Positions 1-64,000 of a stretch of DNA of 64,000 nt are shown here, piece by piece. Source of the stretch: Echinicola pacifica DSM 19836 (lineage in GTDB: Bacteria; Bacteroidota; Bacteroidia; Cytophagales; Cyclobacteriaceae); contig NZ_KB890755.1 of assembly GCF_000373245.1 (NCBI RefSeq), positions 109,762-173,761 on the forward strand, in the 5' to 3' direction. Both the position numbers and the translations under genes were made by a program. The number at the start of each line of letters is the position of its first letter. Position 1 is the first letter of the stretch. A model generated the notes under the pieces. It made no database searches and was not told the origin of the DNA. It saw only the letters and a list, made by a program, of their open reading frames with translations.

Positions 1-2700
1 ATGATGAGGGTCAGAGTCTCCCAGGAAGACCACATCACCTTCTTCACCATTTTCGCCATATACATTGATCTTTCCATTGCCATCCAAATCCTTATATTTC
101 ACATCTCCCATTTTCAACTGCTGATTTACACCACCTAGCGTCAGGTATTCAGCCAATTCATTTTCGGAAGTGATATATCCATCAGACATATACCCAAAAT
201 ACGAGTTGATCGGGTAGCCTTCTCTGGTTTTTACTAAACCTGCAGAGTATGAATCTGCTCCTTCCATAGAAAGCAATTCGGTACGGTTGTCAAAGTAAAT
301 CAGGTCCACATGGTAGCTGAAGTCTCCGATACGATCTTTCCAGCCCAATACAATTTCATAGCCCCAGGTCTTCAAGTGGCCAGAATTGGTATCAGGGGCA
401 TTGGCACCCAATACGTCTGGATAGGTGACTCCCACCAACATATTAGGATTGTCCTTGATAAAATAATCAAAACTACCGGTCAGCTTATTGCCGAGAAACC
501 CGAAGTCAATACCAATGTTTTTGGAGATCACTCGCTCCCAGGTTCTATCATAACTCACCATCCCTGCGGTGGTGGCAGAATTGATAAACTGAGGCGATAC
601 GCCAAAAGGATAATAGACTGAATTCAAGTTGATTCTAGGGATATAATCATAATTCCCGATACCACTTTGGTTACCTACAGACCCATAAGAAGCTCTGATT
701 TTCAGGTTATCAATGAAAGAAACATTCTTCATAAAATCCTCTTCAGACATTCTCCAGGAGGCCATCACACCACCAAAGCCTGACCACTGATACCCAGGGG
801 CAAATCTCGATGATCCATCATACCTAAAATTAGCTTCTAAAAAGTATTTACCATCGTATTCATAGTTCAGTCTGGTAAATCCAGAGGCGATGGCCCAGTC
901 ATAGGCATCGGCATCATTGAATTGCTGATCAGCGGCACCTGTGTTTAGCGTATGGATCTCAGGAGAAATCAGATCAAATCTATAAGCACTAAAATTATCA
1001 TACTGTTGCTTCTCGAAGGATCCACCCACCATTAGGTCAAAATAATGCTCTCCCACCTTCTTAGAGTAGTCTGCATAGCCTGTATAGTTATAGTAGTTGG
1101 TGATTGCTGTGGACTGCCCTGCTTTACTTCTTGCAGGAAAAGTGGTCAGAGGTACTCCGTCATAATTATAGAACTGTACGATATTCTCCCAGTATTTATT
1201 ATCATTGGCCCAGTACTTACCGCCCCCTACACCGACAAGCTTGAGGTCTTCGGTGGCATCATATTCAATTTTAAAGTTGGCAGAAAGTCTATTTCTGATC
1301 GTACGATTGTCACCACCCAGTTCTGCAAGCCAGTTAGGAGTGGCCACATTCATCCAGGAATAAGGCTGTCCAAGTGGATTTTCGGAAACGATAAATGGTG
1401 GGTCAAAATCAGCTAGCACATTATTCATTAGTGAAGGTTCCACGACATTTTCACGCTCATAAGACAGGACCGTAGAGATCTTAACTTTATCAGACAAGGT
1501 GATGCCATAGTTGGATCGGATGCTGGTACGCTTCACGGAGTTATTTCCCCACTGCAGCAGCCCCTGGTCATCAGTAAGACCGAGGGAGATTCTATAGTTT
1601 GACTTTTCAGATCTTCCGGAGATACTCAGGTTATTGGCCCACATGGAATTGCTTCCCCAGAGGACATCCTGCCAGTTGTTATCAGCAAAAGTCTGATCAT
1701 AAGGGTATTCAAAACCAAATACGGTTGGAGATAAGGCCCCGTCATAGCCATTGATAAAGTACTCACCATAGCCGTTATTATCCCATCTGTTGGCGGTGCC
1801 ATCATTGGCGGAGGCTTCGTCGAACATCTCGAAGTATTGCTGGCGGTTGGTCAGAGTTTTGTCCAAGCCCGGAGATTTCACGGTAAAGCGGGTATTAAAA
1901 GTCACGGTAGGTTTTTCGCCTTTACCTTTTTTGGTGGTAATCAATACCACTCCGCCGGCGGCACGTGCCCCATAGATAGCGGCAGATGCATCCTTCAATA
2001 CCGTCATGGATTCGATATCATTAGGGTTGAGTGAAGAGATAGCGTCAGCATTGGTATAAGGGACGTCATCCACGATCACCAAGGGATCGGTGGCATTGAG
2101 GGAGGTAAGACCACGGATTTTGAAATCATATCCTTCCTCACCAGGCTGTCCGGAGGTACGGGTAATGCTCATTCCGGAAACCTGCCCTTGAAGGGCTGCC
2201 AGAGGGTTGGCGGCGGCTCTACTTACGAAGGCATCCTCGCCGATAGTAGATATGGCACCACTAACACTTGCCTTGTTTTGGGTACCATAGCCTACGACCA
2301 CGACTTCACCTAGTTCTTCCAGGTCTTCACTGAGGTCCACATTGATAATAGATCTTCCGCTAACGGGAATTTCTTGGGATTCGAAGCCCACAAAGGAAAA
2401 CACCAATATGGAGTTTTCGTTGGGCACGTTGATAGCATATTTACCATCGATATCGGTTACGGTACCCACGGTAGTGCCTTTTACTTTGACCGTTACTCCC
2501 GGTAGAGGTAAGCCATCACTGGAAGACTTTATGGTTCCTGTGATTCTTTCTTCTAAGGTGGAGATGACGATTTCATTGGTGCTGCTGAAAGGGATTTCTG
2601 CAGCGGTAACACCCTGAAAAGCCATTCCGCTCATCATCAGGATCATGCACATTGCCCTTTTATCCGGGCATTTTCTTTTAGTATAATTTTCTGTTTTCAT
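1..2700 (-). CDS. SusC/RagA-family TonB-dependent outer-membrane receptor, C-terminus cut by window edge
   Basis: Predicted to import oligosaccharides across the outer membrane with a SusD partner that would lie left of the window. The frame stays open from an ATG at 2700 to base 1 (900 codons); a typical SusC is 1000-1150 residues, so roughly 100-200 C-terminal residues are missing. After a signal-like N-terminus come a carboxypeptidase-D-like beta domain (about 50-130, with PLPGVTVKVKGT and VTDIDGKYAI), a plug starting at GEVVVVGYGTQ, the plug segment VLKDASAAIYGARAAGGVVLI, and then the barrel. Unlike the other two SusC proteins here it has no STN domain, so signalling through FecR is not expected. 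A long palindrome lies 41-81 bases upstream of the start. The family call is firm; the substrate is unknown. Confidence 0.95.
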   Translation of the reverse strand, partial: MKTENYTKRKCPDKRAMCMILMMSGMAFQGVTAAEIPFSSTNEIVISTLEERITGTIKSSSDGLPLPGVTVKVKGTTVGTVTDIDGKYAINVPNENSILVFSFVGFESQEIPVSGRSIINVDLSEDLEELGEVVVVGYGTQNKASVSGAISTIGEDAFVSRAAANPLAALQGQVSGMSITRTSGQPGEEGYDFKIRGLTSLNATDPLVIVDDVPYTNADAISSLNPNDIESMTVLKDASAAIYGARAAGGVVLITTKKGKGEKPTVTFNTRFTVKSPGLDKTLTNRQQYFEMFDEASANDGTANRWDNNGYGEYFINGYDGALSPTVFGFEYPYDQTFADNNWQDVLWGSNSMWANNLSISGRSEKSNYRISLGLTDDQGLLQWGNNSVKRTSIRSNYGITLSDKVKISTVLSYERENVVEPSLMNNVLADFDPPFIVSENPLGQPYSWMNVATPNWLAELGGDNRTIRNRLSANFKIEYDATEDLKLVGVGGGKYWANDNKYWENIVQFYNYDGVPLTTFPARSKAGQSTAITNYYNYTGYADYSKKVGEHYFDLMVGGSFEKQQYDNFSAYRFDLISPEIHTLNTGAADQQFNDADAYDWAIASGFTRLNYEYDGKYFLEANFRYDGSSRFAPGYQWSGFGGVMASWRMSEEDFMKNVSFIDNLKIRASYGSVGNQSGIGNYDYIPRINLNSVYYPFGVSPQFINSATTAGMVSYDRTWERVISKNIGIDFGFLGNKLTGSFDYFIKDNPNMLVGVTYPDVLGANAPDTNSGHLKTWGYEIVLGWKDRIGDFSYHVDLIYFDNRTELLSMEGADSYSAGLVKTREGYPINSYFGYMSDGYITSENELAEYLTLGGVNQQLKMGDVKYKDLDGNGKINVYGENGEEGDVVFLGDSDPHH

Positions 2701-2740
2701 GAAAATGGGCTTATTGTTTCCAACTAAATAAATTTTCAAA

Positions 2741-2781
2741 ACCTTTATTAAAACCTTTTACTAAAAGGTTTTAATAAAGGT
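2741..2781. repeat. 41-bp palindrome, 20-bp perfect arms around one base
   Basis: The left arm ACCTTTATTAAAACCTTTTA (2741-2760), a single C at 2761, and its exact reverse complement at 2762-2781. The left half itself holds AAAACCTTT twice with a 12-base period (2738-2746 and 2750-2758). It sits 41-81 bases upstream of the left SusC start. On the minus strand the structure is followed by TTTTGAAAATTTATT. It could be a regulator operator, a 5' leader hairpin or an attenuator; sequence alone does not decide. Confidence 0.8.
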
Positions 2782-3293
2782 CACTTAAAATTGATAATAG
2801 ATCTGATGATCTTATCAAAACCGAACAAAAACTTGCTATAACAATTACTATCCATAAATTATTTTGATTTTAAGATTTATTAAACGTGATGGTTTTACAG
2901 TCCTCTAATTTATATATTTTTATAATAAATGCAAAAAATCGTCCCTACATTTTATGTAAAACATTTTAATAAACTCTAAATAACGTAAAAATCACCTCCA
3001 AGCCATCGCTTTTCCGCCCTAAATCAGGGATTTCTGGACTTTACCACAAATTATTATAAAAGCCTGAACCAAAAAACCAAGCCTCTAACCCTCTATCATT
3101 TGCTCTAAAAAGCTTTTACCAAGTAAAAATCATCGTATAAAGAACATTGACACCTACCCTAAGCATCATCCTTCAGCTTCCACTCTACCTGCCAGAGTTT
3201 TCTCTTAAATTTTATAGACACTATTTTATTATAAGGAGCTAAGCTTATTTGAGCAAGCGATTCTCGCAGACGATTATAGCCCTACCAAAAGTA

Positions 3294-3319
3294 AAGGCCT
3301 GAACATTTGCTCAGGCCTT
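3294..3319 (-). terminator. Intrinsic terminator of the GH106 gene
   Basis: AAGGCCTGA (3294-3302) pairs perfectly with TCAGGCCTT (3311-3319) across an 8-base loop. Read on the minus strand the stem is followed by TTTACTTTTGG, a U-rich tail. It lies about 30 bases past the GH106 stop codon and separates that gene from the next SusC gene. Confidence 0.8.
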
Positions 3320-3349
3320 ATTCAAAATATTAGTATTATCATACCAGTC

Positions 3350-6274
3350 TTATTCTCCCTCCATAATACGAACTGGCCCAATCAACCCAGAAGACTCCAG
3401 AGGGATAGTTTTCTGGGCTTTGCCACGGAAATCATGAATCAATCGGATATTGGTGCTGGTATAGGGATCATCCACCGCATTCATCTGCTCACCAGCCACA
3501 CGGTTATACCATGAATTCACCACCTTGATCTCCAACTGATTAGTGCCCTCAATAAGTTCATCGGTGATATCCACGCGAAAAGGCTTCGTCCATACTACCC
3601 CTTTATCGACTCCATTGATGGTAACTTCGGCAATCCCCACATCCTTCACCTCATTAAGCTCTAGGAAGATCCGCTTAGATTTCTTTGCCTTAAGCTTAGT
3701 ATCAAAACTAGTGGTGTAAATTGCTGGTCCGGAAAAGTACTTTATCTGAGGATTTGGATGGGAGGACCAATCAAAAAGGGCGTCTACGCTCATCTCCCCA
3801 ACCCCATGCTTTTCCTTAGGGAAATCCACATTCCAAGGCCCTTCGAGAGTTTGAGCCAGGGAATAAGTATAAAATGCACTCTTTCCATCAGACTTGGCGG
3901 AGCCTTCCTTATCAAATACCACAAAATAAGCGCCATAAGGATCAAAGGAAAGCGGCAGGGAGGTTAAACCCTCCTCCGTATCAATGCCCTCCAGCTGCAT
4001 CACCTTTCCAGATAAAGGGTCCCAGATCTCTGGCTGACGCTGAGAAACTCTAAAATGAGCCGTAGCCCGCTGTGCCTGCTCCGTTTGGTTGCTGACAAAA
4101 TACAGGTCCTTTCCCCCTATTTGGTAATGGATATAGTCGAAATTATTTTCATCATTTCCTGAAATGCCAAAATCAGCCTTCAGCCCTTGGGCCAGCAGAT
4201 ACTCCTTAGCGCTCATCCCCCAGGCAATACTGCCTTTGCCATGGACATGTTCTCCACTTTCTGCATCAGTCTCGCCCCAGATAAGATTTGCCAAATAATG
4301 AAATTCCTCTTGCCCTTCAGGGCCATCCGTAAGACTCACCATCTTAAGAGGCTTAGCACCCAAAATACTAGCGCCATCTTCCAGCAATTCCTTCACCTTT
4401 CTTATCGCCTGAAGGGACAGGATGCGGTGATCCGGCAATACCAGCACCTGATAGCGCAGGCCGCTGGGAACGAGAATCGCGCCATCCTCCACTCGCAGCT
4501 GCATTAGTATGGTTTCGTCCGTCACATCATAGTCAAAACCAAAGCGCGCACCAGCGGGATCTGCATATTTATAGGGGAAAATATTAGGCACATGATCACC
4601 ATAATAATAGAGGACATCCGCCACAAAGTCCCCGTTCTGGACCACCGCCTGCACCCTATGCATATAATCGACAAAGGCTCCTGACTGATCCCACCAAGTC
4701 ACCTGAGGGTTGACATGTGTCCCGGCAAAATACTCCTGTCCCGGCAAGCCCATGGAAGCTGGTGAGCTAGTAAAAGTATGAAAATAAACCCTGTTTAAGC
4801 CAGAGCAGATGCTTTGGTCAAATGCGGGCTTCTGGTCATGCCAAAGTTCGTCATTCCAGTGTGGCCCTATCGTGGTGAAGGATTCAGCACCCACTATTCG
4901 CTTACCATATATATGAGCTGCCGAAGAAGCCTGCTTTACAAAGAATCTCTTGTCGGGTGTGGGCCGGTGCGGGGAGGGCGACCAAAATTCACACATTACA
5001 ATATCATTATAGCCATAATTCTTGATCCCATCCATGGGGCCCGCATGTGGCCCTGCAGACTCTGGCTGTATTCCCATTCCTAGTTTATGGGCATATTCCT
5101 GAAAAACCGCATAATGCTCATAGGCCACCAAATCGGCGATGGTCTTCCGGAAATCAGCCAAAAAGGAAAGTGAACTATTCATATCTTCCACCACATAGCC
5201 CGCCACCACTGGTAGGTATTCCTTAAGCTCATAGCCTCTATAATGCTGAAACTCCTTACCAAAATCCGAGGTCCAGTTCATGCCCCCACATTCCCAGCTA
5301 TCCGTTTCCATATATTTTAGCGTCTTGCCAAGGTGCTCACTGGATGCCTCCAGGATTGGATTAACCACCTCTCCCCAGTACGTCTCAAAGGCTTCTCTAT
5401 TCATATAATCCAGTACATTGCCCTGCCACTCGCCACTCGAAGTGGACACTTCCGCATCCGTACAAGTATATCCAAATCGCAATACCACCCAGTTTCCTTC
5501 TGGCACCTTCCAATCCAGCAGGCCATCAGCATCCATCTTATCACTGAGATCTATTACCTCAGTGGTGTTTACCAGGTAAGCGCCTGACAGGGCCTGTTTT
5601 TGAGCCCGGGAATTATTCTCCAGCAGAAACCTGCAATCAGGAGCTGAGCCTCCCAGTTCATGGACTGCCAGCTTGAGATCCAGGTCAAAAATTGGCTCTG
5701 GGGTCTTATGCTCCTCGCTAATTGGAAAAGCAAGCACCGCCACTTCCTCATACAGCCCTTTGCGGACCTGAGGCATGGCAAGGATTAGATCGCCCGAGTT
5801 ATGGTGATTGACTTTCAGCTCCGAATAGGTCAGCTGTTTCGCTGCATATTCCGGACTTACGGTGGGCCCACCAAGATTCCATCCACTCTGGATGTTAAAC
5901 CCTATTTCCAGGTCCAACCGATCCGCTTCCTCTAAGGCAAATACAAATAAGTCTATCCACTCCGCACTACCATATAGTGGTCCTTCGGGGATATCGGCAT
6001 TGCCTCGTTGATTGTGCCCACCCGCATCGAAGATCATGGCGCCATGGAAATTGCGGGACTTCATGGCTTCGAGATCCTTGGTAATGGCGGCTTTGTCCAC
6101 ATTACCGTTCAGCCACCACCACCAGCAATTGACACCATAGTCCGATGCTGGCGCATCAAAATCATCTCTCAGCTCCGAAAGAGACCGATTATAGTCCTGA
6201 GCAAAGAGAGGTTGCTCCATCCCAATAGGGAGTAAAAAGAATAATAAGAATATTGTTTCAAGGTTTTTCTTCAT
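3350..6274 (-). CDS. GH106-family alpha-L-rhamnosidase-like glycoside hydrolase
   Basis: Predicted to release terminal alpha-L-rhamnose from oligosaccharides in the periplasm; rhamnosidase is the known activity of GH106. The N-terminus MKKNLETIFLLFFLLP is a signal peptide. The opening motif WWWWLNGNVDKAAITKDLEA (about 52-71) and the following GAMIFDAGG are typical of the GH106 catalytic barrel, as is the later MDGIKNYGYNDIVMCEFWSP segment. The last ~150 residues form a GH2-like sugar-binding beta-sandwich (VTINGVDKGVVWTKPFRVDI). I chose the ATG at 6274 over an upstream GTG at 6304 because it starts the signal peptide directly. At 974 residues it is slightly short for the family. It follows the SusD gene in the first sigma/FecR cassette but has terminators on both sides. 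Family call fairly firm; rhamnose specificity is inferred. Confidence 0.85.
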   Translation of the reverse strand: MKKNLETIFLLFFLLPIGMEQPLFAQDYNRSLSELRDDFDAPASDYGVNCWWWWLNGNVDKAAITKDLEAMKSRNFHGAMIFDAGGHNQRGNADIPEGPLYGSAEWIDLFVFALEEADRLDLEIGFNIQSGWNLGGPTVSPEYAAKQLTYSELKVNHHNSGDLILAMPQVRKGLYEEVAVLAFPISEEHKTPEPIFDLDLKLAVHELGGSAPDCRFLLENNSRAQKQALSGAYLVNTTEVIDLSDKMDADGLLDWKVPEGNWVVLRFGYTCTDAEVSTSSGEWQGNVLDYMNREAFETYWGEVVNPILEASSEHLGKTLKYMETDSWECGGMNWTSDFGKEFQHYRGYELKEYLPVVAGYVVEDMNSSLSFLADFRKTIADLVAYEHYAVFQEYAHKLGMGIQPESAGPHAGPMDGIKNYGYNDIVMCEFWSPSPHRPTPDKRFFVKQASSAAHIYGKRIVGAESFTTIGPHWNDELWHDQKPAFDQSICSGLNRVYFHTFTSSPASMGLPGQEYFAGTHVNPQVTWWDQSGAFVDYMHRVQAVVQNGDFVADVLYYYGDHVPNIFPYKYADPAGARFGFDYDVTDETILMQLRVEDGAILVPSGLRYQVLVLPDHRILSLQAIRKVKELLEDGASILGAKPLKMVSLTDGPEGQEEFHYLANLIWGETDAESGEHVHGKGSIAWGMSAKEYLLAQGLKADFGISGNDENNFDYIHYQIGGKDLYFVSNQTEQAQRATAHFRVSQRQPEIWDPLSGKVMQLEGIDTEEGLTSLPLSFDPYGAYFVVFDKEGSAKSDGKSAFYTYSLAQTLEGPWNVDFPKEKHGVGEMSVDALFDWSSHPNPQIKYFSGPAIYTTSFDTKLKAKKSKRIFLELNEVKDVGIAEVTINGVDKGVVWTKPFRVDITDELIEGTNQLEIKVVNSWYNRVAGEQMNAVDDPYTSTNIRLIHDFRGKAQKTIPLESSGLIGPVRIMEGE

Positions 6275-6431
6275 AGCTAGTTCCGGTTTTATTGTATAAT
6301 TCACTTATCTACAGGCAAAGGACCGAATCATTAATTAGCCTACCGCTTTCAAACCATAAAGGCGGGAAGGCCAAAGACTCAAAGTAGGACACCTCGCTTA
6401 TAAAAGGTGATCTCCAAAGGAAAATGGAATA

Positions 6432-6463
6432 AAAACAGCCTACCATAATTGGCAGGCTGTTTT
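6432..6463 (-). terminator. Intrinsic terminator after the first SusD gene
   Basis: AAAACAGCCT (6432-6441) and AGGCTGTTTT (6454-6463) form a 10-bp perfect stem; CC and GG inside the loop can extend it past one mismatch. On the minus strand the stem runs into TTTTTATTCC. It lies about 20 bases past the SusD stop and upstream of GH106, so GH106 is either expressed by read-through or from its own promoter in 6275-6431. Confidence 0.75.
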
Positions 6464-6484
6464 CTACTTTGTCTAATGGATGGC

Positions 6485-8149
6485 TTAGCGTGCCCAGCCA
6501 GGATTCTGTTCCATGACCATATCTTTGTTTCGGTCTATGGTCGTCTGAGGAATAGGCCATAAATTATAATCAAAGGTCAGGGTGGCTTTTGCCTGAGGGT
6601 TCAGCGCATATTCCCGAATACGGTCCACCGCCACGGTGCCTCCCATTCTCAATAGGGTATGCCAGCGGCTTTCCTCCACGAAAAGCTCCCGAGCTCGCTC
6701 ATCAAGGATATAATCAATGTCCACCTGATCGGCGCTGGCCATCACCTCGCACTGCGCCCTTGCTCTGATCAGGTTGATATCATCGGCTGCCATCTGAGTC
6801 TCACCTTTTCGCAAATAAGCCTCTGCTCTCAGCAGGATCGTTTCCGGTAATCGGACCACATACTTGTCACGGAAAATATTACTATTATCTTGTCCCTGAT
6901 CCCTTCCAATAAACTGATCGGTGGTAAGTTTAAAGAAAATAGGAAATAACCAACCACTACCTTGATTGGTCGCATCGATCACCTCCTGAGGCACCACCTT
7001 ACCGAATAGCTCTGGGAAACTAGGGTCATTATAGTAAATTATCCTGCTGATATTATGCTCTGCATTCCTGTTATCTCCCCGAGAGATATCCTCCTCCCAG
7101 ATGATATCCTTGACTAATGGGGATGGGGCGTAGAAGGCCACACCTCGTCCGCCGGCATACTCATCCACTCCGTCAAATCCCTCAATGGCCCGGTATACTG
7201 GTGAGAAATACCTAGGGTAATTTAGGAATGCCTCTCCATCTTCTGCGATATACGCGTCAAAATCCACTTGTAAGGTAAAGATGCTTTCCATATTTCCATC
7301 TGCATAATTTTGGTTTCCCATTCTGAAGAGATCCCACCACACATCGGCTCCTCCGGTGACGGTATTTTCTTCATCCTTTCGTGTACCAAACCGCTCCTGC
7401 ATCAGGCTGAATACTCCGCCATCTATCACATCAGAGGCGAATTTTATGGATTGGTCAAAGGCCGCGACATCATTCGTCTCAGTCCCAAGTGCCAGGTAAA
7501 ATTCACTCAAATAATGCTGGGCAGCGCCTCTCACGATTCGACCTGACTGAGTAGTGGTCTCCGGAAGATCATTTAATATCGCCTCCAGTTCATCAATGGC
7601 AAACTGATAAGTCTCTGCTCTGGTACTCCGAACAAAATCATATCTGGGCACCGTGGCCAACTCCGTTACGATAGGCACTCCTCCAAATAATTCGCCCAGC
7701 ATCCCATGTGCATAGGCCCGGAAAAACCTGGATTGTGCAAGGATATAATTCCTGCTTTGGTCCGATTCGAAGGTGATTCCCGGATCACTAGCTGCCTGAA
7801 GTGCTGTATTCGCCAGGGCAATCAACTCATAGTAAAAATCATAAACATTCCTGAATTGAGAGCTCTCTGAATTGATTCGGGTATAATCCGAAAAGGCGGA
7901 AGAAATCCTGAACTCTGGGGCGTCCAATACATCAGTACCGATTCCCTGCATCTGGGCATTTACAAACTTGAATCTCCTCAAGCGAGAGTACATGGATACA
8001 ACCACTTGATCCACCTGCTCACCAGAAGAAAATATATTATCCGTCGTATAGAAGGTCTTGGGCTTCTCTGTCAGAAAAGCATCATCATCACAGCCTATCA
8101 TCCCTCCAATGAGGAGTAGTAACATCAGTTTTTTATATATAGCTTTCAT
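6485..8149 (-). CDS. SusD/RagB-family glycan-binding outer-membrane lipoprotein
   Basis: Surface lipoprotein that caps the SusC channel encoded just upstream and binds the glycan. The signal peptide ends in a lipobox MIGC with the lipidated Cys at residue 20. The body has the SusD layout: N-terminal helices with TPR-like segments, AQSRFFRAYAHGMLGELFGGVPI at about 135-157, and a C-terminal half with RLPETILLRAEAYLRKGE followed by DINLIRARA and the closing WPIPQTTIDRNKDM / NPGW motif. At 554 residues it is of normal size. The start is 21 bases past the SusC stop, so the pair is co-transcribed. The ligand cannot be predicted. Confidence 0.95.
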   Translation of the reverse strand: MKAIYKKLMLLLLIGGMIGCDDDAFLTEKPKTFYTTDNIFSSGEQVDQVVVSMYSRLRRFKFVNAQMQGIGTDVLDAPEFRISSAFSDYTRINSESSQFRNVYDFYYELIALANTALQAASDPGITFESDQSRNYILAQSRFFRAYAHGMLGELFGGVPIVTELATVPRYDFVRSTRAETYQFAIDELEAILNDLPETTTQSGRIVRGAAQHYLSEFYLALGTETNDVAAFDQSIKFASDVIDGGVFSLMQERFGTRKDEENTVTGGADVWWDLFRMGNQNYADGNMESIFTLQVDFDAYIAEDGEAFLNYPRYFSPVYRAIEGFDGVDEYAGGRGVAFYAPSPLVKDIIWEEDISRGDNRNAEHNISRIIYYNDPSFPELFGKVVPQEVIDATNQGSGWLFPIFFKLTTDQFIGRDQGQDNSNIFRDKYVVRLPETILLRAEAYLRKGETQMAADDINLIRARAQCEVMASADQVDIDYILDERARELFVEESRWHTLLRMGGTVAVDRIREYALNPQAKATLTFDYNLWPIPQTTIDRNKDMVMEQNPGWAR

Positions 8150-8170
8150 CTTGTTTTATCTATTTTTGGA

Positions 8171-11100
8171 TTAAAAACTTACTTTCATACCTAAAGAATA
8201 GGTTCTAGGAATAGGGTAAGCCCCTGCATTTACCTGTCTGCCACCTTCAGGATCTCCTCCACCAAACCAGTCGGTGAATACATGAAGGTTTTTTACTGAA
8301 GAATAAAATTCCAATGAATTGATTTTATATTTATCCAGGATATCCCGAGGCACACTATAGGAAAGGCTTACATCCTGTATTCTAACAAAAGTTTGGGATT
8401 GCAATCCCAGGTATCTATTGCCTACATAATCAGGCCTTAGGTAATAAGTGCTTTGATTTTCGGCTGTCCACCAGCCATGATTGACCTCATTTGTGTCAAA
8501 TCGATCGCCGAAGGAATTATGCAATGGATTCTCCTTTTGGTAGAAATTATCTTTTCCTCCACCAAACACACCAGTAAACATCACATAAAAACTGAAATTG
8601 CGATACTCCAGGGTATTTGCTAAGCTCAGTCGGAAGTTCTCCTTTCTATAGCCTAAGATCTGACGATCATAATCTGCGGTGATAATCCCGTCAGGCACTC
8701 CTTCAGGGCCACTGAGATCTTGAAATTTGGGATCCCCCGGAACAGCTCCCGTATTATCTATATAATCTGTATCAGCAGCCTGAACTACACCTATATATTT
8801 ATACCCATAAATAGCGCCCAAGGACTTACCTACAAACAGGTTGTTTGAGATGTCGTCATCCTCTACGCCATCCCCGTCGAGGTCATCACCATAAAGACTG
8901 GCAATTTCATTTCTATTTTTCCAATACAATAAATTAGAAGACCATCGGAAGTTTTCATTTTTGATATTGATCGTTCTTAGGTTTACTTCTATCCCCTTAT
9001 TATCGACCTGGCCCAAGCTCGAAATGATAGAGCTAAATCCTGTCATGATCGGTATCTGGCGCTGGAAAATCTGGTTGGTGGTTTTGGAGAAATAAAAATC
9101 TAAATCCAAAAACACTCTATTTTCCATCCAAGAGGATTGAAAACCCCCATTGAAGGAGGTGGTGGTCTCCCAGCCTAGATCAGGACTGCCAAGATTGGAC
9201 TGCTGCACACCGTATAAAATTCGGGAAGGATCATCCCCAAATTCGTAACGAATCCCTCCATCACTCCCACTTCTCACCGAGGCCAAGGTACCATAAGGGC
9301 TCACCCCTTGGTTGCCATTTTTGCCATAGGAAGCCTTTAGTTTTAGATAGTCCATTACTTCCAGGCTTTTGGCGAAGTTCTCCTCGGTCACGGTCCAAGC
9401 AAAACCTAAAGAAGGGAAATTACCCCATTTGTTTCCCCTACCAAATACGGAGGACCCATCCCTACGAAAAGTGGCCGTCACATGGTATTTATTATCAAAA
9501 GCATAATTTAACCTTCCCAAATAACCGATATTGCTCCTTTCGGTGATGTCCAGGTCTGTTCGCTGCACCGATGCCTTATGGATGCCATTGTATCCCAAAA
9601 GTGTATTGCCATTCTCAGAATAATCACTCCCATTAAGCTTGGTCACTTTAGTTCTGGTCCTATCCCGTGTCGCCACCAAGGTCAGATCCACATAGTGCTT
9701 ATCGATATTCTTTTTATAATTGATAATATTATCCATTACATAAGAGTACCGATTGGTAATATTATTGTATCCATTAGCCTGAGATAATCGTAAGCTGAGC
9801 TGAGCAGCAGAATATCGATCTATAAAAGGCTGCTCCAGCTGCTCACCTACATAATAATCTTCATGGTAAAATCGATTTTGGATATCATTATCTGAATTCA
9901 ATGATAGGTTGAACCGGTAAGAAAGGCCTTCAATGGTAGGGATTTGAACAAATGCATAGGTGGCCAATCGGTAAAAATTACGAACATCTTCATCCTGAAT
10001 GGTGTCATCCGTTCCCCATAGTGGGCTAGGTATGGAGGACCCTGTAGGATAGCGCTCCAATTTTGTACTTGTACTTCCTCCTGGATTCTCTGGCATCTCA
10101 TCCCAGCGATAGGGATACCCAAAAGGGGACATCAGATAGGCCAAGTTTAGGTTTGCACCAATGCCGGAGTAATCATTCCTGTTAAACGTACCGTCTAGGC
10201 CTACTTCCAGCCAGTCAGTAATATTAGCATCCAATTTTGACCGAACAGAAATACGCTCATACTGATCTCCCACAATCGCTCCATTATTATGATTATAACC
10301 TCCAGAGAAATAATAATTGATGGATTCGGAACGTCCAGAAACACCAATTTGATGATTTTGGATAAACCCATTTCTAGACACCAAATCCATAAAGTCAGTT
10401 TCCACTCCCTGGGCGAATAATCGTCTTCGGGTAATATCATCAAAGACTATATCATCTGGGGAATTGAAAGAAGGTCTTTGAGCCACAAATTTCTGTGTCC
10501 ACTGATCCAGGTTCATCATCTCGGGGGGACTAGGCCACTGATTCGCGCCTATCCATCCATTATATTTGATCACTGGTTTTTGCGTTTTACCTTTTTTGGT
10601 GCTAATAGCAATCACCCCATTTGCCGCCCTAGAGCCATACACCGCCGCAGAAGAAGCATCTTTCATCACATCTATGGAGGCTATATCGTCAGGATTTAAG
10701 TCAGTAAGATCCCCTAAATAGATTATCCCATCCACCACTATCAAAGGTGTATTCGAGCCATTGATAGAGTTTTGGCCCCGAATCAAAATGCTGGGATTAG
10801 TGCCTGGAGAAGCTTGAGTACCTACATTGATACCCGGCATACTTCCCTGAAGTGATTGTAGGGCATTGGTATTGGGGGATAGAGAGACCGGTGAATCTTC
10901 CAAATCTATGGTGCCCACCGCTCCGGAGATATCCTTTCTCCTCGCTGTACCGTATCCTATGACCACCACCTCTTCCAGAGATTGCGTGTCAAACTCCAGA
11001 ATCACATGGATCTCTGAGCGATTGCCTACTTCCACCTGCTGCGGCTCATAGCCTACAAAACTGACGATCAACACCGCCCCTTCTCCCACTTCCAACTTGA

Positions 11101-11599
11101 AAGTACCATCAATATCTGTGGCCGTGCCATTGGAAGTTCCCTTCTCCAGGATCGTAGCACCAGGAATGGCCTCGCCATTTTCGTCCACTACAGTGCCGGA
11201 GATCGGCAGGAAAAGTAGCGCCTCCGATGCTTGCTCCCTGCCTGGCTTTACATCGATGCCGTTGTTTACCTGCCTGAATTTCAGGTTCGTCTGTAGAGAG
11301 ACTTCCCTCAGGAAGTTTTCGACGGTCCCAGTCTTACTTTTCAGCTCCACCCTATTTTCACCATCTACTGCATTATGGTCATACAAAAAGGTGAATGGGC
11401 TCTGATCTTCTATTATCCTAAATAGCTCATTCAGATTCGTAGATTTCTTATTCACCCGCACTTCGACCTCATCAATGAGCTTATACTGCCCATTAACCGT
11501 GGTGGCTAATACAAAATTGAATACCAATAATTGCATTAAAAATCCGTATAGGAAGTATTTGGACAACATATAGATTGTCTTTTGTAATTTTAATTTCAT
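8171..11599 (-). CDS. STN-domain SusC-type TonB-dependent transducer/receptor
   Basis: Outer-membrane importer that also signals ligand occupancy to FecR. Residues about 45-115 form an STN domain (LNELFRIIEDQSPFTFLYDH, NFLREVSLQTNLKF), the part that contacts the anti-sigma factor in the periplasm. Next come a carboxypeptidase-D-like domain (ISGTVVDENGEAIPGATILE, about 132-205), the plug with EEVVVIGYGTARRKDISGAV and VMKDASSAAVYGSRAANGVI, and the barrel ending in aromatic GMKVSF. Length 1142. It lies between fecR and susD in the order sigma, FecR, SusC, SusD, all minus strand. STN plus adjacent FecR and ECF sigma is the established trans-envelope signalling arrangement; that this trio works together is inferred from position. 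Confidence 0.95.
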   Translation of the reverse strand: MKLKLQKTIYMLSKYFLYGFLMQLLVFNFVLATTVNGQYKLIDEVEVRVNKKSTNLNELFRIIEDQSPFTFLYDHNAVDGENRVELKSKTGTVENFLREVSLQTNLKFRQVNNGIDVKPGREQASEALLFLPISGTVVDENGEAIPGATILEKGTSNGTATDIDGTFKLEVGEGAVLIVSFVGYEPQQVEVGNRSEIHVILEFDTQSLEEVVVIGYGTARRKDISGAVGTIDLEDSPVSLSPNTNALQSLQGSMPGINVGTQASPGTNPSILIRGQNSINGSNTPLIVVDGIIYLGDLTDLNPDDIASIDVMKDASSAAVYGSRAANGVIAISTKKGKTQKPVIKYNGWIGANQWPSPPEMMNLDQWTQKFVAQRPSFNSPDDIVFDDITRRRLFAQGVETDFMDLVSRNGFIQNHQIGVSGRSESINYYFSGGYNHNNGAIVGDQYERISVRSKLDANITDWLEVGLDGTFNRNDYSGIGANLNLAYLMSPFGYPYRWDEMPENPGGSTSTKLERYPTGSSIPSPLWGTDDTIQDEDVRNFYRLATYAFVQIPTIEGLSYRFNLSLNSDNDIQNRFYHEDYYVGEQLEQPFIDRYSAAQLSLRLSQANGYNNITNRYSYVMDNIINYKKNIDKHYVDLTLVATRDRTRTKVTKLNGSDYSENGNTLLGYNGIHKASVQRTDLDITERSNIGYLGRLNYAFDNKYHVTATFRRDGSSVFGRGNKWGNFPSLGFAWTVTEENFAKSLEVMDYLKLKASYGKNGNQGVSPYGTLASVRSGSDGGIRYEFGDDPSRILYGVQQSNLGSPDLGWETTTSFNGGFQSSWMENRVFLDLDFYFSKTTNQIFQRQIPIMTGFSSIISSLGQVDNKGIEVNLRTINIKNENFRWSSNLLYWKNRNEIASLYGDDLDGDGVEDDDISNNLFVGKSLGAIYGYKYIGVVQAADTDYIDNTGAVPGDPKFQDLSGPEGVPDGIITADYDRQILGYRKENFRLSLANTLEYRNFSFYVMFTGVFGGGKDNFYQKENPLHNSFGDRFDTNEVNHGWWTAENQSTYYLRPDYVGNRYLGLQSQTFVRIQDVSLSYSVPRDILDKYKINSLEFYSSVKNLHVFTDWFGGGDPEGGRQVNAGAYPIPRTYSLGMKVSF

Positions 11600-11693
11600 A
11601 ATTTCGATCGGTTTATTGAGTTAATCATTAAATCTGGTCTTCAGGGAAATTCACATTCCCCAATGTTTTCCATTTCCCCAAGACCATTCATGG

Positions 11694-11721
11694 TAGCCAA
11701 CTGATAGTAATCGGTTGGCTA
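11694..11721. repeat. Hairpin in the FecR-SusC gap
   Basis: TAGCCAACTGA (11694-11704) and TCGGTTGGCTA (11711-11721) form an 11-bp stem, with one G-U pair when read as plus-strand RNA (a C-A mismatch in minus-strand RNA), and a 6-base loop. A run of five T follows on the plus strand, but the flanking genes are on the minus strand, where the stem is preceded by A-rich sequence and not followed by a U tract. It could block antisense transcription or act as an RNA-stability element ahead of susC. Confidence 0.45.
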
Positions 11722-11770
11722 TTTTTAAGAAGAGTTATTTGTTGATGTTTTCATGGTTTTTTTAGGTTAT

Positions 11771-12796
11771 TTATGGAAATGAAATTCTAACTTCTTTATC
11801 ATTTATCTGGTACTTAAATCCCTCAATATGTGACATGCTGATAAGGATAGTTTCCAGCATTTGTTGTTCAAATTTGCCCGTAAAGCGCCAGGTAGCAGGT
11901 ACCTTTCCACTGACCACTATCTTCACTCCATACCACATCTCCAGCTGGGACTTCACCTGGTCAAAGGGCGTCTGTCTGAAGATCAGCAGACCTTTCCTCC
12001 AGCTCTCAATAAGCTCCATATCAAAGTTTTGTATCTCACTATTCTTCTGAATAGCATCATACTCGAGCTGCTGGCCAGGACTAAGAATATACTCCTTACC
12101 AGTCTCTAGCTCATCAATAGCCACTTTTCCCGTCAGTAGAGCTACCGAGCTCAGGGAAGTAGAGCTCTCATTAATATTAAATGAAGTCCCTAAAACGGTG
12201 GTGAGAAGATTTGTGGTTTGCACTTGAAAGGGATGATTGGCGTCTTCCTTCACTTCAAAGAATCCTTCTCCCTGAAGCTTAACATGGCGCACAGAAGAAT
12301 CAAATGAGACAGGAAAGGAAAGGCTGCTCCCTGAATTTAACCATACCACAGAGCCGTCTGGCAACCTGAAATTGAGTTTTTCTCCTGGTAATGTCGATTT
12401 GGTGATCCATTGGATAGCCACCATTGGATTTTCCTCTTTTAGAGGCTTATAAAAATCATGAAGCAAAACTGTTAGCAGAAACAAAAAAATCAATATAGCT
12501 GCCACTTTACCCATTTGACCTATCCTTCCCCAGAGACCGCGAGAGGTTTTTGGCTCTTTGGCAGCTGGAAGCTGCGGAGACAATAAGCGATTTAACACTT
12601 CCTTTTGGTCATTCTCCCCTGAAGCCTTGGAAGGAAACTTAAGATTTAATAGAATCTCCTTTGCCAACTGGACATCAGCCAGCCGCTCAGGATTGGCCGA
12701 TAGCCAATGCTCCCAATATTGATTTAATTTATCATCAGGATTTTTGACCCAGCGAATAAATTCCAGGTCTTCTATCAGATCTTTTATTTGAGGCAT
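11771..12796 (-). CDS. FecR-family anti-sigma factor (first cassette)
   Basis: Single-pass inner-membrane anti-sigma factor that holds its ECF sigma partner until signalled by the STN domain of SusC. The cytoplasmic N-terminus (about 1-90, including the WEHWLSANPERLADVQLA segment typical of the family) is followed by a transmembrane helix (about 95-113, VAAILIFLFLLTVLLHDF). The periplasmic FecR domain contains PGEKLNFRLPDGSVVWLNSGSSL and GEGFFEV, and the C-terminal DUF4974-type domain has TPFDQVKSQLEMWYGVKIVV and the final YQINDKEVRI. Length 341, usual for the family. It precedes susC by 171 bases and follows the sigma gene after an unusually long gap of 519 bases. Confidence 0.93.
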   Translation of the reverse strand: MPQIKDLIEDLEFIRWVKNPDDKLNQYWEHWLSANPERLADVQLAKEILLNLKFPSKASGENDQKEVLNRLLSPQLPAAKEPKTSRGLWGRIGQMGKVAAILIFLFLLTVLLHDFYKPLKEENPMVAIQWITKSTLPGEKLNFRLPDGSVVWLNSGSSLSFPVSFDSSVRHVKLQGEGFFEVKEDANHPFQVQTTNLLTTVLGTSFNINESSTSLSSVALLTGKVAIDELETGKEYILSPGQQLEYDAIQKNSEIQNFDMELIESWRKGLLIFRQTPFDQVKSQLEMWYGVKIVVSGKVPATWRFTGKFEQQMLETILISMSHIEGFKYQINDKEVRISFP

Positions 12797-13315
12797 AATT
12801 TTGGGTAAACTGTTATCACTCTATATAGTAAAGCAGACATTCGTCAAAACAACGCCTATCTATTTTGATTTTTATCAGAAAAAAACAAAAGTAATTCTCC
12901 TCTTACACCTTAGAATGTTTCACCCCTCCCTTAATCAGCTATATAATGACACAGATTTGGGGGTATATAACTTAAATCCGAACTATACATTTGATGATAA
13001 CACTTCCTCTCACCATCCGGATATAATCCCTAAATAACAATTACTTACAATCAAACACCTTGATTCTTCAGGTTTTACCTTTCCTTTCATTGCTCCAGGA
13101 AAAAAGCTTATAATAGAGGGAAATCAGTCGCGGACAAGAATAAAAAGTTCCTTAAAAAATAAATATTTGGATAAAATGCTATTTTCTTAGCCCAATAAAA
13201 AGCACAGGTCCGAGCAGTATCAAGCAGGCAAATACATTATTATATTCTCAAAATTATTCTGCTAAAGCTCCTTAAGTTCTATTTATTTTCTGGGCTGATA
13301 AACTCATTTCCATCC
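12797..13315. other. 519-bp gap between ECF sigma and FecR genes
   Basis: AT-rich stretch between the sigma stop and the fecR start. I see no terminator and no gene with coding character. A minus-strand TACTTTTG (12886-12893) matches the Bacteroidota -7 consensus TAnnTTTG, but no TTG element is found at the right distance upstream, so I do not call a promoter. FecR may nevertheless have its own promoter here. Confidence 0.5.
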
Positions 13316-13948
13316 TTATAACGGAGGTATCAAAAATAAGGGTAAGAAGCCTAGGGAATTTCTCAAGGACTTCAAGGCCTTATAGATTAAATCGCGTGCA
13401 GATTTAGGACTTGCTAAGCCCATCATCTCACTCACCTCATCGTAGCTTAGGTTTTCGAAATACAGATAATAGATGGCTTCTCTTTTTCGGGAGGACAATT
13501 GCATAATGGCCTCCTTTACCTTGGCGGAACGCTCTGAATCCAGCTGAGAGTTTATCAAAAAATGCTCATGAGAAAATATTATTTCAAAAGGCGTATGCTC
13601 GGTTAACTCCTCTTGCCTTACGGTCCAGTTGTTTAGCTCTTTTACTATTTTCCGCTTTAGGCATTTGAATAGGTAGAACTTGATATGCTTGGTCTCCCCG
13701 ATACTCTTACTGTTTTTCCTCAGGTCAAAAAACACATCATGAATAGCATCTTTGATCAACTCCTCATGAGGTGTTATCCTGGAGCCAAACCTAAATAAAG
13801 CCTCGAAGTAGGTTTCATAGATTTTTATAAAAGCCGAATTACTTCCTTCTTTAAAGGCCCGCCATAATTCGAGATCTGAGACTTGGCTCTTCTCAACATT
13901 TGGCTTATCCTCTACGATTTGGTTATTTTCTTTTAGGTTATTGAGCAT
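13316..13948 (-). CDS. ECF RNA polymerase sigma factor (first cassette)
   Basis: Group IV sigma factor predicted to direct transcription of the adjacent SusC/SusD cassette when released by FecR. The region-2 part is DLELWRAFKEGSNSAFIKIY through DAIHDVFFDLRKN (about 26-80), and region 4 is IMQLSSRKREAIYYLYFENL, followed by the helix-turn-helix YDEVSEMMGLASPKSARDLI (about 150-195). Length 210, normal for Bacteroidota SusC-linked ECF factors. The ATG at 13948 gives an acidic, poorly conserved 25-residue leader; a slightly shorter start is possible. Next gene downstream is fecR, after 519 bases. Its recognition sequence is not evident. Confidence 0.93.
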   Translation of the reverse strand: MLNNLKENNQIVEDKPNVEKSQVSDLELWRAFKEGSNSAFIKIYETYFEALFRFGSRITPHEELIKDAIHDVFFDLRKNSKSIGETKHIKFYLFKCLKRKIVKELNNWTVRQEELTEHTPFEIIFSHEHFLINSQLDSERSAKVKEAIMQLSSRKREAIYYLYFENLSYDEVSEMMGLASPKSARDLIYKALKSLRNSLGFLPLFLIPPL

Positions 13949-14150
13949 GATTATTAACTTACTTATCCATTTAAGTGAAATAATGAATCAAACCGACTCC
14001 TACCACTCATACCGAATTAATGACCTATAATGTATCAATACCACCATATAAAACCTAGGATTTCAATTGATATTTACCAATTACGGCAGGAAAAGCATCT
14101 TACTTTTTCCAATCATCCCTAAACCTATCAAGGATAAAATAATAAGTATA

Positions 14151-14208
14151 AAAAAAACCTTACCGCCCGCCCCTTTATTATAATTAGCGTTTTGGCGATA
14201 AGGGTTTT
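14151..14208 (-). terminator. Probable intrinsic terminator after the GH29 gene
   Basis: On the minus strand AAAACCCTTATCGCC pairs, with one bulge and one wobble, with GGCGGTAAGG further on, and the stem is followed by a run of eight U. It lies about 16 bases past the GH29 stop and would end the six-gene enzyme operon starting at 25159. The loop is long (about 27 bases), which lowers confidence. Confidence 0.55.
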
Positions 14209-14223
14209 ACAGAAGATCTGCAA

Positions 14224-15543
14224 TTACTTTTTGATTTTGAGACTAATGATATTGTCTAGATCAGACTTAAGCTCAGACTGATCAAAGTACAGAAATAAGC
14301 CTTCATTTTGTTGTTTAAATTTAATCGTTTGGTTCCCGTCATAGGAACTAGCGGATACCACCTTTTCTTGTAATTCAGGGATAAATAGAAAGGGATCACT
14401 TCCTGGATTGATGATATGAACATAGAGCATATCGTCTTTTTGGGTGATGGTGCCCCAGTCTTGGACGGGGATGATATTGCCGCGAGTTTCATAGATGGTC
14501 TCGCCGTACTTCTCTGTCCATTCACCTACTTCTGCTAGTGTGGTGGTGAATTCAGGTTGGATTTTACCATTTGGCATGGGGCCTACATTCAGTAGTAAGT
14601 TGCCGTTTCGGCCCGCTGCTTTCACTAGGAAATGGATGATTTGCGCGGTACTTTTAAACTTGGTATCATTCAGCCCAAAACCCCACTTGCCGGCCATGGT
14701 GGCACAGGACTCGAGAGGCAACTGGCTTACTTGTACTCCCGCGCTATAGCCGGCAGTATTCTCCCCTGGCAGGTCCCGCTCAAAAGTCTGGATATCCTCA
14801 CCTTCGATAGGCTGAATATGGTGATTATTAGCGATAAGTGTAGAAGGACTCAGCTCATGAATATGGGAATATATCTCGTCATAATGCCAGTTGGCTGCTT
14901 TACGATCCCAGTGACCGTCAAACCAAATCACGCCGATTTCACCATAATTGGTAAGTAGCTCGGTCAGTTGAAGTTTCATAAATTCGATATAACTCTCCCA
15001 ATCGGTATCCACAGGAGCTCCATCCACGATCTTCTTCCCATAGCCGTAATCCTCACGGCCCCAGTCCAAAAGGGAATAGTAAAAATTAAGCTTGATGCCC
15101 TCTTTTTTACACTCCTCAGCGAGCTCTTTCAGCACATCCTTGCCGTAAGGTGTGGCATCCACGATATTATAAGAAGAGGCTTCTGTATCAAACATGCTGA
15201 AACCATCATGGTGTCTGGCAGTGATGGTGATGTATTTCATCCCCGCATTCTTTGCCATCTGCACCCATTCCTTAGGGTTATACGCTTCCGGATCAAAGAA
15301 ATCTGCCAATCTCTTATAAGTATCATATTTGATACGCTGGGTGTTCATCACCCACTCGCCGTCTCCCAGCACACTATAAATTCCCCAATGGACAAACAGT
15401 CCAAATCGCATATCCTGAAATTCCTCTCTAGCCTGCAAATTGCCTTCTGTAGGCTTATATTCGGGCATAGGAAAGGGATATTGCTGCGCAAAAACGCTGC
15501 AAGAAAAAATGCTTAGCATTAGTATTAATATAGACTTCTTCAT
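14224..15543 (-). CDS. GH29 alpha-L-fucosidase (first copy)
   Basis: Exo-acting retaining alpha-L-fucosidase, exported to the periplasm (signal peptide MKKSILILMLSIFSCSVFAQ). The barrel carries the family signatures MRFGLFVHWGIYS (about 45-57), ITARHHDGFSMFD (107-119), and IGVIWFDGHWD, in which Asp209 is the expected nucleophile; NGNLLLNVGPMPNGKI follows. A C-terminal beta domain completes the usual two-domain form. I chose the ATG at 15543 because an upstream ATG at 15633 would place 30 non-hydrophobic residues before the signal peptide. It is the last gene of the six-gene operon, 102 bases after GH92. The second GH29 at 41406 is only distantly alike, so the two probably cut different fucose linkages. 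Confidence 0.93.
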   Translation of the reverse strand: MKKSILILMLSIFSCSVFAQQYPFPMPEYKPTEGNLQAREEFQDMRFGLFVHWGIYSVLGDGEWVMNTQRIKYDTYKRLADFFDPEAYNPKEWVQMAKNAGMKYITITARHHDGFSMFDTEASSYNIVDATPYGKDVLKELAEECKKEGIKLNFYYSLLDWGREDYGYGKKIVDGAPVDTDWESYIEFMKLQLTELLTNYGEIGVIWFDGHWDRKAANWHYDEIYSHIHELSPSTLIANNHHIQPIEGEDIQTFERDLPGENTAGYSAGVQVSQLPLESCATMAGKWGFGLNDTKFKSTAQIIHFLVKAAGRNGNLLLNVGPMPNGKIQPEFTTTLAEVGEWTEKYGETIYETRGNIIPVQDWGTITQKDDMLYVHIINPGSDPFLFIPELQEKVVSASSYDGNQTIKFKQQNEGLFLYFDQSELKSDLDNIISLKIKK

Positions 15544-15645
15544 TGTAGGTATATTGATTGAATAATTATTTTTGCTTACTTCTATAAAACCGCCGCTCGC
15601 CCCTGAAAGCTCACTGACTGCAAATTCCATCACTATCGCAGGCCC

Positions 15646-17979
15646 TCAATTTGAGACCGCCACTACCGGGCTGGGGCCCATCTCCATTTCTAATAGTCCA
15701 CCTTGCACTATTTCCTGGTGAGAAATCCAGTACCGATCCAGCACCTCCCCATTGAGGCTCATACTTTGGATATAGATATTTTCCCTGGAATTATTATTTG
15801 CGATAATCTTAAAGCTTTTCCCTGGATAATATTCTTGATCGAAGTGAAGCTCTATCTCCTCAAAAACAGGACTTGTGATTTGGTAATTGGTGTCTCCCGG
15901 GCAGATAGGATGGATGCCCACCGCGGCCAGAATATACCATGCGGACATCTGGCCAACATCCTCATTCCCACACAGGCCATAAGCATCATTCCCATAAGCC
16001 TCATCGCATATCTTCCGAGTCCACTTTTGGGTGAGATGGGGTACTCCAGCTGTATTAAATAAGAATGGAACATGGTGCACCGGTTCATTGGGATGGTTAT
16101 AGTAATTGTTCCACAGAAAATCATCAGGCGTCTGATCAAAAAAAGCGATGAGCTCATTTCTATACGCTTCCTCTCCTCCCATCAGTTCCTTCAGGCCCTC
16201 GATATCATGGGGCACAAACCAGCCCTGCTGATAAGGATTGCTCTCTATGCAGCCTTGCCCATGCACCGTTTTACCTTTCCATTCCAGCCAGATACCCAGG
16301 CTGTCCTTTGCCCGAAACCAATTCACCTCTTCATTCCAGATATTGGTATAGTTTTTTGATTTTTCTAAATACTCTTGGGAAATCGCAGGCTTTTCTAATG
16401 AAGCTGCCAAAGTCCCCAGCGCCCAGTCGGAATAGGCATATTCCAGGGTTTTGGAGACATGATTATGGCTATAGCCTAGGCTTCCATTTCCGGTATGGTC
16501 AACGGTGTTTTTCGCGAATGTAAAGGCCTTCTCAATATCATAATTCCTAATGCCTTTTTGGTAGGCATCAGCCAGCACAGACACCGCAGGATTTCCCAGC
16601 ATGCAGCCTGAATAGGAATTCAGCATTTCCCAGCGAGGGAAATAGCCATTGCCACTATATTCAGCCATCTGAATAAGGGAGTTTATCTCATCATTCACCA
16701 AGGCAGGATTGATGAGCGTCTGCAGGGGAAACTGGGATCTAAAGACATCCCAGCCACTAAAGATGGTCCTATACGTAAAGGCATCAGACTGGTGGATTTT
16801 CTTATCAGCCCCAATATAATTGCCATTGCTATCCGAAAAAGCCCTAGGGTCTATCATCGTATGATAAAGTGCCGTATAGAAAACCTCCTTTTCCACTTCT
16901 GTGCCTCCCGAGATCTCAATTTTACTCACCGCCTCATCCCATAGCTGCCGGGCTTCTGCTCTCACCTGATCAAAGTCCCAATGGTTTATGTCTTGCTCCA
17001 GATTCTCTCTTGCTCCTTCTATATTGACAAAGGAGATTCCGCTTCTGACGAGGATTTCTTCCTGGTCATGGGTTTTAAAATTGGCATAAAACCCTAAATG
17101 TTCTCCTTGAAGTTCTTTTTGGCCGGGGTAGATTTTGGAGTCTTTGATCGCTTGCTGGTAATTATCCTGACGGATAAATTTCATCTTACGCGGTACATCT
17201 GGAAGGTCTGCCGACCAGAAACCGTAATCGCTCAGCGGCTTGCTAAACTGGCAATAGAAATACACGGTATAATCAGCATTACCCTGACCGGCACCCCATC
17301 CACCACCCTCGGGAGGGCACTTCATCCATCCTGAGATAGTATAGTCATCGACCACCTCTATATATTGCTCCGTAGAGGTGCCTCCTACCCTGCGGGCAAG
17401 ATCAATTTGGATTCTGGAGCTATCATTTTCCGGGAAGGTAAAGCGAATAATTCCCGCCCTGGGAGCGGCTGTTAGCTCCACTTTCACCTTATAGTCCTCC
17501 ATCGTCACTGCATAATAGCCCGCTTCCGTGACCTCGGTATCATGCGAATACCTTGACCGATAGCCCTCCTCCGGCTTTTCGGGCAGGCCTCTATTCATCC
17601 GTAAGGGGCCTGTGGTCGGCGTAATCAGGAGGTTTCCCAAATCACCAAACCAGCCCACCCCACTCATATGGATAAAACTGAAGCCTTCCATCGTGGGATG
17701 TTCGTAGGAATACCCTGAGCCATTGTCCCCTCCACTGAAGGTGTCAGGACTGAGCTGAACAAGTCCAAAAGGGGTTGCTGCTCCAGGAAAGGTCTTGCCA
17801 AAGCCATGAGCATCGGTGGTTTTCTTTCCATAGGTCACCGCACCGATGATAGGATTGATATAGTCCACCGGCGATTTCTCCTCATTCCCCTCTTGACTTT
17901 GGGCAATAAGTGGCTGTAGCGGTACCATGCCTATCAAAGCACCGATTAGTAGAAGAATTAGCTTATTTTTATAATTCAT
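15646..17979 (-). CDS. GH92-family exo-alpha-mannosidase-like enzyme
   Basis: Predicted calcium-dependent inverting exo-mannosidase that trims terminal alpha-mannose, as in N-glycans or other mannosides. The signal peptide is at about 1-26. The N-terminal beta-sandwich has VDYINPIIGAVTYGKK, FPGAATPFGLVQLSPDT and GYSYEHPTMEGFSFIHMSGVG. The C-terminal (alpha/alpha)6 part has the signature GNEDVGQMSAWY (671-682), which carries the catalytic base in characterised members; AYSDWALGTLA is also typical. Length 777, normal. It follows GH20 by 45 bases. A mannosidase beside a hexosaminidase and two fucosidases resembles glycoprotein-glycan degradation sets, but the linkage cannot be read from sequence. 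Confidence 0.93.
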   Translation of the reverse strand: MNYKNKLILLLIGALIGMVPLQPLIAQSQEGNEEKSPVDYINPIIGAVTYGKKTTDAHGFGKTFPGAATPFGLVQLSPDTFSGGDNGSGYSYEHPTMEGFSFIHMSGVGWFGDLGNLLITPTTGPLRMNRGLPEKPEEGYRSRYSHDTEVTEAGYYAVTMEDYKVKVELTAAPRAGIIRFTFPENDSSRIQIDLARRVGGTSTEQYIEVVDDYTISGWMKCPPEGGGWGAGQGNADYTVYFYCQFSKPLSDYGFWSADLPDVPRKMKFIRQDNYQQAIKDSKIYPGQKELQGEHLGFYANFKTHDQEEILVRSGISFVNIEGARENLEQDINHWDFDQVRAEARQLWDEAVSKIEISGGTEVEKEVFYTALYHTMIDPRAFSDSNGNYIGADKKIHQSDAFTYRTIFSGWDVFRSQFPLQTLINPALVNDEINSLIQMAEYSGNGYFPRWEMLNSYSGCMLGNPAVSVLADAYQKGIRNYDIEKAFTFAKNTVDHTGNGSLGYSHNHVSKTLEYAYSDWALGTLAASLEKPAISQEYLEKSKNYTNIWNEEVNWFRAKDSLGIWLEWKGKTVHGQGCIESNPYQQGWFVPHDIEGLKELMGGEEAYRNELIAFFDQTPDDFLWNNYYNHPNEPVHHVPFLFNTAGVPHLTQKWTRKICDEAYGNDAYGLCGNEDVGQMSAWYILAAVGIHPICPGDTNYQITSPVFEEIELHFDQEYYPGKSFKIIANNNSRENIYIQSMSLNGEVLDRYWISHQEIVQGGLLEMEMGPSPVVAVSN

Positions 17980-18024
17980 TTTTATATAAATACATCTCTT
18001 ATTTCACCACCTCATTCATTTATA

Positions 18025-19887
18025 TCACAGGTTATCTTTTCTTACCTTAAGACTAGTGATTTCTCCCAGTAATTGTCCTTCTTTATCAAAAAGCCCTGCT
18101 TTCACTTCCTGCCCCAGGGAAACCGTCAGGAATCCATGGTACTGCTCTGATCCTGAGGTAGGCGCTGTGCCATCCAAGGTATAGAGCATCCTGTATCCCT
18201 CCGTTTCTGTCTCCAAAAACACCCTTCCTGTTTGTTCCAGAGGGCTATAAGCATAGGATCCATAGATAGAATATAAACTGTTGGAAACGGTAATCTTCTG
18301 CTGCTCCAGGCGCTGAAAATGCGTAGGAACAATTTCCTGAAATCGCTGCCAATCCTTCTGTGCGGGCACCGTCCAGGCTACCTCTGCATGGGCGATGGTC
18401 CGTGGGTAAAGCATATATTCGGTATGCTCAGCGGTGGGAGTAAATTCAGACCAGAGGCATACTTCTGTCCCTTTGATCAGGCGAGCCTGCTCTGGACTTA
18501 ATGCTTCAGGAACCGGCTCCTGACTATAAACCTTGGAAAGTGGCAAAACCACCTTGGGTCCTTCCGGCTCCATGCCCGGCGGGCCCTGCACCTGACTGAT
18601 ATACGAATAGGTATAAGAGGTCATGATCGTGGGATAGCCTTCCTGCGGAGCCTGTAGCTGAGGGCTATGCGCACCACGTCTCCAGGCCATTATCACTGCG
18701 CCTTTGGCTCCATTACCACTCAATACCTCATCCCAGGCAATCATTTTTTTATCATTCGCCGTGATCAGCTTATTCATTCGCTGGATGAAATAACTTTGCA
18801 ATTCTTCCTCATCTGCTAGTCCATGCTCCTCCTTCACCGCCTGGCAATGCGGGCATTTCTTCCAGTTGGTCTTATTGCATTCATCTCCACCGATATGGAT
18901 GTACTGAGAAGGAAATAACCCGGCAATCTCCCCGATGACTTCTTCCATAAAATCATAGGTGCTTTCCTTACCCGCACACAGGGCGTTGTCTGGGGCTTTG
19001 CCGCCCACCGCCACTTCGAATGTCGCACTATCCAGACAGGATAAGAAAGGATATGAACTTACCAGAGCCTTGCTATGCCCCGGAACATCTATCTCAGGAA
19101 TGATCTCCACATTTCGCAGACGGGCAAATTCGATCACCTCCTTGATGTCTTCCTGAGTATAAAAACCCCCAACAGACTTAGGTTCCTCCGCAGTGGCACC
19201 GGTTCTTTTCCACCAGCTTACTCCCGTCCTATCCGCACGCCAAGCTCCTTTGTCTGTAAGATTGGGGTATTTCCTGATCTCCACTCTCCAGCCTTGGTCA
19301 TCGGTAAGGTGCCAGTGAAACTTATTCATTTTGTAAGCCGCGATGATATCGATTTGCTTTTTCACAAACTCCTTAGACCTAAAATGCCTGGAAACGTCGA
19401 TCATCAAACCGCGCCATTCGAATCTTGGATGATCCTTGATCTCCACACTGGGAATGCGAGCAAGTGCCGAAGGCTGGACTGGCATCAGCTGACGCAAGGT
19501 CTGAAAGGCGTAAAATAAGCCCTTCGCCGTGCGGGCCTCCACCTGAATGGAAGATGGCTGAACACTTAGAATATAGCCTTCCTCCTCTATCTCCTTATTC
19601 TTGGTCAATAGAAAATTCACCGCTGGTGCCTCGCCTTTCTTAGGAGAACCTGACTTCACCTGTACCTTCATATTCTGATCAGCAAGTAGCTTTTCTTGAA
19701 TATAGGCTCCCAAATCTCGCTCCTGGGACTGGGGCAGGTAGAAAATCGTCTCTTCTGTAAAGAGGAATTCACCTGTCCCCTGCTCCACAGACCAAGGGTA
19801 GGGAATAAGAGCTAAAGACGATTCCTGGGCATTCGCTACAAAAATCTGGGTGATTAATACTAGAAAACCAATTATAAACTTATTCAT
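18025..19887 (-). CDS. GH20 beta-N-acetylhexosaminidase
   Basis: Removes non-reducing terminal GlcNAc/GalNAc by substrate-assisted catalysis. After the signal peptide (MNKFIIGFLVLITQIFVANA) come the GH20b domain (about 25-145), then the barrel with RGLMIDVSRHFRSKEFVKKQ and NKFHWHLTDDQGWRVEI, and the catalytic pair Asp335-Glu336 in HIGGDE. The C-terminal ~90 residues contain LYTLDGTAPTSGSEQY, a chitobiase-type accessory domain. The ATG at 19887 was chosen over a TTG six codons upstream because it opens the signal peptide. It follows a sulfatase gene by 41 bases in the six-gene operon; the sulfatase may remove a sulfate that would block this enzyme. Confidence 0.95.
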   Translation of the reverse strand: MNKFIIGFLVLITQIFVANAQESSLALIPYPWSVEQGTGEFLFTEETIFYLPQSQERDLGAYIQEKLLADQNMKVQVKSGSPKKGEAPAVNFLLTKNKEIEEEGYILSVQPSSIQVEARTAKGLFYAFQTLRQLMPVQPSALARIPSVEIKDHPRFEWRGLMIDVSRHFRSKEFVKKQIDIIAAYKMNKFHWHLTDDQGWRVEIRKYPNLTDKGAWRADRTGVSWWKRTGATAEEPKSVGGFYTQEDIKEVIEFARLRNVEIIPEIDVPGHSKALVSSYPFLSCLDSATFEVAVGGKAPDNALCAGKESTYDFMEEVIGEIAGLFPSQYIHIGGDECNKTNWKKCPHCQAVKEEHGLADEEELQSYFIQRMNKLITANDKKMIAWDEVLSGNGAKGAVIMAWRRGAHSPQLQAPQEGYPTIMTSYTYSYISQVQGPPGMEPEGPKVVLPLSKVYSQEPVPEALSPEQARLIKGTEVCLWSEFTPTAEHTEYMLYPRTIAHAEVAWTVPAQKDWQRFQEIVPTHFQRLEQQKITVSNSLYSIYGSYAYSPLEQTGRVFLETETEGYRMLYTLDGTAPTSGSEQYHGFLTVSLGQEVKAGLFDKEGQLLGEITSLKVRKDNL

Positions 19888-19928
19888 TCCTATTCCTTTG
19901 ATCAAGATGCATTGCTAATCAGACCGTA

Positions 19929-21299
19929 TTATTGGTCCGACTTCAGCGCCGTATCGTACTTATCTAATTTCTTTTGTAGGCTCTGCACTCTCTTTGGTTG
20001 CTCTTCGGCCAGATTATTGGATTCTGAAATGTCATTTTTCAAATCATACAACTCCACAATCCCCTCTCTGACGCGTAGCTTCCAATCCCCAACACGGATG
20101 GCCTCTGCGGTGGTATTGGAATAATAGAGGAATTCCTTATGCGGGGTTTTGCTATTGGAATTTCCCGATAGCAGGGGCCAGATATTCTTCCCGTCCAGGG
20201 TTCTATCAGGCAGCTCAGCGCCAGACAGATAGGCGATGGTAGGGAGCAGATCGATGGTGGAGGCGATTTCTGCACTTGTGCTCTGGGGACTGATCATGCC
20301 TTTCCACTGTGCTATCATAGGCACTCTCATACCGCCTTCATAGGTCTCAAACTTAAATCCACGTAGAGGCTTGGCACTTCCACCATGGCCGTTCTTCAGA
20401 TTCCATGGTCCATTATCAGAGGTGAATATCACCAAGGTATTCTCCTCCAAACCTTGCTTGCGCAATTCCTCCAATACCTGCCCTACACTCCAGTCGATCT
20501 CCTCGATTACATCTCCATATAGGCCTTGCCGGCTCTTTCCCTTAAACTCCTCAGAAGGCATCAGGGGTATATGTGGCATGGTATGCGCCAGGTAGAGGAA
20601 GAAAGGCTTCTCCTTATTCTCCACTATAAACTTCCGTGCCTCTTCGGTATATCGCTTGGTGATCTGCGTTTGATCCACCGGATATTCTATAATTTCATCA
20701 TCCCTAAATAAAGGAACATCGAATTTCTTAGGCTTCTCTGTTCGTAGCTTGTTCAGGTCTTTACCCTCTCTAAATAACACCTCAGCAGACACCTTGGCCT
20801 CTGGGTTTACAGACATATCATTGCTAAAGGGAATTCCAAAATAGCTATCAAAGCCTTGATTGGTAGGCAAAAACTGCGCTTGGTCCCCAAGATGCCATTT
20901 GCCAATACAGGCAGTGGCGTACCCTTGCTCCTTCACCATCTCGGCGATGGTCACTTCCTCAGGGCTAAGACCGTCCGGACTCATGGGCCATAATACCACT
21001 GGCACGCCCACCCGGGTGGGATAGCAGCCCGTCATCAGGGCAGCCCTCGATGGAGAGCATACCGGCGATGCTGAATAAAAATCCGTAAATCGTATACCGT
21101 CCTTGGCCATATTGTCCAGGTTGGGGGTGCTGATATCTGGCGACCCAAAACAACCTACATCCTGGTATCCCTGGTCATCGGTGAAAATCACGATCACATT
21201 GGGACGCGAAGACTTCGCTTTTTGCGCTTGAGCAAGGATGGGGAGCAGGGCAAAAACCCAGACCATAGCCTTGCGAACAATAATCCTCCTTTGTATCAT
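19929..21299 (-). CDS. S1-family sulfatase, CSPSR type (sulfatase A)
   Basis: Formylglycine-dependent sulfate-ester hydrolase, exported by a signal peptide ending about residue 25 (LAQAQ). The maturation motif CSPSRAALMTG starts at Cys81, with the metal-binding Asp pair in VIVIFTDDQGYQDVGC at 41-42, CIGKWHLGD, AHTMPHIPL and IFTSDNGPW in the usual order. Length 456. The ATG at 21299 follows the GH95 stop after a single base; an internal AGGAGG precedes a later ATG at 21266, which is an alternative start. It sits between GH95 and GH20, so it may desulfate a fucose or hexosamine residue; the actual sugar and position are unknown. Confidence 0.92.
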   Translation of the reverse strand: MIQRRIIVRKAMVWVFALLPILAQAQKAKSSRPNVIVIFTDDQGYQDVGCFGSPDISTPNLDNMAKDGIRFTDFYSASPVCSPSRAALMTGCYPTRVGVPVVLWPMSPDGLSPEEVTIAEMVKEQGYATACIGKWHLGDQAQFLPTNQGFDSYFGIPFSNDMSVNPEAKVSAEVLFREGKDLNKLRTEKPKKFDVPLFRDDEIIEYPVDQTQITKRYTEEARKFIVENKEKPFFLYLAHTMPHIPLMPSEEFKGKSRQGLYGDVIEEIDWSVGQVLEELRKQGLEENTLVIFTSDNGPWNLKNGHGGSAKPLRGFKFETYEGGMRVPMIAQWKGMISPQSTSAEIASTIDLLPTIAYLSGAELPDRTLDGKNIWPLLSGNSNSKTPHKEFLYYSNTTAEAIRVGDWKLRVREGIVELYDLKNDISESNNLAEEQPKRVQSLQKKLDKYDTALKSDQ

Positions 21300-21300
21300 A

Positions 21301-23607
21301 TTATTGCTTTTCTAGCTTTCCATTAAAAGTATATTTTCCGCCTACCTTCGTAGGTATCTCGACTCTGATATCACCATATTGCAAGATACAGAACTGGCCA
21401 GCAGTGGAATACACCACTAGCTTGGTCAATTTACCCTTGTCCCATTGGACATCTAAGGTGAAGCCTCCACGAGCGCGGATGCCCTTGAGGTCTCCCTGGG
21501 GAAGTGCTTCCGGCAATGCTGGCAGCAGGTCGATCTCTTCCAGATGACTCTGCACGAATAGCTCCAATATCCCCGCTGCTCCACCAAAGTTCCCATCGAT
21601 CTGGAAAGGTGGGTGAGCATCAAATAAGTTGGGATAAGAACCTCCCTGGTTTTTCCTTTCGGGTTCCTCAGCAGGGCTTAGCAGGCTATGCAGCAGCTTA
21701 TAGGCGCGGTCGCCATCTAAGAACCTAGCCCAAAAATTCACCTTCCATGCCAGACTCCATCCAGTGCCATTATCACCTCTGTATTCCAGCGATTGCTTTG
21801 CTGCATCCATCAGCACAGGCTCATCTTTATAGTTGATCTCATTGCCGGGATGTACCGCCCAGAGGTGAGAGACATGCCTGTGGTGGTTTTCGGGATCATC
21901 CACATCTTCCATCCACTCTTGCAGCTGACCATGCTGGCCGACTTTGTTAGGGGCGATCTTTGGAAGTAACTCCCGGAGTTCCTCGGCAAAGTCCTGATCA
22001 GTACCCAGCACCTCTGCAGCCGCTATCGTATTGCGGAATAGTGCTCTGATGATCTGATGATCCATTGTCGGCCCTGCTACCAAGCCACCAATTTCCGGAG
22101 AATTGGATGGGGAGCTGATCAGGTAGCCGCTGTTGGGATCCAAGTATAGGAATTGGGAAAAGAATAATGCCGCTTCCTTCATTAAGGAATAGTTCTCGGC
22201 TAAAAATGAAGCATCCTGACTGAATAAATAATGTTCCCAAATATGGGTGGACAGCCATGCTCCTCCCGTCACCCAAATCCCATGGTGGGAAGCGTTGACC
22301 GGAGCAGCGCCGCGCCACAGATCCACATTATGATGAGCCACCCATCCTTCAGCACCATAGTGCTCGGAGGCGACCTTGCCTCCCGTCTGGGAGAGGTCCC
22401 GGATGAAGTCGAATAAGGGTTCATGGCATTCTGCCAAATTCGCCATTTCCACTGGCCAGTAATTCACCTCCAAATTGATATTTGTGGTATATCCACTCAA
22501 CCAAGGTGGTTTGATCTTATCATTCCACAGGCCCTGAAGGGTCGGTGGAAGTGTCCCCGGTCTGCTGCTGGCGATCATAAGATACCGAGCATACTGGACG
22601 TATAGTGCGATGAGCTGTGGATCTTCAGGGTTCTTCCAGAAGTCATATATTCTCTTATCTGTAGGGATGGTCTCTCGCTCATCTCCCCCAAGATCTAATG
22701 AAAATCGATCAAAGAGCTCCTTATAGTCAGCAAGATGAGCCGACTTCAGCTGATCATAGGTCTTCCCTTCCATGGATTGGAGGTAGCCTTCGGCCAAAGT
22801 CGTAGCGTCTGCGCTTATATCCTGAAAGTCAATATAATTGGTGGCTGCCACCAGTTTAATAGTAGCCTGTGAGGCATTTTTGATGGATAGCTTTCCTTCT
22901 TTTTCCATCAGCTCACCATCGCTTTCCACCTTGATTTTTGCGATTCCACTCAGCACCCCATTGCTCAGCTGCACTTCCAGCTGCTGACCGGCAGCAGAAG
23001 CACTCACCGTCTTGGTTTCATGGACAGCATCCAGCCATACGCTGAAGTCCAATGCTCCTTTTTTGCTGGCCGCAATATGAATCACGATCGCCTGATCAGG
23101 ATGACTCGAAAAGAGACTACGGTCAAATCGCACTCCATCCACCTCATAGGACACCTTAGTCAAGGCATTCTCCAGGTCCAATTCACGAGAATATTTGGAA
23201 TAATCCTGGTGACCCAAAAACTCCATATACAAATCCCCAAAGGGCTGATACGGCAGCTGGGTGATGGGAATACTCATAAACTTCTCCGTGGCTAGGTCCT
23301 GTGCCTCCAGCTGCTTGCCTTCCGCCAATAAGGTGCGGATCTCGTCGAGGTACAGATGTGCATCTTTATGAGAATAATCATGCGGCTCCCCCGCCCAAAG
23401 AGTCTCTTCATTGAACTGAATATGAGCCTTCTCCACTCCCCCAAATACCATCGCTCCTAGCCTGCCATTCCCTACCGGAAGTGCCTCGGTCCACTCCTCA
23501 GCAGGCTGCTGGTAATGGAGCCGTACCTTCTCCTGGGCCTGAGCCAAGGAGGAAAGGAATAATAAACAGCCAAGTCCTAAGAATCTAATCGCTTTAAAAT
23601 CAATCAT
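21301..23607 (-). CDS. GH95 alpha-L-fucosidase
   Basis: Inverting exo-fucosidase (alpha-1,2-fucosidase is the founding activity; some members act on L-galactosides). Signal peptide at about 1-24. The N-terminal beta region carries the signature WTEALPVGNGRLGAMVFGG and FNEETLWAGEP; the (alpha/alpha)6 barrel has GYTTNINLEVNYWPVEMANL, GWVAHHNVDLWRGAAP and HRHVSHLWAVHPGNEI; the C-terminal beta domain ends the protein. The ATG at 23607 is chosen over a TTG at 23622; it overlaps the upstream sulfatase stop in ATGATTGA (8 bases), which points to translational coupling. Length 768. Its neighbours are sulfatases on both sides. Confidence 0.95.
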   Translation of the reverse strand: MIDFKAIRFLGLGCLLFLSSLAQAQEKVRLHYQQPAEEWTEALPVGNGRLGAMVFGGVEKAHIQFNEETLWAGEPHDYSHKDAHLYLDEIRTLLAEGKQLEAQDLATEKFMSIPITQLPYQPFGDLYMEFLGHQDYSKYSRELDLENALTKVSYEVDGVRFDRSLFSSHPDQAIVIHIAASKKGALDFSVWLDAVHETKTVSASAAGQQLEVQLSNGVLSGIAKIKVESDGELMEKEGKLSIKNASQATIKLVAATNYIDFQDISADATTLAEGYLQSMEGKTYDQLKSAHLADYKELFDRFSLDLGGDERETIPTDKRIYDFWKNPEDPQLIALYVQYARYLMIASSRPGTLPPTLQGLWNDKIKPPWLSGYTTNINLEVNYWPVEMANLAECHEPLFDFIRDLSQTGGKVASEHYGAEGWVAHHNVDLWRGAAPVNASHHGIWVTGGAWLSTHIWEHYLFSQDASFLAENYSLMKEAALFFSQFLYLDPNSGYLISSPSNSPEIGGLVAGPTMDHQIIRALFRNTIAAAEVLGTDQDFAEELRELLPKIAPNKVGQHGQLQEWMEDVDDPENHHRHVSHLWAVHPGNEINYKDEPVLMDAAKQSLEYRGDNGTGWSLAWKVNFWARFLDGDRAYKLLHSLLSPAEEPERKNQGGSYPNLFDAHPPFQIDGNFGGAAGILELFVQSHLEEIDLLPALPEALPQGDLKGIRARGGFTLDVQWDKGKLTKLVVYSTAGQFCILQYGDIRVEIPTKVGGKYTFNGKLEKQ

Positions 23608-25159
23608 TCCAGTGTGCTTCAATGATTTTTAAAATCTCCTCATTATCACTGTCTGTGTCTTTCACTTCTTCGCGCTTATTGATGATCTCTTGCTTCAGCT
23701 CGGCCACCACCTTGCGGTATTCCGGATCATTATAGGCATTATGCAATTCATTTGGATCTTCCTGAAGGTCAAACAGCTCCCAATAACCGGAATTTGGCAC
23801 GGCATCTGCAAATCCATTTCCGTAATAGAAAGCCAATTTATATCGCTCTCCTCGTACCCCAAAATGACCCGGACGATCTGTGGAATGATCCCAGTATCTA
23901 TAGTAGGAATATTTACGCCAGTTGACAGAGGTTTTGCCCTTCAGATTCTCTCTGAAGCTCACTCCCTGCATGGTTTCTGGATAGTCTATTCCTGCATAAT
24001 CTGCAAATAGCGCTGAGAAATCTACATTCTCAATCAAATCATCATTCCGCTGTCCAGCGGCAATTTCCTTAGGATATCGGATCACAAATGGCATATGAAT
24101 AGACTCTTCATATATCAGTCGCTTGTCAAACCATCCATGCTCCCCTAAGAAATATCCTTGGTCGGCGGTATAGATCACTATTGTATTTTCGGCCAGGCCA
24201 GATTCTTCTAAATAATTCAATAGCTTACCGATATTATCATCCACGGCAGCACCACTACGCATAAAGTCCTTTACTACTTTCTGGTAGGTTTTAAATCTTG
24301 CCTCGTCATTACCCAGTCCATCCACGTCATAGGGCAGTTCAGGGTAAGCCATATAATCTACTCGCTTGCTTGGGTTAGCGGTGGCATCTAGCATTCTTAA
24401 GGTGAGGTTATCCAGCGACTGTCCCTTAAAAACGCGGCCATTGGTTTCCGGGCCTTGATCATAAAAAGTCGCTGGCACAGGAATCACAGAATTTTCGTAT
24501 AGCTTGCTGAATCGCTCAGGATAATCAAAAGGCTCATGGGTGGCCTTAAAATGGCACATCAACATGAAAGGCTTCGACTCATCTCTATTTTCTATCCAAT
24601 CAATGGACATATCGGTGATGACATCGGTGCTGAATCCCTCGTATGCCTTACCTCCTTTGGAGTAATCTTCCCAGTTGTCCTTGGTCTTCATGATAGGATC
24701 CCAATACCGACCCTGGCCTGGTAGCACGCAGTAATAATCAAATCCCGCAGGCTCCTGCTTGAGGTGCCACTTGCCGATGAGAGAGGTCTGATATCCTCCC
24801 GTCTGCATCGCCTTGGCGATATTATAATGGCTAGGCGGTAGGCCTGCTCCCAAGGTGGTCACCCCATTTATATGGCTATATTGCCCAGTGAGGATGGTCG
24901 CCCGACTGGGTGAGCAGATGGAATTGGATACTAGACAGTTGTCCAAAACCATGCCCTCTGAGGCCAGTCGCTTGATATTGGGCGTATGAACATAACCCTC
25001 CAATAGGCCTCCATAAATCCCCCATGCCTGCGCGGTGTGGTCATCAGACATGATAAATAATATATTAGGGCGCTCCTGTTTCTTGCTTTGGGAATAAGCA
25101 GTGGTAAACAATAGGCTTAATAAGGTGGAGCAGATTATTGCTTTTACTTTCAAGTTCAT
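23600..25159 (-). CDS. S1-family sulfatase, CSPSR type (sulfatase B)
   Basis: First gene of the six-gene enzyme operon. Signal peptide of about 23 residues (TTAYSQ). Metal-site motif ILFIMSDDHTAQAWGIYGG and maturation motif CSPSRATILTG with Cys82, then IGKWHLKQEPAGFDYY and YTADQGYFLGEHGWFDKR. The SDDH start and the FLGEHGWFDKR segment recall S1 members acting on amino-sugar or iduronate-type sulfates, but I cannot assign the subfamily. Length 519. The stop overlaps the GH95 start, so sulfatase and fucosidase are coupled. The 220 bases upstream should hold the operon promoter; I found no clear consensus. Confidence 0.92.
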   Translation of the reverse strand: MNLKVKAIICSTLLSLLFTTAYSQSKKQERPNILFIMSDDHTAQAWGIYGGLLEGYVHTPNIKRLASEGMVLDNCLVSNSICSPSRATILTGQYSHINGVTTLGAGLPPSHYNIAKAMQTGGYQTSLIGKWHLKQEPAGFDYYCVLPGQGRYWDPIMKTKDNWEDYSKGGKAYEGFSTDVITDMSIDWIENRDESKPFMLMCHFKATHEPFDYPERFSKLYENSVIPVPATFYDQGPETNGRVFKGQSLDNLTLRMLDATANPSKRVDYMAYPELPYDVDGLGNDEARFKTYQKVVKDFMRSGAAVDDNIGKLLNYLEESGLAENTIVIYTADQGYFLGEHGWFDKRLIYEESIHMPFVIRYPKEIAAGQRNDDLIENVDFSALFADYAGIDYPETMQGVSFRENLKGKTSVNWRKYSYYRYWDHSTDRPGHFGVRGERYKLAFYYGNGFADAVPNSGYWELFDLQEDPNELHNAYNDPEYRKVVAELKQEIINKREEVKDTDSDNEEILKIIEAHWND

Positions 25160-25378
25160 TCTTATTGTCTTTATGGGGTAATACTATTTTATAGTTTGGG
25201 TCAATTTTATTTCTTCCCCTCGATGGAAAAGGCCTGGCATTAGCTTAAGCCTACGCTATTTCACTAACTTCTATAAACCAAAATACTGGCGTAAAGCATT
25301 TCGTCCTCCATTCCTCTCCTCTCCACGGCCGATCGAGGCCAGGACTATATGAACCAGGTCCTGTTCAAAGAGTAATTA

Positions 25379-25413
25379 GGGCTATTCTCCTCCTTGCATA
25401 AGGAGAATAGCCC
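25379..25413 (-). terminator. Hairpin terminator between sulfatase C and the six-gene operon
   Basis: GGGCTATTCTCCT (25379-25391) pairs perfectly with AGGAGAATAGCCC (25401-25413), giving a 13-bp stem and 9-base loop. It lies about 20 bases past the stop of the sulfatase at 25431. On the minus strand the tail is TAATTACTCTTTG, a weak U tract, so termination may be partial. Confidence 0.7.
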
Positions 25414-25430
25414 GGGGTAATGGGTATTTC

Positions 25431-26966
25431 TTATCCCAATACCTCTTTATAAGTTGCAGAAAGGTCCACCGGATCCTTCATATCCTGCTGCAATTTCAGC
25501 AACTCGTCGAATAGCTGGTTTACCTTAGACTTCATGGCTGGGTCAGCGGCGAGATCCTTCATCTCGTTAGGATCAGCATTGAGGTCGTAGAGCAGGACTT
25601 TATTGATTTTAGGATAAACAATGAGTTTATATCCATCCTTTCGGATCATCCTTTGGAGGTGTCTATAGGCACCGTATATCTCAGTATAATGCCCTGTGGC
25701 CTGATTATCCTCGACGATATCCATGAAGCTATTGAAGTGCACATAGGAAGGCTTTTCGATTCCTGCCAGCTCCAAGCTGGAAGCCATAATATCCTGTAGA
25801 TATACTTCCTGATCTAATTTCACCCCTTTGGGTACGCCGGGACCGGTCACCATAAGAGGAACCCTAATGCTATGATCATATAGACTCTGCTTGCCTATCA
25901 GACCATGATTCCCCACAGACAGCCCATGATCTGCGGTCATGAAAATATAAGTGTTATCGAGTTTTCCCGAAGCCTCCAAGGCATCCAAGATTTTCCCTAT
26001 TTGCTCATCGAGGTGGCTGATGATGGCATAGTATTCCTGTCTATGGACCTTCACGGCATATTCGGTCCGCGGGAAGGGTGCCAAAGCCTCATCTCTGAGT
26101 GTCGGTTCTGCCCCTATATCATCTTTATAAGGGTATTCCGGCAGAAAACTCTCGGGGATTTCGATCTCCTCCAGCGGGTACATATCGATATATTCCTTGG
26201 GAGCCTGTCTAGGATCGTGAGGAGCATTGAAGGCCAAATACATAAAAAAAGGATCCTCCTTTTGGCTAGCGGCTTGGATAAAATCTATGGCATCGTCCCT
26301 TACCACTTCACTCCAGTGCTTGCCACCCTTCCAGAAGCCTCCATTTATGGTATCATAAGGCTGCCATTCCTGATCTTCAGGACTTTTTGGTCTACCATAT
26401 CCTAGTGGCATATAGTCGTTCCAGTCCTTCATATCTCCTGACTCGGCCTTCCATTTTTTAACTGCTGCACCCAGCTGATTTCCATTGTCTTTTGGCATGC
26501 CTGCACGGATATGTCTGGCCTCCTGAAAAACCTGATCGGCCGGAGCCTCCACATGCCATTTGCCAGTCATATAAGTAGAATACCCCGCACCTTCCATCAG
26601 TTGTGGCCAGGTATGTTCCAAGGCTGTGCTATCTCCTTTGCCCCATTGCTTTGCTACCTCTTGTGCATCCCAAATATAAGAGCCAGATATCATCATGGAT
26701 CGTGAGGCCACGCAAATGGCCCCATTCCATCCGCCCATATTATAGGCATGGGTAAAACTGGTGCCATCTGCTACCAAACGGTCCAGGTTGGGCGTATGAA
26801 TTTCGCTATTGCCCAAGGCCTGGATGGAGGCAAAGGTCTGATCGTCTGTAAACAAAAAGACAATATTAGGTTTTCCTTTGCCCTCAGCCTGGTCTTCAGC
26901 CCCGGGGTTTCCCGAGCAGGCTGCCAGACAAAAAAAGGCGCAAATAGAATAAAAGATTTTTCTCAT
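25431..26966 (-). CDS. S1-family lipoprotein sulfatase with CVASR motif (sulfatase C)
   Basis: Predicted sulfatase anchored as a lipoprotein: the signal peptide ends in LAAC with Cys17. The metal-site motif is IVFLFTDDQTFASIQALG. The maturation motif is CVASRSMM at Cys85, with Ala where most sulfatases have Pro; Ala is tolerated in the known consensus, so the enzyme is probably active. GKWHVEAP, AFNAPHDPRQAP and MTADHGLSVGNHGLIGK follow in order. Length 511. It is the second gene of a two-sulfatase unit, 67 bases after sulfatase D, and a hairpin terminator follows. Its active-site surroundings differ from the other eight sulfatases, suggesting a different sulfated sugar. Confidence 0.9.
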   Translation of the reverse strand: MRKIFYSICAFFCLAACSGNPGAEDQAEGKGKPNIVFLFTDDQTFASIQALGNSEIHTPNLDRLVADGTSFTHAYNMGGWNGAICVASRSMMISGSYIWDAQEVAKQWGKGDSTALEHTWPQLMEGAGYSTYMTGKWHVEAPADQVFQEARHIRAGMPKDNGNQLGAAVKKWKAESGDMKDWNDYMPLGYGRPKSPEDQEWQPYDTINGGFWKGGKHWSEVVRDDAIDFIQAASQKEDPFFMYLAFNAPHDPRQAPKEYIDMYPLEEIEIPESFLPEYPYKDDIGAEPTLRDEALAPFPRTEYAVKVHRQEYYAIISHLDEQIGKILDALEASGKLDNTYIFMTADHGLSVGNHGLIGKQSLYDHSIRVPLMVTGPGVPKGVKLDQEVYLQDIMASSLELAGIEKPSYVHFNSFMDIVEDNQATGHYTEIYGAYRHLQRMIRKDGYKLIVYPKINKVLLYDLNADPNEMKDLAADPAMKSKVNQLFDELLKLQQDMKDPVDLSATYKEVLG

Positions 26967-27033
26967 TTCTCTTAATTTTTGGGGGGTTAAATGATGTATC
27001 TAAAGAATTTAAATCAATTTAGCACATTTTTTT

Positions 27034-28494
27034 TCAATAATCCCCCTCCTCAGAGCTTCGATCCACAGACACCTTCCATTTCTTCCAATATTCTACCATT
27101 TCTGCCAGTTTTTCCGGCTGTTTCTTCGCCAAATCTACCGTTTCATTAGGATCATTTTTGATATTATAAAGCTCAAATTCCTGGTTTTCATTTGCGCGGT
27201 AGAGCTTATAGTCTTCCTCGATTAATGCCAGCTGTTCCTGATAAGCAAATGCTAATGGCTTCTCTCTCTTTTGCATCTCTCCCGTCAGGTAAGGGAATAA
27301 GTCCACCCCATCATAGGGACGCTGATTAGCCGCTATATCCACCCCAAGGATATTGGCAATGGTAGGGAAATAATCAGAGGTAAATGTAGGTGCATCGATG
27401 CTGGTTCCCGGCTGGATAGTCCCTTTCCATTCTATGATTCCAGGCACTCTTAATCCCCCTTCATACAGGCTTCTCTTCCTGCCTTTGAGACCCTTGGTCA
27501 ATCCTTGTGTACGACCTTGAACCGCTTTGCCTTCGGGACCATTATCGCTGGTATAGAAGATCACCGTATTCTCCGCTACACCTAGCTCTTCCAGAGTCTG
27601 TCTTAGTCGTCCCACCTGCTGATCCAGGGCCGTCAACACCCCATAATAATGCTGCTGATCCTCTGACAAATGATCATACATGGCGCGGTCTTCCTCGCCA
27701 GCTAGTACCGGTAAATGCGGAGTGTGAAACCATACTACAGCCATAAATGGCTGATCATCCTTCACCGCATTTTCTATAAATGGAATAGCCCTGTCCATGA
27801 TCACCCTAGAATCATCCCCCTCGAGGTTATCAGTGACGATCTCTCCCGGTCCCGTCCAATAGAAAGTATTGAAAGGTGCTCCTTCTTTCAGGTGACCGCT
27901 GACGTCCCCGGCAGACTTCGGAGGTGTAATCATAGGGTCCCATGTGGGAACTTTAGATTCGGTCACGAAACTTACATCATATCCATTGTCCCATGGTGGA
28001 GCATAATCCTTATCAAAATGAGCTCTGCCGCCACGATTGGCATCCAGGGTGTCCCGTGTGAGGGTACCCAAATGCCATTTACCAAAATGACCGGTGGTAT
28101 ATCCTTCTCCCTTAGCCATCTCTGGCAAGGTGATTTCCTGGTCTTTTACATGGCCGCAGTTGGCATTACATATCCCATATCTCAAAGGGTGACGGCCAGT
28201 AATGACGCTTCCCCGTGTGGGAGAGCAAACGGAGCCCCCTGAATAAAATCGGTTAAACACTGCCCCATTGGTGGCCATATCATCGAGGTTGGGAGTTTTT
28301 AATTCCGGGTGTCCATTATACCCTGTATCTCCCCAGCCTTGATCATCTGCCATCAGCAAGATGATATTGGGCTTTCTGACCTTCTCCACGATAGTGGTTT
28401 GAGTTTTGGCTCCACCGCCACAGCTGGACATCCATCCCAGCAGCAAAGCGGCCATTCCTAGCATTATTCTGTTATTCTGTACTTTGTAGATCAC
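27034..28494 (-). CDS. S1-family lipoprotein sulfatase, CSPTR type (sulfatase D)
   Basis: Exported sulfatase with a probable lipobox MSSC (Cys25). Metal-site motif IILLMADDQGWGDTGYNGHP, maturation motif CSPTRGSVITG at Cys90, then FGKWHLGTLTRD, VWFHTPHLPVLAG and FYTSDNGPEG. Length 486. The frame opens with a GTG at 28494, which gives a charged leader before the hydrophobic segment; an ATG at 28464 is the alternative but leaves the leader without positive charge. It lies 91 bases past the second SusD gene, with a strong terminator in between, and is followed by sulfatase C. Confidence 0.9.
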   Translation of the reverse strand: MIYKVQNNRIMLGMAALLLGWMSSCGGGAKTQTTIVEKVRKPNIILLMADDQGWGDTGYNGHPELKTPNLDDMATNGAVFNRFYSGGSVCSPTRGSVITGRHPLRYGICNANCGHVKDQEITLPEMAKGEGYTTGHFGKWHLGTLTRDTLDANRGGRAHFDKDYAPPWDNGYDVSFVTESKVPTWDPMITPPKSAGDVSGHLKEGAPFNTFYWTGPGEIVTDNLEGDDSRVIMDRAIPFIENAVKDDQPFMAVVWFHTPHLPVLAGEEDRAMYDHLSEDQQHYYGVLTALDQQVGRLRQTLEELGVAENTVIFYTSDNGPEGKAVQGRTQGLTKGLKGRKRSLYEGGLRVPGIIEWKGTIQPGTSIDAPTFTSDYFPTIANILGVDIAANQRPYDGVDLFPYLTGEMQKREKPLAFAYQEQLALIEEDYKLYRANENQEFELYNIKNDPNETVDLAKKQPEKLAEMVEYWKKWKVSVDRSSEEGDY

Positions 28495-28539
28495 TGTTTT
28501 TAAGATTTTTTCAATGAGGACATAATATCGCTAAAAAGA

Positions 28540-28576
28540 TACTCCGATAATAATAATTACTAGTATTATCGGAGTA
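28540..28576 (-). terminator. Intrinsic terminator after the second SusD gene
   Basis: TACTCCGATAATA (28540-28552) and TATTATCGGAGTA (28564-28576) form a perfect 13-bp stem with an 11-base loop. On the minus strand it runs into TCTTTTTAG. It lies 10 bases past the SusD stop and 46 bases before the sulfatase D start, so it may reduce rather than abolish read-through into the sulfatase pair. Confidence 0.8.
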
Positions 28577-28585
28577 GCTCTTCCA

Positions 28586-30283
28586 TTACCAACCTGGATT
28601 TTGTCTTATATTAGGATTGGCATCGATTACCTTCTGAGGGATGGGCAGGAGGTAGAATTTATCGTTCCACACTCGATTATAAGAGTCTCCATCCGCTTTG
28701 AATTTTGGTCCGATGAGGTCCCCTGGCAGCTCGGTGCTTTCTGGAATTCCATAAACCTGAGTGATAACCTGATCCCCCAATTTATATCTCCAGATATCAA
28801 ACCAACGCTGTGGGCCTTCTCCCGCAAACTCATACCGGCGCTCCAATAGTATCGCATCGATCATCTGATTGCCTGTGGTACCACGGGTGATCGTCGGCAG
28901 GCCGATCTCAGCATATAATGGCATGCCCACTCGCGCTCTTACCTGATCCAAATACACCAATGCCTCCGCCTCTTTACCTTGGCCCGCAAGGGCTTCAGCA
29001 TACATTAATAGCACCTCCGAATAACGAATCACCTTGATATCTACATCCGCTCGGTCCAGTGCCGGGATATCAAAAGTCAGGTATTTTCGGAAATTATAAC
29101 CTGTAGGGTTTACCGTTGAATTGATATTATCGGCTGTTCCATTTGGATTGATATTAGGATGCGGCTGGAATTCATAATCCAGGTCAGGATTGCCCTTGCT
29201 GGGTAGCAAGTCCCCCGGAAGGATCACTGACACTGCCAATCTAGGATCTCTATTTTCCCAGGGATTTGCAGGATCATAGGAAGGATCATTGATGGGAAAC
29301 AGGCCATTGATAGTCTGCACCTCTTCAATGAAGTCAGCGGTGAATCCCGGTCTGCTTTGGTTATTCCCAAAAGTAGCCTCCAGTCCTCTCCACGCACCCT
29401 TCGGTGGCAGACGGCGAGGTAAAGAATTTGTTCTAAACTCCGGCACATAAGCGGTGGCAAGGATGGTCTCCGGAGACACCAGGTCACTAGCAGAGGTAAA
29501 CTGCTGCGCAAACCCCTCAATTCCTTCTACGAGGGAATATTCACCACTATTCACTATCGCCGCAGCGGCTTGCTCTGCTTCCACATATAAGCTGGCTGGA
29601 TCAGAGTGCCATCCCACCGCATTGAGACAAGCTCTGGCTTTTAGGGCCAAGGCCGCACCTTTGGTGATTCGGCCATTATCGGCAGCGGCATATTGACTTG
29701 CCTCCGGCAAAATCGCAATTATCGCATCTAGCTCAGATAGCACAAAATTGAATACTTCAATCCGGGGCGTTCTCTCAGGAAGGTCATCTGCCGAGATGGT
29801 AGTCGTGATCAATGGGACATCCCCATAGGCAAAAACCATCGCCTCATAAATCCATACGCGAAAAAAACGTGCCTCAGCACCAAATCGGGCACGGTTACTT
29901 TCATTGAAAAACTCCGCATCAGGCAAGGCTTGCAGAAAGAAATTGATATCTGCAATCTCTGGGTATCGGTAGAAATTGTCCAGTACCGAGGAGTTGATGG
30001 TCCAATTAAAATCCGACTCCTGACGGCCACCGCCATCATTAATATTACGGTGGATGGCCTCATCAGTCCAGAAGTAAGGCAGCACAGGAGCTGAACCCTC
30101 CACATCGCCCTGCGGCAGGAAAGTGTACAGCTGATTGAGCGCATAGGACAGATCCGTCTCGGTCTTATAAACCGTCCCTGAGGTCAGCTCATCCAAATCC
30201 ACCACATCGAGAAATCCATCACAGGAGGATAGAAACCCTAGGAACCCAACTAAAACTATTTTTATATATTTCATTTTCTTCAT
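28586..30283 (-). CDS. SusD/RagB-family glycan-binding lipoprotein (second cassette)
   Basis: Surface glycan-binding partner of the SusC protein encoded at 30362-33847. Lipoprotein signal with lipobox LSSC, Cys21. SusD features: ARFFRVWIYEAMVFAYGDVP (about 135-155), KGAALALKARACL, the C-terminal VIRYSEVLLMYAEALAGQGKE and YLDQVRARVGMP, LLERRYEFAGEGPQRWFDIWR, and the closing PIPQKVIDANPNIRQNPGW. Length 565. Start ATG at 30283; a second ATG three codons later would serve as well. It follows susC by 78 bases, a gap holding a possible hairpin, and a terminator follows the gene. Confidence 0.95.
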   Translation of the reverse strand: MKKMKYIKIVLVGFLGFLSSCDGFLDVVDLDELTSGTVYKTETDLSYALNQLYTFLPQGDVEGSAPVLPYFWTDEAIHRNINDGGGRQESDFNWTINSSVLDNFYRYPEIADINFFLQALPDAEFFNESNRARFGAEARFFRVWIYEAMVFAYGDVPLITTTISADDLPERTPRIEVFNFVLSELDAIIAILPEASQYAAADNGRITKGAALALKARACLNAVGWHSDPASLYVEAEQAAAAIVNSGEYSLVEGIEGFAQQFTSASDLVSPETILATAYVPEFRTNSLPRRLPPKGAWRGLEATFGNNQSRPGFTADFIEEVQTINGLFPINDPSYDPANPWENRDPRLAVSVILPGDLLPSKGNPDLDYEFQPHPNINPNGTADNINSTVNPTGYNFRKYLTFDIPALDRADVDIKVIRYSEVLLMYAEALAGQGKEAEALVYLDQVRARVGMPLYAEIGLPTITRGTTGNQMIDAILLERRYEFAGEGPQRWFDIWRYKLGDQVITQVYGIPESTELPGDLIGPKFKADGDSYNRVWNDKFYLLPIPQKVIDANPNIRQNPGW

Positions 30284-30304
30284 TTTTTTGAGTGATACTA
30301 AAAT

Positions 30305-30343
30305 GGGGTATATCTCCTTCTATAATGGTTAAGGACATATCCC
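30305..30343 (-). repeat. Possible hairpin in the second SusC-SusD gap
   Basis: On the minus strand GGGATATGTCCTT and AAGGAGATATACCC can pair (about 12 base pairs, with a small bulge and one mismatch) around an 11-base loop. No U tract follows. Hairpins between susC and susD are a plausible way to change the ratio of the two transcripts, but this one is imperfect and the role is a guess. Confidence 0.35.
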
Positions 30344-30361
30344 TTAAAGCATAATTAGACC

Positions 30362-33300
30362 TTAGAAGGAAACATTTGCCCCCACAGAAAATATTCTCGG
30401 TAGAGGATAATCCAAGGTTCCTACCCCCAATTCAGGGTCCCAACCATACTCAAAGGCTGGGCTATTGCTCCAGATGGTACCGATATTCTCGAGAGATACC
30501 ACGAGATTTAGCCCCTCAATGAATGAAAACCTTTCCATAAACGCCTTATTAAAATCATAGGTAAGCGTGATGTTCTGTAGTTTTATAAATTCGTTGTTCT
30601 GGATCAGGTGCGAAACACTAGAGTTATAGGCCTGAATTCCCGTGCCACGTGGCGTAGGGAAGATCGCCTCAGGATTGCTCTGAGACCAATAATCGGTCTG
30701 GAAAGTATATACATTCGAACCATTCAGGAATGGCTCATGTGCATCGGCACTGGCCCACCACTGGTTATTGTCCAAGGTGCCATAGAACCTTGCAGACAGG
30801 CTAAAGCCCTTATAGCCTACGCCCATACTGAAGCCAAGATTCAGATTTCGAGCACTGTTTCTGTCCAAAATCACCCGGTCGTCTGGGTCTATTACCCCAT
30901 CGCCCTGATCAGGTACGCCGTCCCCATTGGTGTCCACGGTCAACTGATCCACGTATTTATATCCTCCCACAAAGGTTCCTCCCATATTACTTTGATTGAT
31001 CCGGGAAGTTCCATCAGGACCTGTATAGGCATCGATCTCCTCCTGGCTGTCAAAGAAGCCATCCGTCTGGTATCCCAGGCGATCATTGATGCTTTGGCCT
31101 ACGGCAAAATTGATGGATTCTCTGCCCGCCACATCGGTGATCTCATTGTCATAATCAGAGAAATTTCCCGATACCCAATAGTTTACCTTACCCACTTGAT
31201 TTCGGTGCATCAGCTCAAATTCATAACCCCAGCTCTTGACAGAGTATAAATTGGCTGGTACATTTCCGAATCCAAACTCAATAGGAGTCAGTACCTCATC
31301 GAGGATATCATCTCTATCGGTAATGAAATATTCAGCATTCATCTGGAATTTTCCTTGCAATAAAGAAAGGTCTAAGCCTAGGTTAAAGGTCGTAGCAGTC
31401 TCCCACTGAAGATCGGTACTTGCCGGACTTCCCAAAAATAATCGAGGCTGAATCTGCCCGTTGAAAGGATAGCCAGTCACATCCACATTCACCAGCTGCA
31501 CCACTCTCCTGCCCACGCCTGAGTCATCACCAGACTGGCCATAGGAAGCTCGCAACTTCAACTGATCGATGGCGGAGAGGTCTTTCATAAATTCCTCCCT
31601 GGCGATATTCCATCCCACGGCCATAGCCGGGAAGAACCCATACCTATTATTGGCGAGGAAATTTGAACTACCATCCACACGGAAAGAGGCCTCCGCCATG
31701 TATTTCCCCTTATAGCCATAATTGAATCGACCAAAATAGGATAAGGTGGTCGCATTTCCTCCTCTATACGAAGTGGTTCCTAGCGGATCAGCTCCCCCTT
31801 TAGATGGGTCCACATCCTGAATATTTACATTTGGAGTTTGCCCTAGCTGAAGGTCAATGACATTGTCCAATAAGAAATTCATTCTTCCTGCCGAAAAGCC
31901 TTCACTCTCCCCTTGCTCCGTCTGGAAACCTAATAAGGCCGAGATGGAATGATCTTCTTTCTCCAAACTATAATTTAAGGTGGATAGGGTACGCAATACA
32001 TAGCCCGTAAGAGAGCTCAGATTTAAGGTTCTTGCCTCAGGATTTCCCCGGGTATAGATCCTGTTTGGGGAGCTAGGGTTGGTATAAGAATCAGGATCGG
32101 TATAGTCCAGTGACACATAATCATAGATATTAGACCAGTCTCTGATGTTTTCATTGTTTTTGATAAAGGATACTCGTTCTTCAAACACCAAACCTTTAAA
32201 AGGCTTCACCTTTGCATAAATCTGGATATTGGTGGCATCCCTATTATTTTTGGAGAAGCTTCCGGAGGCAGCTTCAGCGATAGGGTTTGGAGCTCCCGGA
32301 CTTCCCTTTTCTGCCCAATAGCCATCTTCGGTTTTCACAGGATAAAAAGGTAAACCTAAGATTCCGTCCGCGCCGATGGCAGGCGTACTTTCGGTGATTC
32401 TATTACTTATCAGCGCATTGACACCAGTGCTAAACCAGTCGGTGATATCAGTATCCACTTTTACGCGGAGGTTGATTCTTTTGAAATTGTCTGAGCCTAC
32501 CACCAATCCATCCTGGGTAAGGTAGCCAGCATTGATCAGATAGCCAGTTTTTTCGCTCCCTCCCGTTACGGATAGGTTATGCGACTGCTGTCCGGATTGC
32601 GATTGGTACAGCTCCTCGGCCCAGTTGGTTTCCGGGTAGAAGCCACTTGCTGCAAGGGCCAGAGCATCCTGGTCATATACCTCATTTCCTGCTCCGGCGG
32701 CCACATTGGTAAACTGCATAAGCTCACTGGAATTTAGCATATCCGCAAGGGCGGTGGGCTTTTGCAGGGAATAATTATAGCGATAGTCCACGGAAATTTG
32801 CTCATTTCTTTTGGTTCCCTTGGTAGTCACGAGCATTACGCCATTGGCACCACGGGCACCATAGACGGATACTGCGGCAGCATCTTTCAGGATGCTGACA
32901 CTTTCGATATCCTGAGGGTTTACATCCGAAAGTGACCCTTCAAATCCATCGATGATCACCAGGATGGAAGTGGAGTTTAGCGTGCTCGTTCCTCGAATAG
33001 AAAACCCTGGAGTGGATCCGGGACGGCCATTGCCATAGGCACCATTCAGACCGGCTACAGAGCCTAGCAGCGCAGACTGCACGCTGGTGACAGGCCGCTC
33101 GGTGACCTTGAGGTCTTCGGCAGACACCTGCGATATCGCACTTACCAGTTCGCTGGAGCGCTTCGTACCATAGCCGACCACCACGATTTCGTTTAGCCCT
33201 TCAGTACTTTCCAGAAGGGTGATATTGATGGTTTGGCGATTATTGATGGATACTTCCTGCGATTCGAAACCAATATAGGAAAATACCAATATCGATTTTG

Positions 33301-33847
33301 GGCCAGAGGCGGTTAGGGTAAACTGCCCATCCATATCGGTTTGGGTTCCGTTGACGGTTCCTTTTTCCAGCACGGTCGCGCCGGGAAGGGGCTCGCCGGT
33401 GTCATCCAGCACTCTTCCTCGCACCTGCACCTCTTGCTTTTGGGCGACTGGTACGTCAGCCTCAGGCCTGCTAGCAGATAGCGGCGGGGCCTCCTTCAGG
33501 ATTACCTGCTTGCCTATGATCTTATAACTTATGCCTACCGGAGCAAAAATCTCCTTTAGAACTTCCGTAAGCGCTGAATTCTTAGCGTTTATATCAATAG
33601 GTTTAGTTAAATCCAGCTCCTCCTGGCTGTAAAAAAACCTATAATCAGTAATCTGCTCGATCTCTCCCATCACCTCAATGATGGGAGTATCTTTAGTGTC
33701 TAGGGTTATTTTGGACTTTTGGGCTAGCCCTGGTTCCGCCTTAAGCTGGAAAAATGTCACCATGATGATCAAAAACGAAAATTTGATCTTGAGATGAAGA
33801 AGGGAAGATTTCCGCTTAGTACGTTTTGTTAGGAAATGTATATTCAT
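30362..33847 (-). CDS. STN-domain SusC-type TonB-dependent transducer/receptor (second cassette)
   Basis: Outer-membrane importer with a signalling domain. After the signal segment (about 25-43) the STN domain spans about 45-115 (IEVMGEIEQITDYRFFYSQE, ALTEVLKEIFAPVGISYKII). A carboxypeptidase-D-like domain follows (VRGRVLDDTGEPLPGATVLE), then the plug with NEIVVVGYGTKRSSELVSAI and ILKDAAAVSVYGARGANGVM, and the barrel ending RIFSVGANVSF. Length 1161. Gene order with fecR and the ECF sigma gene upstream and susD downstream matches the first cassette. The sequence is clearly distinct from that receptor, so a different ligand is likely. Confidence 0.95.
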   Translation of the reverse strand: MNIHFLTKRTKRKSSLLHLKIKFSFLIIMVTFFQLKAEPGLAQKSKITLDTKDTPIIEVMGEIEQITDYRFFYSQEELDLTKPIDINAKNSALTEVLKEIFAPVGISYKIIGKQVILKEAPPLSASRPEADVPVAQKQEVQVRGRVLDDTGEPLPGATVLEKGTVNGTQTDMDGQFTLTASGPKSILVFSYIGFESQEVSINNRQTINITLLESTEGLNEIVVVGYGTKRSSELVSAISQVSAEDLKVTERPVTSVQSALLGSVAGLNGAYGNGRPGSTPGFSIRGTSTLNSTSILVIIDGFEGSLSDVNPQDIESVSILKDAAAVSVYGARGANGVMLVTTKGTKRNEQISVDYRYNYSLQKPTALADMLNSSELMQFTNVAAGAGNEVYDQDALALAASGFYPETNWAEELYQSQSGQQSHNLSVTGGSEKTGYLINAGYLTQDGLVVGSDNFKRINLRVKVDTDITDWFSTGVNALISNRITESTPAIGADGILGLPFYPVKTEDGYWAEKGSPGAPNPIAEAASGSFSKNNRDATNIQIYAKVKPFKGLVFEERVSFIKNNENIRDWSNIYDYVSLDYTDPDSYTNPSSPNRIYTRGNPEARTLNLSSLTGYVLRTLSTLNYSLEKEDHSISALLGFQTEQGESEGFSAGRMNFLLDNVIDLQLGQTPNVNIQDVDPSKGGADPLGTTSYRGGNATTLSYFGRFNYGYKGKYMAEASFRVDGSSNFLANNRYGFFPAMAVGWNIAREEFMKDLSAIDQLKLRASYGQSGDDSGVGRRVVQLVNVDVTGYPFNGQIQPRLFLGSPASTDLQWETATTFNLGLDLSLLQGKFQMNAEYFITDRDDILDEVLTPIEFGFGNVPANLYSVKSWGYEFELMHRNQVGKVNYWVSGNFSDYDNEITDVAGRESINFAVGQSINDRLGYQTDGFFDSQEEIDAYTGPDGTSRINQSNMGGTFVGGYKYVDQLTVDTNGDGVPDQGDGVIDPDDRVILDRNSARNLNLGFSMGVGYKGFSLSARFYGTLDNNQWWASADAHEPFLNGSNVYTFQTDYWSQSNPEAIFPTPRGTGIQAYNSSVSHLIQNNEFIKLQNITLTYDFNKAFMERFSFIEGLNLVVSLENIGTIWSNSPAFEYGWDPELGVGTLDYPLPRIFSVGANVSF

Positions 33848-33973
33848 AAGTTTGAATTTATTGTTTCATAATTAGTAATTAGGATCGTCAAATGTGGGTA
33901 CAGATCACGATTGATTTTTCATCATAGGCAGCTATTTATTTCTAATCTCTCTTCTCTTTTATTGATCATCACA

Positions 33974-35152
33974 CTATTGCTCAGGGTAAATAATAATCCC
34001 GTCATTTTCTATACTATAGTTGAATGGGGTATGACCCTTAAATACATCCAGGATCTGAGTCAGGGACTCCTCCTTAAATGTTCCCGAATAACCCTTCTGG
34101 CTGTTCTCTATAAATTTATTTTCTATACTTATATCAAAATGTCTTTCTAAGCGCTTCAGGATATTCTCAAAGGGGTCATTGATAAAAACCAGTTCGTCCG
34201 TGGTCCAGGCGATGTATTTATTGACATTGACCTCCTCCACGTTGATGGCACCTTCCGCCGATAAGGCGCGCTGACCCGGCACGATGAGTCTAGGCTCGGC
34301 AGCGGCTGACTTGTCCTTTACCCCCACGCTGCCCTCCACCAGTACGGTGCTGGTAAATAGCTCATTGGGATAAGAAGTGACGATGAATTTGGTTCCAAAA
34401 ACCTGGGTATCCATCTGGTCGGTCACCACGGTAAAGAGCCGTTCCTTGTCTGGGGCCACCTCAAAATAAGCCTCCCCCTGTAGGTACACTGTTCTGGGCA
34501 GATCACTCAGAAAACTAATAGGAAACTTGATCCAAGAGCCAGCATTTAGCTTGACCTTGGTCCCATCCGAAAGCACGAGGTCAAACTGCTCCCCATAAGG
34601 CACGGTCAGCTTATTGTATTTCAGTTCTGTTACATTCTCCTGCACCGCATTATAATGTAGGGTCTTGCTCGAGCGGGTGATGGACACCGCTTTATTATTG
34701 CTTTCAATGATCGTGGGGGCCTGACCATCCAAGGACTGCAGCCGTCCATCCTCCAACTCCAAAGTCACACGAGAGGCGACTTGCTCTTCCACAAGGCCTT
34801 TGGTAAAGCTGCCGGAAAGATAAATAGTCAGCCCTGCCACCAACACGGTGATAAGCACCGCGGCCACTTTCAGGAAGGAGCTAAACTGGAATGGCTTAGG
34901 ACCTTTACCCTCTCTGCGCCCCTCAATGATATTCTTCCACATCTCATCTATTTCGGCCCCTTCGATCTCATCCGAATCAAAATTTAAGGCCTGAATAATC
35001 CGCCTGGCCTCAGCGACCTCATCCGCTTTTTCGGGATGCTCCAGCAGCCAGCTTTCCCAAAACTTCAGCGTCATGGCATCAGGCGCAATTATCCATTTCT
35101 GGAAGTATTCGTCTTGTACAAAGTCCTCTACACTATATTTTATATATCTCAT
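33974..35152 (-). CDS. FecR-family anti-sigma factor (second cassette)
   Basis: Inner-membrane anti-sigma factor. The N-terminal cytoplasmic part contains KFWESWLLEHPEKADEVAEA; the transmembrane helix is at about 95-115 (FLKVAAVLITVLVAGLTIYL). The periplasmic FecR domain has VPYGEQFDLVLSDGTKVKLN and LQGEAYFEV, and the C-terminal DUF4974-type domain has DPFENILKRLERHFDISIEN, YSGTFKEESLTQILDVF and YSIENDGIIIYPEQ. The insertion between the helix and the FecR domain makes it longer (392) than the first copy (341). ATG at 35152 replaces an upstream TTG at 35164. It precedes susC by 126 bases and is 662 bases from the sigma gene. Confidence 0.93.
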   Translation of the reverse strand: MRYIKYSVEDFVQDEYFQKWIIAPDAMTLKFWESWLLEHPEKADEVAEARRIIQALNFDSDEIEGAEIDEMWKNIIEGRREGKGPKPFQFSSFLKVAAVLITVLVAGLTIYLSGSFTKGLVEEQVASRVTLELEDGRLQSLDGQAPTIIESNNKAVSITRSSKTLHYNAVQENVTELKYNKLTVPYGEQFDLVLSDGTKVKLNAGSWIKFPISFLSDLPRTVYLQGEAYFEVAPDKERLFTVVTDQMDTQVFGTKFIVTSYPNELFTSTVLVEGSVGVKDKSAAAEPRLIVPGQRALSAEGAINVEEVNVNKYIAWTTDELVFINDPFENILKRLERHFDISIENKFIENSQKGYSGTFKEESLTQILDVFKGHTPFNYSIENDGIIIYPEQ

Positions 35153-35814
35153 TATCGATTTCAAAAGAAATAAATCACCAATCGCTCATTTATAGAGAGA
35201 AGATTTCTTCCTTTTTACTTATGAAAAATTTAACTTTTTTTAATAAAATTTGTAAATCGGCCTCTAAAGCCATTTATGAAGGTATTTTATTGATTAAAAA
35301 AAATCCTAATCCAGCCATCTGCAGCGACTATTATTGCCAACTTTCTAAAGACAATACTCATCATTCCCTGGGATAGTATTCTTAGGAACTTATGAATCCT
35401 AGGCTTTAGGTTAAGGACTTTTTGCTGGTGAATTAGGCCTGGCATCGGCCCTACAAAAAGTCATATGAATTATCAGGAACGTTCGCTTAGACGCTACACC
35501 TATCCGTCTGGACAATACTCTTGAAGCCAGATAGCATGTATTAAGGACCTGAAAAGTCTCTTCCTTCACCGGCTCCACACAAAACCCCTAAGAGTAGCTG
35601 ATCAGTATCCCGGACTGGTAGTAGAATGAACTTTCGTTAAAATCAAAAAAGAGGAGGCTGAAGCTTTAGACATCCAATCGGCATCAAACTATTTACACCG
35701 AAAATAGAAGGATGCTCCGGGAAAGCCTTCTGATATAGTGAATAACACCTTCTCGTCTTTTCCATACTGAAATTTTAGCCTACTATTTCTTGCAAGTTCG
35801 CTAAATCAAAACTG
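35153..35814. other. 662-bp gap between the second ECF sigma and FecR genes
   Basis: No gene-like frame on either strand, no terminator after the sigma stop, and no recognisable promoter pair. AGGCCTGGCAT (35435-35445) also occurs at about 25230 in another gap, but is too short to mean much. The gap is far longer than the short spacers usual in sigma/FecR operons and may hold a separate fecR promoter or an undescribed RNA. Confidence 0.5.
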
Positions 35815-36492
35815 CTACAGCTCAAAAAGGGCTAAGCTGAGAAGGGCTATGGCTAGGCTAAAAATATACTTAAGGTGTTTGCGCAGTAGTTTTATGGCAT
35901 GGGCCATCAAATTATAGGTGGCCTTCCTGTCGAGCTTCATCACCTCACCAATCTGATTGTAACTGAGATGGCAATAAAATTTCAAATGGATGATTTCCTT
36001 TTGCTTTTCGGTAAGCTGGCTTAGCGCGTTTTTGAGTTTTTGTCGGTCCTCATCTAAGCGCTGCTTTTCGATCAACTTTATCTCATCCGAAGCGGTGCAG
36101 GCATTTTCTAGTTCTGCTTCTTCCACCGATTTAAATAAGGAGGAAGAGGTGGTTTTCTGTTTCAGTAGCTTTCGGCGGAAGGACTTAAAAAGGTAAAATT
36201 TTATGGAGCTGACAGAGCCTAATCGATCTTTACTTTCCCAGATTTCTATAAATAAATCCTGAATACAATCTTTTACCAAGCTCTTGTCTTGTACTAACTT
36301 CAATCCATATTTATAGAGTGTCTCTACATTATCCTTATAAATGCTGGCATAAGCCTCCTCATCCCCAGCCTTAAACCTAGCCCATAATAGCTCATCATTC
36401 GCAACAGGAATAGCCTTTTGTTGCACAGCTCTGTCCTCATGCGAGGCATGCAAATTTCTGACGCTATCACTATTTTCCTTGCTAATATTCAC
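35815..36492 (-). CDS. ECF RNA polymerase sigma factor (second cassette)
   Basis: Group IV sigma factor expected to activate the second SusC/SusD cassette. Region 2: DELLWARFKAGDEEAYASIY through DCIQDLFIEIWESKDRL (about 32-90). Region 4: KNALSQLTEKQKEIIHLKFY, followed by the helix-turn-helix YNQIGEVMKLDRKATYNLMA (about 155-200). The C-terminus ends in a hydrophobic stretch (YIFSLAIALLSLALF). The frame opens with a GTG at 36492 and the first ~30 residues look unconserved, so the true start may be further in. Its neighbour on the right is the membrane-bound regulator, 466 bases away. Confidence 0.9.
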   Translation of the reverse strand: MNISKENSDSVRNLHASHEDRAVQQKAIPVANDELLWARFKAGDEEAYASIYKDNVETLYKYGLKLVQDKSLVKDCIQDLFIEIWESKDRLGSVSSIKFYLFKSFRRKLLKQKTTSSSLFKSVEEAELENACTASDEIKLIEKQRLDEDRQKLKNALSQLTEKQKEIIHLKFYCHLSYNQIGEVMKLDRKATYNLMAHAIKLLRKHLKYIFSLAIALLSLALFEL

Positions 36493-36958
36493 CTTAGGCC
36501 ATTCTTCCCATTATAAAGTAAAAACCAATATTGCGCATATCCATGGGAATTCCAAATCTTTAAGCTAAATACTTTTAGCATAGAGCATTGTAAGAATTAG
36601 CCAATCCTTAGTACCATTTACCTATTTTACTTTCATTTCTACCTAATTCCCTTTCGATTATTATATTTGATTTGGATTAATTGAAATTCATCATCACCAC
36701 ACGATTAAACCCATAAAGTGTTAATGAGCTCAAATACAGCTAGAATCTAACTATAAGGCGGCTCCCAAACAAGAGGCAGAGGAAAGTCCATTCGCTCAGG
36801 TAAGAGAATCAGGGCAGTTCCCCCAAACTCACAGGTTAAACATTTTTGGAAAGGAAGTATAGTGCTCCTCAATAAAAAATGATATTCACAGAAAAGCTTT
36901 GGGTAAGCATTCCTCTTTATTGGCCATTTCTCCCTTATCCCAGTCGAAGCTGCCCCTG
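36493..36958. other. 466-bp gap between the membrane regulator and the second sigma gene
   Basis: AT-rich, no credible gene. A small 6-bp hairpin (GCTAAA with TTTAGC, about 36564-36580) lies upstream of the sigma start. No U-tailed terminator is visible after the regulator stop. The promoter for the second sigma gene should be here but no consensus pair was found. Confidence 0.5.
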
Positions 36959-38101
36959 CTAATCCTCCAGCACTTCCAACTCCACCAGCTCACAGCCCAG
37001 GTCAGTTCGTCCAATGCCCGCTACCTTAAACAATGCATTGAATTGAGTATTTTGGCTAGGCAGCTGCGCATAAAAGGCTTCTAATTCTTTGGGATTGGTG
37101 AATTTCTCCACGGCAGCGATCACCCCTATATCATTATTACCAGCGAATAATAAGATGCTATTACCTCTGTCCGAAAATCTATTAAAGGACACCATGACAT
37201 AGGAATCCCTGCGCTCATTAATGCGGCTATCCCTCATGACCTCCCCAATCTGTTTATGGATAATTTGTCCTCGCTCAAGTGCAAATTTCTTGGATGATTT
37301 CAAGAACACCTCCTCTAATCGGTACAGACCTTTATATGGGCCAATATAGATGATATTATTCCGCTTTAGTTCGTCCAAAGCCAGTTCGGAGCCCAAGCTG
37401 ATGGTCAGATGTCGCTTATATTGGGTAAACCAGGAGGATAAGGCTGCGGCCGACACCGGCCCCATTTTGGTAACAAATGAATATTGGGCCTTGTCTAAAG
37501 TGGTCCAGGGGAGTGTATCCCGGGAATGGAGCGCGCGAAGCTCCGTTTCAGAATTTACCCCATCCACATAGATCGAGCTGGTAAGGCCGGTAGCATCCTT
37601 TCCCCGGAGGGTAAAATGATCCCCTACATAGCAGATGGTCTCAATCTCATCCTCCAAAAATGCAGCCCATAAATATGTATTATTTGATAGTCTGCTATAA
37701 AAAATCCCTGCAATTATAATTGCCACAACCACCAGCGCTAGGAGCAGTTTATAGGGCGTTTTACTGACTTTTCTGCGCTCTATGCTGAGGTTATATTGCC
37801 CTTTTTCGATTCTAAAAATTAGAGGATCATTCTGACCTTCCTGCTGATAATATTCATCAAGCTTATTGCGGAGGTTAAACATATACACCCTCACCTTGCC
37901 ATCATAGGAGATATCGGCCGAGGAATGCTGAAACAATTTGACCTCGATCAGGGCTTCCTTAAGCTTGAGTTTTTCAAAGTAAGCTTCCACAAGAAAGGTC
38001 AAAATCTTACTATAAACAGGCGAATCACGGAAGCTCTTGCTCAAGCAGATCCTCTCTAAGGCTTGATAAACTTGATTTGTCTCTTCTGAATTATTATTCA
38101 T
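36959..38101 (-). CDS. Membrane-anchored winged-helix (CadC/ToxR-like) transcriptional regulator, uncharacterised
   Basis: Predicted one-component transmembrane regulator. Residues about 10-107 look like an OmpR-type winged-helix DNA-binding domain: SPVYSKILTFLVEAYFEKLK, KVRVYMFNLRNKLDEYYQQE and the wing motif FRIEKGQYNLSI. A single transmembrane helix (about 117-136, LLLALVVVAIIIAGIFYSRL) follows, then about 244 periplasmic residues with ICYVGDHFTLRG, RNNIIYIGPYKGLYRLEEVF and ILLFAGNNDIGVIAAVEKF. From memory, similar N-terminal domains and a similar periplasmic half occur in uncharacterised regulators of other phyla. The ATG at 38101 is the natural start. It is divergent from GH2 with 142 bases between, which contain a 19-bp palindrome. 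The architecture is seen; the role as regulator of the GH2/GH29 pair is inference. Confidence 0.75.
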   Translation of the reverse strand: MNNNSEETNQVYQALERICLSKSFRDSPVYSKILTFLVEAYFEKLKLKEALIEVKLFQHSSADISYDGKVRVYMFNLRNKLDEYYQQEGQNDPLIFRIEKGQYNLSIERRKVSKTPYKLLLALVVVAIIIAGIFYSRLSNNTYLWAAFLEDEIETICYVGDHFTLRGKDATGLTSSIYVDGVNSETELRALHSRDTLPWTTLDKAQYSFVTKMGPVSAAALSSWFTQYKRHLTISLGSELALDELKRNNIIYIGPYKGLYRLEEVFLKSSKKFALERGQIIHKQIGEVMRDSRINERRDSYVMVSFNRFSDRGNSILLFAGNNDIGVIAAVEKFTNPKELEAFYAQLPSQNTQFNALFKVAGIGRTDLGCELVELEVLED

Positions 38102-38128
38102 AAACTCTTAAAATATCACCAATGGTGG

Positions 38129-38147
38129 GTTAATAACGGTTATTAAC
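38129..38147. promoter_or_regulatory. 19-bp palindrome in the divergent promoter region (candidate operator)
   Basis: GTTAATAAC (38129-38137), a single G, then the exact reverse complement GTTATTAAC (38139-38147). It lies 28 bases upstream of the regulator start and 97 upstream of the GH2 start. Position and symmetry suggest a binding site for the adjacent regulator or another dimeric protein. No second copy was noticed in the window. Confidence 0.55.
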
Positions 38148-38243
38148 TCAGTTATACTTATAATCCCCATCAACATCATGTATCTTGATTCCTCATTAAG
38201 CATAAAAAACATTTTCATACAATAGCCAATTTTAATTAACCCA

Positions 38244-41200
38244 ATGCAAGCAAAATACCTTTTCATCTTTTTGATCCTGCTGCTAAGTCATAGCAGCATA
38301 GCTCAGCGGCAAGTGATCAGCTTCAATACAGACTGGAAGTTTTACCTTCAGCAAAAGTCTCAGGATACAATTCCCGAAAATAGTGATTTAGTATGGAAAA
38401 GCGTAAAGATTCCTCATGACTGGGCGCATGAAATGGGCATTTCCCGCGATGGAGCCCAGCAGGATCGTGGGGGATATTTCGGCGGAGGAATAGGCTGGTA
38501 CAGCAAGGAGTTTGACCTCAGCGATACTGATCCCGACCTGGAAAAAGTCATATTAGAGTTTGACGGAGTATATATGAATAGCGAGGTATGGATCAATGGC
38601 CAATATCTTGGGAAGAGGCCTTATGGCTATATTTCCTTTCGCTATGATATCAGCCCCTACCTGAAGCCCAAAAACAATCAGTTAATCCTCCGGGTGGACA
38701 ACTCCCTGGAGCCCTCTGCAAGGTGGTATCATCCCTGTGGCATCTATGCCCCTGTGAGACTCATTAAGAGCCAAAACATGCGCATAGCTGCGAATGGAAT
38801 CCAGCTAAACACAAGTGAAGTGAAGGCCGATCAAGCCACCCTGACCATTGCCATGAAGCTGGAAGCAGATCAGCTGCCAAAAAAACTGAGTTATGAGCAT
38901 AAGGTATATGACCAGTCTGACCAGCTGGTGGCGGAGTATAAGCAATCTGCCAGCACCAAAAAACAAGGTGAAATAATCGTCAGGGACCAAATGACCCTGA
39001 TGGAACCACGGCTATGGAGTCCGGATCAGCCGCATCTGTATCGTGTGGAATCGAGAGTTTATAGTAAAAAGGAGCTGATAGACCAGGTGTCCACTAGCTT
39101 TGGGGTGAGGACCATCTCCTGGGAGGTGGAAACAGGATTTCACCTCAATGGCAAGCAAACCAAGCTGCTGGGAGTATGTGAGCATTATGAAGGAGGCCCG
39201 GTGGGTGGAGCATGGCCGCGGCCCTTATTGAAATGGAAGCTGATGAAGCTGAAAGACATGGGGGTAAATGCCGTAAGAACGGCTCATAACCCTGCCCCAC
39301 CCATGTTCTATGAGCTATGTGATGAACTTGGGATCATGGTGATGGATGAGATTTTTGATGGATGGAGTAAGAAAGCGCCTGAGGATTATGGAAAGCAGGC
39401 TTTTGATGACTGGTGGGAAAAAGACCTTAGCGAGTGGATTGAGCGAAATAGGAATCACCCTTCCATCATTATCTATAGTTTAGGAAATGAAACCAAAGGC
39501 GATATTGCAGCGCAGCTGGTCGCAAAATGCCATGAACTGGATCCCAGCAGGCTGGTGACCTCGGGGCATAGTGGCTCCGATTTCATGGATGTATTTGGGG
39601 TGAATGGACATAGTGAAAAAATGTCCTTTTACGAAAATCCTGAGGAACATCTTAAAAACAAACCCTTTATCGCCACGGAGGCTCCGCATACCTGGCAGAC
39701 AAGAGGATATTATAGAACCTCTACCTGGTTTAGAGATGGCTATCCCCACCCGCGCCAGGATCCCTTTCCGCTGGAAGACCTTGCGGAGGAAGAGGTATTC
39801 CATTACGAATGGGCTCCAGTATCCAAGTGGGCCAATCAAAAACAACATTTCAACTCCTCCTATGATAATGCAATGGTAAGGATCTCTGCCCGCAAAAACT
39901 GGGAACTGATGCGTGACCTGCCTTGGTTTAGTGGGCATTTTAGATGGACAGGATTTGACTATTATGGAGAAGCTGGCTATGTCCATGGCGGATGGCCATT
40001 TAGGCTATTTATGGGTGGCGCACTGGATGTGGCAGGCTTCGAAAAAGACCTGTTTTACTTCTATCAAAGTCAGTGGACCAAAGAGCCTATGACCCATATC
40101 CTACCCCACTGGACGCATCCCACCGTTGAGGAAGGCACAGAAATACCCGTTTGGGTGTATTCCAACTGTGATGAGGTGGAGCTATTCTTCAATGGAAAGT
40201 CGCTCGGAAAGGACCGACCGGGTACCCAATGGGATCAGATGCAATGTGAGTGGATGGTACCTTATCAAGAAGGAACCCTCACGGCCAAAGGTTATATAGA
40301 CGGCAAACTTGTTTCTGAAACTCATCAAAGCACCGCAAAGACTCCTTCGCACTTAGGCCTGAAGCTGGACACGAAGCAGCTCGACCCAGCAGAGGATAAG
40401 ATAGCCATCGTCACCGCCAGTACAGAGGACCAAAATGGCGTAGTCTATCCCTATGGCGAGACCAAGGTGTTTTATAAGCTGCTGGGAGATGCGCGGATAT
40501 TGGCACTGGAAAATGGTGACCCCGTGGACACCAGCCTCAATGTGGGCATCATGGAGAAGAAAGCCTTCATGGGATTGACCAATGCCTTTATAGAAATGGA
40601 AGATGCCGATAAGGCCGTAAACCTGATAGCTGGGTCCATCCTTGGAGAGAAGCAGCTTATCAGCTCCAATAAGATCTCCATTGATGTACAGTTCCTCAAT
40701 CTGCTGGGAAACAGCAGCGATCCGATGTTTAGCATCTATTATACCACCGATGGCAGCACTCCTTCCCGGTCTGGCAAGCAATATATGGAATCCTTTGAGG
40801 TCGAAAATAAAACGACGGTGCGGGCTATAGTCTATGAGGGCGAGGAAATTGTACTGACCATGGAGGAGTATTTTGCCAAGGATCAGGGTCTTTATTTTGG
40901 TCAGAAGGAGAGTATGCAGGCAGCGAGCTTAAGTGGCATGCCAGCGACAGAAGCCGAGTATAAGGGGGCTAGCCCTTCCACGGACCAGGATGGCAATGGA
41001 TATCTGGACTTTGGAGGGCAGGAAGGGTATATCAAATGGTACCAAGAAAATGACGGAAGCCGAGGGGAATATTCTCTTATCATCCGCTATGCCAGCAATG
41101 ACCCTAAATCTACACGGCCTATGGGATTATACATCAATGGGAAAAAGCGACAGACGCTGAACTTCCCTTCCACTGGACACTGGAGCAAGGAATGGGGCAC

Positions 41201-41300
41201 TGTGGAGCTAAAAGAAGTGCTAGAGGCTGGCGCCAATTATATCGAACTCCGGACGGAGGGCCAAAGTGCCGCCAATATTCTTGGGCTTACGGTAAATTAA
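38244..41300 (+). CDS. GH2-family beta-galactosidase-like enzyme with chitobiase-like and CBM6/35-like C-terminal domains
   Basis: Retaining exo-beta-glycosidase, probably a beta-galactosidase. Signal peptide 1-21 (LLSHSSIAQ). The GH2 sandwich, immunoglobulin-like and barrel domains are in order: KVILEFDGVYMNSEVWINGQ, WYHPCGIYAPVRL, LNGKQTKLLGVCEHYEGGPV, AVRTAHNPAPP. The acid/base is Glu416 in YSLGNETKG and the nucleophile Glu479 in FIATEAPHTW. Further domains follow to about 830, then a chitobiase C-terminal-like segment (FSIYYTTDGSTPSRSGKQYM, about 835-890) and a final CBM6/35-like beta-sandwich (about 895-1018, YLDFGGQEGYIKWYQENDGS). Length 1018. First gene of the only plus-strand unit. 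An 8-bp inverted repeat spans its stop codon (41296-41325). Confidence 0.92.
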   Translation: MQAKYLFIFLILLLSHSSIAQRQVISFNTDWKFYLQQKSQDTIPENSDLVWKSVKIPHDWAHEMGISRDGAQQDRGGYFGGGIGWYSKEFDLSDTDPDLEKVILEFDGVYMNSEVWINGQYLGKRPYGYISFRYDISPYLKPKNNQLILRVDNSLEPSARWYHPCGIYAPVRLIKSQNMRIAANGIQLNTSEVKADQATLTIAMKLEADQLPKKLSYEHKVYDQSDQLVAEYKQSASTKKQGEIIVRDQMTLMEPRLWSPDQPHLYRVESRVYSKKELIDQVSTSFGVRTISWEVETGFHLNGKQTKLLGVCEHYEGGPVGGAWPRPLLKWKLMKLKDMGVNAVRTAHNPAPPMFYELCDELGIMVMDEIFDGWSKKAPEDYGKQAFDDWWEKDLSEWIERNRNHPSIIIYSLGNETKGDIAAQLVAKCHELDPSRLVTSGHSGSDFMDVFGVNGHSEKMSFYENPEEHLKNKPFIATEAPHTWQTRGYYRTSTWFRDGYPHPRQDPFPLEDLAEEEVFHYEWAPVSKWANQKQHFNSSYDNAMVRISARKNWELMRDLPWFSGHFRWTGFDYYGEAGYVHGGWPFRLFMGGALDVAGFEKDLFYFYQSQWTKEPMTHILPHWTHPTVEEGTEIPVWVYSNCDEVELFFNGKSLGKDRPGTQWDQMQCEWMVPYQEGTLTAKGYIDGKLVSETHQSTAKTPSHLGLKLDTKQLDPAEDKIAIVTASTEDQNGVVYPYGETKVFYKLLGDARILALENGDPVDTSLNVGIMEKKAFMGLTNAFIEMEDADKAVNLIAGSILGEKQLISSNKISIDVQFLNLLGNSSDPMFSIYYTTDGSTPSRSGKQYMESFEVENKTTVRAIVYEGEEIVLTMEEYFAKDQGLYFGQKESMQAASLSGMPATEAEYKGASPSTDQDGNGYLDFGGQEGYIKWYQENDGSRGEYSLIIRYASNDPKSTRPMGLYINGKKRQTLNFPSTGHWSKEWGTVELKEVLEAGANYIELRTEGQSAANILGLTVN

Positions 41301-41405
41301 TCCTTCCAATATATTTCGGATTAATATACTGCCTCTAAACCAGAAATTAGTTTTGGGTGAATGAATTAAGATAATCAAGTGACTAGTAACATTGTCATAA
41401 GCGAT

Positions 41406-42779
41406 ATGAAAAGAATAATGATAATTACGCTGCTAAGTCTGATGACGATGGTGGCGTATGGCCAGGAGAAAAAAATCTGGGATGAAAGTGCTCAGGAAAA
41501 GAAGGATCGATTAGAGTGGTGGGTAAATGACCGTTTTGGCTTGTTTATTCATTGGGGGACCTATTCGCTGGCTGCTCGCCACGAGAAGGTGATGAAGAAC
41601 GAAAAGATGTCGGACAAGCAATATAAGCGGTATTTTGACAATTTTAACCCTGACTTATATGAGCCAGCAGAATGGGCAAAAATGGCCAAAGAAGCAGGAA
41701 TGAAATATGCGGTAATTACCACTAAGCATCATGAAGGATTCACGCTCTTTGATTCAGAATATACGGACTATAAGGTCACGAACACCCCTTATGGCAAGGA
41801 TGCGCTAAGGGAGTGGGTGGATGCTTTCAGAGCTGAAGGCTTGAAAATAGGCTTTTATTACTCCATGATCGACTGGCATCATCCCGACTATACCATTGAC
41901 CGGGTGCACCCACATGCACCGAAGAATGAGGCCGATTATGAGAAGTTGAATAAGGATAGAGATATGGAGGTCTATCGAGAGTATCTCAAAAATCAAGTCA
42001 CCGAAATCCTCACTAATTATGGCAAGGTGGACATGTTATGGATGGATTTCTCCTTTCCTGGTGAGCATGGCAAGGGCCGTGAGGACTGGGGAGCAGTGGA
42101 GCTAATGAAGCTCATCCGTAAGTTGCAGCCGGGAATAATTGTCAATGATCGCCTAGATCTCAAAGAATATGAAGGGGGATGGGATTTCACCACTCCTGAG
42201 CAATTTAAAGTCAATGAATGGCCTACCTATAATGGTGAAAAAATCCCTTGGGAGACCTGCCAGACCTTCAGTGGCTCATGGGGCTATTACAGGGACGAAA
42301 TGACCTGGAAAAGCAATAAGCAATTGCTCGTTTTGCTCATCGAGTCAGTGAGTAAAGGGGGTAATTTGCTACTGAATGTGGGACCTACCGGCAGGGGAAC
42401 GATAGACTATAGAGCTGAAAACGTCCTCCAAGACATGGGCGAGTGGATGAAATATAATTCCAGAGCGATCTACGAATGCACGCAGGCTCCGGAGGAATTT
42501 GAAGTTCCTGACAATTCACTATTGACTTACAACCCTAAAACCAATAGGCTGTACATTCACTTATTGGACTATCCATTGCAGAATTTCACGCTTAAAGGCA
42601 TGAAAGGAAAGATCAACTATGTGCAGTTTTTGCATGATGGATCAGAAATTAAAATCACCAAACCGCATGGCTTTGGGCCGGGAGCAGGTCAGGGCTTAGG
42701 TGAAAATGACCTGAACCTTTCTCTTCCTGTGACCAAGCCCAATGTGGAAATCCCAGTGATCGAGATTATCTTGAATTAA
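41406..42779 (+). CDS. GH29 alpha-L-fucosidase (second copy)
   Basis: Exported exo-fucosidase. Signal peptide MKRIMIITLLSLMTMVAYGQ. Barrel signatures: VNDRFGLFIHWGTYSLAARH, VITTKHHEGFTLFD and FYYSMIDWHHPDY, with the nucleophile Asp in DMLWMDFSFPGEHG; SKGGNLLLNVGPTGRG follows. A short C-terminal beta domain ends the protein. The ATG at 41406 is preferred to a GTG at 41379, because it opens the signal peptide. It follows GH2 by 105 bases on the plus strand and so is probably co-transcribed. A TAGTTTTG at 41348-41355 matches the -7 element, but no TTG partner is placed correctly. Compared with the first GH29 it has HHEG instead of HHDG and a different C-terminal half. Confidence 0.94.
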   Translation: MKRIMIITLLSLMTMVAYGQEKKIWDESAQEKKDRLEWWVNDRFGLFIHWGTYSLAARHEKVMKNEKMSDKQYKRYFDNFNPDLYEPAEWAKMAKEAGMKYAVITTKHHEGFTLFDSEYTDYKVTNTPYGKDALREWVDAFRAEGLKIGFYYSMIDWHHPDYTIDRVHPHAPKNEADYEKLNKDRDMEVYREYLKNQVTEILTNYGKVDMLWMDFSFPGEHGKGREDWGAVELMKLIRKLQPGIIVNDRLDLKEYEGGWDFTTPEQFKVNEWPTYNGEKIPWETCQTFSGSWGYYRDEMTWKSNKQLLVLLIESVSKGGNLLLNVGPTGRGTIDYRAENVLQDMGEWMKYNSRAIYECTQAPEEFEVPDNSLLTYNPKTNRLYIHLLDYPLQNFTLKGMKGKINYVQFLHDGSEIKITKPHGFGPGAGQGLGENDLNLSLPVTKPNVEIPVIEIILN

Positions 42780-42877
42780 GATTAATAAGCCAAGATTTTC
42801 CCCGCCAACAGGTGGGAAACTATAGTGCTCTAATAGGTGTTGTTTTTTTCCTGGCCCATAAAAATCAGGAGCTGGCA

Positions 42878-42913
42878 AAAGGCCCATTTTTCATCCCTGA
42901 AAAATGGGCCTTT
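42878..42913. terminator. Bidirectional terminator between convergent units
   Basis: AAAGGCCCATTTTT (42878-42891) and its exact reverse complement AAAAATGGGCCTTT (42900-42913) flank an 8-base loop, a 14-bp perfect stem with T/A runs on both sides. It lies between the GH29 stop on the plus strand and the sulfatase stop on the minus strand and would end both transcripts. Confidence 0.85.
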
Positions 42914-42946
42914 ATAGCTTCGTTGATTTGATTAATTCCGAGCAAT

Positions 42947-44464
42947 TTAGTAGGGTAATTGGGATGCAGGAGGAATCGGCACTTTGTTTTCCTTTCTCCA
43001 ACTGCTAAGTTTTGCAAGCAATTGTGCTGTTAACTCCGGGTTTTCGTCTGCTAGATTGTTTTCTTCCTTAAGATCCGTATCTAAATTATACAATTCTATT
43101 TCACCATCCAGTAAATACTGAATCAGTTTCCATTCCTCTACCCTGATGATGGAGCAAGGCGGGTTTTTATAGGTGCTGGCAATATGCCAATACAGTGCTC
43201 GGGGCTCCAATTCCTGGCGATCTAAGAGTGGTACTAAACTTTTACCATCTAAAATCCCATGATAATCCGTGACGCCAGCTAATTCCAAAAATGTAGGAAA
43301 ATAGTCCATTCCACAAATGGGGACTTCTGAAGTTCCCGAGGCTATTTTCCCTGGCCAGTTGGCAAAAGCGGGCACGCGGATTCCTCCTTCATACACCGTT
43401 CCCTTGGCACCTCGAAGCGTGTTCGTATTACTTTGCAGGCCGTTGAATCCATTATCAGAAGTGAAGATTACCAGGGTATTTTCTCGTAAACCCTCCTTCT
43501 TCAAATAATCGATAATTCTTTGGACATTATCATCAATGGACTCGATCATGGTGGCGTATCCGGCGATTTCTTCCAGATTGACTGCTCCCTGACCCGTTAT
43601 AGAATCTGGATACTTATTCCTATATTTCTCTAGCCATTTTTCACTCCTTGGTACGGTGGGACGATGCGGTGCATAATAGTGTAAATTGACAAAAAAGGGC
43701 TCGTCTTTATTTCTATCGATAAAACCAATGGCCTCGTCCGTCAGCCGGTCCGTCAGCCATTCATCCTCTTCCTTATCTTCTATAAATGGGTTCTTAAAAG
43801 GAGCTATATACCCACCACTTTCCGATTGGTAGCCTTCCGAATACCCCCTCGCAGGATCTCCCCACCAGGTGCCCCCAACATTCTCATGAAAGCCTCTTCC
43901 TGTAGGGTAATAAGCCATTAGCTCAGGAGTCTTGTGCTCCGCCAACCAGTCAAGATTGCCATTTGCGGGCTGTTTTAGGGGTGTTTTTAAGGGGAAATTT
44001 GTTTCTTCTGCCGGATTAGGGCCTACCAAATGCCATTTGCCAATATGAATCAGCCGATAACCTGCTTCCTGCAAAGGTTCTGCATACATGGGATGATCCT
44101 GACTTACGGTCCATCGGGAAAAGATATTATGCTTATCATCTCCTTTTTCCAGGACAGGAACATTATATATTCCAGTTCTAAAGGACTGCTGCCCCGTCAA
44201 TAAAGCGGCCCTGGAGGGTGAGCAAGTAGGGTACATATAGGCATTGGTAAACACCAGACTTTCCTTGGCTAGCTTATCCAGATTAGGTGTTTCAAACCAT
44301 TGGCTGCCCATAAATCCCACATCTTGCCATCCTAGGTCATCCGCCATGATAAAGATGATATTTGGTTTATCCTGCCCTTGCACGGCCGGCACAAAATAGA
44401 TGGGAATAATAATCAGGCAAAATAAAAATCGCTTTAGCTGCATATGGGTAAATTTATAGATCAT
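42947..44464 (-). CDS. S1-family sulfatase, CSPSR type (sulfatase E)
   Basis: Exported sulfatase; the signal peptide ends near residue 31 (PAVQGQ). Metal-site motif IIFIMADDLGWQDVGFMGSQ, maturation motif CSPSRAALLTG at Cys81, then HIGKWHLVGPNP, VNLHYYAPHRPTVP and FTSDNGFNGLQSN. Length 505 from the ATG at 44464; an ATG seven codons later (44443) would give a cleaner signal peptide. Only five bases separate it from the preceding sulfatase F, so the two are translationally linked. It is the last gene of the six-gene unit starting at 54304 and is followed by the bidirectional terminator. Closest in style to sulfatase H (both with Asp-Asp-Leu-Gly-Trp and long insert before the active-site His). 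Confidence 0.91.
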   Translation of the reverse strand: MIYKFTHMQLKRFLFCLIIIPIYFVPAVQGQDKPNIIFIMADDLGWQDVGFMGSQWFETPNLDKLAKESLVFTNAYMYPTCSPSRAALLTGQQSFRTGIYNVPVLEKGDDKHNIFSRWTVSQDHPMYAEPLQEAGYRLIHIGKWHLVGPNPAEETNFPLKTPLKQPANGNLDWLAEHKTPELMAYYPTGRGFHENVGGTWWGDPARGYSEGYQSESGGYIAPFKNPFIEDKEEDEWLTDRLTDEAIGFIDRNKDEPFFVNLHYYAPHRPTVPRSEKWLEKYRNKYPDSITGQGAVNLEEIAGYATMIESIDDNVQRIIDYLKKEGLRENTLVIFTSDNGFNGLQSNTNTLRGAKGTVYEGGIRVPAFANWPGKIASGTSEVPICGMDYFPTFLELAGVTDYHGILDGKSLVPLLDRQELEPRALYWHIASTYKNPPCSIIRVEEWKLIQYLLDGEIELYNLDTDLKEENNLADENPELTAQLLAKLSSWRKENKVPIPPASQLPY

Positions 44465-44469
44465 GAGGC

Positions 44470-45921
44470 TTAGTTTTTCTCTTGTATATTCTCAAATGGG
44501 GGGACTCTCTGATCGCTTCCAATAAGGTGGACATCTCCAAGCTCTGCCCTCACCCTTTCTGCCTCACGGAGTAGCTCTTCCATCACTTCAGGGTGTGCTG
44601 CTGAGATATCAGTCAATTCTCCCATATCATTATCCAAATTAAACAATATTGGTCTATCCAAGACCTCCAATCCCTTGCAGGATATATTTTTTAAGTTGGC
44701 ACCACCAAAGGGCTTTACCTTGGCATTTTTTGACCAGAAAGGCTGGTCTTCGGAGGTTCTGGGGAGGTGAATCTTCCATTTTCCTTTTCTGATCGCCTGC
44801 AAGTTGGTACCATTATAATAATACAGGTATTCGTGAGGGGAATCCCCCTGCCCTGTCTTCAATAGGGGCATGATATCCTTGCCATCAATGATTCGATCCT
44901 CAGGAATCTCGGCTCCAGCTAGCGTAGCAATAGTGGGTAAGAGGTTCATAGAGGACAGTAGGGTATTATTTATACCACTTGGAATCTGCCCCTTCCATCG
45001 CATAATGGCAGGAATGCGGAAGCCCCCTTCCATAGTGGTGTACTTGCCGCCATTCAAAGGTCCCGCGGAGCCGCCAAAATGGCAAATAGCAGGCCCATTA
45101 TCCGATAGGAATATGACCAAAGTTTCTTCGTCCAGGCCATTTTCGCTGATGGATTCCATTAATTGCCCAATATAATAATCCAGTTCCTGAACAAAATCCC
45201 CATATAAGCTTCCCTTGGAAGTCCCTATAAAGGCATCATTTGGCAAGATGGGTGAATGCACCGAATGATAGGCTAAATAAAGAAAGAAAGGGTTCTCCTT
45301 ATTTTCCTCAATATACTCTATGGCCTTTTCGGTATAATCTCCAATTAACGACTCAAAGGCTACATTTTCTTTGACAATGGTGCGGTTTTCATATACATCA
45401 TCCAAGGCAGGGTGGCTACTGAGCCAATTGGATTGCAGACCATAGAAATTTTGGAAACCATGATCGATGGGCTGCCCGCCCGGATTAAAACCTAGGTGCC
45501 ACTTGCCGATAGCCATGGTAGCATACCCTTCCTTCAGCAGTATATCTGCAATAGTGATTTCATCTGGATGCAAGCCATAATCCTTGTGTTTTTCGATTTC
45601 TGCCTGAGCCACCGGATAGCCATTTCTCATCGGATAGCGCCCCGTAAGTAAAGCGGCGCGGGAGGGGCTACAGACCGAGGAAGCCACCTGAAAATCAGTA
45701 AACCTAATTCCTTCCTGAGCAAGCCTATCGATATGCGGGGTATTCACATCTTGTGCTCCATAGCAGCTCAGGTCACCATAACCCAAATCATCCGCAAAAA
45801 GGATGATAACATTTGGTCGATCCTGAGCGATCAGCCGCAGGCTGCTAAAGCATAATAGAAACAAGCATGCAAAATATATTTTCGCAAACATTGTCCGATT
45901 AATTCTCAATTCAAAATCCAT
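44470..45921 (-). CDS. S1-family sulfatase, CSPSR type (sulfatase F)
   Basis: Exported sulfatase. Hydrophobic signal at about 13-32. Metal-site motif VIILFADDLGYGDLSCYGAQ, maturation motif CSPSRAALLTG at Cys84, then MAIGKWHLGFNPGG, AYHSVHSPILP and FLSDNGPAICHFGGSAGPLN, a layout seen in many arylsulfatase-A-like members. Length 483 from the ATG at 45921; an ATG at 45891 would shorten the charged leader. It follows the esterase gene by 56 bases and precedes sulfatase E by five, in a unit that also holds two GH116 enzymes. The sulfated position cannot be told. Confidence 0.91.
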   Translation of the reverse strand: MDFELRINRTMFAKIYFACLFLLCFSSLRLIAQDRPNVIILFADDLGYGDLSCYGAQDVNTPHIDRLAQEGIRFTDFQVASSVCSPSRAALLTGRYPMRNGYPVAQAEIEKHKDYGLHPDEITIADILLKEGYATMAIGKWHLGFNPGGQPIDHGFQNFYGLQSNWLSSHPALDDVYENRTIVKENVAFESLIGDYTEKAIEYIEENKENPFFLYLAYHSVHSPILPNDAFIGTSKGSLYGDFVQELDYYIGQLMESISENGLDEETLVIFLSDNGPAICHFGGSAGPLNGGKYTTMEGGFRIPAIMRWKGQIPSGINNTLLSSMNLLPTIATLAGAEIPEDRIIDGKDIMPLLKTGQGDSPHEYLYYYNGTNLQAIRKGKWKIHLPRTSEDQPFWSKNAKVKPFGGANLKNISCKGLEVLDRPILFNLDNDMGELTDISAAHPEVMEELLREAERVRAELGDVHLIGSDQRVPPFENIQEKN

Positions 45922-45977
45922 TGTATCCGTCTTATCTTTTATTGATCTGCCAGAATTCTATCTTTGCGGTTTTAAGC

Positions 45978-47504
45978 CTATTTCTCCCAGGTATCTGTTC
46001 TGAAGGGATAGGCAGGTAATTCATTTGCATTGACCAAATTGACTTTGGGCTTGCCAGCAAAGGCATAGCGTACATATTTTGGCTGCTTGATTTTCGGGGA
46101 GGACAATACCACGCTTTCCCCTTCGATCCTGGAGGTCGCATATTCCCACAGTCCAGTCTCATCAGTAATCCAAAAACCGGATGGAGCTCCTCCATTGATG
46201 GTCTTAAGGCCTTTGGCATTATCAAAATTCACTATCAATTGTCCCTGCCGGACCTCCACCTCTTTCATCACTGGACCTGCGGCCATTATATCCATACCCA
46301 AAGTGAGATTAGCGGCCAAGAGGGCCCCTCTTTGGCCTATAGGGAGCTTATCTGTAGGGTGTATATTCTCTAGCTCACCCAAGTCAATGGTATTTATCAC
46401 TGAAATACCGGGAAGATCCAGCGATTCCATTTGGGATTCACGCATCCAAGCCCAGGAGGGTTCTGAGGGATTTTCGGGATCCACGACTCCTTCGGTTCCC
46501 TTGCCAAACCCGGGTAGCATCACCACCATAAAATGCATGTCCTCTTTTTTCCATTCTTTACGGTATTCTGTGACCCATTGCTTAAGGATCCCTCCATACT
46601 CTTTTATCCCAGCCACCCGATGAAACCAGGTGTCAGCATCCACCTCAGGCATTCCTGCCATATACCGGGTATTTCGTTCTCCCTGATACCATACAAGGCC
46701 CCGACAGGCAAAGGGAATGAGAGGATGCATCATGCCATTATATAAAATATTGGGCTGGCGTCTTAAGAAGACATCCTCCTGCCCGGTCCAGCCATCTGGC
46801 CCATTTAGGATGTCCTGTATTTCGGCTTTCCGCACAGAATCCGCGTCAAATTCCTCCATGATGGTCTTGAAATGTGGCAGCTCTTTGGTCATCGCTCTAG
46901 GCATCCAGGCTTCTATGGACGAGCTGCCCCAGGAAGCATGGATAATTCCCACGGGTACATCACCGATGTCATTCAGAAAATAAGCAAAAGAAAAGGCCAC
47001 GGCACTTTTGGGATGGGTGCTTTGCCATTGTCCGGAAACCTCCTCCTGCTCCTCCAAAGCCACAGTCCGCTTCACCTCAAAGCTTCGGATATCCCTGGCA
47101 AAGGGCACCAGTCCCCGCACTTCAGGGACCTGAGCTACACCAAATTGCATATTGGACTGTCCGGAACAGATCCATACTTCCCCGACTACCACATCGGAAA
47201 TGGTTAGTTCAGTTTGGCCATTAATTTTCATCTCTCTTCCTACTTTGCTGGCCTTTAGGGGGTCCAGGCTCAGCTCCCACTTCCCATTTTGATCCGTGGT
47301 GGTGGACTTCTGCTGACCAGCAAAAGTCACAGTAACCTTCTCCATAGGTGAGGCCTCCCCCCAGACTGGCACAGGCATACCTTGTTGCAAGACCATATGA
47401 TCACAAAACAGCGATGACAGCCTTAGATCCTGATCCAATGGCGTCGCACTACCTAAGCAGTGTAGGCTTAGAAGGAGTAAGAATATCATAAAGCACTTAT
47501 TCAT
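45978..47504 (-). CDS. Sialate O-acetylesterase-like SGNH carbohydrate esterase
   Basis: Predicted to remove O-acetyl groups from sugars in the periplasm. Signal peptide at about 1-20. After an N-terminal beta domain (LFCDHMVLQQGMPVPVWGEA) the SGNH block starts at GEVWICSGQSNMQFG with catalytic Ser117; GIIHASWGSSSIEAWMPR, GLVWYQGERNT and the C-terminal LENIHPTDKLPIGQRGA with the catalytic His follow. Length 508. The ATG at 47504 was chosen over 47537 because it opens the signal peptide. Family members are called 9-O-acetylesterases, but in PULs they act on many acetylated sugars, so sialic acid need not be present. It lies between GH116 and sulfatase F. Confidence 0.9.
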   Translation of the reverse strand: MNKCFMIFLLLLSLHCLGSATPLDQDLRLSSLFCDHMVLQQGMPVPVWGEASPMEKVTVTFAGQQKSTTTDQNGKWELSLDPLKASKVGREMKINGQTELTISDVVVGEVWICSGQSNMQFGVAQVPEVRGLVPFARDIRSFEVKRTVALEEQEEVSGQWQSTHPKSAVAFSFAYFLNDIGDVPVGIIHASWGSSSIEAWMPRAMTKELPHFKTIMEEFDADSVRKAEIQDILNGPDGWTGQEDVFLRRQPNILYNGMMHPLIPFACRGLVWYQGERNTRYMAGMPEVDADTWFHRVAGIKEYGGILKQWVTEYRKEWKKEDMHFMVVMLPGFGKGTEGVVDPENPSEPSWAWMRESQMESLDLPGISVINTIDLGELENIHPTDKLPIGQRGALLAANLTLGMDIMAAGPVMKEVEVRQGQLIVNFDNAKGLKTINGGAPSGFWITDETGLWEYATSRIEGESVVLSSPKIKQPKYVRYAFAGKPKVNLVNANELPAYPFRTDTWEK

Positions 47505-47616
47505 AATTGTATATTTTTCTGTTTCACATTTATACATTCATCATCACCAAAACGCTCGATTTTCCCGCGAAGCGGTAAAGCCAGGAAATAAAATATCAGC
47601 CCCGACCAATGGTGAC

Positions 47617-50163
47617 CTATAACTCTATTTCCAGGGATTCATTGGCATGAAGGATCAGGGGTCGGAGCTTCTTAGTCCCCAGTCCCTCCAGGCTAAACTC
47701 CTTCAAAGCCAATTCCCCATAGAGGACTTTTAGGATAGCGGTATTCGTTTTGACTTCGCAGCTGCCCCAGCTATGGCCATTGCTCCAAAAGTACCTTCCG
47801 GGCTTAGCGGTGAAGGACATGGAACTGTCCACCGCGGAATAATGGAATCCAGATATGGCTAAAACGCCTCCCCAGGCCATCATGCTTCTGGCATAATGGT
47901 TACCGTATTCCGCCTCATTAAATGGATTTCTTTTTTTACCATCATAGCGTGCCCTTATATCGGTAATGGTTCTTAGCCCACTTTCCACTTGATTTTCGAA
48001 TAGCATTTCCACCGCCGCAGTATGCTCAAATCCCGTCATGACTTCGGTGAAATAAGGGAAGGGCTGCTTGGGCCTTGCGCCGGGGTAGTGGGCCATTACC
48101 AGGGCTGATTCATTGCCGAAGGCATAAGAACGCATAAAATTAGGATGTTTCATTAAACTTTCCCGATAGTTATACTTCAAAATCGCTTCATTGGTCTTTT
48201 TAATATTTTCCTCTTTAGTCAAATAACCGAGATCCAGAATATGCGCCATCACCTGGCCCACCAGCTGGTCCACGAGGACCCCATCTCCCAATTGGTATTG
48301 GGGATCATCGGCCACCAGTCTTCTCTTGACCCGAATGAGGCCCTCAGCAATGCTATCTAAGGACATAGGCGGGACGATTTGCTGCACGTAATACTCTCCA
48401 TTAAATAGTTTTTCATCCATATATGCAGCACCATTTTCAAATAATGAGCGACAGGTCTCCGCAAATTCATTTTCCCCTAAATAATTGGCCATCTCCTCCG
48501 AAGCTCGCAAAGCACCAAGGTACCAAAAACCCATTTGAGGATTTGGCCCATAGTATTCCACATCCATCGTATTATGTTGGCTGCCTTCCATGATGCCGTC
48601 TTTATCGGCATCCCATCCGTTTTTGATCCAGCAGAATTCCAGTGCTTTTTTCACCTTTGGCCAGTGCTTTCTTAAGAACTCATCCTCCCCGGAAAGCTGC
48701 CATTCCCGATAGAATTTCATGATACTCCCCATCTGTCCATCGGCGGCTGCCAATCCGAAGGTTTGGGCCCTGGTCTCCAAGGGCAGGTGAATACGGTAAC
48801 TCATCAGGCCATTATCGTCCGTGGCATAGTCAAATTCCACTTCCCGCATATTTTGGGCTATCTCCCCAAATAAGAAAGGCGTCACCTGCTCATAATTCCA
48901 GACATGGGTGCAGGTCCCTGACCCACTGCCGCTATTATCCTTCGTCCCTTCCCATCCTAAATAATGGCCTTCTCGGGTTCTGAACATCAACTGCGTTCGC
49001 AAATGTGAAAGGTTAAATAATGCGGCCTCTTTGATAATAGGCGGTAAGTCACTTTCTATAAAAGCCTCTACAAATTTCTTTGACTGATTTTCCAATTCAG
49101 GAATTCTAGGCACTATTTGGATTGCCGCCTCCCAGGAATCCTCAAATTGCCCTGCGTAATAATTGCCTACATTTACCTCTTGCTTCTCCCATGCTGGGCG
49201 GTTGGGGAAGTTCCAGGTAATAAAAAACCGAATATCTTTCTCTTCGTAAGGAGCTAAAACCGTTTTTACAGCCAAGGTACCCATGGGGCTATCCTCACCA
49301 AAACCTTCACGATCCTCCAAAAGTCCATCATCCGTATAGTCGTCCCAATACTCCAAGGTACTGTTTCCCCACTCTCCAGGCGCCCAATGTGTCCTGTAAG
49401 ATGTTTCTCCGTCACTATTAGTCAGTAAGCTGAAGGTCCCCCATTGCATACTCTCCCGATCCACAGCCTCTGAGGTATAGTGAATTCCTTTTAAGCCATT
49501 TTCCTCCTTATAGCTAATCTTATTTTTTGCCGCTTTACCGATCAGCCCATCATTCCCGATAAAATTGGGGATACTTCCAGCCAAAGAAATAGTCACCGGC
49601 TTGTTGGAAGTGTTTTTCAACTTATAACTCAAAATGGCTATCGGTAAACTGCTGTCCTCCACATTTGCAGGAATCAGTGGATTAAAGGCCCCAACGGTAA
49701 CTTCTACGGGCAAAGCTTGATCTTTTAGGTGCACCTGACCAAAGGGGTAGGCGGTGGTGAAGGTGGCGTTTTCAAACCGTGGCAAGCCGTGATTAGGGCC
49801 TGTGGCGCCATAATACCCCTCACTGTAGCTTTCTGGTAATGGCCCCTCCATCAGTAGCGCCTGAGCTTCAGTCCCTTCCTGATGGATGTATATTGCAAAA
49901 AAAGGAGCCCGATTGATCACTTCCACCCCGCCCATCTGAGGATTATACCCCTTGGCAGGGCGGCTCATTATTTCCCAGTCCTGAAGCGCTCCATAGCCGC
50001 TAAGGGAGATGGTTCCCGTTCCTATCCCCCCAATGGGCATAGCGATATGCGATAAGTGCTCCTGATCGTAGGTTTTCAGCATTGGCCATTCCCCATTCCC
50101 GGTTTGAGCGTGGCTTTTGGCTATCAAAAACACGAAAAGTGCGAGGATTTTTATTGGTTTCAT
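47617..50163 (-). CDS. GH116-family glycosidase, copy 1
   Basis: Exported enzyme of the GBA2/GH116 type; known activities are beta-glucosidase, beta-xylosidase and beta-N-acetylglucosaminidase. Signal peptide 1-20. The N-terminal domain starts LSHIAMPIGGIGTGTISLSG with LQDWEI; the (alpha/alpha)6 domain has YLGWEG, CTHVWNYEQ (418-426), ADGQMGSIMKFYREWQLSGE, and SQHNTMDVEYYGPNPQMGFW. Asp534 matches the family acid/base; Glu405 in WEG is my candidate nucleophile. Length 848. It is a tandem paralogue of the next gene, 17 bases apart. Before CTHVW it has SGSGSGT where the paralogue has YGSCFGS, so a Cys near the active site is lost. Confidence 0.92.
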   Translation of the reverse strand: MKPIKILALFVFLIAKSHAQTGNGEWPMLKTYDQEHLSHIAMPIGGIGTGTISLSGYGALQDWEIMSRPAKGYNPQMGGVEVINRAPFFAIYIHQEGTEAQALLMEGPLPESYSEGYYGATGPNHGLPRFENATFTTAYPFGQVHLKDQALPVEVTVGAFNPLIPANVEDSSLPIAILSYKLKNTSNKPVTISLAGSIPNFIGNDGLIGKAAKNKISYKEENGLKGIHYTSEAVDRESMQWGTFSLLTNSDGETSYRTHWAPGEWGNSTLEYWDDYTDDGLLEDREGFGEDSPMGTLAVKTVLAPYEEKDIRFFITWNFPNRPAWEKQEVNVGNYYAGQFEDSWEAAIQIVPRIPELENQSKKFVEAFIESDLPPIIKEAALFNLSHLRTQLMFRTREGHYLGWEGTKDNSGSGSGTCTHVWNYEQVTPFLFGEIAQNMREVEFDYATDDNGLMSYRIHLPLETRAQTFGLAAADGQMGSIMKFYREWQLSGEDEFLRKHWPKVKKALEFCWIKNGWDADKDGIMEGSQHNTMDVEYYGPNPQMGFWYLGALRASEEMANYLGENEFAETCRSLFENGAAYMDEKLFNGEYYVQQIVPPMSLDSIAEGLIRVKRRLVADDPQYQLGDGVLVDQLVGQVMAHILDLGYLTKEENIKKTNEAILKYNYRESLMKHPNFMRSYAFGNESALVMAHYPGARPKQPFPYFTEVMTGFEHTAAVEMLFENQVESGLRTITDIRARYDGKKRNPFNEAEYGNHYARSMMAWGGVLAISGFHYSAVDSSMSFTAKPGRYFWSNGHSWGSCEVKTNTAILKVLYGELALKEFSLEGLGTKKLRPLILHANESLEIEL

Positions 50164-50180
50164 AGTAGCTTTCTCTGACC

Positions 50181-52799
50181 TTAAAATTTGATGATTACTG
50201 TTGCTGAAGATTGAATAGGTTTGCTATCAAGCTCTGCGGTGCCTTCTCCTACTAATGAAAAGCGCTCCAACACCAAACTCCCGGAAAGTACGGATAAGGA
50301 AGCTTCTCTATCCCTCACCTCGCAGGTGCCCCAGCTATAGCCATTGGACCAAAAATAGGTACCAGGCTTGGAGGTGAAGGTCATGGATTTTTCTACGGCG
50401 GAGTACTGGAATTTTGAGCTGGCCAATACCCCAGCCCAAGCGACCATGCTTCGGGCATAATGATGGCCCGCTTCCGCCTCATTGAAAGGGCTTCTCTTCC
50501 TGCCATCATATCGCTCCCTGATATTACGGATACACTTCAGTCCATTATCGATTTGGCCTTCCTGCAGCATCCCTATTGCCGCTGTATATTCAAAGCCCGT
50601 CATGACTTCTGTGAAATATGGGAAAGGTTTTTTTGGTCTTTCTCCAGGATAGGCCGCCATGACCAAGGCAGATTCATCTCCCAAAGCATAGGAGCGGTGG
50701 AAATTGGCGAAAGAACTCATCTCTTCCACATAGTTATATCTCATGATGGATTCCAATGTTTTCTTAATATGCTCCTCTTTGCCCAGGTATCCTAAGCCCA
50801 CCACATGGGCAAACATCTGTCCTACTAGCTGATCCACCAATACGCCCTTGCCTAATTGGAAATCGGGTGAGCTAAAGTCGGTGGCCTCGGCGCCACTGGT
50901 AATCCCCATCAGTGCGGGGGCCACATGATCTGCAGACATGGGAGGCTGGATCTGCTGTTCATAATATTCTCCATTGAAAAGATTTTGATCCATCCATTCG
51001 GATCCCCTTTCAAACAGCTGATTACAAGTCGTGGCGAAAGCTTTATCGTCAAGGTATCTGGCCATTTCGGCCGATGCCTTCAAGGCTCCTAAGTACCAAA
51101 ATCCCATCTGGGGATTGGGACCAAAATATTCCACATCCATGGTATTATGCTGGGAGCCTTCCATCACGCCATCCTTATTGGCATCCCAGCCTCCGGGGAT
51201 CCAGCAAAACTCCAATGATCTCTTTACCATTGGCCAATGTGCTTTTAGGAATGTGTCGTCGCCCGAAAGCTGCCATTCCCGGTAAAATTTCATAATACTC
51301 CCCATCTGCCCATCCGCAGCAGCCTTCCCCCATAGCTTAGCGGAATCAAGAGGTAAGTAGGCCCTGAAACTCATGAGCCCAGTATCATCGGTGGCATAGC
51401 CATATTCCACGTCCCGCATCGTTTTGGCTAGTTCTCCAAAGAGAAAAGCGGTGGTCTGCTCATAGTTCCAGACATGGGTGCAGGAACCAAAACAAGACCC
51501 ATAATCGTCAAAAAGCCCCTCCCATCCCAAAAGATGGCCACTCTCTATTCGGAAAGCCAATTGGGTGCGAAGGTGAGCCAGGTTAAACAAGGCCGATTCC
51601 TTTATTTCCGCTGGGATATCACTTTCTATTAGGGCATTTACAAACATCTTGGTCTTTTCCTCCAGCTCGGTCAGCCGGGGCAGGGTCTGCGTAATCACCT
51701 CCCAGGAATCATGGTATTGGGTAGCATAATAATTGCCCATGGTGGACTTGATCTCTTTTTGAAAGCCAGGCTTATCCCATGTTTGTCTATTGGGAAAATG
51801 CCAGCTGATCAGGAATCGAAAGTCTTTTTCCTCCCCAGCCTGTAAATTGGTTTTTACCGCTAATGAGCCTAAGGGAGCATTAGCTTCTTCATTGACACGC
51901 TTTTCTAATTCACCGTCCTCCGAGAAATCATCCCAATAATCCAACCTCTGTTTATCCCAACGACTTTCTAATTTCTCCCAGGAGGTACGATAGGTTGTAA
52001 GTCCTTCGTTTAGTGAAACAAAACTCATCGTCCCCCATTGCTCACTGGAAGGGTCCACCCCCTTTGAGGTATAATGGATACCTTTGACCTGCTTGTCTTC
52101 ACGGTACTCATTTACATTATTTATTGCTGCGCCTCTTTTGCCATCGTATCCTATAAAATTCTGTATAGTTCCCGCAAGAGAGATCGTAATTTCCTTATCC
52201 GTAGTATTTTTGACGGTATACTCCAGCACCATCATCGGAATACTGCTATCATCTATATTGCCAGGAATAAGGGGGTTAAATGCCTTTACGATCACCTCTA
52301 CAGGAAGCTGCTCGTCACTTAAAAACACCTGACCAAATGGATAGGCGGCTTTAAATGAGGCTTTGCCAAATCGAGGTAAACCATGCTGATTTGAGGTGGC
52401 TCCCCAGGCTCCCTCATAGTGGCCGGGGTCCGATGGGCCTTCCAATAATCGGCTTTGCTTTTGCCCATCAGCTTCTTCCATAAAAATCGCAAAAAAGGGT
52501 CCTTTTTGCTTTACCGGCCCTCTATTTTCCAGGGTCGGGTTGAAGCCTTTTGAGGGGCGGTTCATGATCTCCCAGTCCTCCAAAGAGCCCCTGCCCGTCA
52601 AGGAGATGGTTCCTGTGCCAATGCCGCCTACCGGCATGGCGATTTTCTGAATATGGTCTTGATCGTAGGTTTTCAGCACAGGCCAATCGCTCCCTATTTG
52701 TGCGCATAGGCTAAACACCTGTGCAAACATCATGAGGACGGTGCCTATCACCACTTTTGAGTAATTATTATCTGTTGAGTTTATATGAATTTTGGGCAT
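50181..52799 (-). CDS. GH116-family glycosidase, copy 2
   Basis: Exported GH116 enzyme with the same layout as copy 1: IQKIAMPVGGIGTGTISLTG, LGWEG, SCTHVWNYEQ, ADGQMGSIMKFYREWQLSGD and HNTMDVEYFGPNPQMGFWYL are conserved. Length 872, with an N-terminal leader before a signal-like segment (VVIGTVLMMFAQVFSLCAQ, about 16-34) and a short insert near GISTSGAEATDFSS-type loop at about 665. It retains SCFGSC before HVWNYEQ, the form I recall as usual in this subfamily. It follows sulfatase G by 53 bases. The two copies diverge along their whole length, so the duplication is not recent; different substrates are likely. Confidence 0.92.
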   Translation of the reverse strand: MPKIHINSTDNNYSKVVIGTVLMMFAQVFSLCAQIGSDWPVLKTYDQDHIQKIAMPVGGIGTGTISLTGRGSLEDWEIMNRPSKGFNPTLENRGPVKQKGPFFAIFMEEADGQKQSRLLEGPSDPGHYEGAWGATSNQHGLPRFGKASFKAAYPFGQVFLSDEQLPVEVIVKAFNPLIPGNIDDSSIPMMVLEYTVKNTTDKEITISLAGTIQNFIGYDGKRGAAINNVNEYREDKQVKGIHYTSKGVDPSSEQWGTMSFVSLNEGLTTYRTSWEKLESRWDKQRLDYWDDFSEDGELEKRVNEEANAPLGSLAVKTNLQAGEEKDFRFLISWHFPNRQTWDKPGFQKEIKSTMGNYYATQYHDSWEVITQTLPRLTELEEKTKMFVNALIESDIPAEIKESALFNLAHLRTQLAFRIESGHLLGWEGLFDDYGSCFGSCTHVWNYEQTTAFLFGELAKTMRDVEYGYATDDTGLMSFRAYLPLDSAKLWGKAAADGQMGSIMKFYREWQLSGDDTFLKAHWPMVKRSLEFCWIPGGWDANKDGVMEGSQHNTMDVEYFGPNPQMGFWYLGALKASAEMARYLDDKAFATTCNQLFERGSEWMDQNLFNGEYYEQQIQPPMSADHVAPALMGITSGAEATDFSSPDFQLGKGVLVDQLVGQMFAHVVGLGYLGKEEHIKKTLESIMRYNYVEEMSSFANFHRSYALGDESALVMAAYPGERPKKPFPYFTEVMTGFEYTAAIGMLQEGQIDNGLKCIRNIRERYDGRKRSPFNEAEAGHHYARSMVAWAGVLASSKFQYSAVEKSMTFTSKPGTYFWSNGYSWGTCEVRDREASLSVLSGSLVLERFSLVGEGTAELDSKPIQSSATVIIKF

Positions 52800-52852
52800 G
52801 GTAATGTTTTGCTATATCTATTTCTTTCCTTCCAGCGTATTTCAATTAGACA

Positions 52853-54304
52853 CTATTTATTAATCGTCAATATTTGCGGGTTTACCACGTGACCGGCTGG
52901 CCGGTTGTTTTTCTTTATATCTTCTTCAAATGCTAACATGGCCTTCTTCAACTGAGCCACAATTTCAGGCTGTTGTAAGGCGAGGTTTTCCTTTTCGGCA
53001 CTATCCACTTTCAAATTATAAAGTGCTTCTTCTCCTTTTATGATTCTAAGTTTCCAATCCTTCCACCTTACCGCTTCCAAAGTCCCCCAGTGAGAGTAAA
53101 AAAAATATTCATGTGGACTTTTAGCTCCTTCGGTAAGAACGGGTAAAATATCCTTCCCATCAATTATTCGATCTTCGGGCAATTTGGCTCCAATCAGCTT
53201 AGCAAAGGTTGGCAATATATCCATGGTGGTAAGCAGCTCATCATTTTCACTTCCTGCCTGGATCCCATTGGGCCAGCGAATGACCGTTGGCATTCGCATC
53301 CCCCCTTCCAAGGTTTGGCCTTTACGTCCCGACAAAGGACCAGTGGAGGCATATTTTGCCGCTGGGCCATTGTCACTTGTAAATATCACTATGGTATTTT
53401 CATCGATGCCCTGTTCCTTTAGCGCAGTAAGGATTTCACCCACGGACCAGTCTATTTCATAAATGGCCGTGGAGTATATATTGTCCGCCGCATTCTTCCC
53501 GGTAGCCAATACCTGTGCGTATTCCTCTTTAATCTCTGCTGAAGCAGCCACTGGGGCATGTGGAATAGGATGAGGCACATATAAGAAGAAACTCTCCTCT
53601 TTATGGTCTTCTATAAATTTCACAGCACGCTCCGTGATCCTTCGAGTCAGGTAATTATCATCAGGATCAAGTTCGACCACATTCTCCCCTTCAAGAAGGG
53701 GAAGTGGAGGGAATTGGAAATATTTTTGACGAGGATGCCGTGGTGTGATGTCATGGCTGTAGGGCAAACCGAAGAATTCTTCGAATCCCTGTCTGGTGGG
53801 CAAAAATTCTAATTGATCCCCCAAATGCCACTTTCCAAAAATACCAGTACGGTAACCGACAGAACGGGCTATTTCGGCAATGGTAATTTCATCAGGGTTT
53901 AGGCCGTTGCCATCTGCTGCTAAGCATACCGGAAACCGTTTTTTGCCAGAAATATTAGGTACCTCTTTATATAAACTAGAGGCAGGCTCCATACCTATAC
54001 GTCTGGGGTAGGACCCTGTCATAAGAGCGGCACGGGAAGGGGTACATAATGGTGCCGCCACATAAAAACTAGTTAGACGGGCTCCTTCTGCCGCCATCTG
54101 GTCGATATTGGGAGTATATACATGGGCACCTCCATAGCAGCTAAGGTCCCCATACCCCTGATCATCGGTAAAAATAATAACCAAATTAGGGCGGCTATGG
54201 CCAGTCCTAGTCGGAGATTCTTCCTGGGCTAGGCTCGTATTTACGCTGACAAGGAGCACAAAAAATGCTAATTTAATATCCTTTAATAGTTTTAAATAGG
54301 TCAT
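52853..54304 (-). CDS. S1-family sulfatase, CTPSR type (sulfatase G)
   Basis: First gene of the six-gene unit ending at 42947. Signal peptide ends near residue 26 (NTSLAQ). Metal-site motif LVIIFTDDQGYGDLSCYGGA, maturation motif CTPSRAALMTG at Cys87, then IFGKWHLGDQLEFLPTRQGF, HPIPHAPVAAS and IFTSDNGPAAK. Length 483. The IFGKWHLGDQ..LPTxQGFExFFGLPYS layout is close to that of sulfatase A, so these two are probably paralogues with related substrates. The promoter should lie in 54305-54391, between the start and the GH30-like terminator; no consensus was found. Confidence 0.92.
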   Translation of the reverse strand: MTYLKLLKDIKLAFFVLLVSVNTSLAQEESPTRTGHSRPNLVIIFTDDQGYGDLSCYGGAHVYTPNIDQMAAEGARLTSFYVAAPLCTPSRAALMTGSYPRRIGMEPASSLYKEVPNISGKKRFPVCLAADGNGLNPDEITIAEIARSVGYRTGIFGKWHLGDQLEFLPTRQGFEEFFGLPYSHDITPRHPRQKYFQFPPLPLLEGENVVELDPDDNYLTRRITERAVKFIEDHKEESFFLYVPHPIPHAPVAASAEIKEEYAQVLATGKNAADNIYSTAIYEIDWSVGEILTALKEQGIDENTIVIFTSDNGPAAKYASTGPLSGRKGQTLEGGMRMPTVIRWPNGIQAGSENDELLTTMDILPTFAKLIGAKLPEDRIIDGKDILPVLTEGAKSPHEYFFYSHWGTLEAVRWKDWKLRIIKGEEALYNLKVDSAEKENLALQQPEIVAQLKKAMLAFEEDIKKNNRPAGHVVNPQILTINK

Positions 54305-54391
54305 AACTTCTGTGTTGCTTGTTATTTTACATCTGCTGCTTCTTCTGAATACACCTCCCAGCTCAGTATATGGGCTTCTCTAAACCTAAAA

Positions 54392-54423
54392 AGAATCCCA
54401 TGGCTGATACGCCATGAGATTCT
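54392..54423 (-). terminator. Intrinsic terminator after the GH30-like gene
   Basis: On the minus strand AGAATCTCATGGC pairs with GCCATGGGATTCT (13 bp, one G-U wobble) around a 6-base loop, followed by TTTTTAGG. It lies about 40 bases past the GH30-like stop and isolates that gene from sulfatase G. Confidence 0.8.
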
Positions 54424-54464
54424 GCTTTTGATGCTCATTTGGAATAAATGAGGAGGTATTTTTC

Positions 54465-55790
54465 TTAATTCATAAGAGGAACAGAAACACTATAATAAGA
54501 ATAAGGAGCTAAGGTAACCAGCCATTTGGTAGAACTTATCCGCTGGCTCATGGTATTGGTGGTGAGCAGCTCTATATTATTAGCATCCCAGGTTTTTTCA
54601 TCGAAATCAGCATTGCTATAATATCCACCGCCTATATTTATTTCAATGGTTTTGGTGACGTTGGATGAGTTAATGATATGGGATTGTGCTATATCCTGCC
54701 CAGCAAAAGAGACGACCATCACATCCTCATCCGAGCTGCTTGAGCCAATTTTGAGTTTATTTTCGGAGGTGTTTACCAAATGCTTAAAGCCACTAAATTT
54801 ATAGGGTTGTATCCCTCCATTAAAATACACAAACCTATTGGTGGTCTGGTAGAATATAATCTGATCAGCCCCAGCCTGAATTGCAGGGAAGATATTCGCC
54901 AGACCATCTATGAGGTTATTAATATTATCTCCCGTCTTATATCGGGTGGCCTCAGAATACCATACAGGGTTTGAGGAGGCGCTCACCAAATTCCCCCAGG
55001 TACTAATCCATTGGCTTTTGGGGATGCTTCCATCGTCATAAAAATGAGATCCTGTAATATCTAATAAAGGCTCCAAATCCGCCTGCACAGTGATTGCAGT
55101 TTGTAAGCCCCAGGTTTCTATCCCCACTTTTTTGGTAGTGCCCAAGTTATTCATTTGATTAAATACCTTCTGATAATCTGAAATTCCTGCAGGGTCTTCA
55201 TTAAAGGGGCCAAAATAATCCAACTGATGATTATTATCAGTGAGCATCTGAATGAAATCATCCAATCTTTTGGCATAAGCGGTGAGGTTTAGCGAGTAGA
55301 TATTATAACTGCAGCATCCTTTCATTGATGAGGGGAATTTATCCGCTCCGTGCAGGTTATTATTTTGATCTCCGTCTCCATTAGCCACACTCGCAAAGAA
55401 TTTGACATTCGGATTAGCGGTCTTGGAGGCATCCATTATTGTGATAAGCTTATCATAAAATGGGTCCGTAGCCTCACGCATGGCATACACGGGGATTCGC
55501 AGAAGGTTTAGGTTCATTTCGGAAAACATCCTGTTGGCTACCTGCTGGACGTTGCCATCGGCCCATCCTTTCATGGTCAATTTAGCATCTGCTCCATAGA
55601 GTACCTCCTGGTAGGTTTGGGAAGGGTCAATGGAGATGCTGGCATCCACCGTCACCGATACATGTGGAGTCACTTCATCATCTTCGGCTGAGCTTAATTC
55701 TAAGCTGCTGCAGCTCATCATCAGTGAAGCCGTCAACACAGACATAATGGATAGAGACCTGGGTCTCATAAAAAAACTTAATGATTTCAT
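54465..55790 (-). CDS. GH30-like clan GH-A glycoside hydrolase, lipoprotein
   Basis: Predicted retaining glycosidase anchored as a lipoprotein (lipobox MMSC, Cys27). After an unconserved N-terminus the barrel contains NRMFSEMNLNLLRIPVYAMR and NPNVKFFASVANGDGDQNNN. The acid/base candidate is Glu198 in FGPFNEDPAG and the nucleophile candidate Glu280 in NPVWYSEATRY. The final ~100 residues (about 340-441) form a beta-sandwich ending in LVTLAPYSYYSVSVPL, as in GH30. Length 441. The family is assigned by layout rather than by a strong signature; another clan GH-A family is possible. It has its own terminator and an upstream motif shared with the 62437 unit, and it is the only candidate endo-acting enzyme in the window. 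Confidence 0.65.
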   Translation of the reverse strand: MKSLSFFMRPRSLSIMSVLTASLMMSCSSLELSSAEDDEVTPHVSVTVDASISIDPSQTYQEVLYGADAKLTMKGWADGNVQQVANRMFSEMNLNLLRIPVYAMREATDPFYDKLITIMDASKTANPNVKFFASVANGDGDQNNNLHGADKFPSSMKGCCSYNIYSLNLTAYAKRLDDFIQMLTDNNHQLDYFGPFNEDPAGISDYQKVFNQMNNLGTTKKVGIETWGLQTAITVQADLEPLLDITGSHFYDDGSIPKSQWISTWGNLVSASSNPVWYSEATRYKTGDNINNLIDGLANIFPAIQAGADQIIFYQTTNRFVYFNGGIQPYKFSGFKHLVNTSENKLKIGSSSSDEDVMVVSFAGQDIAQSHIINSSNVTKTIEINIGGGYYSNADFDEKTWDANNIELLTTNTMSQRISSTKWLVTLAPYSYYSVSVPLMN

Positions 55791-55852
55791 GGTTATGGAT
55801 TTAGGTTATTATTAATGATGACCAAAATCTACCAGTTATATCACGCTTTCAT

Positions 55853-55870
55853 TATGAAATATCATTCAAA
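55853..55870. promoter_or_regulatory. Shared upstream motif, copy 1
   Basis: TATGAAATATCATTCAAA, 63-80 bases upstream of the GH30-like start. It matches 17 of 18 bases at 62518-62535, upstream of sulfatase I. The core ATGA-N4-TCAT is a short dyad. Candidate binding site of a shared regulator, perhaps the hybrid two-component protein at the right edge. Confidence 0.45.
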
Positions 55871-56190
55871 ATAAGGTGTTTTTTATTCATAGATAAAATA
55901 AAGCTCTTTAGACCGCTTTTCAGTACATTATTAACCAAGAAGTCTTACTTCAATAATATAGATCCTATGCAAAATCCTGATTTTCTTAAAATATTATCCC
56001 CCCTTTTCCTCCTAATATTCCAAAATCAAAATTCAAAAATTCTCTTATTTCCTTCTTAGATATCCCTTTTCTGGCTTAGCTTCTATACTAACTCCTCTCC
56101 TAAAATCAGTGGGCGTCTGTATATATTTTCTATTTATAAGGGGTGAAAAATTATTGATTTGACCTAATAGCTAGGCGAAGGAACAAAAAA

Positions 56191-56220
56191 AGCCCTTGGC
56201 AGGAATTCCTGCCAAGGGCT
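56191..56220 (-). terminator. Strong intrinsic terminator after sulfatase H
   Basis: A perfect 30-bp palindrome: AGCCCTTGGCAGGAA followed at once by its reverse complement. On the minus strand it is followed by TTTTTTG. It lies about 23 bases past the sulfatase H stop and ends the three-gene unit that starts at 62437. Confidence 0.88.
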
Positions 56221-56243
56221 AAGCTACATATAAGATTGTAGGC

Positions 56244-62437
<6,194 letters not shown>

Positions 62438-62517
62438 GGTAGGTTTTAAATTAAATTGTTAATCAATCAAAACTAATAGTTCATTGCTTAGCGCATTCTT
62501 AATATCCATTCAATTAC

Positions 62518-62535
62518 TATGAAATATCATTTAAA
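62518..62535. promoter_or_regulatory. Shared upstream motif, copy 2
   Basis: TATGAAATATCATTTAAA, 81-98 bases upstream of sulfatase I, one mismatch from the copy at 55853. Similar distance and same orientation relative to the start codon in both places. Confidence 0.45.
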
Positions 62536-62680
62536 CATAAAACGTCGCTAATAATCAACCAGTTAGCTCATAAAAACATGCAGAATTATAGGTCAAAAAC
62601 AAATTTTCAATAGCTCTATAAGCCCTTTATGTATGGCTTATCCATTATTTAGAGGCTTATTTCTGGTGAATTTCCGCCTA

Positions 62681-64000
62681 TCAATTGAGACTATTACTTT
62701 CTTCGGCACCCAAAAACTCCTTTTGAAAGGTGCTGGGGGATTTGCCATATTGCTTTTTAAAGCATACTCCGAAATAGCTCAGGTCATTAAACCCTGTCAT
62801 ATAAGCGACCTCGGAAATATTAATTTCTTTCTCTTCCAGAAGCTGAGCCGCACGGCGCAGCCTTATATTTTTGATAAATTCGTTAGGGGTAATGTCCAGG
62901 ATTCCCTTGATCTTACGGTAAAACATGGAGTTGCTCATGCCCAAATCTTCACAAAGTAACTTCACCGAAAACTCTGTTTCGGAAATATTATTTTCCACAA
63001 TCTCCTTGGCCTTCATCAGGAATTCCTCATCGATGGAAGAGTTTACGATTTTCTTAGGTTCCAGAAAAGCCCCGGTATTGAAGTCGGCATGTACTTTTTC
63101 ACGGCTTTTCAGCAAGGCTTCCAGTCGGTATATAAGTACCTCAAAGTTAATCGGTTTGGTGAGATAAGAATCTGCTCCTGCCTCATATCCGATCAGTCGA
63201 TCCTGGTCTTCGGTTCTGGCGGTGACAATCACAAATGGGATATGACTGGTATTGACATCCGATTTGATCTTTTTGCAAAGCTCAAAACCGTCCATCTCCG
63301 GCACCATCAAATCCGATACGATCAGGTCTATATCGTTATTATTCGCCAATTCTAGCGCTTCTGTACCAGTCTGAGCCGTGATCACCTTATAATAAAGACT
63401 CAAATAAGTCTCCATCAGCACCAGGAAGTCCGGGTTATCCTCCACCAATAGGAGTTTCTTACCAGAGTATTTGATATCCGTGAAGGGGTTCAGCTGCTTC
63501 CTGCTCCTCCGCTCAATGGACTCGATTTCTTCCTCCTCCGGAAAGCTTATCTGGGTAGAAGGTATGAGGGAATTGTCTGTGGTGGAAAGAGGTATTGTCA
63601 ACTCAAAGGAGGTGCCCTCCCCTTCCACACTATCCACCATAATCTGGCCTCCCTGGAGGGCGATCAGGTGCTGGGTGAGCGCCAGGCCGATCCCCAGGCC
63701 ATCTTCAAAATGATTGATGGCAGAAAGCCTATAAAATCGGTTGAAGATCTTGTCCAGGTGTTCCTTAGGAATCCCCCTGCCCGTATCGGTCACCTTTATA
63801 TACAATGACCTGGCCCCACCGGCCTCCTGTTGAATTGCCTCCAGGTTTACCAAGCCACCCTTTGGGGTGTATTTTATAGCATTTGAGAGCAGGTTGTTTA
63901 AGCACATCTCCAGTTTTTCCCGGTCCATCTTACCGGAAATATTCTCCTGCACAGCATAGTCCAGGCGTACGCCCTTATCTGCGGCCACCACCTGGTAGTT
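62681..64000 (-). CDS. Hybrid two-component sensor kinase / response regulator (HTCS), N-terminal part outside window
   Basis: C-terminal 439 residues of a one-protein two-component system; the frame is open to base 64000, so the periplasmic sensor, membrane helix and probably the phospho-acceptor His domain lie outside. Seen in order: HATPase (CLNNLLSNAIKYTPKGG, VTDTGRGIPKEHLDKIFNRF, GLGIGLALTQHLIALQGG), receiver domain (LLLVEDNPDFL, phospho-acceptor Asp in IVSDLMVPEMDG, Lys in YLTKPI) and an AraC-type DNA-binding domain (LCEDLGMSNSMFYRKIKGIL, ISEVAYMTGFNDLSYFGVCF). HTCS proteins usually sense a PUL-derived oligosaccharide and activate the neighbouring operon, here plausibly the unit starting at 62437. 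Confidence 0.95.
   Translation of the reverse strand, partial: NYQVVAADKGVRLDYAVQENISGKMDREKLEMCLNNLLSNAIKYTPKGGLVNLEAIQQEAGGARSLYIKVTDTGRGIPKEHLDKIFNRFYRLSAINHFEDGLGIGLALTQHLIALQGGQIMVDSVEGEGTSFELTIPLSTTDNSLIPSTQISFPEEEEIESIERRSRKQLNPFTDIKYSGKKLLLVEDNPDFLVLMETYLSLYYKVITAQTGTEALELANNNDIDLIVSDLMVPEMDGFELCKKIKSDVNTSHIPFVIVTARTEDQDRLIGYEAGADSYLTKPINFEVLIYRLEALLKSREKVHADFNTGAFLEPKKIVNSSIDEEFLMKAKEIVENNISETEFSVKLLCEDLGMSNSMFYRKIKGILDITPNEFIKNIRLRRAAQLLEEKEINISEVAYMTGFNDLSYFGVCFKKQYGKSPSTFQKEFLGAEESNSLN

Follow-up and report, generated by a model that had tools for sequence, protein, structure and literature searches.

The DNA analysed here, called the window throughout, is a stretch of 64,000 nucleotides from the 5.4 Mb genome of Echinicola pacifica. 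Its minus strand carries the gene of a putative regulator that we name WHR. Facing WHR on the plus strand are the genes of a GH2 enzyme and a GH29 enzyme, predicted to form the target operon. The features that concern us are the following.

33974-35164, minus strand: FecR anti-sigma factor (Pfam; context, outside the WHR system)
35815-36492, minus strand: ECF sigma factor (Pfam; context, outside the WHR system)
36959-38101, minus strand: regulator gene WHR, 380 amino acids, ATG start, stop codon included (homologues)
36962-37675, minus strand: predicted periplasmic domain, residues 143-380, candidate sensor (modelled with pTM 0.90; Pfam and PDB sequence searches without match)
37688-37753, minus strand: predicted single transmembrane helix, residues 117-138 (model; hydropathy)
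37775-38074, minus strand: predicted winged-helix DNA-binding domain, residues 10-109 (model; Trans_reg_C matched weakly by 39 of 82 members; hhalign)
38129-38147, plus strand: candidate operator GTTAATAACGGTTATTAAC, a perfect 19-bp palindrome with core TAACGGTTA (sole TAACSGTTA of the window; no second exact copy in the genome)
38129-38154, plus strand: three GTTA words (38129, 38139, 38151), which may correspond to the three repeats of the family
38181-38188, plus strand: weak candidate -7 element TATCTTGA, with two mismatches to TAnnTTTG
38244-41300, plus strand: GH2 enzyme of the DUF4982 type, opening the predicted target operon (Pfam; 47-48% identical GH2 in loci L045 and L046)
41379-42779, plus strand: GH29 alpha-L-fucosidase, following GH2 in the predicted target operon (Pfam)

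The GH2 and GH29 genes are the sole plus-strand genes among the open reading frames of at least 90 amino acids picked in the window, and 142 bp separate them from WHR, in agreement with a first-pass annotation that had described WHR as divergent from the only plus-strand enzyme unit. Downstream of WHR, the minus strand carries the ECF sigma and FecR genes along with SusC and SusD, and sulfatase genes lie beyond GH29 (Pfam). The SusC and SusD genes of the window are likely controlled by their own ECF-sigma/FecR pair. The right edge (62681-64000) holds the end of an HTCS with HATPase, receiver and AraC domains (Pfam). Three kinds of glycan regulator, namely HTCS, ECF/FecR and WHR, are thus found in one region.

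The full-length AlphaFold model of WHR has a mean pLDDT of 90.1. It was built from an alignment (A2) of 82 sequences, comprising the window protein and 81 of the 83 homologues of loci L044-L123; one truncated homologue and one at a contig edge were left out, and two smaller alignments (A3 and A4) hold 71 and 44 of the same 82 sequences. An OmpR-type winged helix consists of a helix, a second helix, a recognition helix and a wing, in that order. The modelled N-terminus of WHR has helices at residues 28-42, 49-57 and 69-87, followed by hairpin strands at 94-98 and 105-109, and the predicted order of elements is that of an OmpR-type winged helix. The first-pass annotation had placed such a domain at residues 10-107, and the model has it at about 10-109. 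Sequence searches with WHR alone returned nothing significant from Pfam, NCBIfam or the PDB, and no Pfam match at E<=0.1. Trans_reg_C (PF00486) gives a weak match in 39 of the 82 aligned members at E<=0.1 (best 1.7e-5); nine members were scanned singly, of which five scored 15.6-17.5 bits, below the 26.2-bit Pfam cut-off, and four had no match. A profile of the N-terminal domain aligned by hhalign with five OmpR-type domains encoded in the same genome gave P=3.3e-4 and a probability of 38%.

The best 19-residue hydropathy value is 2.5 in WHR and exceeds 1.6 in 76/82 members. Net charge on either side of the transmembrane helix favours an inside N-terminus in 44/82 members, and we infer that the N-terminal domain is cytoplasmic and the C-terminal domain periplasmic. 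All 82 aligned members have a tryptophan at the position of Trp145 (codon 37667-37669), shortly past the helix. About 240 residues after the helix are modelled as one domain (pLDDT 92.7), which reaches a pTM of 0.90 when modelled alone from 71 sequences; the earlier proposal of one transmembrane helix and about 244 periplasmic residues agrees well with this. Foldseek found no match to this domain below E 0.001. All its matches had E>0.01, the best being BcsB (E 0.016, probability up to 0.99), and a GH67 glucuronidase was matched with a probability of up to 0.97; TM-scores with BcsB and GH67 are about 0.3. Kinship of the modelled outer domain to carbohydrate-handling folds is therefore to be taken as a hint only.

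The predicted arrangement resembles that of ToxR/CadC-type transmembrane regulators (TTRs), which are one-component proteins with an N-terminal OmpR-type winged helix, one transmembrane helix and a C-terminal periplasmic domain. A CadC/ToxR-like layout had been suggested for WHR from the letters of the sequence, and the predicted domain order bears this out. WHR differs from these proteins in that it has no PDB sequence match, in that CadC and ToxR are absent among the 50 Foldseek matches listed per search, and in that its predicted targets are operons for glycan use. One census of TTRs identified DNA-binding domains through Pfam models (PMC10269533). WHR has no Pfam DNA-binding match, and a Pfam-based census of this kind would probably miss it.

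Relatives of WHR are found in many Bacteroidota. The same genome encodes one further homologue (29% identical), and a single-protein scan of the genome contigs with WHR found no relative. Matches occur in 18 of 59 close genomes sampled, 57 of 390 genomes of the taxonomic family and, at E<=1e-10, 15 of 395 genomes of the phylum; some of these matches cover the N-terminal domain only, within larger proteins. A profile scan of species genomes, which relied on a single peptide pattern, gave 154 loci; the best 80 of the 154 are all Bacteroidota by name and include many marine genera (Zobellia, Lutibacter, Aquimarina, Labilibacter, Flammeovirga). In 18 genomes checked, the number of matches per genome ranges from 1 to 12, with the maximum in Labilibacter marinus. 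The periplasmic domain seems tied to the WHR architecture, since 25 of its 25 matches in 291 genomes of the order fall in open reading frames of 379-422 amino acids. Larger proteins of about 490-575 amino acids share the N-terminal domain at 29-34% identity over some 100 residues, where the match stops. The L040-L043 loci, for instance, carry this domain in proteins of 491-527 amino acids that have no periplasmic part.

Divergence from the upstream gene is a nearly constant property of the family. Of the 96 distinct homologue genes whose 5' neighbour can be seen, 95 are divergent from it, and the exception (L087) lies downstream of a same-strand transposase. Other open reading frames of at least 150 amino acids in the same loci are divergent in 234 of 804 cases. 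Before the removal of four loci that had been fetched twice the count was 99/100, with a median gap of 184 bp; start codons follow the longest open reading frame, so that gap lengths are rough. A narrower count of 81/81 leaves out genes at locus ends, L087 included. The homologues retain both halves of the protein and 95/96 retain the divergence, and hence the arrangement seen at WHR is not due to chance.

The divergent neighbours are mostly genes of glycan use. By clusters and Pfam, 86/96 are carbohydrate-linked, which rejects the possibility that homologues are scattered without glycan-gene neighbours and agrees with the first-pass expectation that they adjoin glycan genes. The 96 neighbours comprise GH2 (22), GH88/BNR_4 (15), SusC-type (14), glucuronate isomerase (7), GH43-like (6), sulfatase (5), GH115 (4) and DUF6807 (3) genes; two each of GH141, GH31, GH3, GH43 and sortilin/BNR; two without Pfam match; and one each of GH29, UxuA, 3-keto-disaccharide hydrolase, GH catalytic core, GH28-like, Gfo/Idh, PSD1 and transposase. 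DUF6807, sortilin, Gfo/Idh, PSD1, transposase and the two without Pfam match are not counted among the 86, and so 10/96 are not clearly carbohydrate genes. The figure of 86 assigns Pfam families by cluster: about 10 of the 15 GH88/BNR_4 members carry BNR_4 alone, two of the six GH43-like members (L068 and L113) match nothing when scanned singly, and the matches of L051 and L058 to GH43 and GH141 fall below cut-offs. As a control, 68 proteins of divergent pairs from 20 random loci of related genomes were matched to Pfam, and no glycan family with at least two members was present among the 25 of 130 families listed. Only 2/68 of these proteins, one PSD1 and one SusC-type receptor, resemble any neighbour of the family.

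When neighbour type is mapped on a tree of 97 proteins, it switches no fewer than 32 times, mostly to another gene of glycan use. This bears on what the outer domain may sense. As in CadC and ToxR, the periplasmic domain could respond to a signal other than a sugar, such as a partner protein, envelope stress or pH. Such a signal would suit a domain that serves GH2, SusC, UxaC and sulfatase loci alike and that the Pfam and PDB searches relate to no known sugar-binding domain. We nevertheless regard it as rather unlikely, because the frequent changes of neighbour remain largely among glycan-use genes and because carbohydrate-handling proteins are what the outer domain weakly matches in fold.

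Sulfatases are enriched around the family. With window proteins as BLAST queries, a sulfatase was found within about 10 kb in 32/80 family loci and in 1/20 control loci. SusC and SusD of the window, which make for a conservative test, found relatives within about 10 kb in 14/80 and 4/80 family loci and in 3/20 and 0/20 random loci, respectively. Since sulfatases are enriched and SusC is not, the term glycan-operon regulator fits better than PUL regulator. In L045 and L046 (Saccharicrinis and Labilibacter), the divergent gene set includes the GH2 relative of the window's GH2 as well as sulfatases. The tie between regulator and predicted target is thus kept in these two of the window's three nearest relatives (L044-L046).

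The promoters of the family share a candidate operator, TTTAACGGTANNTATAACGGTTAAA. Alignment of the intergenic regions reveals a block common to loci with different neighbours. The set comprises 92 regions (100 genes minus four duplicate loci, L087 and three with less than 30 bp of intergenic DNA), of which 89 regions of at least 60 bp were used for the k-mer test. TAACGGT is the most enriched 7-mer, present in 74/89 regions where dinucleotide shuffles lead one to expect about 3. It is found in 74/92 family regions, in 6/166 intergenic regions of random loci and in 9/451 other intergenic regions of the family loci. A hold-out matrix (nine Echinicola regions) exceeds a score of 12 in 51/81 other family regions versus 0/166 and 2/451 in the same two controls, and at the lowest threshold of 8 the counts are 59/81 versus 2/166 and 4/451. 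When the matrix is trained on the regions that it scores, 71/92 exceed 12 versus 0/166 and 1/451.

The operator holds a fixed position relative to the promoter of the neighbour. On the neighbour strand, the operator-anchored alignment shows GTTA three times, at spacings of 12 and 11 bp, and then, at a constant distance, a TTT, with T in 51/62, 54/60 and 51/60 regions. The -7 box of Bacteroidota has the consensus TAnnTTTG. The TTT at fixed distance is, as judged from sequence, part of such a box. Exact TAnnTTTG on the neighbour strand (63 regions) is seen at +47 from the operator centre in 13 cases and at any other offset between 28 and 99 in 3; among 22 non-redundant regions the counts are 5 versus 2, and with one mismatch allowed (63 regions) they are 25 versus 49. 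Orientation of the operator is uniform in 63 of the 64 regions that score above 20. The operator is thus situated just upstream of the -7 box at a fixed distance, a position that suits an activator, and WHR probably acts as an activator of the GH2-GH29 operon. A membrane-bound repressor would instead occupy the operator when substrate is missing, silence both divergent genes and be released by the periplasmic signal. The operator centre, at a median of 54 bp from the start codon of the regulator, could block the promoter on that side, and the palindrome of the window is compact, like many repressor sites. On the side of the neighbour, however, the family site stops short of the -7 box by a constant interval and leaves it uncovered, and three repeats at 11-12 bp resemble the activator sites of PhoB and OmpR, as is generally known. 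Repression is thus improbable in our judgement, and activation is the reading that we carry forward.

In the window, TAACSGTTA occurs once in 64 kb (38134-38142), where 0.17 occurrences are expected; 16/100 shuffled windows have at least one copy, so the core word alone is not rare. With up to 3 mismatches allowed, none of 100 shuffles contains the full palindrome GTTAATAACGGTTATTAAC. In the genome it has one exact copy, and two other places at three mismatches correspond to background. The putative -7 element TATCTTGA begins 30 bp past the third GTTA, the same spacing as in the family. On the family matrix the window operator reaches a score of only 13, and in the window's clade of 21 rows only 6/21 regions score above 20. 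The three nearest relatives (L044-L046) have partial sites, none with exact TAACSGTTA. Given the poor fit of the clade and the partial sites of the nearest relatives, the exact operator of the window is less certain than the operator of the family. The sole promoter in the window with a site is that of GH2-GH29. Regulation of the whole PUL, considered as an alternative scope, is rejected on account of this single core site. The first-pass view of WHR as a regulator within a PUL therefore stands as far as a glycan operon is concerned and falls for the PUL as a whole, given also that SusC and SusD are no more frequent near the homologues than at random.

Exact copies of the tandem form of the site lie mostly beside family genes. 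They number 28 across 28 genomes, against 0 for the reversed control, and by coordinates 26 of them lie beside a family gene, just upstream of it. The two exact sites with no adjoining family gene precede a SusC gene and a GH88 gene. Copies with one mismatch are just upstream of a family gene in 9/10 cases. Allowing up to 2 mismatches in 27 genomes yields 69 tandem matches versus 83 for the reversed control, which amounts to background; 31/69 are two-mismatch sites, and 11 of these 31 are beside a family gene, 4 of the 11 overlapping an exact site. For the window's own genome, up to 2 mismatches yield 2 tandem matches versus 13 in the reversed control, and the genome's second family gene has its own tandem site, which is the single exact match to a slightly looser pattern.

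These counts also speak to the possibility that the operator belongs to another factor and that the membrane protein is merely linked to the target genes. The sites are known by computation alone, and one exact site in Labilibacter marinus (L236, 8563-10371) lies 138 bp upstream of GH88, a typical target of the family, with no adjoining family gene; a 149-aa open reading frame with a weak ECF-transporter-like match occupies the expected position of the regulator. If the factor were encoded elsewhere, one would nonetheless not expect that, irrespective of the target, a family gene adjoins 26 of the 28 exact sites from 28 genomes, and we consider this explanation most unlikely. Binding of the site by the adjacently encoded family member is what we infer from its distribution.

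One Echinicola genome (G002) has two sites apart from its regulator, each upstream of a SusC gene (L235, G002:C1:926000-945999, at 8590-8612 and 19361-19383). The first SusC lies some 17 kb away from the regulator of G002 and shares 75-77% identity with the gene divergent from the regulator in eight other Echinicola genomes; the second shares 89% identity with the gene in that position in a ninth genome of the genus (G008). The G002 regulator itself faces a different large gene. Both parted SusC genes retain the site, which indicates that the site stayed with the target after the regulator was separated from it. The parted sites constitute a natural test of target assignment.

Taking the computed evidence together, we consider it likely that WHR is a one-component regulator of the inner membrane that controls the divergent GH2-GH29 operon through the TAACSGTTA-type operator and senses a periplasmic signal. 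In the mechanism that we propose, WHR would be anchored in the inner membrane with its N-terminal winged helix in the cytoplasm. The winged helix, presumably in a dimer, would bind the predicted TAACSGTTA-type operator between the WHR gene and GH2-GH29. The C-terminal domain, on the periplasmic side, would respond to a signal, the most likely candidate being an oligosaccharide set free as the locus breaks down its glycan. Operator binding would most likely activate the GH2-GH29 operon and also control the gene of WHR itself. As in ToxR/CadC, DNA binding and activation would take place from the membrane; the operator and the promoter geometry are the observations that bear on this. A different route would have full-length WHR as a precursor, from which proteolysis triggered by the signal frees the winged helix into the cytoplasm. 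Mechanisms of this kind are generally known for other factors held in membranes. No pointer to proteolysis was noticed in the sequence, however, and CadC and ToxR are generally known to act from the membrane, which renders cleavage a very improbable step.

Among regulators of glycan use, SusR is the closest in role. As described in a Bacteroides regulon study, SusR is a one-component regulator of the inner membrane with a periplasmic sensor and a C-terminal HTH, and its predicted sites are two boxes that are 67 or 77 bp apart (PMC3878776). Compared with these descriptions, WHR has its DNA-binding domain at the N-terminus rather than the C-terminus, and the repeats of its family are 11-12 bp apart. 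HTCS proteins, like WHR, combine periplasmic sensing and DNA binding in one polypeptide and are found near PUL genes. They have kinase, receiver and AraC domains, whereas WHR has no such Pfam match. The ECF sigma/FecR systems likewise control SusC-linked operons across the inner membrane; unlike WHR, which has no sigma-70 or FecR match in Pfam, they are two-protein sigma-factor systems. WHR is ToxR/CadC-like in its predicted layout and SusR-like in its proposed role, and it does not have all features of either family.

Three kinds of Bacteroidetes-specific PUL regulator, namely SusR-like, HTCS and ECF/anti-sigma, are named in the Bacteroides regulon study (PMC3878776). A review of hemicellulase genes lists HTCS, ECF and catabolite repression as common (PMC10766802), and a carrageenan regulon study names other regulator types (PMC5698469). 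No earlier description of the WHR family was found among the open-licence papers listed, and the family is apparently undescribed. The first-pass suggestion of an undescribed class of PUL regulator is upheld to that extent, and it is tempered by SusR, which is itself a membrane-bound one-component PUL regulator according to the same study (PMC3878776). The case is evenly poised for a further glycan-regulator class across the Bacteroidota, beside HTCS, ECF/FecR and SusR. Its members would combine a transmembrane winged-helix build with a periplasmic sensor fold not described before, which may bind carbohydrate and be distantly akin to BcsB or GH67 domains, and each copy would read one sugar and fire one divergent operon through an operator that is readable across the family. 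If this is true, targets can be read from genome sequence alone, and a class with so recognisable an operator would permit target prediction in many marine genomes. The class would also offer many paralogous sensors, the ligands of which could be guessed from the adjoining enzymes. It may be an overlooked route by which such bacteria sense complex sugars, and it would provide a clean system to learn how a transcription factor works from the membrane.

Some loci contain more than one family gene. Flavobacterium sp. 7A has two nearly identical regulators with the same operator, one of which faces GH2 and the other a GH141-like beta-helix gene. In this strain, L056 and L058 are two similar blocks of two family genes each, by appearance the product of a recent duplication. 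In L054 (9995-12392), two family genes are convergent, end to end, and each is divergent from its own enzyme gene, a sulfatase cluster on one side and GH115 on the other.
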